In this document: positions 1 to 34,726 of the stretch, in pieces | Layout: every line of letters starts with the position of its first letter | Numbering within the stretch: the stretch's first letter is position 1 | From: Ardenticatenaceae bacterium | GTDB taxonomy: Bacteria > Chloroflexota > Anaerolineae > Ardenticatenales > Ardenticatenaceae | Reading direction: 5' to 3' | NCBI GenBank assembly: GCA_026989095.1 | Contig: JALSKA010000004.1 | Location: 1 to 34,726 of the forward strand | DNA: 34,726 bases | The notes under the pieces: model-generated | What the model saw: only the letters and a program-made list of their open reading frames with translations | Databases searched by the model: none | Told to the model about the DNA's origin: nothing | Made by a program: the position numbers and the translations under genes

Positions 1-2004
1 AACGGCGAGCCGGTGCGGCTCGACCGGGGGGAGGTGCGCCACTACCGCCGTGAGCTCTCCCTGATCAACGGCCGCTTGGCCCGCCGCTTCGCCTGGCAGG
101 GGCAGGGGCCAGAGGTCGAGGTGGCCTTCCAGCGCACGGTCTCCCGGGATGAGCCCCACCTGCTGGCCCTCGAGGCGTGTGTCACGGCCACGGAGGAGCC
201 GGCCGACGTGGAGATCAGAGCCGGCCTGCCGGCCCACATGGACAACCTGGGGTGGCTCCACTGGGAAGTGGTGGACCAGGGGGCCGACGGCGATGTGGTC
301 TGGCTGCGGGCGCGCACCCGCGCCACGCGCATCGAGGTGGCCTTGGCCGCCCGCCTGTCCGCCGACCGGCCGGCCGAACGGGAGGCGTGGCCGGCCGAGG
401 GGTGTCCCACCCAGGTGGTGCGCCAGCGCTTGGCCCCCGGCGAGAGCGTCGCCGTCACCAAGGCGGTGGCCCTGGTCACCTCCCGGGAGGCGAACGATCC
501 CCTTGCCCGCGCCCTGGAGATTGTAGGCCGCGCGCCGCGTGATTTCCACGCCATCCTCCTGCCCAGCGCCGCCCGCTGGGCCGAACTCTGGGAGGCGTGT
601 GACGTGCGCATCGAGGGCGATCCCCGCGCCCAATTGGCCACGCGCTATAACCTCTTCCAGGTGTTGGCCGTTGGGCCCGAGCGGGACGTGGACGCCAGCA
701 TTGGCGCCAAGGGGCTCAGCGGGTTTGGCTACCGGGGCCACGTTTTCTGGGACACGGAAATTTTCATGCTCCCCTTCTTCGCCCTCACCCGGCCCCACGT
801 GGCCCGCCACTTGCTGCTCTACCGCGCCCGCCGGCTGCCGGGCGCCCGCCGCAAGGCCGCGCGCAACGGCTACGAGGGCGCCCAGTTCCCCTGGGAGAGC
901 GCCGACACGGGCGACGAGGTGACGCCCACGTGGGTGGTGGACCCCGACAACCCCGCCCGCCTCATCCGCATCTGGACCGGCGACATCCAGATCCACATCA
1001 CGGCCGACGTGGCCTACGCCGTGCTCCTCTACTGGCGCGTGACCGGCGACGATGAGTTCATGGTTCGCCACGGCGCAGAGATCGTCCTGGAGGGGGCCCT
1101 CTTCTGGGCTGACCGGGCCGAGTACAACCGTGCCCTCGACCGCTACGAGTACACCGACGTGATCGGCCCGGACGAATACCACGACCACGTGGACAACAAC
1201 GCCTTCACCAATGGCATGGCCCGCTGGCACCTGCGCCGAGCTCTGGCCCTGCTCGATTGGCTGGCGGAGCACGCCCCCCAACGCCACGCCGAGCTGGTGG
1301 GCCGCCTCGGCCTCACGCCCGAGCGCCTGGCCCGCTGGCAGGAGGTGGCCGACAAGCTCTACGTCCCCGTGGACGAGTCCGGCCTGATCGAGCAGTTCGA
1401 GGGCTACTTCAACTTGGAGGACGTGGACTTGGCCTCTCTCGAGCCCCGGGACCGCTCGGTCCAAGCGCTCCTGGGGATCGAGGGTGTGGCCCGCACGCAG
1501 GTGATCAAGCAGCCCGACGTGCTCATGTGGCTCTACCTCATGCGGGACGAGCCCTTCGTGACGCCGGAGCTCCTGCGGGCCAATTGGGCCTACTACAACC
1601 CGCGCACCGACCACACCCACGGCAGCAGCTTGGGGCCGGCCATCATGGCCGCCCTCGCCGCTCGCATGGGCCACGCCGAGGAGGCCTACGAGCACTTCAT
1701 GCGGGCGGCGCTGGTGGACCTGCACGACACGCGCCACAACACGGCCGACGGCCTCCACGCCGCCAGCGCGGGCGGGGTCTGGCAGGCCCTAGTCTTCGGC
1801 TTCGCGGGCGTGCGCCTCACCCCGGAGGGGCCCGTGGTCGAGCGCCCCTGTCTCCCGCCGGGGTGGCGGCGCCTGCGGTTCCGCCTGCGGCACCGCGGGA
1901 AGTGGTTCGACGTCGATCTCACCGGCACACCCCGCGTGGACCAACCCTCGGAACCGGCTGATCGCGGCGAGCCTGGCCCGACAGCCGACTGTGAAAGGGG
2001 GTGA
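1..2004 (+). CDS. Glycoside hydrolase family 65 disaccharide phosphorylase (5'-truncated by window edge)
   Basis: This is a family GH65 inverting phosphorylase (maltose, trehalose, kojibiose or nigerose type). It would split an alpha-linked glucose disaccharide with phosphate into beta-glucose-1-phosphate plus a sugar. The frame is open to base 1, so the GTG at 13 is probably internal and the N-terminal beta-sandwich domain is mostly missing. Counting from the codon at 13, the catalytic-acid motif IGPDEYHDHVDNNAFTN lies near residues 383-400, with Glu388 the general acid. The phosphate-pocket motifs are IKQPDV (about 498-503) and HGSSLGP (about 536). The C-terminal region from about residue 600 looks like the small beta domain that closes GH65 proteins. 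A sugar ABC importer starts 105 bp downstream on the same strand, which suggests a shared pathway. The substrate cannot be assigned from sequence. A beta-phosphoglucomutase might be expected upstream of the window. Confidence 0.9.
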   Translation, partial: NGEPVRLDRGEVRHYRRELSLINGRLARRFAWQGQGPEVEVAFQRTVSRDEPHLLALEACVTATEEPADVEIRAGLPAHMDNLGWLHWEVVDQGADGDVVWLRARTRATRIEVALAARLSADRPAEREAWPAEGCPTQVVRQRLAPGESVAVTKAVALVTSREANDPLARALEIVGRAPRDFHAILLPSAARWAELWEACDVRIEGDPRAQLATRYNLFQVLAVGPERDVDASIGAKGLSGFGYRGHVFWDTEIFMLPFFALTRPHVARHLLLYRARRLPGARRKAARNGYEGAQFPWESADTGDEVTPTWVVDPDNPARLIRIWTGDIQIHITADVAYAVLLYWRVTGDDEFMVRHGAEIVLEGALFWADRAEYNRALDRYEYTDVIGPDEYHDHVDNNAFTNGMARWHLRRALALLDWLAEHAPQRHAELVGRLGLTPERLARWQEVADKLYVPVDESGLIEQFEGYFNLEDVDLASLEPRDRSVQALLGIEGVARTQVIKQPDVLMWLYLMRDEPFVTPELLRANWAYYNPRTDHTHGSSLGPAIMAALAARMGHAEEAYEHFMRAALVDLHDTRHNTADGLHAASAGGVWQALVFGFAGVRLTPEGPVVERPCLPPGWRRLRFRLRHRGKWFDVDLTGTPRVDQPSEPADRGEPGPTADCERG

Positions 2005-2109
2005 GAAATGAGCCCGATGCCGTAAACTGTGCCGTGCGCCCGCCGTCCAACGCAAAACCCGCACGTCAAACGGAGTGAGGCCAACTGAAACTCGAGGAGG
2101 AGGAAACTC

Positions 2110-3462
2110 ATGGTTCGCAGGCACCTTTTGCTTCCCCTGTTGGTGCTGGCCCTGTTGGCGGTTGCCTTGGGCGCGTGTGCCCAACAACAGCAGGCTGCCG
2201 CCCCTGAAGTCGTCACCCAAGTGGTCGAAAGGACCGTCGAGGTGACCAAGGTCGTCGAGAGGGAAGTGCCCGTTGAAGTCACGAAAGTGGTCGAGGTGCC
2301 GGCCGAGCGCACTGAAGTGCGCCTCTCCGGGTGGACGGCCAGCCCTGAGGAGGAGAACCTCCTGCGCTCCCTGCTCTACGAGTGCGCCGTCCAGCGCCCT
2401 GACATCCTGGTCAAGTACGAGCCCATCCCCTCGGACTACTGGGCCAAGATCAAGACCATGATTGGCTCCGGCACTGAGCCCGATTTCTACTACATGGACA
2501 TCTTCCAGTTCCCCTTCTTCGCCGAGGAAGGGGTGCTCCAACCCCTGGACGACTACATGGCCGAGGCCGGCGTGAGCCGCGACGAGTTCATCGACACCCT
2601 CATCGACGCCTTCACCTGGAACGGTCAGACCTACGGCATCCCCAAGGACTTCAACACCCTGGCCCTCTTCTACAACAAGGACCTCTTCGACCAGGCTGGC
2701 GTGGAGTATCCCACCAACGACTGGACGTGGGAGGACTTGAGGGCAGCGGCTCAGGCCATTACCGAGGCCACAGGCGTGGCCGGCTTCTCCGTCCCGGCCG
2801 ATCCCGGTCGCTTCCCCATCTTCGTCTTCCAGAACGGCGGCCAGATCATGAACGAGGACTTCTCCGACACCCTGCTCGATTCGCCCGAGGTCATTGAGGC
2901 CGCCGCCTTCTACACCGGCGCCCGCGAGGAGGGGTGGGCCATCATCCCGCAGGACGTGGGCGTGGGCTGGCAGGGCGAGGCCTTCGGCAAGGGAGACGTG
3001 GCCATGGTGTTGGAGGGCGGCTGGATGGTGCCCTATCTCTCCGCCCAGTTCCCCGACCGGAACTACAGTGCCGTCCACCCGCCGGCCGGCCCCAAGGGCG
3101 AGGGCAACTTGGTCTTCACCGTGGCCTACTCCGTCTCGGTCAACTCCGAGAACCCGCAGGCCGCCTTCGACGCCATCGCCTGCATTACTTCCGAGGAGAA
3201 CCAGTTGAAGGTGCTGGAGTCGGGCTTCGCGCTGCCCTCGCGCAAGGCCCTGCAGGACGCCGACTACCTGACCGAGAACGAAGTGGCCCGCACCATCTTC
3301 ACCGGCGCCGAGTTCGCCACGCCCTTCATGTGGGGGGTGCAGGGCGAGACGGTCAACAACGCCATCACCCAGGCCCTGGAGCGCGTCTACCTGGAGGGCA
3401 TGAGCGTGGAGGACTCCTTCAAGCAGGCCGCCGAGGAGGTGCGGGCGGCGTTGCAGGAGTGA
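2110..3462 (+). CDS. Sugar ABC transporter substrate-binding lipoprotein
   Basis: This is an extracellular solute-binding protein (family 1/MalE-like, 450 aa) that captures a sugar outside the membrane for the two permeases that follow. The signal peptide is Met-Val-Arg-Arg plus a hydrophobic run, ending in lipobox LGAC, so Cys23 is the lipidation site. Residues about 30-64 form a Val/Glu/Thr-rich repeat (EVVTQVVERTVEVTKVVE-like), a linker common in Chloroflexota binding lipoproteins. The binding-protein fold follows, with typical segments such as the GIPKDFNTLALFYNKDLF region and the FGKGDVAMVLEGGW region. A very strong ribosome-binding site, GAGGAGGAGGA (2094-2104), fixes the ATG at 2110. 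The neighbouring GH65 phosphorylase suggests an alpha-glucoside ligand. That substrate is inference; the family call is firm. Confidence 0.93.
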   Translation: MVRRHLLLPLLVLALLAVALGACAQQQQAAAPEVVTQVVERTVEVTKVVEREVPVEVTKVVEVPAERTEVRLSGWTASPEEENLLRSLLYECAVQRPDILVKYEPIPSDYWAKIKTMIGSGTEPDFYYMDIFQFPFFAEEGVLQPLDDYMAEAGVSRDEFIDTLIDAFTWNGQTYGIPKDFNTLALFYNKDLFDQAGVEYPTNDWTWEDLRAAAQAITEATGVAGFSVPADPGRFPIFVFQNGGQIMNEDFSDTLLDSPEVIEAAAFYTGAREEGWAIIPQDVGVGWQGEAFGKGDVAMVLEGGWMVPYLSAQFPDRNYSAVHPPAGPKGEGNLVFTVAYSVSVNSENPQAAFDAIACITSEENQLKVLESGFALPSRKALQDADYLTENEVARTIFTGAEFATPFMWGVQGETVNNAITQALERVYLEGMSVEDSFKQAAEEVRAALQE

Positions 3463-3469
3463 GCTGAGG

Positions 3470-3501
3470 GGGCACGGGGGAGCTCCGGTTCCCCCGTGCC
3501 C
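3470..3501 (+). other. Intercistronic hairpin between binding protein and permease genes
   Basis: A 12-bp perfect inverted repeat (3470-3481 pairing with 3490-3501) has an 8-nt loop and sits 8 nt after the binding-protein stop. It has no T-run. Such hairpins commonly protect or partly terminate transcripts so that the binding protein is made in excess over its permeases. That role is inferred here; the structure itself is plain in the sequence. Confidence 0.7.
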
Positions 3502-3541
3502 TTCAGGCGGCCCCGGCCGCACGCGAAAGAGGAGCGTTCAG

Positions 3542-4417
3542 ATGACCAGGGTTTCAGCGCGCACGTTACAGGAGTGGATCACGGCTTACACCTTTCTCCT
3601 CCCCGTCCTCCTGGGGTGGGGCATTTTCGTCTTCCTCGCCATGCTCATGAGCCTCTACTTCTCCTTCACCACCTTCAACTTGCTCAAGCCCCCCCAGTGG
3701 CTGGGCGTGGACAATTACCTGCGCGTGGTGCGGCACCCCGACTTCTTCCGCTACGCCGTGCCCAACACCCTCAAGTACGTGGCCGTCGTGGTGCCCGTGC
3801 AGACGGTCCTCAGCCTCATCTTCGCCTTCGCGCTGGACCAGAAGCTCCGCGCGCGGGACTTCTTCCGCACGGCCTTCTACCTGCCGTCGGTAACGTCGTC
3901 GGTGGTCATCGGCATCATTTTCGTCTGGCTCTTCGCGCCCCAAGGGGTCATCAACCAACTGCTGGGCCTGGAGATCAACTGGCTCAACAACACCAAAACG
4001 TCGCTGCCCACCATCATGATCGTCAACATCTGGTCCACCACGGGCACGCTGATGCTCATCTTCCTGGCCGGGCTCCAGGACATTCCCGGCGAGCTCTACG
4101 AGGCCGCGGCCATCGACGGTGCCTCGCGCCTCCAGATGTTCCGCTACGTGACTGTGCCTCTGTTGCGCCCTGTCATTTTCTTCGTGGTGACGCTGGGCAT
4201 CATCGGCACCTTCCAAGTGTTCGACCAGATCTACATCATGACCAAGGGTGGGCCCTTGAAGAGCACCATGACGTGGGTCTACCTCATCTACTTCTGGGGC
4301 TGGCAGGAGGTGAGGCCCGACATGGGGCGGGCTTCGGCCGCGGCCTTCCTGTTGGCCGTCACCATCTTCGTGGTCACGATGGTCCAGCGCCGTTTCATCG
4401 AGGGAAGCGAGGAGTAG
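3542..4417 (+). CDS. Sugar ABC transporter permease, MalF/UgpA type
   Basis: This is an integral membrane permease of the binding-protein-dependent sugar importer (291 aa, about six TM segments). TM1 lies near residues 13-40. The cytoplasmic coupling (EAA) loop reads GELYEAAAIDGASRLQMFRY, followed by VTVPLLRP, about residues 181-208. This loop contacts the ATPase. The ATG at 3542 follows AGAGGAG (3529-3535). It would pair with the permease at 4465 to form the channel. No nucleotide-binding subunit is encoded next to it, so a shared MsmK/MalK-type ATPase elsewhere probably energises the importer. Confidence 0.94.
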   Translation: MTRVSARTLQEWITAYTFLLPVLLGWGIFVFLAMLMSLYFSFTTFNLLKPPQWLGVDNYLRVVRHPDFFRYAVPNTLKYVAVVVPVQTVLSLIFAFALDQKLRARDFFRTAFYLPSVTSSVVIGIIFVWLFAPQGVINQLLGLEINWLNNTKTSLPTIMIVNIWSTTGTLMLIFLAGLQDIPGELYEAAAIDGASRLQMFRYVTVPLLRPVIFFVVTLGIIGTFQVFDQIYIMTKGGPLKSTMTWVYLIYFWGWQEVRPDMGRASAAAFLLAVTIFVVTMVQRRFIEGSEE

Positions 4418-4464
4418 CCGGCGGTGCTGGCGTTCGCCCGAAAACGAGGCGAAGGGGGAGACGA

Positions 4465-5349
4465 ATGGCTCACGCAACCGTTGCCCGTCCGACCGCGTTG
4501 GCCGGCGAGATGCCCTTGTGGGACCGCCTCAAGGTGCCCATCTTCTACGCGCTGCTCATCCTGTGGACGCTGATCGCGGTGTTGCCCTATTGGCTCACCA
4601 TTGTCTACTCCTTCATGCCCAAGACGGAGATCTTCGCGCCACCCCGCCTGTGGCCGAGCCCCTTCACCCTGGAGAACTACCGCGTGGTGCTGACCGCCTT
4701 CGACGAGTTTCCCCGCTGGCTGCTCAACAGCACCCTCTTCGCCCTCTCGGCCACGGCCCTGCGGGTCTTCTTCGCCTCTCTGGCCGGCTACGCCTTCGCG
4801 CGGATGCGCTTCCCGGGGCGCCGGCTGCTCTTCAACTTGGTCTTGGGCTCCATGATGCTGCCGGGCATGGCCATGTTGGTGCCCCAGTACTGGATGGCCG
4901 TGAAGTGGTTCAAGTTCGTGGACACCCTCTACGGCCTGACCATCGTCTGGGTGAGCGGCAGCTTCGCCTTCGGCGTCTTCATGATGACCCAGTTCTTCAA
5001 GCAGTTGCCCCGCGACTTGGAGGAGGCCGCCTTCATCGACGGGGCCACGTGGTTCACCACCTACTTCCGCGTCATCCTGCCCTTGGCCAGGCCGGCCCTG
5101 CTGGCGCTGGGCATTCTCTCCTTCCAGGGGAGCTGGAACGAGTTCATGCTCTCCCTGATCCTGCTCCAGACGCCCGACAACTTCACCCTGCCCCTGGGGC
5201 TGGCCATGTTCCGGTTCCAGTACTACGCCATTTACTCCAACGTGCTGGCCGGCAGCCTCTTCAATTCCCTGCCCATCATGATCATCTTCTTCGTCTTCCA
5301 GCGCTATTTTGTCGAAGGGGTGGCCTACACAGGGCTCAAGGGGACGTGA
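4465..5349 (+). CDS. Sugar ABC transporter permease, MalG/UgpE type
   Basis: This is the second permease of the sugar importer (294 aa). The frame is open much further upstream, but the start is set at ATG 4465 because GGGGGAG (4454-4460) lies just before it and the protein then begins like MalG-type permeases, with TM1 at about residues 25-47. The EAA loop (DLEEAAFIDGATWFTTYFRV, then ILPLARP) is clear near residues 185-210. The C-terminus carries the usual FVFQRYFVEGV-like segment. It follows the first permease by 47 bp. A small 6-bp inverted repeat (4433-4438 with 4448-4453) sits directly upstream of the ribosome-binding site and might modulate its access. Confidence 0.94.
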   Translation: MAHATVARPTALAGEMPLWDRLKVPIFYALLILWTLIAVLPYWLTIVYSFMPKTEIFAPPRLWPSPFTLENYRVVLTAFDEFPRWLLNSTLFALSATALRVFFASLAGYAFARMRFPGRRLLFNLVLGSMMLPGMAMLVPQYWMAVKWFKFVDTLYGLTIVWVSGSFAFGVFMMTQFFKQLPRDLEEAAFIDGATWFTTYFRVILPLARPALLALGILSFQGSWNEFMLSLILLQTPDNFTLPLGLAMFRFQYYAIYSNVLAGSLFNSLPIMIIFFVFQRYFVEGVAYTGLKGT

Positions 5350-5350
5350 G

Positions 5351-5374
5351 GGCGGCGGCCCTTTGGCCGCCGCC
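5351..5374. terminator. Hairpin between convergent ABC and thiolase genes
   Basis: A perfect 10-bp stem (5351-5360 with 5365-5374) with a 4-nt loop sits in the 48-bp gap between the convergent permease and thiolase genes. It could act on transcripts from both sides. There is no T-run on either strand, so it is not a canonical intrinsic terminator. Confidence 0.5.
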
Positions 5375-5397
5375 GTGGGGGCGCGGGGGGGAGGAGG

Positions 5398-6591
5398 CTA
5401 GGCCAGGCGCTCCACGGCCAGGGCCGTGGCCCCGCCGCCGCCGTGACAGAGGGCGGCCAGGCCGTGGCGCCCGCCGTGGTGCTCCAGGGCGTTGAGGAGG
5501 GTGACGACGATGCGGGCGCCCGTGGCGCCGAGGGGGTGGCCCAGGGCCACGGCCCCGCCGAAGACGTTGAGCCGCTCGTAGGGCACGCCCAGCAGGCGGT
5601 GGAAGAGGACGCTGTTGAGGGCAAAGGCCTCGTTGTTCTCGAAGAGGTCGAAGTCCTCAATGGCCATGTTGAGCTTGTCGAGCAGCTTGCGCACGGCCGG
5701 CACCGGGGCCTCGGGGAAGCGCCAGGGCTCTCCGGCAGTCCACACGCCTCCGAGGAGGCGGGCCAGCGGGCGCAGGTTGTGGCGGCGCACGGCCTCCTCG
5801 CCGGCCAGCACCAGGGCGGCGGCGCCGTCGGAGATTTGGCTGGAGTTGCCGGCTGTCAGCACCCCGTCGGGGCGGAAGGCCGGCCGCAGGCGGGCCAGGC
5901 TCTCGGGCGTTGTCTCGGGGCGGATGCCCTCGTCCCGCTCCACGAGCTGCGGTCCCTTGCGCGCCGACACTTCAACGGGCGCGATCTCCCGCGCGAAGAG
6001 CCCCTTGGCCGTGGCCTCGGCCGCGCGGCGGTGGGACATGGCCGCGATCTCGTCCAGCTCCTCCCGCCCAACGCCGGCGTCGGCGGCCAGCCGTTCCGTC
6101 TGCTCGCCCATGGCCTCGCCGCTCTCGGCGTCGCTCAGGCCGTCGCGCATCATGATGTCCACCAGGGGCTCGCCCGTGCCCAGCAGGAGCTTGTAGCCCC
6201 AGCGGGCGCGGTGGGAGAGGTAGAAGCCGGCCTGGGACATGGACTCCATGCCCCCGGCGAGCACCAGCTCGGCCTCGCCCAAGCGGATGAAGTTGGCCGC
6301 GGCAGTGATGGCCATCATGCCGCTGGAGCAGACCATGTCCACCATGAAGCCGTCCACTTCCTTGGGGATGCCGGCGCGGAGGGCGGCCTGGCGGGGAGTC
6401 AACTGACCCTGGCCGGCCCGCAAGATGTGGCCGAAAACGTAGAGGTCCAGCTCGTGGCCCTCCAGGCCGGCCCGGTCCAGCGCGGCCCGCATGGCGTGGG
6501 CGCCCAAGGCCACGGCCGGGAGGCCGGCGAGGGCCCCGCCGAACTTGCCGATGGGGGTGCGCACGGCGGAAACGATGTACACGTCGCGCAT
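5398..6591 (-). CDS. Thiolase (acetyl-CoA C-acyltransferase family)
   Basis: This thiolase (397 aa, the usual length) either condenses two acyl-CoAs or cleaves a 3-ketoacyl-CoA. The N-terminus VSAVRTPIGKFGG is characteristic. The nucleophile is Cys88 in MVCSSGMM. The NEAFA motif is at about 320-324, GGAVALGHPLGATG contains His352, and the second catalytic Cys is Cys382 in CHGGGG. Catalytic residues therefore look complete. A consensus ribosome-binding site, AAAGGAGG (complement of 6597-6604), precedes the ATG at 6591. It is the last gene of the ruvB-DUF2905-nadE series. A 9-bp hairpin separates it from nadE, so it may have its own expression level. Biosynthetic versus degradative direction cannot be told from sequence. 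Confidence 0.93.
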   Translation of the reverse strand: MRDVYIVSAVRTPIGKFGGALAGLPAVALGAHAMRAALDRAGLEGHELDLYVFGHILRAGQGQLTPRQAALRAGIPKEVDGFMVDMVCSSGMMAITAAANFIRLGEAELVLAGGMESMSQAGFYLSHRARWGYKLLLGTGEPLVDIMMRDGLSDAESGEAMGEQTERLAADAGVGREELDEIAAMSHRRAAEATAKGLFAREIAPVEVSARKGPQLVERDEGIRPETTPESLARLRPAFRPDGVLTAGNSSQISDGAAALVLAGEEAVRRHNLRPLARLLGGVWTAGEPWRFPEAPVPAVRKLLDKLNMAIEDFDLFENNEAFALNSVLFHRLLGVPYERLNVFGGAVALGHPLGATGARIVVTLLNALEHHGGRHGLAALCHGGGGATALAVERLA

Positions 6592-6626
6592 GGTGGCCTC
6601 CTTTGGCGATATGACGCTTCTTGCGC

Positions 6627-6652
6627 GCGGGCGCCTTTTCGCGGGCGCCCGC
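6627..6652 (-). other. Hairpin between nadE and thiolase
   Basis: A 9-bp GC stem (6627-6635 with 6644-6652) with an 8-nt loop begins right after the nadE stop codon and precedes the thiolase ribosome-binding site. There is no T-run. It is either a weak terminator/attenuator or an mRNA-end stabiliser within the leftward transcript. Confidence 0.5.
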
Positions 6653-6655
6653 CGT

Positions 6656-8407
6656 TCACTCCGTCCGGTAGCGGTATCGGTTGGTGATGGGCAGGCGACG
6701 GTCCTTGCCGAAGGCCCGCGTGGTGATCTTGATGCCCGGCGGCACCTGGCGGCGCTTGTACTCCGCCCGGTCCACCATGCGGATGACGCGCTCCACCAGC
6801 GCCGGCGCGAACCCCTGTTCCACGATCTCCTGGGCGCTGTAGTCCCGCTCCACGTAGAGCTCCAGGATCACGTCGAGCACGTCGTAGGGGGGGAGGGTGT
6901 CCGTGTCCTTCTGGTTGGGCCGCAGCTCGGCGCTGGGCGGCTTGGTGAGCACGCTCTCGGGGATGATGGGCCCGTCGGGCCGGGCGTTGCGCCAGCGGGC
7001 CAAGTCGTAGACCAGGGTCTTGAACACGTCCTTGATGGGGGCGAAGCCGCCGGCCGTGTCGCCGTAGAGGGTGGCGTAGCCCACGGCCGACTCGCTCTTG
7101 TTCCCCGTGGTGAGCACCAGCCAGCCGAACTTGTTGGAGAGGGCCATGAGGTAATTGCCCCGGATGCGGGCCTGAATGTTCTCCTCGGCCACGCCGAAGG
7201 GCGTGCCGGCAAAGGCGTCGGCCAGGGCGTCGAGGTAGCCCTGGAAGGGGGCTTCGATGGGGATGGTGAGCAGGCGGATGCCCAAGTTGCGGGCCAGCGC
7301 CCGGGCGTCGCGCACGCTCCCCTCGGAGGAGAAGCGGGAGGGCATGGCGACGCCCACCACGTGGTCGGCGCCGAGGGCGTCCACGGCGATGGTGGCCGTG
7401 AGGGAGCTGTCGATGCCGCCGCTGAGCCCCAGCACCACCGTCTCGAAGCCGTTCTTGCGCACGTAGTCGCGGGTGCCCAACACCAGCGCGCCGTAGACCT
7501 CCTCGAGGGGCTCGGGGGGATCGGCCAGTGTGGGCTCGATGGGGGGGCGATCTTCGGGATCCTCCACCAGGGGGGCGGCCTCAACGCGGGGCACCTGCGG
7601 GCTGAACTGCCGGGCCAACTCCACGTCCTTGCGCCGACGGGGGTCGTGGAGCCGCGCGCGGAAGACCTCCTCCAAGTCAACGTCCACGAGGATCAGCGCC
7701 TCCTCGAAGGCCGGCCCCCTGGCCAGCACCTCCCCCCGTGGTCCCACGACCAGGCTGTGGCCGTCGAAGACCAGCTCGTCCTGGCCGCCCACCAGGTTGC
7801 AGTAGGCCACGATGGCCACGTTATCGGCCGCGCGGGTGGCGATCATCCGCTCCCGGTCGTGCCCCTTGCCCCGGTAGTAGGGGGAGGCGGAGATGTTGGC
7901 CAACAGCTCGGCCCCGCCGGAGAGGGCCTGGAGCTGGGGAGGGCCCACGGGGTACCAGATGTCCTCGCAGATGCTCACGCCCACGATGTCCCCGCCGAAG
8001 TCGAAGACGGGGCTCTCCAGGCCCTCGCCGAAGTAGCGGTTCTCGTCGAAGACGCCGTAGTTGGGCAGGTAGTGTTTGCGGTAGGTGCCCACCAGCGTGC
8101 CGTTCTGGAGCACGGCGGCGGCATTGTAGATGTCGTACTCGTCGGCCGCCGGGTAGCCCACCACGGCGGTGATGTGTGCCGTGGCCCGGCGAATCTCGTC
8201 GAGCGCCCGCAGGTTGGCCTCGATGAAGTCGGGCTTGAGGAGCAAGTCCTCGGGCGGGTAGCCGGAAATGGCCAGCTCGGGGAAGAGCACCAGGTTGGCC
8301 CCCTGCCCGCGGGCCCGCGCCAGGGTGTCCACGATCTTGCGGGCGTTGCCCTCTATGTCCCCCACCGTCATGTTGAGCTGTGCGAGCGCGAGGCGAACGG
8401 TGCGCAT
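6656..8407 (-). CDS. nadE: Glutamine-dependent NAD+ synthetase
   Basis: This enzyme makes NAD+ from nicotinic acid adenine dinucleotide, ATP and glutamine, the last step of NAD biosynthesis (583 aa, two-domain form). The N-terminal nitrilase-fold glutaminase shows its Glu-Lys-Cys triad at Glu44 (FPELAISGYPPEDL), Lys111 (TYRKHYLPNYGVFDE) and Cys147 (VSICEDIW). The C-terminal synthetase has the ATP pyrophosphatase loop SGGIDSS at 329-335. It also has the TTGNKSE and GYATLYGD motifs that bind ATP and the deamido-NAD site. The ribosome-binding site AAGGAG overlaps the stop codon of the upstream DUF2905 gene (GGATAAGGAG), so the two genes are tightly linked. Confidence 0.97.
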   Translation of the reverse strand: MRTVRLALAQLNMTVGDIEGNARKIVDTLARARGQGANLVLFPELAISGYPPEDLLLKPDFIEANLRALDEIRRATAHITAVVGYPAADEYDIYNAAAVLQNGTLVGTYRKHYLPNYGVFDENRYFGEGLESPVFDFGGDIVGVSICEDIWYPVGPPQLQALSGGAELLANISASPYYRGKGHDRERMIATRAADNVAIVAYCNLVGGQDELVFDGHSLVVGPRGEVLARGPAFEEALILVDVDLEEVFRARLHDPRRRKDVELARQFSPQVPRVEAAPLVEDPEDRPPIEPTLADPPEPLEEVYGALVLGTRDYVRKNGFETVVLGLSGGIDSSLTATIAVDALGADHVVGVAMPSRFSSEGSVRDARALARNLGIRLLTIPIEAPFQGYLDALADAFAGTPFGVAEENIQARIRGNYLMALSNKFGWLVLTTGNKSESAVGYATLYGDTAGGFAPIKDVFKTLVYDLARWRNARPDGPIIPESVLTKPPSAELRPNQKDTDTLPPYDVLDVILELYVERDYSAQEIVEQGFAPALVERVIRMVDRAEYKRRQVPPGIKITTRAFGKDRRLPITNRYRYRTE

Positions 8408-8418
8408 GGTGTGTCTCC

Positions 8419-8661
8419 TTATCCCAGCCGTCTGAGGAGCCAGAGCAACAGGTTGAGCCCCACCGTGAGGAGGATGCTCAGCAGGATGGAGGTGGCAATG
8501 GGCACGAAGCAGCTCAGGTTGCCCCGCTGGATGTAGATGTCGCCCGGCAGGCGGCCGAGGCCGGGCAGGCGGGACAGGCCCAGGAGAAGCAGCCCCACGA
8601 GGAAGAGCAGCAGCGCCATGAGAATGAGCAGCCGTCCGATGGGAGCCAAGTCTGGCGTCAT
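8419..8661 (-). CDS. DUF2905 family small membrane protein
   Basis: This is an 80-residue protein with two membrane segments (about 9-28 and 56-76). The conserved stretch GRLPGDIYIQRGNLSCFVPI between them identifies the DUF2905 family. The biochemical role of the family is unknown. A strong GAAGGAGGG ribosome-binding site precedes ATG 8661. It lies between ruvB and nadE on one probable transcript with gaps of 27 bp and 11 bp. DUF2905 genes next to ruvB are a recurrent arrangement in bacteria, which supports the assignment but not a function in recombination. Confidence 0.88.
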   Translation of the reverse strand: MTPDLAPIGRLLILMALLLFLVGLLLLGLSRLPGLGRLPGDIYIQRGNLSCFVPIATSILLSILLTVGLNLLLWLLRRLG

Positions 8662-8688
8662 GGTCTTCCCTCCTTCACCCGGACTTGC

Positions 8689-9723
8689 TCAGAGCAGCGG
8701 CGGCTGTTGGGCCTCTTGGGAAGGTGGCGTCAGCCCCAGGTGATGGTAGGCCAGGGGCGTGGCGACCCGGCCGCGCGGGGTGCGCTCCAGGAAGCCGAGC
8801 TGGAGGAGATACGGCTCGTACACGTCCATGATGGTGTCGGCCTCCTCGCTGATGGCGGCCGCGATGGTCTCCAGGCCCACCGGCCCGCCCCCGAACTTCT
8901 CGATGATGGTGAGCAGCACGCGCCGGTCCACCTCGTCCAGGCCGAGCTCGTCGATGTCGAGCAGCTCCAGGGCTTGGCGGGCCACCCGGCGGGTGATCGT
9001 GCCGTCGGCGCGCACTTGGGCGTAGTCGCGCACCCGCCTGAGCAGCCTGTTGGCGATGCGTGGCGTGCCCCGTGCTCGCCGGGCGATCTCCTCGGCGCCC
9101 CCTTCCTCGATGGGCACGCCCAGGATGCGGGCAGCCCGCCTGACGATCTCGGTCATGGCCGGCAGGTCGTAGAAGTCGAGGCGGTAGATGACGCCGAAGC
9201 GGTCCCGCAGGGGGGCGGTGAGCAGGGCCGGGCGGGTGGTGGCGCCGATCACGGTGAAGCGGGGCAGCTCCAGCCGGATGTTGCGCGCGCCGGGCCCCTT
9301 GCCGATGATCAGGTCCAGGGCGAAGTCCTCCATGGCCGGGTAGAGGATTTCCTCCACGGCGCGGGGCAGACGGTGGACTTCGTCGATGAAGAGGATGTCG
9401 CCCCGCCGCAGGTTGGTCAGGATGGCGGCCAGGTCTCCCTGCCGTTCCACGGCCGGCCCGGCCGTGATCTTGATGTTCACGCCCATCTCGTTGGCGATAA
9501 TGTGGGCCAGGGTGGTCTTTCCCAGGCCAGGCGGGCCGTAGAGGAGAATGTGGTCGAGCGGCTCGCCCCGCTGCCGGGCCGCCTCGACGAGGATGCGCAG
9601 GTTGGCCTTCACCCGCTCCTGGCCGATGTACTCGTCGAGCCGTCGCGGGCGCAGCGTCTCCTCGAACGGGGCCTCGTCAGCCCTTGGCGCCGGTGAAAGG
9701 GTCTCCCGCTTCTCAGAAGGCAT
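8689..9723 (-). CDS. ruvB: Holliday junction branch migration ATPase RuvB
   Basis: This is the AAA+ motor of the RuvAB complex (344 aa), which drives branch migration at Holliday junctions in the cytoplasm. The RuvB signature [12 protein letters not shown] is at 24-35. Walker [10 protein letters not shown] is at 63-71, Walker B LFIDEVH at 111-117, and sensor-1 GATTRP at 160-165. The RDRFG arginine segment lies at about 173-177. The C-terminal winged-helix domain includes [16 protein letters not shown] and [11 protein letters not shown]. The length and all motifs are normal. It is the first gene of a leftward series, with a good promoter about 110 bp upstream. ruvA and ruvC are not in the window. 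Confidence 0.98.
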
Positions 9724-9830
9724 GGTCCATTCCCCGGGGATCAGTCCGCCTCCCGCCGCGTGCTGTGTGGCGCGCGGCCGGGCAGATCGCGGTCTCGGCC
9801 ATCAGGAGCCGTTTGCCGTTCTCCTGGTCG

Positions 9831-9858
9831 AGTATACCCCCTTCTACGGATCGCTCAA
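9831..9858 (-). promoter_or_regulatory. Predicted sigma-70-type promoter for ruvB-DUF2905-nadE-thiolase
   Basis: On the minus strand, TTGAGC (complement of 9853-9858) is separated by 16 bp from TATACT (complement of 9831-9836). Transcription would start near 9824, leaving a leader of about 100 nt before ruvB. The -35 lies in an inverted repeat, GCTCA-AAA-TGAGC (9853-9865), which could be an operator. Confidence 0.6.
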
Positions 9859-9874
9859 AATGAGCACCGCCGAC

Positions 9875-9893
9875 ACACGGGGGATCACCGTGT
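9875..9893 (-). terminator. Possible short terminator hairpin after the RNA methylase gene
   Basis: A 6-bp stem (9875-9880 with 9888-9893) and 7-nt loop lies just past the methyltransferase stop codon on the minus strand. Only a short T-run (TTTT) follows, some distance further on. It is a weak candidate. Confidence 0.25.
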
Positions 9894-9896
9894 CGC

Positions 9897-10514
9897 TCAT
9901 TGGGCGGTGAGGGCCCAGAGGAGAATGGCCGCGGCCACTTCCACGTTGAGGGAGCGCTTGACGCCCCGCATGGGCAGGCAGACGAGGGCGTCGCAGAGGG
10001 GGAAGAGGTCGGGACCCACGCCACACACCTCGTTGCCGACCACCACGGCCACGCGCTCTCCCGGGGGTGTCAGGGCCTCCGGCGGGCGCGCGCCCGGCGC
10101 CTGTTCCAGAGCCCACACCTGCCACCCCTCGGCGCGCAGGCGGCCCAGCACGTCGGCCGTGTTGGGCGCGTGGGACCACGCCACCGCCTCTTCGGCGCCC
10201 AAGGCCGTCTTGCGTACCTTGGGATGGGCCGGCGTGGGCGTGATGCCACACAGGTAGATGCGCTCCACCCCCAGGCCGTCGGCCGTGCGGAAGAGGGCGC
10301 CAACGTTCCAGGCCGAGCGCACGTTGTCCACCACCAGCACCACCCGCCGCCCGCTTTCCGGCCGTGCTGGGCAGGGCTGGTGATCACCCGTCTGCCAAGC
10401 GATCAGCGGGCGCGTGGGCGCCCGGCAGGCCGGACAGCGCTCACGGTGGGGTTGGAGCTCGTACCAGGGGTAGCGCAAGCCACACCGGGAACAGAGCCGC
10501 ACCTCGGCCAACAT
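9897..10514 (-). CDS. SpoU/TrmH-family RNA 2'-O-methyltransferase with N-terminal zinc ribbon
   Basis: This is a SPOUT-class RNA ribose methyltransferase (205 aa) that would use S-adenosylmethionine on tRNA or rRNA. Motif 1 (NVRSAWNVGALFRTADGLG) is at 64-82, motif 2 (VAVVVGNEVCGVG) at about 155-167, and motif 3 (LPMRGVKRSLNVEVAAAI) at 180-197. These are the knot-forming SpoU motifs. Residues 8-30 carry CSRCG...CPAC (Cys8, Cys11, Cys27, Cys30), a likely zinc ribbon. The frame is open to 10586, but ATG 10514 is preferred because GGAGGAGA sits directly upstream and the protein then starts just before the first Cys pair. The target nucleotide is unknown. It is divergent from the M28 gene. Confidence 0.87.
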   Translation of the reverse strand: MLAEVRLCSRCGLRYPWYELQPHRERCPACRAPTRPLIAWQTGDHQPCPARPESGRRVVLVVDNVRSAWNVGALFRTADGLGVERIYLCGITPTPAHPKVRKTALGAEEAVAWSHAPNTADVLGRLRAEGWQVWALEQAPGARPPEALTPPGERVAVVVGNEVCGVGPDLFPLCDALVCLPMRGVKRSLNVEVAAAILLWALTAQ

Positions 10515-10603
10515 GGTCTCTCCTCCACGGCGGTCCTCGACGTGCTCTCGGCGCACTCGATTTTCCCCTGCCCGGCGTCCGCGCACAAGCGGCGCCCGAC
10601 AAC

Positions 10604-10632
10604 TTGGTCTTCGGCGCCGATTGGGGTATACT
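10604..10632 (+). promoter_or_regulatory. Predicted promoter for the M28-dapL-SDR operon
   Basis: TTGGTC (10604-10609) is separated by 17 bp from TATACT (10627-10632) on the plus strand. The predicted start near 10639 leaves a leader of about 80 nt before the GTG at 10720. Confidence 0.65.
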
Positions 10633-10719
10633 GCCCCTCAGGTGCCGCCGGGTGTGTCTAGTACACTTCGCCCCGTGGCAACGGCTGAAGGAGATGGTCG
10701 ATATCCCAAGGAGTGGCCC

Positions 10720-11682
10720 GTGACTGTTCGACACCTTGTGGCACGGTGGTGGTGGAGCGCAGTGGCCCTCGTCGTGCTGGCCTGCCAGGCGGCCACGGCC
10801 ACACCGCCCCCTTCTCCCTCGCCCACAGTGTCCCCGGCGCCGCGCTCCCGCGGCCAATTCGACGGCGTCCGTGCCCTGGAGTTCGCCCGTGCGCAGTGTG
10901 CCATTGGCCCCCGCCCCACCGGCAGCGAGGCGCTGCTGCGCACGCGGGCGTGGATCGAACAGCAGCTCGTGCAGGCCGGGTGGGAGGTGGTGCGCCAGGA
11001 GACCACCTACCGCGGGCTGCCCATCCGCAACGTGGTGGGTGTGCGGGGCCAGGGCCGGCCCGTGATGGTGGGCGCCCACTACGACACGCGCCCGCGCGCC
11101 GAACGGGACCCCACCAACCCGGAGGCGCCCATCTTGGGCGGCAACGACGGGGCCAGCGGCGCCGCTGTGCTCGTGGAGCTGGCCTACGTGCTCGACATTC
11201 CCGAGGGGCTTCAGGTGCAGTTGGCCTTCTTCGACGCCGAGGACCGGGGCAACATCGACGGCTGGCCCTTCGCCGTGGGCGCCTCCCAGATGGTGGCCGA
11301 TTTCCCCGTGGCGCGGCCCGAGGCCATGGTGCTGGTGGACATGGTGGGCGACAAGGACCAGCAGATCTACCGCGAGCGCAACTCGGACCCGGCCCTCAAC
11401 GATGTCCTCTTTGCCATAGCCGCCGAGCTGGGGTACGAGGGACGCGGCTTCTACAACGAACCCAAGTGGGCCATCATTGACGATCACATCCCCTTCCTCG
11501 AGGCCGGCATACCGGCCGTGGACCTCATCGACTTCGACTACCCGGCCTGGCACACGCTGGACGACACGTGCGAACAGCTCGGCGCCGAGAGCCTGGAGCG
11601 CGTCGGCCGCGTTGTCGAGACGTGGGTGGAGCAGGGCGCTCCCCTCCGCCCCGAGGACCGTTCACCTTCACCCCAGGAGTGA
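10720..11682 (+). CDS. M28-family metallopeptidase / glutaminyl-cyclase-like lipoprotein
   Basis: This is a probable secreted zinc enzyme of the M28 fold (320 aa). The GTG at 10720 is chosen over upstream codons because AAGGAG lies 6 nt before it and a signal peptide follows, ending in lipobox VLAC with Cys22. Residues 24-45 are a Pro/Ser/Thr linker. Metal and catalytic residues can be traced: His120 in GAHYDTRP, Asp143 in GGNDGASGA, Glu174-Asp175 in FFDAEDRG, Asp207 or Asp211, and His278 in WHTLDD. The segment DDHIPFLEAGIPAVDLIDFDYPAWHT closely mirrors eukaryotic glutaminyl-peptide cyclotransferases. N-terminal pyroglutamate formation or aminopeptidase activity are both possible. It is followed by the DapL-like gene after 3 bp. 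Confidence 0.88.
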   Translation: MTVRHLVARWWWSAVALVVLACQAATATPPPSPSPTVSPAPRSRGQFDGVRALEFARAQCAIGPRPTGSEALLRTRAWIEQQLVQAGWEVVRQETTYRGLPIRNVVGVRGQGRPVMVGAHYDTRPRAERDPTNPEAPILGGNDGASGAAVLVELAYVLDIPEGLQVQLAFFDAEDRGNIDGWPFAVGASQMVADFPVARPEAMVLVDMVGDKDQQIYRERNSDPALNDVLFAIAAELGYEGRGFYNEPKWAIIDDHIPFLEAGIPAVDLIDFDYPAWHTLDDTCEQLGAESLERVGRVVETWVEQGAPLRPEDRSPSPQE

Positions 11683-11685
11683 GCC

Positions 11686-12858
11686 ATGCGTATTGCTCGG
11701 CGAATTCGCGACTTGCCCCCGTATGTCTTCGCCGGCGTTGCCCGCCGCATCCGCGAGAAGGAGGTCCGCGGCGAACGGGTCATCAACTTGGGCATCGGCA
11801 GCCCCGACATGCCGCCCCCCGACTTCGTCGTGCGGGCAATGGTGGAGGCTGCCCGGGACCCCTCCGCCCATCGCTATCCCGGCTACGTGGGCACCCCGGA
11901 GCTCCGGCGCGCCGTGGCCGCCTACTACCGCCGGCGCTTCGGCGTGGAGCTGGACCCCGAACGGGAAGTGTTGCCCCTCATCGGCTCCAAGGAAGGCTTG
12001 GCCCACGTGGCCTGGGCTCTCGTGGACCAGGGTGATGTGGTCCTGGTGCCCGACCCGGGCTACCCGACGTATCGCTTGGGCACTCTCTTGGCCGGCGGCG
12101 AGGTCTTCTTCATGCCCCTAAAGCCGGAGTCGGGCTTTCTGCCCGACCTGGAGGCGGTGCCCGAGGAAGTCTACCGCCGGGCCGTGGCCATGTGGGTCAA
12201 CTACCCCAACAACCCCACAGGCGCTGTGGCCCCCCTCGACTTCTACCGCCGGCTCGTCGAGCTGGCCCGACATTACGATTTCGTCGTGCTCAGCGACAAC
12301 CCCTATGCCGACGTCACCTTCGACGGCTACCGCGCGCCCAGCTTCCTCCAAGTTGAGGGCGCCCGCGAGGTGGGCGTGGAGTTCAACTCCCTCAGCAAGA
12401 CGTACAACATGGCCGGCTGGCGGGTGGGCATGGCTGTGGGCAACGCCGAGGTGGTCAAGGCCCTCACGCGGGTCAAGAGCAACGTGGACACGGGCATTTT
12501 CTTGCCCCTTCAAGCCGGCGCCGTGGCCGCGCTGGAGGGGCCCCAGGAGTGGATCGAAGAGCGCAACGGCGTCTACCGGGAGCGGCGCGACGTGCTGGTG
12601 GCCGGCCTGCGCGCCCTGGGGTTCACGTGCGACGTGCCACGCGCCACCCTCTACGTCTGGGCGCGCGTGCCCGCCGGCTGGACGGCCGACGCCCTGGCCG
12701 ACACCCTGTTGGACCGCGCCGGCGTCTGGATGACGCCGGGCACCTTCTTCGGCCCGAGCGGCGAGGGGTTCGTGCGCGTGGCCTTCACCGTGGACGTGGA
12801 GACCATCCGCGAGGCGTTGGCCCGCGTGGAGCGCGTGTTGAAGGAGGCAACGCCATGA
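11686..12858 (+). CDS. dapL: PLP-dependent aminotransferase, LL-diaminopimelate aminotransferase type
   Basis: This is a fold-type I class I/II aminotransferase (390 aa). The best fit is DapL, which makes LL-diaminopimelate from tetrahydrodipicolinate for lysine and peptidoglycan. The N-terminus (VINLGIGSPDMPPPDFV), substrate loop HRYPGYVGTPELRRAV and NYPNNPTGA (172-180) fit this group. Asp204 (SDNPYAD) should hold the PLP ring nitrogen, Lys238 in SLSKTYNMAGWR should form the Schiff base, and Arg246 should bind phosphate. The ribosome-binding site CAGGAG is inside the end of the M28 gene. Related aspartate or alanine aminotransferases share these motifs, so the specificity is a moderate-confidence call. 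Confidence 0.82.
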   Translation: MRIARRIRDLPPYVFAGVARRIREKEVRGERVINLGIGSPDMPPPDFVVRAMVEAARDPSAHRYPGYVGTPELRRAVAAYYRRRFGVELDPEREVLPLIGSKEGLAHVAWALVDQGDVVLVPDPGYPTYRLGTLLAGGEVFFMPLKPESGFLPDLEAVPEEVYRRAVAMWVNYPNNPTGAVAPLDFYRRLVELARHYDFVVLSDNPYADVTFDGYRAPSFLQVEGAREVGVEFNSLSKTYNMAGWRVGMAVGNAEVVKALTRVKSNVDTGIFLPLQAGAVAALEGPQEWIEERNGVYRERRDVLVAGLRALGFTCDVPRATLYVWARVPAGWTADALADTLLDRAGVWMTPGTFFGPSGEGFVRVAFTVDVETIREALARVERVLKEATP

Positions 12859-13652
12859 GTCGTCGTGTGGTCATCGTCACAGGGGCTTCGAGGGGCATTG
12901 GCGCGGCCACGGCAAGGTGGCTGGGGCGCGCCGGCGCCTCGGTCGTCGTGGTGGCCCGCACGGAGGAGGCGCTGCGCCAGGTGGCCCGGGATGTCGAACG
13001 CCTCGGCGGCCGGGCGCTGACCGTGGCGGGTGACGTGAGCGACGCGACCTTCTGCCGCCGCATCGTGGAACAGGCCCTAGACGCCTTCGGGCGGCTGGAC
13101 GCGCTGGTCAACAACGCGGCTGTGTTGGAGCCCATCGCCCGCGTGGCCGAGGCGGACGTGGCCGCGTGGCGGTACGCCGTCGAAGTCAACTTGGTCGCCC
13201 CTTTCGTCCTGAGCCGGGAGGCCCTGCCGGCCCTGCGGAAAGCCCGGGGCCGGCTCATCAACATCAGCAGCGGGGCCGCCCACCACCCCATTGCCGCCTG
13301 GAGCGCCTACTGCGCCACCAAAGCGGGCCTGCACCTCTTCACCCAAGTGGTCGCCCTGGAGGAGCCCGACGTGGTTGCCGTCTCCGTTCACCCCGGGGTC
13401 GTGGACACGGAGATGCAGGCCCTCATCCGTCGGCAGGGAGAAGGGCACATGGCCCCCGAGCAGGTGGCGCGCTTTCGCCGGCTCAAGGAGCGGGGGGAGC
13501 TCGTCTCCCCCGAGCTCTCCGGGCGCTCGGTGGCTTGGTTGGCCCTGCACGCGCCGGCCTCCATGTCGGGCCGCTTCGTGGCCTTCGACGACGCCGACGT
13601 GATCGGGCCGGCCAAGAGAGCCTTCGGGGAGCCGCTGGCCGCTCTCAGTTGA
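12855..13652 (+). CDS. Short-chain dehydrogenase/reductase
   Basis: This is a classical SDR oxidoreductase (265 aa). The start overlaps the aminotransferase stop as ATGA, with AAGGAGG just upstream, so translation is probably coupled. The NAD(P)-binding motif TGASRGIG is at 9-16, NNAA at 86-89, the catalytic Ser at about 138-139, and Tyr152 and Lys156 in AYCATK. An Arg (VVVARTEEAL) follows beta-strand 2, which favours NADP(H). The closest general resemblance is to sepiapterin/benzil-reductase-like SDRs. The substrate is unknown. The last 8 bases overlap the convergent Lon-domain gene. Confidence 0.87.
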   Translation: MSRRVVIVTGASRGIGAATARWLGRAGASVVVVARTEEALRQVARDVERLGGRALTVAGDVSDATFCRRIVEQALDAFGRLDALVNNAAVLEPIARVAEADVAAWRYAVEVNLVAPFVLSREALPALRKARGRLINISSGAAHHPIAAWSAYCATKAGLHLFTQVVALEEPDVVAVSVHPGVVDTEMQALIRRQGEGHMAPEQVARFRRLKERGELVSPELSGRSVAWLALHAPASMSGRFVAFDDADVIGPAKRAFGEPLAALS

Positions 13653-14331
13653 GGGAGACGTGGCCCAAGGGCGTCTCCACGAGGGACGGCAGGTGGCCGC
13701 TTCGCACCACGTCGCGCACGTGGCGGAGCAGGGCAAGCTCCTGGTGGAGGAGGCGGCGTTCGGCCTCCAGGAGGTCCGACAGCGCGGCCACCGAGAGGAG
13801 GGATTGCTTGACCCCGTTGTCCACCTGGAGCACAACGGCGGTGAAGCAGGCCAGAGCCAACGGGCTTGTGGGCACTTCCTCGCCGGTCATCGGGCGGCCG
13901 AGCACGTCGGCCAACACTTCCAGGTACGCCATCACCAGGGGGCGCAGCCGCGCGGCGAGCCATGCCGTCTTCCCGTCGGGGGCCTCCTGAAAAGGATAGG
14001 GCACCACGGTGGCCGTCATCACGTTGCCCCGACGGTAGAAGTGGGTCACCATGAAGCGCTCGCTGCCCACGGCCCGCACCCGCATCCGGGTGGCGTCCAA
14101 GGGCTCGTAAGAGGTAACGTAAGCGGCCGTGCCCACTTGATGGGGCAGAGCCTGGAAGCCCAGTGGGTCCGGCCGCGAGAGGACCACCCCGAAGGGCGTG
14201 TCGCGGTCCAGGCAGGCGTCGATGACGTGGCGCTCCTCAACGCGCTCCACGTCGAGGGAGAGCACCATGCCCGGGAAGAGGACGGTGTCGAGGGGCAGGA
14301 GGGGAATCATGGCCTGTGCGTTCGACATCAT
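13645..14331 (-). CDS. Lon substrate-binding (LON) domain protein
   Basis: This is a stand-alone N-terminal domain of Lon protease (228 aa) with no AAA+ or protease module. The opening IPLLPLDTVLFPGMVLSLDVE and the later FGVVLSRPDP region are typical of the PF02190 LON fold. The C-terminal half is helical (LSDLLEAERRLLHQELALLRHVRDV). Possible starts are GTG 14334, ATG 14331 and ATG 14328. ATG 14331 is chosen because it overlaps the purN stop as TGATG, with GAGGAGGAG upstream. The family is often annotated as a peptidase although it has no protease residues. Its role is unknown; an adaptor or RNA/protein-binding role is conceivable. It is translationally coupled to purN. Confidence 0.87.
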   Translation of the reverse strand: MMSNAQAMIPLLPLDTVLFPGMVLSLDVERVEERHVIDACLDRDTPFGVVLSRPDPLGFQALPHQVGTAAYVTSYEPLDATRMRVRAVGSERFMVTHFYRRGNVMTATVVPYPFQEAPDGKTAWLAARLRPLVMAYLEVLADVLGRPMTGEEVPTSPLALACFTAVVLQVDNGVKQSLLSVAALSDLLEAERRLLHQELALLRHVRDVVRSGHLPSLVETPLGHVSLN

Positions 14332-14993
14332 CACGGCTTCTTCTCCTCCTCTTCGCTCTGCTCCACACGCTTCGGCGTGGTCTCCTGTGCGCGCAGGGCT
14401 CTGGCGACGGCCTTGACGATAATGCGGTGCTCAGTGGCGTGCATGCGCTCCTCGAAGGTCTCCAGGGTGTCGGAGGGAAAGATGGGCACTTCGGCCTGGA
14501 CGATGACCGGCCCCGCGTCCACTTCGGGGACGACGTAGTGGACCATGCAGCCGCTGTGGGCGATCTCCCCCCGGCGAAACGCCTCAAAGGCGCGCTCGAT
14601 GGCGTGAGTGCCCGGAAACATGCCCGGCAGGGCCGGGTGGAGGTTGATGACGCGGTTGGGGAAACGGTCCAAGAAGGCCGGGCTGAGAATGTGCATCCAG
14701 CCGGCCAGGACGATGAGGTCTGGCCTGTGTTCGGCCACGCGGGCGGCCAGGTCGGCGTCGTACTCCTCTCGGGAGCGGCCGGCCTCGCGGTAGGGCTTCA
14801 GGGGGAAGTAGAGCGTGGGCACGCCAGCCCGCCGGGCCCGCACGAGGCCGTAGGCCGCCTTGCGGTTGGAGACGACCAGGACCACGCGGGCCGGCAGCCT
14901 GCCGTCGGCGCAGGCGTTCAGAATGGCCTGCAAGTTCGTGCCGCTCCCTGAAATGAGCACGGCCAGCCGTGCCCGTTGCGCGCGTGCCGTCAT
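14331..14993 (-). CDS. purN: Phosphoribosylglycinamide formyltransferase (GAR transformylase 1)
   Basis: This enzyme transfers a formyl group from 10-formyl-tetrahydrofolate to GAR in purine synthesis (220 aa). The phosphate-binding motif SGSGTNLQAI is at about 15-24, followed by SNRKAAYGLVRAR and AGWMHILSP. The catalytic trio is visible as Asn and His in VINLHPALPG and Asp in EVDAGPVIVQ. The variant HPALPGMFPG loop, in place of the Escherichia coli HPSLLPKYPG, keeps the same length. The ATG at 14993 overlaps the purM stop (ATGA). This start is well supported although the frame stays open upstream. The C-terminus ends in an acidic then lysine-rich tail that is not conserved. Confidence 0.96.
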   Translation of the reverse strand: MTARAQRARLAVLISGSGTNLQAILNACADGRLPARVVLVVSNRKAAYGLVRARRAGVPTLYFPLKPYREAGRSREEYDADLAARVAEHRPDLIVLAGWMHILSPAFLDRFPNRVINLHPALPGMFPGTHAIERAFEAFRRGEIAHSGCMVHYVVPEVDAGPVIVQAEVPIFPSDTLETFEERMHATEHRIIVKAVARALRAQETTPKRVEQSEEEEKKP

Positions 14994-16033
14994 GGAGTTC
15001 CTCCCGTGTTGAGCCCCTCCACGTGGACGCGTCCGTCTCCGGCCACGATCTCGCCGACGACGTGACACTCTTGCGGCAGGGCTTCCAGAGCCCGTGCTAC
15101 CTCTTCGGCGGGAATCACGGCCACCATGCCCAGCCCCATGTTGAAGACGCGGAACATTTCCCCGTCGCCCACGCTGGCCCGCCGGCCGATGAGGGCGAAA
15201 ATGGGGGGCTCGGGCCACGTGCCCCTGCGGAGCCGCGCGTCCACGCCGGCGGGGAGGATGCGGGGCAGGTTGTCGAACACGCCGCCGCCCGTGATGTGGG
15301 CCAGCCCCTTCACGTCGATGGCCTGCGCCCGCAGGCGGTTCACGTGTTCGGCGTAGCAGCGGTGGGGGGCGAGCAGGGCCTCGCCGATGCTCTGGCCACC
15401 CAGCTCGGGGCGTGGGGCCGACCAGTCCTCGCCCTCCAGGGCCCGCCGTGCCAGCGAGTAGCCGTTGGTGTGGAGGCCGCTCGAGGGGAAGGCCACCACC
15501 ACGTCGCCGGGAGCAATGCGCTCCCCGGTGATGAGCTCCTCCCGCTCCACGATGCCCACGACCGTGCCCACCACGTCCACAGCACCCTCCCGGTAGACGC
15601 CCGGCATCTCGGCGGTCTCGCCGCCCAAAAGCGCACAGCCCACGGCGCGACACGCCTCGGCCATGCCCCTCACAATGGCGGCCACCTGGGATGGCCGAAG
15701 GTGCGCGCTGGCCACGTAGTCGAGGAAGAAGAGGGGGCGCGCGCCCTGCACGAGAATGTCGTTGACACAGTGGTTGACGAGATCGTGTCCGATGGTTTCC
15801 CAGCGGTTCAAGCGTGCGGCCACGAGGGTTTTAGTCCCCACGCCGTCGGTGGAGGCCACGAGCACCGGAGCCCGCATCCGGGCGACGGCCTTCGCGTCGA
15901 AGAGGCCCCCGAAGGCCCCCACGCCGGCCAAGACCTCGGGGCCGTGGGTGGTGGCCACGGCCTCGGCGATCAGGCGAACAGCCTCGTTGCCGGCCTCGAT
16001 GTTGACTCCGGCTTGTGCGTAGCGGTCGGCCAT
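14990..16033 (-). CDS. purM: Phosphoribosylformylglycinamidine cyclo-ligase (AIR synthetase)
   Basis: This enzyme makes aminoimidazole ribotide from FGAM with ATP in purine synthesis (347 aa). Recognisable segments are MADRYAQAGVNIEAGNEAV at the N-terminus and LVASTDGVGTKTLVA, then HDLVNHCVNDILVQGARPLFFLDY. Further on are LLGGETAEMPGVY, GLHTNGYSLARR and LAHITGGGVFDNLPRILP. The ATG at 16033 is preferred over an upstream extension because AGGAGG lies before it and PurM proteins start there. It is the first gene of purM-purN-LON, each joined by overlapping stop and start codons. A good minus-strand promoter lies about 120 bp upstream. Confidence 0.97.
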   Translation of the reverse strand: MADRYAQAGVNIEAGNEAVRLIAEAVATTHGPEVLAGVGAFGGLFDAKAVARMRAPVLVASTDGVGTKTLVAARLNRWETIGHDLVNHCVNDILVQGARPLFFLDYVASAHLRPSQVAAIVRGMAEACRAVGCALLGGETAEMPGVYREGAVDVVGTVVGIVEREELITGERIAPGDVVVAFPSSGLHTNGYSLARRALEGEDWSAPRPELGGQSIGEALLAPHRCYAEHVNRLRAQAIDVKGLAHITGGGVFDNLPRILPAGVDARLRRGTWPEPPIFALIGRRASVGDGEMFRVFNMGLGMVAVIPAEEVARALEALPQECHVVGEIVAGDGRVHVEGLNTGGTP

Positions 16034-16155
16034 GTGGTGGTCCTCCTGGCTGGATGGCGCCGTGCCCCCGGGATCATTGTGGTGACATGTTTCCCGGCCC
16101 ACCCGGCGAAGATGCCACGGCGCATCTCTTCGGCCTTGTTCGCGGCGTTGGAAAT

Positions 16156-16184
16156 ATTCTATCCCAGGCCAAGTCGAGAGACAA
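16156..16184 (-). promoter_or_regulatory. Predicted promoter for purM-purN-LON
   Basis: On the minus strand, TTGTCT (complement of 16179-16184) is separated by 17 bp from TAGAAT (complement of 16156-16161). Transcription would begin near 16149, giving a leader of about 115 nt before purM. Confidence 0.6.
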
Positions 16185-16268
16185 ACGACAGGGGCGGCTC
16201 CAGGAAGAGACTCTGTCGCCCTGGCAGGACGGAAAGCTGAACCGATGGCCGTGACCGACCTCCGGCGT

Positions 16269-16321
16269 CGCTAGCCTCCTGTTGGGCGGGGCGGCAGGGT
16301 GATGGCCAGCGTATGTTTTTT
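16269..16321 (+). terminator. Terminator-like hairpin plus T6, upstream of the M23 promoter
   Basis: CGCTAGCC (16269-16276) pairs with GGCCAGCG (16304-16311) with one mismatch. An inner CCTG/CAGG stem (16278-16281 with 16295-16298) extends it. TATG and then six T (16316-16321) follow. It precedes the M23 promoter, so it would end a plus-strand transcript begun in the upstream 16.1-16.27 kb stretch rather than the M23 mRNA. Confidence 0.35.
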
Positions 16322-16327
16322 CGACAT

Positions 16328-16355
16328 TTGCCTTTTCAGACGAGGAAAATATAAT
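16328..16355 (+). promoter_or_regulatory. Predicted promoter for the LysM-M23 peptidase gene
   Basis: TTGCCT (16328-16333) is separated by 16 bp from a perfect TATAAT (16350-16355) in a local AT-rich patch. The leader to ATG 16457 is about 95 nt. Confidence 0.65.
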
Positions 16356-16456
16356 GGAACCGCTTCTGGGAGCACGGCCGCACTCGCACACGTGGAGCTG
16401 ACTTGCCCCTGGCGGCCGGCATTTCAGGAGAAAGGGGGCAGAAAGCGAGAGGGGAA

Positions 16457-17638
16457 ATGGCTGAATCGTCCCTTGGTCCATCATTATCGAGGCCGTCTTC
16501 TCGGTCAACGTTCACCGGACCACTCCAAACACCGAACGTTCTTCGCCCCTCCAAATCCTTCCTCTCCAGACGACGCCTCCTCGCCCTTTTCCGCCTCCTG
16601 CGCCAAAAGCGCTTCGAGTGGCCTTTCGTGGCCCGCATTACCGGCCACGCCACGCTGCTCATTCTCATCGTAGCCGGGTATTTCGTCGGCCAAGTCCAGT
16701 GGCAGGAGCGGTTGCCCGACTTCTCCTTGCCCCCCTTGGTCCTCCGGCCCACTAGGAACATCGACCCGGCCTTGCGCCCGCCCATGATGCTCTCTCCAGG
16801 TGTCGCGGCTGCGGACGAGCCCCCCGCCGTGCGCGTTGAGGTCGTCCCGTGGACCACCGTCGTGGAGCGGCCGGCCGTAGCCCGTACCGAGCCGGTCATC
16901 TACGTTGTGCAGCCCGGCGACAACCCCTCCCTGATCGCCGCCCGCTTCGGGTTGAAGCCCGAGACCATTGTCTGGGCGAACGCCGAGCTGGAACGCAACC
17001 CCGACCTTCTCAGCGTGGGACAGGAGCTCATCATCCCGCCCGTGGACGGTGTGCTTCACACCGTCAAGAAGGGAGACACGCTGGAGAGCATTGCCAAGAA
17101 GTACAAAGTCTCCGTCGAGGCCATCGTGGGGTATGAGCCCAACGGCCTGACGCCCGGCGCCCAGCTCGTCGAAGGCCAGAAGATCATGGTGCCCGGCGGC
17201 AAGAAGCCCTACGTGGCCCCGGTCGTGCGCGCGCCCGCGCCCGGCCGGTGGGTGAACCCCGGGAAGTTCGACGGCGCCTCGGGCGCCTTCATGTGGCCCA
17301 TCACGGGGCGAATCACCCAAGGCGTCCACCGGTATCACATGGCCTTGGACATCGCCAACGCCATGGGCACGCCCATTGCCGCTTCCGACGCCGGCGTGGT
17401 CATCTTCGCCGGCTGGGACAACACCGGCTACGGCTACAGTGTAGTCATCGACCACGGCAACGGCTTCCGCACCCGCTACGCCCACATGAGCTACTACCTC
17501 GTCCAGGCCGGAGACAAGGTCAACAAGGGCGACATCATCGGCAAAGTGGGCAGCACGGGGCGCAGCACCGGGCCTCACCTGCACTTCGAGATCATCTATC
17601 AGGGGGTGCGGCGGAACCCTTACAACTTCCTCCCGTGA
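16457..17638 (+). CDS. Membrane-anchored LysM-M23 peptidoglycan endopeptidase
   Basis: This is a cell-wall peptidase of family M23 (393 aa from ATG 16457). That start is preceded by GAGAGGGG and preferred over an upstream TTG at 16403. A basic N-terminal stretch (residues 31-55) precedes one membrane helix at about 62-80, so the rest is outside the cell. Two LysM repeats follow, at about 147-195 (VVQPGDNPSLIAARFG) and 199-247 (TVKKGDTLESIAKKYKV), which bind peptidoglycan glycan chains. The M23 domain (about 286-385) has zinc ligands His294 and Asp298 (HMALD) and the HLH pair His374/His376, with His343 in YAHMSYY. The active site looks complete. A function in wall remodelling is expected. It has its own promoter and stands alone transcriptionally. 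Confidence 0.94.
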   Translation: MAESSLGPSLSRPSSRSTFTGPLQTPNVLRPSKSFLSRRRLLALFRLLRQKRFEWPFVARITGHATLLILIVAGYFVGQVQWQERLPDFSLPPLVLRPTRNIDPALRPPMMLSPGVAAADEPPAVRVEVVPWTTVVERPAVARTEPVIYVVQPGDNPSLIAARFGLKPETIVWANAELERNPDLLSVGQELIIPPVDGVLHTVKKGDTLESIAKKYKVSVEAIVGYEPNGLTPGAQLVEGQKIMVPGGKKPYVAPVVRAPAPGRWVNPGKFDGASGAFMWPITGRITQGVHRYHMALDIANAMGTPIAASDAGVVIFAGWDNTGYGYSVVIDHGNGFRTRYAHMSYYLVQAGDKVNKGDIIGKVGSTGRSTGPHLHFEIIYQGVRRNPYNFLP

Positions 17639-17643
17639 GCTAC

Positions 17644-17663
17644 GGGGCCCGGCAGGGGGCCCC
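17644..17663 (+). terminator. Hairpin after the M23 peptidase gene
   Basis: GGGGCCC (17644-17650) pairs perfectly with GGGCCCC (17657-17663) around a 6-nt loop, beginning 6 bp after the stop codon. There is no T-run, so termination is only plausible. Confidence 0.35.
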
Positions 17664-17783
17664 GCCTAACACGCAGAACGAGGACACGCTGCGCGAGCTC
17701 GCCGGCCAGACCAGTCGGGCTCGCGCGGCTTTGTCTCTGGCACAGGCTCCTCGAGGCATTGATGCGCTCGTCCACCGGTGGCC

Positions 17784-18995
17784 ATGAAGGAGATTCTGAC
17801 GGTTGGCGAAATCACCGCATATCTGCAAGCGCTCCTGGAGGCCGACCCATTGCTCGCCGACGTCTGGCTGCGGGGAGAAGTCTCCAACTGGAAGCAGGCC
17901 ACATCGGGCCATTGTTACTTCACCCTCAAGGATGCCCACGCCCAGATCAACTGCGTCATGTGGCGCTCCGTGGCCGCCCGGCTGCCCCTCCTTCCCCAGG
18001 ACGGCGACGAGATCGTGGCCCGGGGCGCGATCTCCGTCTATCCCCAGCGGGGCGTGTACCAGTTCTACGTGGACGCTGTCGAGCCCTTGGGCCAGGGCGC
18101 CCTCCACCGCCGCTTCGAGGCCCTGAAGGCCGCCCTGCACGCCGAGGGCCTCTTCGACGACGCCCGCAAGCGCCCTCTTCCCCCCTTTCCGCGGCGCATT
18201 GGGGTGGTCACGTCGCCCAAGGCCGCAGCCCTGCGGGACATTCTCAACGTCCTGCGCCGGCGTCATCCCCTGGCAGGCGTGATCCTCAGCCCCACTCTGG
18301 TCCAAGGCAGCGAGGCACCCGGCCAGATTGTGGCTGCCCTCGAGGCCCTGTGGTCCGTGGGAGTAGACGTGATCATTGTGGCCCGGGGCGGAGGCTCCTT
18401 GGAGGAGCTGTGGGCGTTCAACGACGAGCGCGTGGCCCGTGCCATCGCCGCCTCCCCGGTGCCCGTCATCAGCGGCGTAGGCCACGAGGTGGACTTCACC
18501 ATTGCCGACTTCGTGGCCGACCGGCGGGCCCCTACCCCCTCAGCCGCGGCCGAAGTGGCCGCGCCGGACCGGCACCACCTGTTGGCAGACGTGCGCGAGA
18601 AGCGCGCCCGCTTGGACCGGGCTGTGGATGCCTTCCTCGCCGCGCGCCGGGACCAACTGGGCCGCGAGGTGCGGCTGTTGCACTACGCCCACCCCGCCGG
18701 CGCCGTGGACCAGGCCCGCGAACGGCTGAAGGCCCTGCGCCTGCGGCTCGTCAACTCGGCCCGCCACGCCCTTCACGGCCGGCACCACCGGCTCCAAGCC
18801 CTTCGGGGCCGGCTGCACAACTTGAACCCCCAAGCCACGCTCCGCCGGGGCTACGCGGCCGTAACGTCGGCCCAAAGTGGCCGCTTGGTGCGCCATCCAC
18901 AGGACGTGGCCCCGGGCGAGGTGGTTCACATCACCGTCGCCGAGGGCATGTTCGACGCCACCGTCGCCCCGCGAACAGAACACGTCGAGGAGTGA
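17784..18995 (+). CDS. xseA: Exodeoxyribonuclease VII large subunit
   Basis: This is the catalytic subunit of exonuclease VII (403 aa from ATG 17784; a GTG at 17778 would add two residues). It degrades single-stranded DNA into oligonucleotides. The N-terminal OB-fold is seen in VWLRGEVSNWKQATSGHCYFTLKD. The family core follows as IGVVTSPKAAALRDILNVLRRRHP, then VDVIIVARGGGSLEELWAFNDE and PVISGVGHEVDFTIADFVADRRAPTPSAAAE. A helical region precedes the C-terminal RRGYAAVTSAQSGRLV segment. No clear ribosome-binding site is visible at either start codon. xseB follows after 6 bp, as expected for the complex. Confidence 0.97.
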   Translation: MKEILTVGEITAYLQALLEADPLLADVWLRGEVSNWKQATSGHCYFTLKDAHAQINCVMWRSVAARLPLLPQDGDEIVARGAISVYPQRGVYQFYVDAVEPLGQGALHRRFEALKAALHAEGLFDDARKRPLPPFPRRIGVVTSPKAAALRDILNVLRRRHPLAGVILSPTLVQGSEAPGQIVAALEALWSVGVDVIIVARGGGSLEELWAFNDERVARAIAASPVPVISGVGHEVDFTIADFVADRRAPTPSAAAEVAAPDRHHLLADVREKRARLDRAVDAFLAARRDQLGREVRLLHYAHPAGAVDQARERLKALRLRLVNSARHALHGRHHRLQALRGRLHNLNPQATLRRGYAAVTSAQSGRLVRHPQDVAPGEVVHITVAEGMFDATVAPRTEHVEE

Positions 18996-19001
18996 GTTGA
19001 C

Positions 19002-19259
19002 ATGGAGGAGAAAGTCACGCTCGGCTTCGAGGAGGCCCTTCGGGAGCTGGAGGCCATTGTGAGCGCCCTGGAACAGGGGCCTGCTACTTTAGAAGAAACA
19101 CTCCGCCTCTACGAGCGGGGCGTGCGCTTGGCTGCCCACTGCGAATCGCTCCTGGAGCAGGCCGAGCTGAGAATCCAGGTGCTGCGGCGCCACGAGGACG
19201 GCCGCGTGGAGCTCCGCGACGTGGAGGCCGAGGCCCTCGACGCTTGGACGGAGGAGTAA
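19002..19259 (+). CDS. xseB: Exodeoxyribonuclease VII small subunit
   Basis: This is the small subunit of exonuclease VII (85 aa). The family pattern is clear: LGFEEALRELEAIVSALEQGPATLEETLRLYERGVRLAAHCESLLEQAELRIQVL, with the characteristic Leu-rich helical heptads. It binds the XseA helical domain in several copies per large subunit. The ATG at 19002 lies 6 bp after the xseA stop, and GAGGAG at the xseA end serves as its ribosome-binding site. The C-terminal tail (about residues 65-85) is acidic and variable. Confidence 0.95.
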   Translation: MEEKVTLGFEEALRELEAIVSALEQGPATLEETLRLYERGVRLAAHCESLLEQAELRIQVLRRHEDGRVELRDVEAEALDAWTEE

Positions 19260-19316
19260 CGCGGTCCCTACGCCCTTCATGGCCGAGCTTGATCACCAGG
19301 GAGCGGCCAACGTACC

Positions 19317-19766
19317 ATGACGATCCTGAAAAACGACGTGCTCATGGCCTCGCTGTTGGCCTGGGGCATCGCCCAACTCCTCAAAGTCTTCACCCACAGG
19401 GTCGCCACCGGCACCTTTGACGCGCGCCTGTGGTTCAGCGCCGGAGGGATGCCCAGCTCCCACAGCGCCTTCGTGGCTGCCCTGACCACGGCCGTCGGCC
19501 TGCGGCGTGGCCTGGACGACACCCTGTTCGCCGTCTGTGTGGTTTTCAGCTCCATCGTCATGTACGACGCGGCCGGCGTGCGCCGCGCGGCCAGCCAGCA
19601 AGCACAGCTTCTCAACCGCATCATCGAAGAGCTCTTCGAGGGCCACCCCATCAGCCAGGAGCGGCTCAAAGAGCTCCTCGGCCACACGCCGCTCCAAGTG
19701 GTCGTGGGCGCCCTCCTGGGAGTGGCCACGGCGTGGCTCCACTGGCTCTACACAGCGGCGGGCTAG
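19317..19766 (+). CDS. Divergent PAP2 family (DUF212) membrane protein
   Basis: This 149-aa membrane protein belongs to the DUF212/divergent PAP2 family, distantly related to phosphatidic acid phosphatases. It has the family signature GGMPSSHSAFVAAL (about 43-56), in which the SSHS segment matches PAP2 motif 2, and MYDAAGVRRAASQQAQLLNRI (about 81-101). Four hydrophobic segments are suggested. The classical C-terminal PAP2 motif is not evident, so phosphatase activity is uncertain. Recycling of a lipid pyrophosphate carrier is an inference only. The ATG 19317 lies 57 bp after xseB, probably on the same transcript. Confidence 0.87.
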   Translation: MTILKNDVLMASLLAWGIAQLLKVFTHRVATGTFDARLWFSAGGMPSSHSAFVAALTTAVGLRRGLDDTLFAVCVVFSSIVMYDAAGVRRAASQQAQLLNRIIEELFEGHPISQERLKELLGHTPLQVVVGALLGVATAWLHWLYTAAG

Positions 19767-19775
19767 GGGCAAGGG

Positions 19776-19808
19776 CCCGGCGGCGGAGGCGCGGCGGACG
19801 CCGCCGGG
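19776..19808. terminator. Hairpin between convergent DUF212 and trkA genes
   Basis: A perfect 10-bp stem (19776-19785 with 19799-19808) with a 13-nt loop fills most of the 48-bp convergent gap. It is a likely two-way terminator, though without a T-run. Confidence 0.5.
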
Positions 19809-19814
19809 CGGTGC

Positions 19815-20576
19815 TCAGTCGCTCAGTCGCTCGGCGTCGGCCATCTTGCCGATGACCAGGAGCTCGTCGCCGGCCTCGATGCGGGCGTCGGCCGAGGGGT
19901 TCACGCGAAGTTCGTCGCCGTGGCGGATGGCCAACACTGTGAGCCCATACTGGCGCCGCAAGTCGGCCTCGCCCAGCGTCTTGCCGTGGAGGCGCTCGGG
20001 GGCCAGCATCTCCACCACGCCCAACTCCGGGCTGATCTCCAAGTAATCCACGAAGTCCACCGCCGAGAGCCGGCGGGCCAAGCGCACGCCGGCCTCGTGC
20101 TCCGGCAGGATGACCTCGTCGGCGCCCACCTGAAGCAGGATTTCGCGCTGCGTGCGCGTGCGCGCCTTGGTGATGACCCGGCGCACTCCCAGTTTGCGCA
20201 GCAGCACCGTGGCCAACAGGTTGCTCTCGAAGTCAGTGCCGATGCAGACCACGCCGGTGTCGAAGTGATCGGCGCCCACTTCGCGCAGGGCGTCGATGTT
20301 GGTGGCATCGAGCTGAACCACGTGGGGCAATTCGGTCGAGAGCGCTTGGACCCGGCGGTAGTCCACGTCCACGGCCAACACATCGTGCCCCTGTTGCACC
20401 AAGGCCACGGCCAAGCTTGTGCCGAAACGCCCCAGGCCGACCACGATGAATTCCCGCTCCTGGCGACGCGGGGGTGCCGAACGGTCCACCTTGCTCTCAG
20501 ATTCTCCCGCCGAACGCGCTCCCCACTCGTCCGCGTTCCGCAGCCGACGGCGAAGGCGTTCCAGCAACGAGCGCAT
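19815..20576 (-). CDS. Potassium uptake regulatory subunit, TrkA/KtrA type
   Basis: This is the cytoplasmic RCK subunit that gates the TrkH/KtrB potassium channel (253 aa). The Rossmann motif VVGLGRFGTSLA is at about 45-56, and Asp70 closes the second beta-strand (VLAVDVD), which indicates nucleotide binding (NAD(H) or ATP/ADP). A TrkA-C domain occupies about residues 170-253 (LHGKTLGEADLRRQYGLTVLAIRHGDELRVNPSADARIEAGDELLVIG). An unusual basic/acidic extension of about 40 residues precedes the RCK core. ATG 20576 is preceded by GAAAGGGGG. It follows the channel gene by 21 bp in one operon. Confidence 0.93.
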   Translation of the reverse strand: MRSLLERLRRRLRNADEWGARSAGESESKVDRSAPPRRQEREFIVVGLGRFGTSLAVALVQQGHDVLAVDVDYRRVQALSTELPHVVQLDATNIDALREVGADHFDTGVVCIGTDFESNLLATVLLRKLGVRRVITKARTRTQREILLQVGADEVILPEHEAGVRLARRLSAVDFVDYLEISPELGVVEMLAPERLHGKTLGEADLRRQYGLTVLAIRHGDELRVNPSADARIEAGDELLVIGKMADAERLSD

Positions 20577-20597
20577 ACGTGGCCCCCTTTCTCCTCG

Positions 20598-21992
20598 TTA
20601 TCCCAAAACAATCTGCTCGGCCGGATACCGACACAGGGTGGGACGCTCGCGCTGGGCCAACAAGACTACCAGAGTCAGCGGGCCCAACCGACCCCAGAAC
20701 ATAGTGAAGGCGATCAGCAGGCGACCAAAGGTGTCCAAGTCGGCCGTGGCCCCCAAGGAATACCCCGTGTTGGAGAAGGCGCTCACCACCTCGAAGGCCA
20801 CGGTGAACAAGTCGCCCGTGCGGTCCACCAACAGGAGCAGGGTGACGAAGAAGTTCACCAGCGTGGAAACGGTCATGATGGCCACGGCCTTGGCAATGGT
20901 TTCCAGGGGCAGCGTGCGCCCGAAAACGACAGCCTGTGGCACACCCCGCACCGTGGAAAGGACAGCCACCATGAGCACGCCCACGGTGCTCATGGTCACT
21001 CCGCCGGCCATCGAGGCCGGCGCCCCACCGATGAACATGGACACCATCAACACGAGCGCGCTGGCCTGGCTGAGTTCGTCGAGCTGGATGATCGTCAGGC
21101 CGGCCGTGCGGGCCGACACCACGGTGAAGAGGGCTACCCAAAACCGCTCTCCCCAAGGCAGCCCGGAGAGGGCCGTTCCGGCGAAGTGCTCGTCCGCCAG
21201 CACGATGAGCAGCCCGCTGCTGATGAGCACGGCCGTGATGACCAGCGTGAGCTTGGTGTGGACACTCAGACGGCGCTGCCACGGGTACATGATGAGGTCC
21301 GAGATCACCAGAATGCCCAGCCCGCCGATGAGGATGAGCGCCATCATCACCCCCAGCGTGAAGGGGTCTCGGCCGAAGCCGAAGAGTACCTGGCCGGTGC
21401 CGCTGAAGAGGTCGAAGCCCGCGTTGCCAAAGGCGCTCACGGCGTGGAAAACGGCCAGGTAGGCCGCCCGCTTGTAGCCCAGCGCCGGCCCCCAGCGCAG
21501 CCAGAGCAGAAAAGCCCCCACAGCCTGCACGGCCATGGTCACGGCCAACACGTAGAGGGTGAAGCTCACAATGCGCGCCGTCTCCAGCACGCCGAGCGCC
21601 TGCTTGAGGATCATGCGCTCGGCCAGCCCCAGCCGGCGGCCGATGAGCGCGAAGAGCACGACCGAGAAGGCGATGAACCCCACGCCGCCCACTTCCATGA
21701 GCACCAGCAGGACGAGTTGGCCGAAGAAGGAGAGGTCCTGCGACGGGGTGATCACCGTCAACCCCGTGACCGTGGTGGCGCTGGTGGAAATGAAGAGCGC
21801 CTCTTCCCACGTGAGTGGCCGTTCGGTGCCCGATATGGGCAACCGCAACAGCAAGGTGCCCACTGCCACGATGAGGGCAAACCCCACAACGAGCACCAAG
21901 GCGTTCTGCTTGGCCAAAGGGCTGGGATGGGCCAACTGAGCTGCGGGCTCTGCCAAGGGAACTACGTTCACGTCAGGAGAGGCACTTGCCAT
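20598..21992 (-). CDS. Potassium uptake channel subunit, TrkH/KtrB type
   Basis: This is the membrane-embedded potassium-conducting subunit (464 aa), a four-fold pseudo-repeat of M1-P-M2 units. All four pore-loop filter regions are visible, each with its conserved glycine: TSATTVTGLT, VSAFGNAGFD, VSARTAGLT and VSAFSNTGYS. The length and compact N-terminus are closer to KtrB than to the longer TrkH. The intramembrane gate region lies near MFIGGAPASMAGGV. The product should assemble as a dimer on a KtrA ring encoded by the next gene. A candidate promoter lies at 22052-22081. The first 25 residues are a non-conserved cytoplasmic tail. Confidence 0.95.
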   Translation of the reverse strand: MASASPDVNVVPLAEPAAQLAHPSPLAKQNALVLVVGFALIVAVGTLLLRLPISGTERPLTWEEALFISTSATTVTGLTVITPSQDLSFFGQLVLLVLMEVGGVGFIAFSVVLFALIGRRLGLAERMILKQALGVLETARIVSFTLYVLAVTMAVQAVGAFLLWLRWGPALGYKRAAYLAVFHAVSAFGNAGFDLFSGTGQVLFGFGRDPFTLGVMMALILIGGLGILVISDLIMYPWQRRLSVHTKLTLVITAVLISSGLLIVLADEHFAGTALSGLPWGERFWVALFTVVSARTAGLTIIQLDELSQASALVLMVSMFIGGAPASMAGGVTMSTVGVLMVAVLSTVRGVPQAVVFGRTLPLETIAKAVAIMTVSTLVNFFVTLLLLVDRTGDLFTVAFEVVSAFSNTGYSLGATADLDTFGRLLIAFTMFWGRLGPLTLVVLLAQRERPTLCRYPAEQIVLG

Positions 21993-22051
21993 AGGCCGTC
22001 CGTGGTGGTGGTGGTTTCATTGCCATGTCCGGGTCCCTGCTCTGCCCGGTG

Positions 22052-22081
22052 ATTGTACCGTATTTTGGATGCCGGGGCCAA
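22052..22081 (-). promoter_or_regulatory. Predicted promoter for the ktr/trk operon
   Basis: On the minus strand, TTGGCC (complement of 22076-22081) is separated by 18 bp from TACAAT (complement of 22052-22057). The leader to ATG 21992 is about 55 nt. The -10 is good and the -35 moderate. Confidence 0.5.
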
Positions 22082-22112
22082 ACGCCAAACGGGAACATGG
22101 TGAAGGCAAACG

Positions 22113-22661
22113 TCACGGGAGCCGCTGGAAGAAGATAGGGGGCAAGTAGCCGGACACCCACGGGGACACGAGTTGGGCAAGCACGGGAAGTACCGTTATA
22201 ATCATGGGCACCAAAAAAGAGCGGGCAATGCCCTCGCGAATGAAGAGGCGCACGCCATTGTAGTTGATCCAGGGCACGCTGGTCATGAAGTTAAGCGCCA
22301 AAACGAGCACCGCCGCCCAGAAGAAGCCGCTGACGAGCCCCAAAGCCATGCCGGCCAGCCGGTCGAGGGTGCCGCCCAAGCGCAGGGAGGCCTGCTCGAA
22401 GCCAAAGCGCACGCCCAAGTTAATGCCACTCCAAATGAAGAAGACGATCAACAGGAAAATGACCGTGTCGCGGACCAGCGTCTCCGAAGGCCCCAGCAGA
22501 TTGGCCGCGAACCGGGAGACGCGCGGCTGGTACGCGCTGGCCACCACGAAGCCCAAGTAGAGCCCCAACAGGCTCACGGCCTGGAGCAGGAAGCCGCGCG
22601 CAAAGCCAACGAGCATTGAGCCCAGCAAAACGAGCAGAAGCACGAGATCGAACCAGAGCAT
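22113..22661 (-). CDS. CvpA family membrane protein
   Basis: This 182-aa membrane protein (from ATG 22661) belongs to the CvpA/colicin V production family. The start WFDLVLLLVLLGSMLVGFARGFLLQAVSLLGLYLGFVVA is the standard CvpA opening. The central IFLLIVFFIWSGINLGVRF and the DRLAGMALGLVSGFFWAAVL segment complete it. Four membrane helices are likely. Family members have been tied to envelope stress and bile or colicin phenotypes, but the mechanism is unknown. The frame extends to 22688, but ATG 22661 fits the family. It also lies 7 nt past a strong -10 box, which implies a leaderless mRNA. Confidence 0.9.
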   Translation of the reverse strand: MLWFDLVLLLVLLGSMLVGFARGFLLQAVSLLGLYLGFVVASAYQPRVSRFAANLLGPSETLVRDTVIFLLIVFFIWSGINLGVRFGFEQASLRLGGTLDRLAGMALGLVSGFFWAAVLVLALNFMTSVPWINYNGVRLFIREGIARSFLVPMIITVLPVLAQLVSPWVSGYLPPIFFQRLP

Positions 22662-25342
22662 ATCAGGATTGTATCTGGAGGCGTTCACTTCGTCAAAGGT
22701 GGTCCGTCTGCCTCGCGGTCACCGCTGGGTACTTCGCCCTTGCCCTCCTGCTCACGTGGCCGCTGGCCCGCCTGTGGACTACGCACGCCCCTGGCGACGG
22801 GAGCGATGATCCGGCCATCCTCTGGAACCTCTGGTGGGTGCCCTTTGCCCTCTTTCAGGGCCTCAATCCCCTGGTCAGCGAGTACCTCTTCTGGCCCCTG
22901 GGTGTGAACCTGGTCTTCTACACCCTGACGACGCTGAACGCCCTGTTGACCATGCCCGTTCAGCTCGCCGTGGGCCTGATCCCGGCCAACGCCATCCTGG
23001 TCTGGTTCGAGCTCGTGGCGGGCGGGGTGGGCATGTTCTACCTGGCCCGCCGGCTGAACGCCGGGCTGCTCGGCGCGTTTCTGGCCGGGTGTGTCTTCAC
23101 CTTCGCCCACTCCCGCTTCGTCTACCTCTCCCTGGGCCAGTTCAACATCGCGGCCAGCCAATGGGTGCCCTGGTACGTGCTGTCCCTCTGGCGCTTGGAG
23201 GAGCGGGCCGGGTGGCGTGACGTGGGGTTGGCCGCCTTCTTTCTCCTCGCCAACGGGTGGACCGAGTTCACGTATGCTTCGTTCTTGATCCTCTTCACCC
23301 TGCTCTGGTGGGCCTGGCACCGTGCCGGCGACCTCAGAAGGAGGGAGCTCCGCAGGGCGCTTGCCAGCACAGGCCGGTACGCCGGCGTGGCCGCGCTCTT
23401 CGCCTTGGGCCTCTTCCCCGTCCTCATCTCCATGATCACCACCCTGCGCGCGGAGGGCGACTTCCTGGTGGAGGGGCTGGGCTTCGCCGATGTCTTCAGC
23501 AATGACCTGGTGGGCTTCTGGGTGCCAAGCCACCTTCACCCCCTGGTGGGCGACTGGGTGCGCCAGAACTTGGACTTCGCCTACCTCAACTTCGCCTATT
23601 TGGGATACGTGCCCCTGGCGCTGGCCGTGATCGCCCTGTTGAGCCGGCGCACGAGAGCTCGGGCGGCATTCTGGGGTGTGGCCCTGGTCACTTTCATGGC
23701 CCTGAGCCTGGGGCCCACCCTGCGCGTCAACGGCCAGCAGTGGGACCTTCCCCTCCCCTTCGACCTGCTGTTGCGCCTGCCCATCTTCAAGGCGAACCGA
23801 TACCCCAGTCGCTACAGCGTGCTCATCGCCGCTTGCCTGGCCGTGCTGAGCGCCTACGGCGCACAAGCCTTGGGCAAACGTTGGGGCCAAAGGCGCCGGC
23901 GGGCTCTCCTAGCCTTTGCTCTGCCCCTCTTTCTGGTGGAGACGGCCGCCGTTCCCCTGCCACTGAGCGCCTATCAGGTTCCCCCCGTCTACCGGACCCT
24001 GAAGGAGAAGAGCACCCTGGCCGTGCTGGAAGTGCCCATGGCCTGGCGCAACGGGTTCCGCGTCACCGGTCCTCTGGACAAGACGTTCATGTTCGCCCAG
24101 TTCTACCAGACTGTCCACGCCAAGCGCTTGATCAACGGCAACACCAGCCGCAACCCGGAGTTCCTCTTTCAATACTTCACGGAAGCCCCCCTGCTCAACA
24201 GCCTGCTCGCCCTGGAGACGGGGAAAAGCCTGCCCCCGGAGCGCGAACTCTTCGACGCCCAGTACGCGGCCGACGCGCTCCAACTGCTCGGCGTGCAAGA
24301 GGTGATCGTCCACCGGGTCAACTCGCCCCGCCCAGATGTGACTCCCGAGGCCACCATCTCCTACTTGGAGCGCGTGCTCCCCCTGACCCAGTGGTACGAC
24401 GATGGCACCATCGGGGCGTGGGAGGTAGTGCTGCCGCCGTTGCCACGCACTGTGCGCTTGGACGCAGTCCACCCGCTGGCGCGACTCCACTTCGGCGACG
24501 GCTGGGGGCCCCTGCCCCCCTTCGAGCGACGGCCCTCCCGCCCGCCCACCGTGTGGGCCCAGCGCCGAACGGCGCGCCTCTTCGTGGCCTTGGACGCCAG
24601 GCGAGCGCGCCTGCGCTTCCGCGCCTGCTCGGCCGGGGCCCAGCAGATGGCCGTGTCGGTCAACGGGGGCCGGCCGGTCCCTGTGGACCTGCGTCCCGGC
24701 TGGCAGGAGTACGAGATAGTCCTGGATGGGTTCCGCCCGGGGCCCAACGCCCTGCGCTTCTCGTTCGAGCGCCTTGTGCCCGTGGTCGGGGAAACGCCGG
24801 CTTCGGCCTGCATGGAGCCGGCCTCGCGCGGGCTGGTGAGCCTTGTCGTGGAGAGCGCTGGGCTGGACGTGGGCGATTTCGCCCACATCTACGTCAACGG
24901 CCGAGATGTGGCCCCCAACCGCATGGGGTATAACGTGGCCGTCGTCGAGCCGACAAGCGGTCGGGTGCTCCGCGTGGCCGCCTTCGATCCCGTGAACGTG
25001 CCGTCAGACGCCGGCGCGCTGGCCCGGTTCATCGAAGGTGCTCCCGGGGGCACGCTGGTGGCCGTGGCGGCCAACGACACCGTGGACTTGCCCCCCGAGT
25101 TCGGCGGGCCACGTCTCACCGCCGAGGCCGTGGATGCCCTGCGCCTCCTCGGCGGCACGGCCGACCTGCGCGGCACTTTCCGGTGGAGTCACGCCCTGTT
25201 GGGCATCAAGGGAACGGCTGCTGCGTCGGCCGACGAGGACGTGAGCGCCGTGCGTCCGGCCCGTGTCTGGCTCGGCGAGCTGGTGACGGCGCCGAACGTG
25301 GCCGCCGGATTTGCCTGGTTCGAGCTCTCGGCCGAGCCATGA
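22616..25342 (+). CDS. Large GT-C-like membrane protein with C-terminal FAM3/ILEI (GG)-type domain
   Basis: This is a 908-aa multispanning protein (about ten helices up to residue ~450) of the YfhO/GT-C-like type that transfers sugars outside the membrane. After TM1 comes HAPGDGSDDPAILWNLWWV, with Asp64-Asp65 in the usual place of GT-C acidic residues. Residues about 630-740 form a beta-rich segment like a carbohydrate-binding sandwich. Residues about 742-880 (nt 24839-25255) match the FAM3/ILEI pattern: YNVAVVEPTSGRVLRVAAFD, then RFIEGAPGGTLVAVAANDT, then WSHALLGIKG. The only standard in-frame start before TM1 is TTG 22616, which lacks a ribosome-binding site and overlaps cvpA antisense, so the true N-terminus is uncertain. 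Glycosyltransferase activity is inferred from topology. The ILEI-like domain is recognised by pattern and not by a search. Confidence 0.75.
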   Translation: MSPAKRAEARDRTRAYQDCIWRRSLRQRWSVCLAVTAGYFALALLLTWPLARLWTTHAPGDGSDDPAILWNLWWVPFALFQGLNPLVSEYLFWPLGVNLVFYTLTTLNALLTMPVQLAVGLIPANAILVWFELVAGGVGMFYLARRLNAGLLGAFLAGCVFTFAHSRFVYLSLGQFNIAASQWVPWYVLSLWRLEERAGWRDVGLAAFFLLANGWTEFTYASFLILFTLLWWAWHRAGDLRRRELRRALASTGRYAGVAALFALGLFPVLISMITTLRAEGDFLVEGLGFADVFSNDLVGFWVPSHLHPLVGDWVRQNLDFAYLNFAYLGYVPLALAVIALLSRRTRARAAFWGVALVTFMALSLGPTLRVNGQQWDLPLPFDLLLRLPIFKANRYPSRYSVLIAACLAVLSAYGAQALGKRWGQRRRRALLAFALPLFLVETAAVPLPLSAYQVPPVYRTLKEKSTLAVLEVPMAWRNGFRVTGPLDKTFMFAQFYQTVHAKRLINGNTSRNPEFLFQYFTEAPLLNSLLALETGKSLPPERELFDAQYAADALQLLGVQEVIVHRVNSPRPDVTPEATISYLERVLPLTQWYDDGTIGAWEVVLPPLPRTVRLDAVHPLARLHFGDGWGPLPPFERRPSRPPTVWAQRRTARLFVALDARRARLRFRACSAGAQQMAVSVNGGRPVPVDLRPGWQEYEIVLDGFRPGPNALRFSFERLVPVVGETPASACMEPASRGLVSLVVESAGLDVGDFAHIYVNGRDVAPNRMGYNVAVVEPTSGRVLRVAAFDPVNVPSDAGALARFIEGAPGGTLVAVAANDTVDLPPEFGGPRLTAEAVDALRLLGGTADLRGTFRWSHALLGIKGTAAASADEDVSAVRPARVWLGELVTAPNVAAGFAWFELSAEP
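22668..22696 (-). promoter_or_regulatory. Near-consensus promoter giving leaderless cvpA mRNA
   Basis: On the minus strand, TTGACG (complement of 22691-22696) is separated by 17 bp from TACAAT (complement of 22668-22673). The A of the cvpA ATG (22661) is the seventh base after the -10, which is the expected transcription start. No Shine-Dalgarno sequence can exist on such a transcript. Confidence 0.65.
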
Positions 25343-25351
25343 GAACCCCCT

Positions 25352-25380
25352 TTGACAGCCGGCTCAGGGGGCTGTAGAAT
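25352..25380 (+). promoter_or_regulatory. Consensus sigma-70-type promoter for the stalked Ig-like protein gene
   Basis: A perfect TTGACA (25352-25357) is separated by 17 bp from TAGAAT (25375-25380). It starts 9 bp after the upstream stop codon. The leader to ATG 25427 is about 40 nt. This is the best promoter match in the window. Confidence 0.8.
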
Positions 25381-25426
25381 AGAGCGCTTCGAGCAGGGTC
25401 TGGAGGCCCCGAACAGAAGGGACAGC

Positions 25427-26191
25427 ATGGACCTCATCCTCTCGCTGCTGGACCAGTACGATTGGGTCATCTACATCGTAAGCCTGTTGGGCATCCTCCT
25501 GTACTTGGGAGTGGCCCGTCGGGCCTACCGCGAGTATCGCTTCTCCGTCTTCGCGCTGGAACGGGAGGAGAAGTTCCGTGAGGCCCGTCAAGCTTTTCTC
25601 TTCGCGATCTTCTTCGCCGGCATCATGGGCGTCACGTTCTACGTCAACGTCTCGCCGGGGCGCGCCGTCGGCGCACCTGCTGCCCTCCGGGCCACGCCAA
25701 CGCCCACGCCGGTCGTCATCGGGCCGACTTTGACGCCCGAGCTGACGGCGACGCCCACGCGGACGCCCACGCCACGTCCCTCGCCAACGCCATCTGCGCC
25801 GAGAAACACGCCCACGCCGGTCGTCTCGCCCACACCTGCCCCCTCGCCCACGCCCCGAGCCGTGCCCCCCAATTGCCCCAACCCGGGCGTGCGCATCGTC
25901 TCGCCGGGCATGAACCAAAACGTGAGCGGCTCCGTGGCCGTGGTGGGCACGGCCAAAATCGAGAACTTTCAGTTCTACAAGGTGGAATTTGCGGCCGGCG
26001 ATCCGCCCGATCCCAACGCGTGGGCGGTCATTGGCGACGTCGTGCGCCAGCCCGTGGAGAACGGCGTGCTCGCCACCTGGCCTGCCGGCGCCTTTCCCCC
26101 TGGAGTCTACTGGTTGCGGCTGACTGTGGTGGACATCACGGGCAACTTTCCCCCGCCGTGTGACGTGCGTGTTGTCGTCACCGGGCCATGA
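25427..26191 (+). CDS. Membrane-anchored surface protein with Thr-Pro stalk and Ig-like domain
   Basis: This 254-aa protein has no recognised family. Two membrane helices (about 13-30 and 57-75) flank a charged cytoplasmic loop ([25 protein letters not shown]). A Thr/Pro-rich low-complexity stalk (about 88-150, many TPTP units) follows. The C-terminal domain (about 152-254) is bracketed by two cysteines (NCPNPG and PPCDVRV) and looks like a beta-sandwich of the Ig or Ig-like kind ([20 protein letters not shown]...[14 protein letters not shown]). The domain would be displayed outside the cell. ATG 25427 follows AGAAGGGA. It is probably co-transcribed with the 58-residue protein downstream. Function is unknown. 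Confidence 0.8.
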
Positions 26192-26227
26192 GCTTTATCT
26201 GGCGACGGGAATAAGGAGCACAACGTT

Positions 26228-26404
26228 ATGAACAACGAGGTGGTTAGGGGAATCATTTTCGTGGTCTACAGCCTGCTCTTCTGGCTGGCCATGGCTGCCG
26301 GCGTCCTGATGACGGTCGTCGCCGTTCTCGCCGTGTGGAACTCGTGGAAGCGATGGCTCAGAGGAGACGAAGACGAGGGGGAGAGACCCGAGCACCTTAG
26401 CTGA
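26228..26404 (+). CDS. 58-residue predicted membrane protein
   Basis: A short ORF runs from ATG 26228 to TGA 26404 and has a good ribosome-binding site, AAGGAG (26213-26218), 9 nt upstream. The product starts MNNEVVRGIIFVVYSLLF. It has a hydrophobic stretch over about residues 8-37, long enough for one long or two tight helices, then WNSWKRWLRG and an acidic tail (DEDEGERPEHLS). The tail is predicted cytoplasmic by the positive-inside rule. It lies 36 bp after the Ig-like surface protein and could be its partner. No family is recognised. The ribosome-binding site, composition and position make it a likely real gene. Confidence 0.65.
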   Translation: MNNEVVRGIIFVVYSLLFWLAMAAGVLMTVVAVLAVWNSWKRWLRGDEDEGERPEHLS

Positions 26405-26470
26405 TTCGCTCATGCCCGGTTCGTGCCCGGCCCGCTGCCGCCGGGGCTGCTCTCTTCTCCTGCGGGGCCG

Positions 26471-27220
26471 TTACGCATCCATCTCCTCCGGCGATGCCCC
26501 TTGGACGACGCCCTCCTGGCCACCACCCTCCTGTTCGGCACGGCTTTCGAGCTCTTGGGGGGCCACGAACCGGTAGCCTTGACCCCGAATGGTCACGATG
26601 TAGGCCGGCCTGCTCGGGTTGCGCTCGATCTTCTTGCGAATCCAGCGGATGTGAACGTCCAAGGTCCGCGTATCCCCCATGTACTCCGTCTCCCACACCT
26701 CGCGCATGATCTCCAGCCGAGTGACAGTGCGCCCCGCGTTGCGCATGAGCAGCCGCAAAATGCCGAACTCCTTGGGCCGCAGGAGATGCTCAGTGCCGTT
26801 CGCCCCCCGCACGCGGCGCGTGCGCAAGTCGAGGCGCACTTCGCCGATTTCAATGACGAGCGGCCTGGCACACATGGCGTGGAGAGCTTGAGTCAACGCC
26901 TCGGCCGAATAGGGCTTCATGAGGCAGAGATCGGCATCAATCTCGGCAGCGTGGCCGTCTGGCCTGCCGTCCCCTTGGGCGCGCACAATGGCCACAATGG
27001 GCACTTCCGACATGCGACGAATGGCGCGGCACACGTGCCGGCCGTCGAACCGCGCCGAAGTCGTGTCCACCAGCACAACATCAGGACAGGCGACGCGCAC
27101 GTGCCGCAGCGCCTGCCGCCTGGTCTGAGCCCAGATGATCTCATGGCCTTCTTGGTGCAACACCCGCCGCAGGGCGTCCGCTGTGGTCTTCCGGTTCGCG
27201 ACCAGCAAGATCGTGCCCAT
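26471..27220 (-). CDS. OmpR/PhoB-type response regulator with degenerate receiver
   Basis: This is a DNA-binding regulator (249 aa). The receiver domain (about 1-118) keeps a candidate phospho-acceptor, Asp52 in DVVLVDTT, and Lys in LMKPYS. The usual acidic pair after beta-strand 1 is replaced (ILLVANRK instead of ILVVDDE), and the conserved Thr/Ser after strand 4 is Val (VAIVRAQ). The winged helix (about 122-225) is normal, with LRPKEFGILRLLMRNAGRTVTRLEIMREVWE and the hallmark VTIRGQGYRFV. A Glu/Gly-rich tail ends the protein. ATG 27220 is chosen because the receiver starts there; upstream extensions lack resemblance. No histidine kinase is adjacent. It probably works without classical phosphorylation, or by a different signal. 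Confidence 0.9.
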   Translation of the reverse strand: MGTILLVANRKTTADALRRVLHQEGHEIIWAQTRRQALRHVRVACPDVVLVDTTSARFDGRHVCRAIRRMSEVPIVAIVRAQGDGRPDGHAAEIDADLCLMKPYSAEALTQALHAMCARPLVIEIGEVRLDLRTRRVRGANGTEHLLRPKEFGILRLLMRNAGRTVTRLEIMREVWETEYMGDTRTLDVHIRWIRKKIERNPSRPAYIVTIRGQGYRFVAPQELESRAEQEGGGQEGVVQGASPEEMDA

Positions 27221-27584
27221 GGAGTCCCACCTGCACGTAGCACCGGAACGGAAGCGCCGCCTGTTGGTCACCCCCCTCACCCCCGACAGCGAAGATCGAA
27301 CAGGGGCCGCCGCGGGGGAAGAGCACTGCCCTCCTCTCGGGAAAGGAGGTCGTTTATGCTCCCAACGTGTGGTTTGGACGCTCTTGTTCTCCGTGTCCCG
27401 GCGCACACCGCACGTCCAACGCAGGGTGCTGGCGCCAGAACCGGCCTGTGAGCGGACAACCAGCTCGCCGCAGGAGGTTCATCATTCTTGGTTCACGGGG
27501 CTCAGCAGCGTGGAGACAGGTGATGGGTCCCCGGGATCAGCAGGCCAAACGTCCCACGCTTTCCTGACCGGGAGGTGGTTTGCC

Positions 27585-27612
27585 ATTATAGAAGATTGAG
27601 CGCAGAACGCAA
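27585..27612 (-). promoter_or_regulatory. Predicted promoter for the response regulator gene
   Basis: On the minus strand, TTGCGT (complement of 27607-27612) is separated by 16 bp from a perfect TATAAT (complement of 27585-27590). The start would be near 27578, far from ATG 27220. Confidence 0.5.
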
Positions 27613-27626
27613 TCGGCGGCAGACAG

Positions 27627-27655
27627 TTGACCGCACCCTGGCCCCACGGTATAAT
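27627..27655 (+). promoter_or_regulatory. Predicted promoter for the GT2-YfhO/flippase operon
   Basis: TTGACC (27627-27632) is separated by 17 bp from a perfect TATAAT (27650-27655). The start near 27662 leaves a leader of about 55 nt before ATG 27718. An ATG at 27664 would be almost leaderless and would add 18 residues. Confidence 0.75.
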
Positions 27656-27717
27656 CGCCTGTCATGGGCAGGAGTGTGCCACGGCCTGCCCCGGTCCCTG
27701 CCCACAAGGGGGTTCAC

Positions 27718-28476
27718 ATGAACGTGACAGTGGTGATACCAACGTACAACGAAGCGGACAACTTGGCAGAGCTTGTCGAAGCACTCTTTGCCCTTCCCCT
27801 GCCAAAGCTCCACGTGATCATTGTGGACGACAACTCTCCCGACGGCACGGGGGATCTGGCCGAGGAGTTGGCCGGCCAACATCCTGGGCAGATGACGGTG
27901 CTTCACAGGCCGGGAAAGCTCGGACTCGGCTCGGCGTACAAGGCGGGCTTCCGCCACGCCTTGGCCCTCGGCGCCGACGCCGTGGTGCAAATGGACGCCG
28001 ACTTTTCCCACTCGCCCCACTACGTGCCCCAGATGGTCCGCCACTTGGACGCCTACGATGTGGTCGTCGGCTCGCGGTACGTGGCCGGCGGCCGGCTGGA
28101 CGAGCGGTGGTCGTGGTGGCGGCACTTGCTCTCCTGGTGGGCCAACCAAGTCTACGTGCGCATGATCCTCAACCTCAAAGTGCGCGATGCCACGGCCGGC
28201 TTCAAGGCATTTCGCCGGGAGGTGCTGGAGGCCATTGACTTCTCGCGCGTCGTCAGCAACGGGTATGTCTTCCAGGTGGAAGTGGCCTACTTGTGCGAAC
28301 GTCTGGGGTTCCGCGTGTTGGAGATCCCCATCTACTTCGAGGACCGTCGCATCGGCCGGAGCAAGATGAACGTGCCCGTCAAAGTGGAAGCGGCCGTGCG
28401 CGTGTGGCAAATCCGATGGCGCCACCGCCACGTGACGCCCCTGGCGATGCGCACGGCGGACCACAAGCCCGTGTAG
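27718..28476 (+). CDS. DPM1-type family 2 glycosyltransferase (polyprenyl-phosphate sugar synthase)
   Basis: This soluble GT2 enzyme (252 aa) would move mannose or another hexose from a nucleotide sugar to polyprenyl phosphate on the cytoplasmic face. Motifs in order are [14 protein letters not shown] (3-16), [10 protein letters not shown] (36-45), GSAYKAGF (71-78) and the metal-binding MDADFSHSP with Asp93-Ala-Asp95. After these come [31 protein letters not shown] and [12 protein letters not shown]. This pattern is that of dolichol-phosphate mannose synthase. There are no C-terminal helices, unlike CsbB/GtrB-type enzymes. ATG 27718 is chosen because AAGGGGG (27706-27712) precedes it; ATG 27664 remains possible. 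The YfhO-flippase fusion follows after 9 bp and would use the product. Confidence 0.92.
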
Positions 28477-28485
28477 AACGGAGCC

Positions 28486-31400
28486 ATGACCACGGCCGGC
28501 CGTGATCTCCACACGTCAACCGGCGCCGGCGGGCAGACGGAGGGGAGGAGAGGGCCCGTGGCCCTCCCGCGCTGGCGAGAGAGCCTTCTCCTCCTCGCCT
28601 GCTTTACCCTGTTGCCCCTGGCCCTCTTCTGGTCGGTCACCGTGGGTGGGCGCAGTCTAGTCCCCTTCGACATCCTCTACCAGTTCGAGCCGTGGCGCTC
28701 TTTCGCGGACCACGTGGGCGTGGGGCTCCCGGCCAACGAGCTGGTGGCCGATCTCCTGCTGGAGAACTACGCCTGGAAGGGGTTCATCGTCGAGGCGCTC
28801 TCCGAGCGTCAACTCCCCCTCTGGAACCCCTATGTGTTCGCCGGAATGCCCTTCTTGGCCGCCGGACAGCACAGCTTCCTCTACCCCTTCTCGGCCCTCT
28901 TCCTCATCATGCCCGTCTGGCAGGCCTACGGCTGGTTTACGGTCATCACGCTGATTCTGGCCGGCCTGAACATGTACGTCCTCCTGCGGGTGGTGGGCGC
29001 CGGACGAGGTGCCGCGCTGGTGGGAGGGCTCGTCTACCAGGGGAGCGGCTTCCTCACCATCAGCGTGGTCTTCCAGATGATCATCGCCGGGGCGGCCTGG
29101 TTGCCCTTGGTGTTGGCCATGATCCACAAGTTGGCCGAGAAGGCCGCGGCCGGCGAGCGTGACCTCACCGCTTACATCCCGTGGGCCTCGGTGGGGGGCG
29201 TGGCCCTGGGGCTTGTCTTCCTGGCCGGCCACGTGGAAATTGCCTACTACACCTTGCTGCTCGGCGCCGCCTGCGGCCTGTGGCAGGCCGTGCGCCTCTG
29301 GCTTGGCGGGCGGGAGCCGGCCCGCCTGATCGTGTGGGGCCTGCTCATGGGGCTGGTGGGCGGCCTGCTGGGCGCTGCCCAGATGGTGCCCCTCTACGAG
29401 CTGGTGCGCGCCAACTTCCGCGAGGGGAGTGCTACCCTACAACAGGTGCTGGGTTGGGCGTATCCGCCGCGCCAGATCATCACCTTCCTCGTGCCCGACT
29501 TCTGGGGCAACCCAGCCCGCCACGAGGTCTTCGACATCGTGCGCCGGACGTGGCGCCCCATTCTCACCCGCAACGTGATGGGCCAGACGCTCAACTACGT
29601 GGCCTGGACCCAAGGGCTTCCCTCCTGGAAGAACTACGTCGAAGCGGCCAGCTACGTGGGCGTGCTCCCCTTGATCTTGGCCGGCGTGGCCGCCTGGCAC
29701 CGTCGGCGGGAGCCGGCCGTGCGCTTCTTCGTTCTCCTGGCCGTGGTCAGCCTCCTCTTCACCTTCGGCACGCCCCTCTACGCCCTGCTCTACTACGGCC
29801 TGCCCGGCTGGAAACAACTCCACACGCCCTTCCGGTGGGTCTTCCCCTACACTCTGGCCGTGGCGGTGTTGGCCGGCTTGGGCTGGGACTGGATCGTTCG
29901 CCACCCGCGCTTGGCCGGCGTGCGCCGGCTGGGGATGGGGATGGCCGCCGGGGGCGGGGCGATGCTGGCGGGCCTGGTGGCCGTCTTCCTGGCACCGGGC
30001 CCTTGGCTGGCCCTGGCCGACAGGCTCATGGCCGTGTCGGAGCTCACGCGGGTGGCCTTCGCCGACGACCCGGCCCTGTTGGTGAGCTACCAGTGGCGCA
30101 ACTTCCTCGTGCTGGCGATCTTCTTGCTCTTGGCCGGCGGTCTCCTGTGGGGCGCACACCGCGCTCTGAGCGCCCGGCCCCGCCTGTGGGCGGGCGCAGC
30201 GCTGGCCGTGGTGGGGGTGGACCTCTACGTGGCCGCGGCCGGCTTCAACCCCGCCGTCTCGCCCGAGCTCATCCGCGTGACCCCGCCGGCCATCGCGTGG
30301 CTTCAGGAGCAGCCCGGCCTGTGGCGCTTCACCACCCTGGAAGAGCCGGGGCAACCGGTGCTCACGGCCAACGCCGGCATGTTCTACCGGCTTCACGACG
30401 TGCGGGGATACGATTCCATCATCCTGAAACACTACGTGCAGCTCATGGAGCAGGTGGAGGGACAGGGACAACTCCTCTACAACCGTGTCTCTCCCCTCTT
30501 CTGGGAGGGCTCCCTGGACAGCGCCCTGCTGGACATGCTGAACGTGCGCTTCGTGGTCACGACGCTGGAGGTCAACCGCCCCGGGTGGCGCCCGGTCTAC
30601 GCCGGAGAGGTGCGCATCTACGAGAACCAAGACGTGCTGCCGCGGGCCTACTGGCTGCCGGCCGAACGCGCGCGGTGGCGCGATCACGACACTGTGATCG
30701 CCGAGCTGAAGTCCCTCGATCCCAGACGTGAGGTCTGGCTGGACGCTGAGAGCGCACAGGTGCCGGAGGCATTCCCGCAGGCTTCCCCCTCGGAGGAGAA
30801 GGCCGCTTGGAGCCCTGCGGAGGTGGTAGCGTACACGCCCAACGAAGTGGTGGTGTACGTCGAAACAGACCGGCCAGCCGTGCTCGTCTTGGGGGACACG
30901 TGGTTTCCGGGGTGGCGGGCCTTCCTGCGGCCGGCCCCCGGCGGGGAGGAGCGCGAGGTGCCCGTCTGGCGGGCCAACGGGGCCCTGCGGGCTGTGCCGG
31001 TTCCGGCCGGCGCGTGGACCGTGCGCTGGAGGTACAGCCCCGACAGCGTGAAGGTGGGCTTCTTCGCCAGCTTCTTGGGCACCGTGCTGCTGGTGTTGGG
31101 CGCCGCCTACTGGCTCTGGGGGCGCATCTACCAGGAACAGCCCCACGAACACGCCGTGCGGCGAGTGGCCAAGAACAGCCTGGCGCCCATGCTCCTCCAA
31201 CTGCTCAACAAGGCCGTGGACACGGTCTTCGCGGCCTTCATGGCCCGCATTCTGGGGCCGGAAGGCGTGGGCGCCTACGCTTTCGCCGTGGCCATCATCT
31301 GGTATTTTATCATCTTCACCAACTTCGGCCTCGGGACCCTGCTCACCCGCGACGTGGCCCGGGACCCCCACATGGCCCTGCGATACGTGCGCCACACCAT

Positions 31401-32676
31401 CGCCTCCCGCCTGCTCCTCTTCCTCAGCGCGATGCCCCTGCTGCTGGCGGTCATCTGGCTCTGGGAGACCCGTTTCGGGCTGAGCCGGACCACGAGCTGG
31501 GCCATCGTGTTGCTGGCCCTGGGGCTCATCCCCAGCAACTTGGCCGACGTGCTGACGGCACTCTTCCGGGCCTACGAGAAATTCGAGGTGCCGGCCCTGA
31601 TCACCACGGTGACCACGCTGGTGAAGGTCAGTTTGGGCGCCGGCGTCCTCTTGGCCGGCTACGGCATTGTTGGGCTGGCGGCTACCTCGGCCGTGACGAA
31701 CACGATCACGCTGGTCGTGTTGGGCTGGCTGGCCGTGCGCCAGGGGTGGCCGGCCGGCCGCTGGTGGCGCGGGTGGTGGCAGGAGTGGCGCGCCGGGTGG
31801 AACTGGAATTTCAGCCGCACCCTGCTGAGCACGGCCTTTCCCCTGATGATCAATGACTTCCTGAGCACGGCTTTCTTTCGCATGGACGTGGCCATCCTCC
31901 AGCCCATGAAGGGCGACACGGTGGTGGGATGGTACAACGTGGCCTACAAGTTCATCGACGGCCTGGTCATCATTCCCAGCTCCTTCACCCTGGCCCTCTT
32001 TCCGGTCATCTCGCGCTACGCCGAGGGCGCCCGTGACGCCCTCTGGCGGGCCACCGTCCTCTCATTGCGCTGGCTCCTCTTCCTGGCGATTCCCATCTGT
32101 GTGCTGACGACCCGCTACGCCGACACCATTATCTGGGCCTTCGGGGGCTCGCGCTTCTTGCCCCACTCGGCCACGGCGTTGCGGCTGCTCATCTGGTTCC
32201 TGCCCTTCAGCTTCATCAACAGCCTGGTCCACTACGTGCTCATCGCCGTCAACCAGCAACGCTACCTGACCCGCGCCTTCCTCATTGGAGTGGGGTTCAA
32301 CTTGGTGGCGAACGTGCTCCTGATCCCGCGCTACTCCTACCAGGCCGCGGCGGTCAACACAGTGTTGAGTGAAATCGCGCTGCTGCTCCCCTTCTACTCG
32401 CTCCTGCGCCGGCACGTGGGCCCCATTCCGTGGTTCTCCATCTGGTGGCGGCCGCTGGTGGCCGGTGGGCTCATGGTCCTGCCCCTGTGGGCCGGTCGGC
32501 TCTCTCCCCTCGTGGCCCTGCCGCTGGCCGGGCTCACCTACATTGGTGCCCTGCTGGCCTTGCGCGCCTTTACCCCAGACGACTGGGGTGTGATGGAGCG
32601 CCTGCTCCCGGCCGGCGTGCGCCGGCGCGTGGCTCCCCTCATTGCCGTGCTGGTTACGCCCACGGGACGGGCGTGA
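28486..32676 (+). CDS. YfhO-like GT-C membrane transferase fused to Wzx/MATE-like flippase
   Basis: This is one 1396-aa reading frame with two full-length membrane modules. Residues about 1-885 resemble YfhO. Helix 1 is at about 33-50, Asp62 (PFDILYQF) sits in the first outer loop, and the family hallmark LPLWNPYVFAGMPF is at 110-123. Many helices, an extracytoplasmic beta-rich domain (about 590-850) and a closing helix (about 855-880) follow. YfhO proteins transfer sugars from polyprenyl phosphate outside the membrane. After a short charged linker (YQEQPHEHAVRR, about 882-893), residues 890-1396 form an oligosaccharide flippase of the MOP superfamily: VAKNSLAPMLLQLLNKAVDT, ARILGPEGVGAYAFA, FALGLIPSNLAD-like repeats, and FPLMINDFLSTAFFRMDVAIL. 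No stop or frameshift is visible at the join. The preceding GT2 gene is 9 bp away. The combined role is inferred. Confidence 0.88.
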   Translation: MTTAGRDLHTSTGAGGQTEGRRGPVALPRWRESLLLLACFTLLPLALFWSVTVGGRSLVPFDILYQFEPWRSFADHVGVGLPANELVADLLLENYAWKGFIVEALSERQLPLWNPYVFAGMPFLAAGQHSFLYPFSALFLIMPVWQAYGWFTVITLILAGLNMYVLLRVVGAGRGAALVGGLVYQGSGFLTISVVFQMIIAGAAWLPLVLAMIHKLAEKAAAGERDLTAYIPWASVGGVALGLVFLAGHVEIAYYTLLLGAACGLWQAVRLWLGGREPARLIVWGLLMGLVGGLLGAAQMVPLYELVRANFREGSATLQQVLGWAYPPRQIITFLVPDFWGNPARHEVFDIVRRTWRPILTRNVMGQTLNYVAWTQGLPSWKNYVEAASYVGVLPLILAGVAAWHRRREPAVRFFVLLAVVSLLFTFGTPLYALLYYGLPGWKQLHTPFRWVFPYTLAVAVLAGLGWDWIVRHPRLAGVRRLGMGMAAGGGAMLAGLVAVFLAPGPWLALADRLMAVSELTRVAFADDPALLVSYQWRNFLVLAIFLLLAGGLLWGAHRALSARPRLWAGAALAVVGVDLYVAAAGFNPAVSPELIRVTPPAIAWLQEQPGLWRFTTLEEPGQPVLTANAGMFYRLHDVRGYDSIILKHYVQLMEQVEGQGQLLYNRVSPLFWEGSLDSALLDMLNVRFVVTTLEVNRPGWRPVYAGEVRIYENQDVLPRAYWLPAERARWRDHDTVIAELKSLDPRREVWLDAESAQVPEAFPQASPSEEKAAWSPAEVVAYTPNEVVVYVETDRPAVLVLGDTWFPGWRAFLRPAPGGEEREVPVWRANGALRAVPVPAGAWTVRWRYSPDSVKVGFFASFLGTVLLVLGAAYWLWGRIYQEQPHEHAVRRVAKNSLAPMLLQLLNKAVDTVFAAFMARILGPEGVGAYAFAVAIIWYFIIFTNFGLGTLLTRDVARDPHMALRYVRHTIASRLLLFLSAMPLLLAVIWLWETRFGLSRTTSWAIVLLALGLIPSNLADVLTALFRAYEKFEVPALITTVTTLVKVSLGAGVLLAGYGIVGLAATSAVTNTITLVVLGWLAVRQGWPAGRWWRGWWQEWRAGWNWNFSRTLLSTAFPLMINDFLSTAFFRMDVAILQPMKGDTVVGWYNVAYKFIDGLVIIPSSFTLALFPVISRYAEGARDALWRATVLSLRWLLFLAIPICVLTTRYADTIIWAFGGSRFLPHSATALRLLIWFLPFSFINSLVHYVLIAVNQQRYLTRAFLIGVGFNLVANVLLIPRYSYQAAAVNTVLSEIALLLPFYSLLRRHVGPIPWFSIWWRPLVAGGLMVLPLWAGRLSPLVALPLAGLTYIGALLALRAFTPDDWGVMERLLPAGVRRRVAPLIAVLVTPTGRA

Positions 32677-32706
32677 TTCACCGCCAATTCCCGTACCGAA
32701 GTACTC

Positions 32707-32736
32707 TTGTCCCCGTGCCGTTCCCTGGAGTACAAT
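32707..32736 (+). promoter_or_regulatory. Predicted promoter for the ECF sigma/anti-sigma genes
   Basis: TTGTCC (32707-32712) is separated by 18 bp from TACAAT (32731-32736). The leader to ATG 32785 is about 42 nt. This looks like a housekeeping-type promoter rather than an ECF autoregulatory one. Confidence 0.5.
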
Positions 32737-32784
32737 GGAGCCGAGCGCGGCCCACACGGTCCACTTTCACATTTTTTGAACCAC

Positions 32785-33339
32785 ATGGCGAACACGTGCG
32801 ACTATAGAAGTGAAGAGGCCCTTCTTCGCCGTGTGGCCGAGGGGGACCAAGACGCCTTTGCCGAGTTGTACGCCGTTCTCGGCCCCGTGGTCTACACCTA
32901 CTTGGTCCGCCTCGTGGGCGACCAAGGGGCGGCAGAGGACCTGCTTCAGGAGGTCTTCATGGCCGTCTGGGAGGGTGCCGGCCACTTCCGGGGCGACTCC
33001 CGTGCGAAGACGTGGGTGCTGCGCATTGCCCACTACCAGGCCGTCTCCTGGCTCCGCCGGCAGCGGCCTGTGGCCGCGTTGAGCGAGGCGCTCCCGGCCG
33101 AGGAGGACATCGAGGAGGCTGCGCTGGCCGCTTGGAGTGCATCCCGCCTGGCCGAGGCCTTGAAGCGCCTTCCGCCCCGCCAGCGCGCGGTGATCGAGCT
33201 CGTCTTTGGCCAGGAGCTCTCCTACGCCGAGGTGGCTGCCGTGCTAGGGTGTCCTGTGGGCACGGTCAAGAGCCGCGTCAGCTACGCCCTGCGCCTCCTG
33301 CGCCACCTGCTGCGCGATGTCCGGGAGAAACAGGTGTAA
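32785..33339 (+). CDS. ECF-type RNA polymerase sigma factor
   Basis: This is an extracytoplasmic-function sigma factor (184 aa from ATG 32785). Region 2 (about 25-92) includes AFAELYAVLGPVVYTYLVRLVGD, AEDLLQEVFMAVWEGAGHFRG and KTWVLRIAHYQAVSWLRR. Region 4 (about 125-178) is LPPRQRAVIELVFGQELSYAEVAAVLGCPVGTVKSRVSYALRLLRHLL. Both are intact, and region 3 is absent as in all ECF sigmas. The start codon lacks a clear ribosome-binding site; an upstream TTG (32707) coincides with the -35 box and is rejected. The next gene, 12 bp downstream, has an anti-sigma architecture, so the sigma is presumably held at the membrane until a signal arrives. Confidence 0.94.
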   Translation: MANTCDYRSEEALLRRVAEGDQDAFAELYAVLGPVVYTYLVRLVGDQGAAEDLLQEVFMAVWEGAGHFRGDSRAKTWVLRIAHYQAVSWLRRQRPVAALSEALPAEEDIEEAALAAWSASRLAEALKRLPPRQRAVIELVFGQELSYAEVAAVLGCPVGTVKSRVSYALRLLRHLLRDVREKQV

Positions 33340-33351
33340 CCGGAGACCGCC

Positions 33352-34089
33352 ATGGCCCCACTTCACGTGACGGCGGACAACGGGCGCAACGGAAAGGGGC
33401 CCGACGACGTGCGGGCCCTGCTGCCCTGGTACGTGAACGGCACGCTCGGCGGAGACGAGCGGAAGGCCGTGGAGGCGTGGCTCGCCCGCCACCCCGGCGC
33501 ACAGGCCGAGGTGGAAGCCCTGCGCCACCTCCACCGCGCCGTCCGAGCCCAGCCCCTTCAGCGCCCGCCGGACCGCGTGTGGGCACAGCTCCGGGCGCGC
33601 CTCCAAGCCGCGACATCCCCGTGGCCCCGGTGGCTCACGTGGGCGTGGACCGGGCTGGTCACCTTCATCCTCGCCTTTTTCCTGTGGGCCCTCTTCCAGC
33701 CCGGCATTGTGCTGCGCTGGCAGGCCCACACGTCACGCCCCGCCCAAGCCCACGTGTGGCGCGTGGCCGAAGACGGCCGCCTCATTCCCCTGGCCGCCCT
33801 CCCCCTCCCGCCCGGCCAACAGAGTGCAACCTTTGTGGACCCTTTCGTGCGCCCCGGCACGACGTACGTCTACCGCGTCGAGCTCGTGGACCGGGCCGGC
33901 CGAGTCGTCTGGTGGTGGACGGTGGTCCAGCGGGCGGACACACAAATTGTCGGCTTCTATGTGGCGATTGGATTCGTCAGCCTTGCTTTCGGATGGATGA
34001 CAGTCACGGCCTACGTTCATGTGTGGAACCTCTCGAGGCGGAGGTCACGTCCGGTTCAACGTCATGCCCCATGGGTACATAACCTGTAG
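33352..34089 (+). CDS. Two-TM anti-sigma factor-like protein lacking zinc ligands
   Basis: This 245-aa membrane protein is the likely partner of the sigma factor 12 bp upstream. Its N-terminal LLPWYVNGTLGGDERKAVEAWLARHPG (residues 23-49) matches the zinc-finger anti-sigma domain. The usual His-x3-Cys-x2-Cys ligands are Trp43, His47 and Ala50 here, so zinc is not expected. TM1 lies at about 94-115. Residues about 118-197 form a beta-rich segment outside the membrane (ending VYRVELVDRAGRVVWWWTVV), and TM2 lies at about 198-221. A basic cytoplasmic tail follows. Two TMs with an outer sensor loop are less common than the single-pass layout. The call rests on pattern and position. Confidence 0.8.
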   Translation: MAPLHVTADNGRNGKGPDDVRALLPWYVNGTLGGDERKAVEAWLARHPGAQAEVEALRHLHRAVRAQPLQRPPDRVWAQLRARLQAATSPWPRWLTWAWTGLVTFILAFFLWALFQPGIVLRWQAHTSRPAQAHVWRVAEDGRLIPLAALPLPPGQQSATFVDPFVRPGTTYVYRVELVDRAGRVVWWWTVVQRADTQIVGFYVAIGFVSLAFGWMTVTAYVHVWNLSRRRSRPVQRHAPWVHNL

Positions 34090-34102
34090 AGGGGAGGCAC
34101 AA

Positions 34103-34720
34103 ATGACCACACGTTACTACAGAATACGAACAGCCACTATCAATGCTACTTTCATTCTCCTGATGATATTTCTCGCCGTTCCGGTGCAGGTATATGCGTA
34201 TGGTGGCGTTCAAGGGCAAGTTATCGACAGCAAGAACAAGGATCCGTGGCAATACGGCGGAGAAGTATGGGTCTATGTGGTGAGCACAGGCGACGTGTGT
34301 GCCACCGGGCGGTTGAACCCCACGGATGGGACGTTTAACTTAGCCTTGAATGGAACCGATGATGTGCTCGGGTACGGTACGACTGCCGATTGCACAACAG
34401 GAGCTTTTGCCGGCCAAACCATAGAGATCCTGATCGACTTCACGTGCAGTTTTAAGGGTTCCTATGGGGGCTCAACGTGCAATCCCCCCAGTGGCTACCC
34501 GGCAACGGCTCAGGTCCAATTCACCCAAAACGCGCTCCCTATCACTTACAACGCGGGGTACATCGAGACCGGCACAGGGCCAACTGCTGTCACGCTGGAG
34601 TCGTTCAGCGGCACAACCGTCACCCCCTCCAACCGTCTCGTGGCCGTGGCCGCCGGGCTCCTGGGCGTGGCCGTGATGGCGCTCACGGCGATCACCCTGC
34701 GCGCAGGCCGGCGCCGGTAG
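34103..34720 (+). CDS. Secreted surface protein with C-terminal membrane anchor, unknown family
   Basis: This 205-aa protein starts at ATG 34103 after a strong GAGGGGAGG (34089-34097). A signal peptide (about 1-32) ends VQVYA before YGG. The mature part has four cysteines (66, 97, 115, 126), which could form two disulfides, and is rich in Gly, Thr and Ser. It opens with GGVQGQVIDSKNKD and later has DGTFNLALNG, which is reminiscent of a carboxypeptidase-regulatory-like beta-sandwich, but weakly. The C-terminus is tripartite: TTVTPSNR, a hydrophobic helix (about 179-198) and RAGRRR. This resembles a sorting or anchoring signal, though not LPXTG. The first ~400 bp are clearly less GC-rich than neighbouring genes. 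It starts 13 bp after the anti-sigma gene and may belong to that regulon. Confidence 0.72.
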   Translation: MTTRYYRIRTATINATFILLMIFLAVPVQVYAYGGVQGQVIDSKNKDPWQYGGEVWVYVVSTGDVCATGRLNPTDGTFNLALNGTDDVLGYGTTADCTTGAFAGQTIEILIDFTCSFKGSYGGSTCNPPSGYPATAQVQFTQNALPITYNAGYIETGTGPTAVTLESFSGTTVTPSNRLVAVAAGLLGVAVMALTAITLRAGRRR

Positions 34721-34726
34721 CGGCCT

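Follow-up and report, generated by a model that had tools for sequence, protein, structure and literature searches.

Does one gene of this Ardenticatenaceae bacterium encode both a flippase for lipid-linked sugars and the glycosyltransferase that would use them, and if so, is the union genuine and what could it serve? The question is raised by a frame of 1396 codons, which was found free of internal stops upon translation of the window (the whole stretch of DNA analysed, 34,726 nucleotides in length). A sequence-only reading had placed a module like YfhO and an entire Wzx/MATE flippase in this one frame, and our analysis confirms this, the frame being open and both of its halves having domain matches. 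As judged from the sequence, it consists of a YfhO-type GT-C module (about residues 30-880), a linker of some 25 residues that is probably cytoplasmic, and then a complete Wzx/MATE (MOP) flippase (about residues 890-1380). Coordinates are presented in Table 1.

Table 1. Features of the fused gene and of its neighbours in the window (residue numbers refer to the fused protein).
Feature	Position	Strand	Remark
GT2, dolichyl/polyprenyl-phosphate sugar synthase type, 270 aa	27664..28476	+	presumed component 1
Fused gene, 1396 aa	28486..32676	+	alternative start GTG 28558
YfhO-type GT-C module, residues about 30-875	28573..31110	+	about 14 hydrophobic segments, the last being 858-875
D62 codon, candidate catalytic Asp, first extracytoplasmic loop (54-135)	28669..28671	+	in at least 95% of fused proteins
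D89, N94, W97, K98 and PLWNP 111-115, near-invariant putative active-site loop	28750..28830	+	
Extracytoplasmic domain, residues 586-856, candidate acceptor-binding, C-terminal beta part	30241..31053	+	from hydropathy
Fusion junction: last YfhO transmembrane segment and K/R-rich cytoplasmic linker RIYQEQPHEHAVRRVAKN, residues 858-901	31057..31188	+	
Wzx/MATE (MOP) flippase module, residues 888-1396	31147..32673	+	about 12 hydrophobic segments
ECF sigma factor (32707-33339) and zinc-finger anti-sigma factor (33352-34089)	32707..34089	+	directly downstream

Architecture of the two halves

When residues 1-885 were scanned alone, the Pfam YfhO model (PF09586) matched with 36.1 bits against a cut-off of 28.5, over residues 130-219 only, which is a small part of a much longer model. 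The same model gave 22.7 bits with the whole chain, under the cut-off, and 21.1 bits in the whole-genome scan. Since the match is partial and falls under the cut-off in the whole chain, the assignment to YfhO draws in addition on near-invariant motifs and on the alignment with stand-alone YfhO proteins. The motif LPLWNPYVFAGMPF, reported in the sequence-only reading, does occupy residues 110-123, as verified by translation. In an alignment of 52 fused proteins (two of them from one contig), the residues D62, D89, N94, W97, K98, PLWNP, G248-H249 and E251 are near-invariant in this half; PLWNP is common to most stand-alone YfhO relatives and D62 and D89 to several of them.

Averaged hydropathy gives 14 peaks before the junction, an approximate count of helices. 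The first outer loop, about 82 residues long, holds D62, D89, N94, W97, K98 and PLWNP. We infer that D62 may be the catalytic Asp. A second large loop of 271 residues (586-856) lies between hydrophobic peaks, with the next peak at residue 866, and this outer domain together with the last transmembrane segment can be aligned with the C-termini of stand-alone YfhO proteins. AlphaFold2 models, built in two overlapping pieces from a two-sequence alignment, reached a mean pLDDT of 34 and 36 and are usable only in the C-terminal beta part of that domain (about residues 775-850), the one region with pLDDT 55-85. A profile search of solved structures by sequence found no relative for either the GT-C half or the flippase half.

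Family membership of the C-terminal half was tested by a separate scan and is clear: Polysacc_synt (PF01943) matched with 104.6 bits against a cut-off of 28.2, over profile positions 2-273 of 274, and the Pfam cut-offs for Polysacc_synt_3, MatE and MurJ were also exceeded. Among NCBIfam models, this half is nearest to Wzx_EPS and SpoVB, at scores far under their equivalog cut-offs. Twelve hydrophobic peaks (approximate, from averaged hydropathy) follow the junction, where 12-14 transmembrane helices are expected for an MOP protein, and N897, D912, R921, E1031, N1072, N1123, R1177, N1276 and E1296 are near-invariant in the fused set. A role as lipid II flippase was ruled out, as two other proteins of the genome match MurJ (PF03023) far better (302.5 and 290.7 bits vs 28.8 bits for the fused protein).

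The protein may be shorter at its N-terminus than the open frame. A GTG at residue 25 has a stronger Shine-Dalgarno sequence than the ATG of the frame, and conservation among the aligned fused proteins begins only near residue 26; because of both, translation may truly start at this GTG to give a product of 1372 aa.

Authenticity, distribution and history of the fusion

An assembly or sequencing artefact joining two genes was ruled out, and its probability is practically negligible, since a script confirmed that the fused frame is intact in 63 genomes, and fused forms occur in independent assemblies of dozens of genera, some of them single-contig genomes (e.g. G016). Relatives examined for a stop near positions 31130-31160 have none and keep the fused frame, and no close relative carries a split gene pair. 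Exceptions confined to single assemblies were an in-frame TGA in one genome (G036, L026) and contig breaks in another (G001).

The genome survey covered Chloroflexota. A strong relative (E<=1e-70) was present in 254 of the 297 genomes of the class sample, each at least 90% complete; 59 of 60 relatives matched, many with one unbroken frame of about 1320-1490 codons spanning both halves. The fused form is kept through most of this one class and is present also in several families placed outside it, while two families (f29 and f44) gave no match at the thresholds used. A scan of genome contigs gave matches only in congeners, and the plasmids searched contained only separate flippases or YfhO proteins and no fusion.

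Hydropathy analysis locates a K/R-rich stretch between the halves, at residues 876-901, which is compatible with a cytoplasmic join. The window and a congener do not differ in any of 100 alignment columns at the junction (last transmembrane segment, linker and first flippase helices); overall, their fused proteins are about 85% identical. In four close pairs, dN/dS (Nei-Gojobori) was 0.09-0.22 for the GT-C half with its outer domain, 0.04-0.13 for the flippase half and 0.009-0.18 for the junction; a fifth, far pair gave 0.26-0.46, near saturation. Both halves and the junction are thus under purifying selection.

It could be argued that two proteins are made from the one frame, by an internal start or by cleavage near the linker, and that the fusion is merely genetic. 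Stand-alone relatives indeed show that a flippase beginning with the junction helix is viable. However, the frame stays fused in 63 genomes, which would be needless for two separate products, and we regard this explanation as very improbable.

The stand-alone relatives also bear on the history of the gene. In other Chloroflexota families the flippase occurs only by itself, as a protein of about 530 aa with 34-47% identity to the C-terminal half. In our tree, one clade (SH-aLRT 99) unites the fused and stand-alone flippases and excludes seven further Wzx-like Chloroflexota proteins; most fused rows group together, but both forms are intermingled in one small group, and in f48 this is so within a single family. 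An extra N-terminal hydrophobic helix is present in 14 of the 20 stand-alone flippases and in none of the 7 other Wzx proteins. When a profile of the junction (residues 858-894) was compared with 602 frames, the four best matches (E 4e-7 to 1e-4) were all N-termini of stand-alone flippases, as in the alignment of LLIAAWLWRRFYRDDHTDPARTVAKNS against YWLWGRFYREDIEESDARRVAKNS, which argues that the junction segment is old and shared. The extra helix, matching the junction in four stand-alone flippases, is read as the scar of a fusion or of a fission. In 20 loci of other families of the phylum, the two halves were never found as neighbouring genes. In one of these loci (L070), a distant YfhO is encoded on the opposite strand, some 6 kb from the stand-alone flippase.

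The GT2 partner and the proposed pathway

The gene upstream of the fused gene encodes a GT2 with 122 bits to Pfam Glycos_transf_2 and no clear membrane anchor. Its best solved relative is the dolichol-P-mannose synthase of P. furiosus (5MLZ, E 1.5e-32), followed by ArnC, and 9 nt separate its stop from the downstream ATG at which the fused frame opens. The sequence-only reading had left out both this neighbour and the stand-alone flippases. Neighbourhoods were counted in the 55 of the 63 fused genomes with enough upstream DNA, representing 37 families, and the GT2 is the immediate upstream neighbour on the same strand in 27 of the 55 genomes and 19 of the 37 families; most of the genomes tested among those lacking an adjacent copy have a relative elsewhere. 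In a genome where no fused gene was found (G008), a stand-alone YfhO gene is overlapped at its end by the same GT2, an arrangement resembling the csbB-yfhO pair, and no flippase was present within the 9 kb examined. The ECF sigma/anti-sigma pair is possibly co-regulated with the fused gene, and was not found beside it in other families. The remaining recognised neighbours in the window are mostly unrelated housekeeping genes (for example GH65, thiolase, NAD synthase, RuvB, Exo VII, TrkH).

We slightly favour the reading in which the fused gene provides, as one chain, the second and third components of a three-component extracytoplasmic glycosylation system (GT2, flippase and GT-C), with the DPMS-like GT2 presumably supplying the first. 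The GT2 would charge polyprenyl phosphate with a sugar at the cytoplasmic face, the C-terminal MOP/Wzx-type domain would turn the lipid-linked sugar to the outer face, and the N-terminal YfhO-type GT-C domain would move it, by means of the acidic D62 and D89 in the first outer loop, to a surface acceptor bound by the outer domain. The fusion would set flippase and transferase adjacent at 1:1, and direct hand-over could take place. In this scheme, the topology, the substrate, the direction of flipping and the hand-over between the halves are what we infer. The architecture, wide conservation, purifying selection, GT2 neighbour and near-invariant candidate residues are shown by the sequence.

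Support for the three-component reading comes from the open frame, the domain matches, the class-wide fused orthologues, the near-invariant residues, the low dN/dS, the K/R-rich linker, the DPMS/ArnC-like GT2 upstream and the GT2-YfhO overlap in G008. The better MurJ proteins, which take the lipid II role from this module, count for it as well, and so do the described systems CsbB-GtcA-YfhO and GacI-J-K-L (PMC8035078) and a system in which a MATE-family flippase has been proposed to act on a polyprenyl-P-sugar together with a GT-C enzyme (PMC11127046). Against it stand the partial PF09586 match, the GT2 being not adjacent in about half of the fused genes, and the low mean pLDDT of the structure models together with the lack of a solved relative by sequence. 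In addition, the genome has one GtrA protein, encoded on another contig; a GtrA-type flippase is absent from the fused-gene locus, where the flippase domain is of MOP type, and with the GtrA-type flippase elsewhere the fused flippase need not serve the upstream GT2.

A further point against the three-component reading is that Wzx-type proteins classically carry undecaprenyl-diphosphate oligosaccharides (PMC11127046, PMC7389260). The best flippase matches are of this Polysacc_synt/Wzx type, and it is conceivable that the flippase domain moves such oligosaccharide units, with the YfhO domain transferring, capping or decorating them outside and the GT2 being one of several unit-building enzymes. 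However, no wzy, initiating phosphoglycosyltransferase or glycan cluster was seen at the locus, and its sole recurrent neighbour is a GT2 of the monosaccharide-lipid synthase type, among mostly housekeeping genes. We therefore consider this route unlikely.

The sequence-only reading went further and held that the fusion implies substrate channelling. Channelling from flippase to transferase is plausible, but the implication is not established, as co-localisation or fixed stoichiometry would equally select a fusion. The fusion might then serve only co-localisation, assembly or equal dosage, with no direct hand-over and possibly different lipids for the two halves. That a flippase of this clade can work alone is indicated by the stand-alone members found elsewhere in the phylum without an adjacent YfhO. 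Retention of the fusion through most of the class and the strong constraint on the junction speak against it, and we regard it as quite improbable. The three-component reading can also be extended to a flip-and-transfer machine, in which the flippase would release the lipid-linked sugar straight into the donor site of the GT-C domain, apart from the outer-leaflet pool, to make a surface glycan that would characterise most of the class; this extension is doubtful and we put it forward only tentatively.

Relation to known glycosylation systems

Three parts are needed for multi-component transmembrane glycosylation: an enzyme that makes the lipid-P-sugar, a flippase and a GT-C transferase. Most often the flippase is of GtrA type, but it can be of Wzx type, as in GacK (PMC8035078). 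A MATE-family flippase has been assigned by context to a polyprenyl-P-pentose system with a GT-C enzyme, direct evidence of flippase activity for such proteins being lacking according to the same authors (PMC11127046). In described systems flippase and GT-C are separate proteins (PMC8035078, PMC11127046, PMC7389260), as the sequence-only reading had held. The locus studied here departs from such systems in the fusion of components 2 and 3 and agrees with them in having a GT-A synthase encoded with the GT-C.

The closest comparisons differ in their parts as well. GacI-GacJ-GacK-GacL of Streptococcus pyogenes (PMC8035078) is alike in that a GT-A enzyme makes a lipid-P-sugar, the Wzx-type GacK exports it and the GT-C enzyme GacL uses it, but these are four separate proteins and GacL is of PMT_2 rather than YfhO type. 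The pentofuranose system of Citrobacter youngae (PMC11127046) likewise has a polyprenyl-P-sugar synthase, a MATE-family flippase and a GT-C transferase, as separate proteins, with other synthase chemistry and a GT-C of family GT136. CsbB-GtcA-YfhO of Bacillus, Listeria and Staphylococcus (PMC7389260, PMC8035078) pairs a GT2 with a YfhO-family GT-C; its flippase, however, is the small GtrA-family protein GtcA, and all proteins are separate. In MprF (PMC5898192), a lysyl-phosphatidylglycerol synthase and a lipid flippase do share one chain, but the folds are unrelated and the synthase makes the flipped lipid inside, whereas the fused GT-C would use the lipid outside.

A literature search, with most subscription papers outside its reach, found no published account of a YfhO-flippase fusion. 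The parts and the pathway are known; the covalent union of a flippase with an outward-facing GT-C enzyme, fixed across most of a class, appears to be undescribed. In three-component systems, the flipping of polyprenyl-P-sugars has mostly been attributed on genetic and contextual grounds, and a natural fusion which ties an MOP-type flippase to the GT-C of the same pathway adds weight to the view that MOP proteins act in such systems. It also offers one chain in which the link between flipping and transfer becomes testable, and it suggests that Anaerolineae-type Chloroflexota make a conserved envelope glycan, as yet unstudied.

Start and integrity of the fused frame

Just before a GTG codon within the fused gene lies a strong, purine-rich ribosome-binding site; translation of the fused protein likely begins at this codon, as an alternative to the annotated start or as the true one. 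At locus L026 of a relative (G036; single assembly, 77% complete), the fused frame contains a TGA stop at about residue 388, which would be a sequencing error or the mark of a pseudogene.

Coordinates of features of the window and of a related locus
Feature	Sequence	Position
GTG codon (residue 25 of fused protein)	window	28558
ECF sigma factor and zf-HC2-like anti-sigma factor	window	32707-34089
908-aa protein	window	22616-25342
Stand-alone YfhO and DPMS-like GT2	G008, L172	2679-6213

Neighbouring genes

The sigma/anti-sigma pair lies 30 bases past the end of the fused gene, and no such pair was found beside the fused gene in other families. The 908-aa protein carries an ILEI (interleukin-like EMT inducer) domain at its C-terminal end and matches the profile of the fused YfhO weakly (22 bits); it may be a second membrane protein of GT-C-like type, one that ends in a carbohydrate-binding part.

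Separate genes in relatives and the junction scar

Two families of the class, f29 and f44, have members of 97-99% completeness (G033 and G152 among them) in which nothing matches the fused protein with E<=1e-60, although the GT2 is present in those members tested for it. No fused gene was detected in genome G008; there the DPMS-like GT2 and the end of a separate YfhO gene overlap. The stand-alone flippases that other families encode at L066, L067, L069 and L078 begin with a membrane helix and an RRFYRDD-type linker which match the fusion junction; these N-termini are a scar of a fusion or fission.
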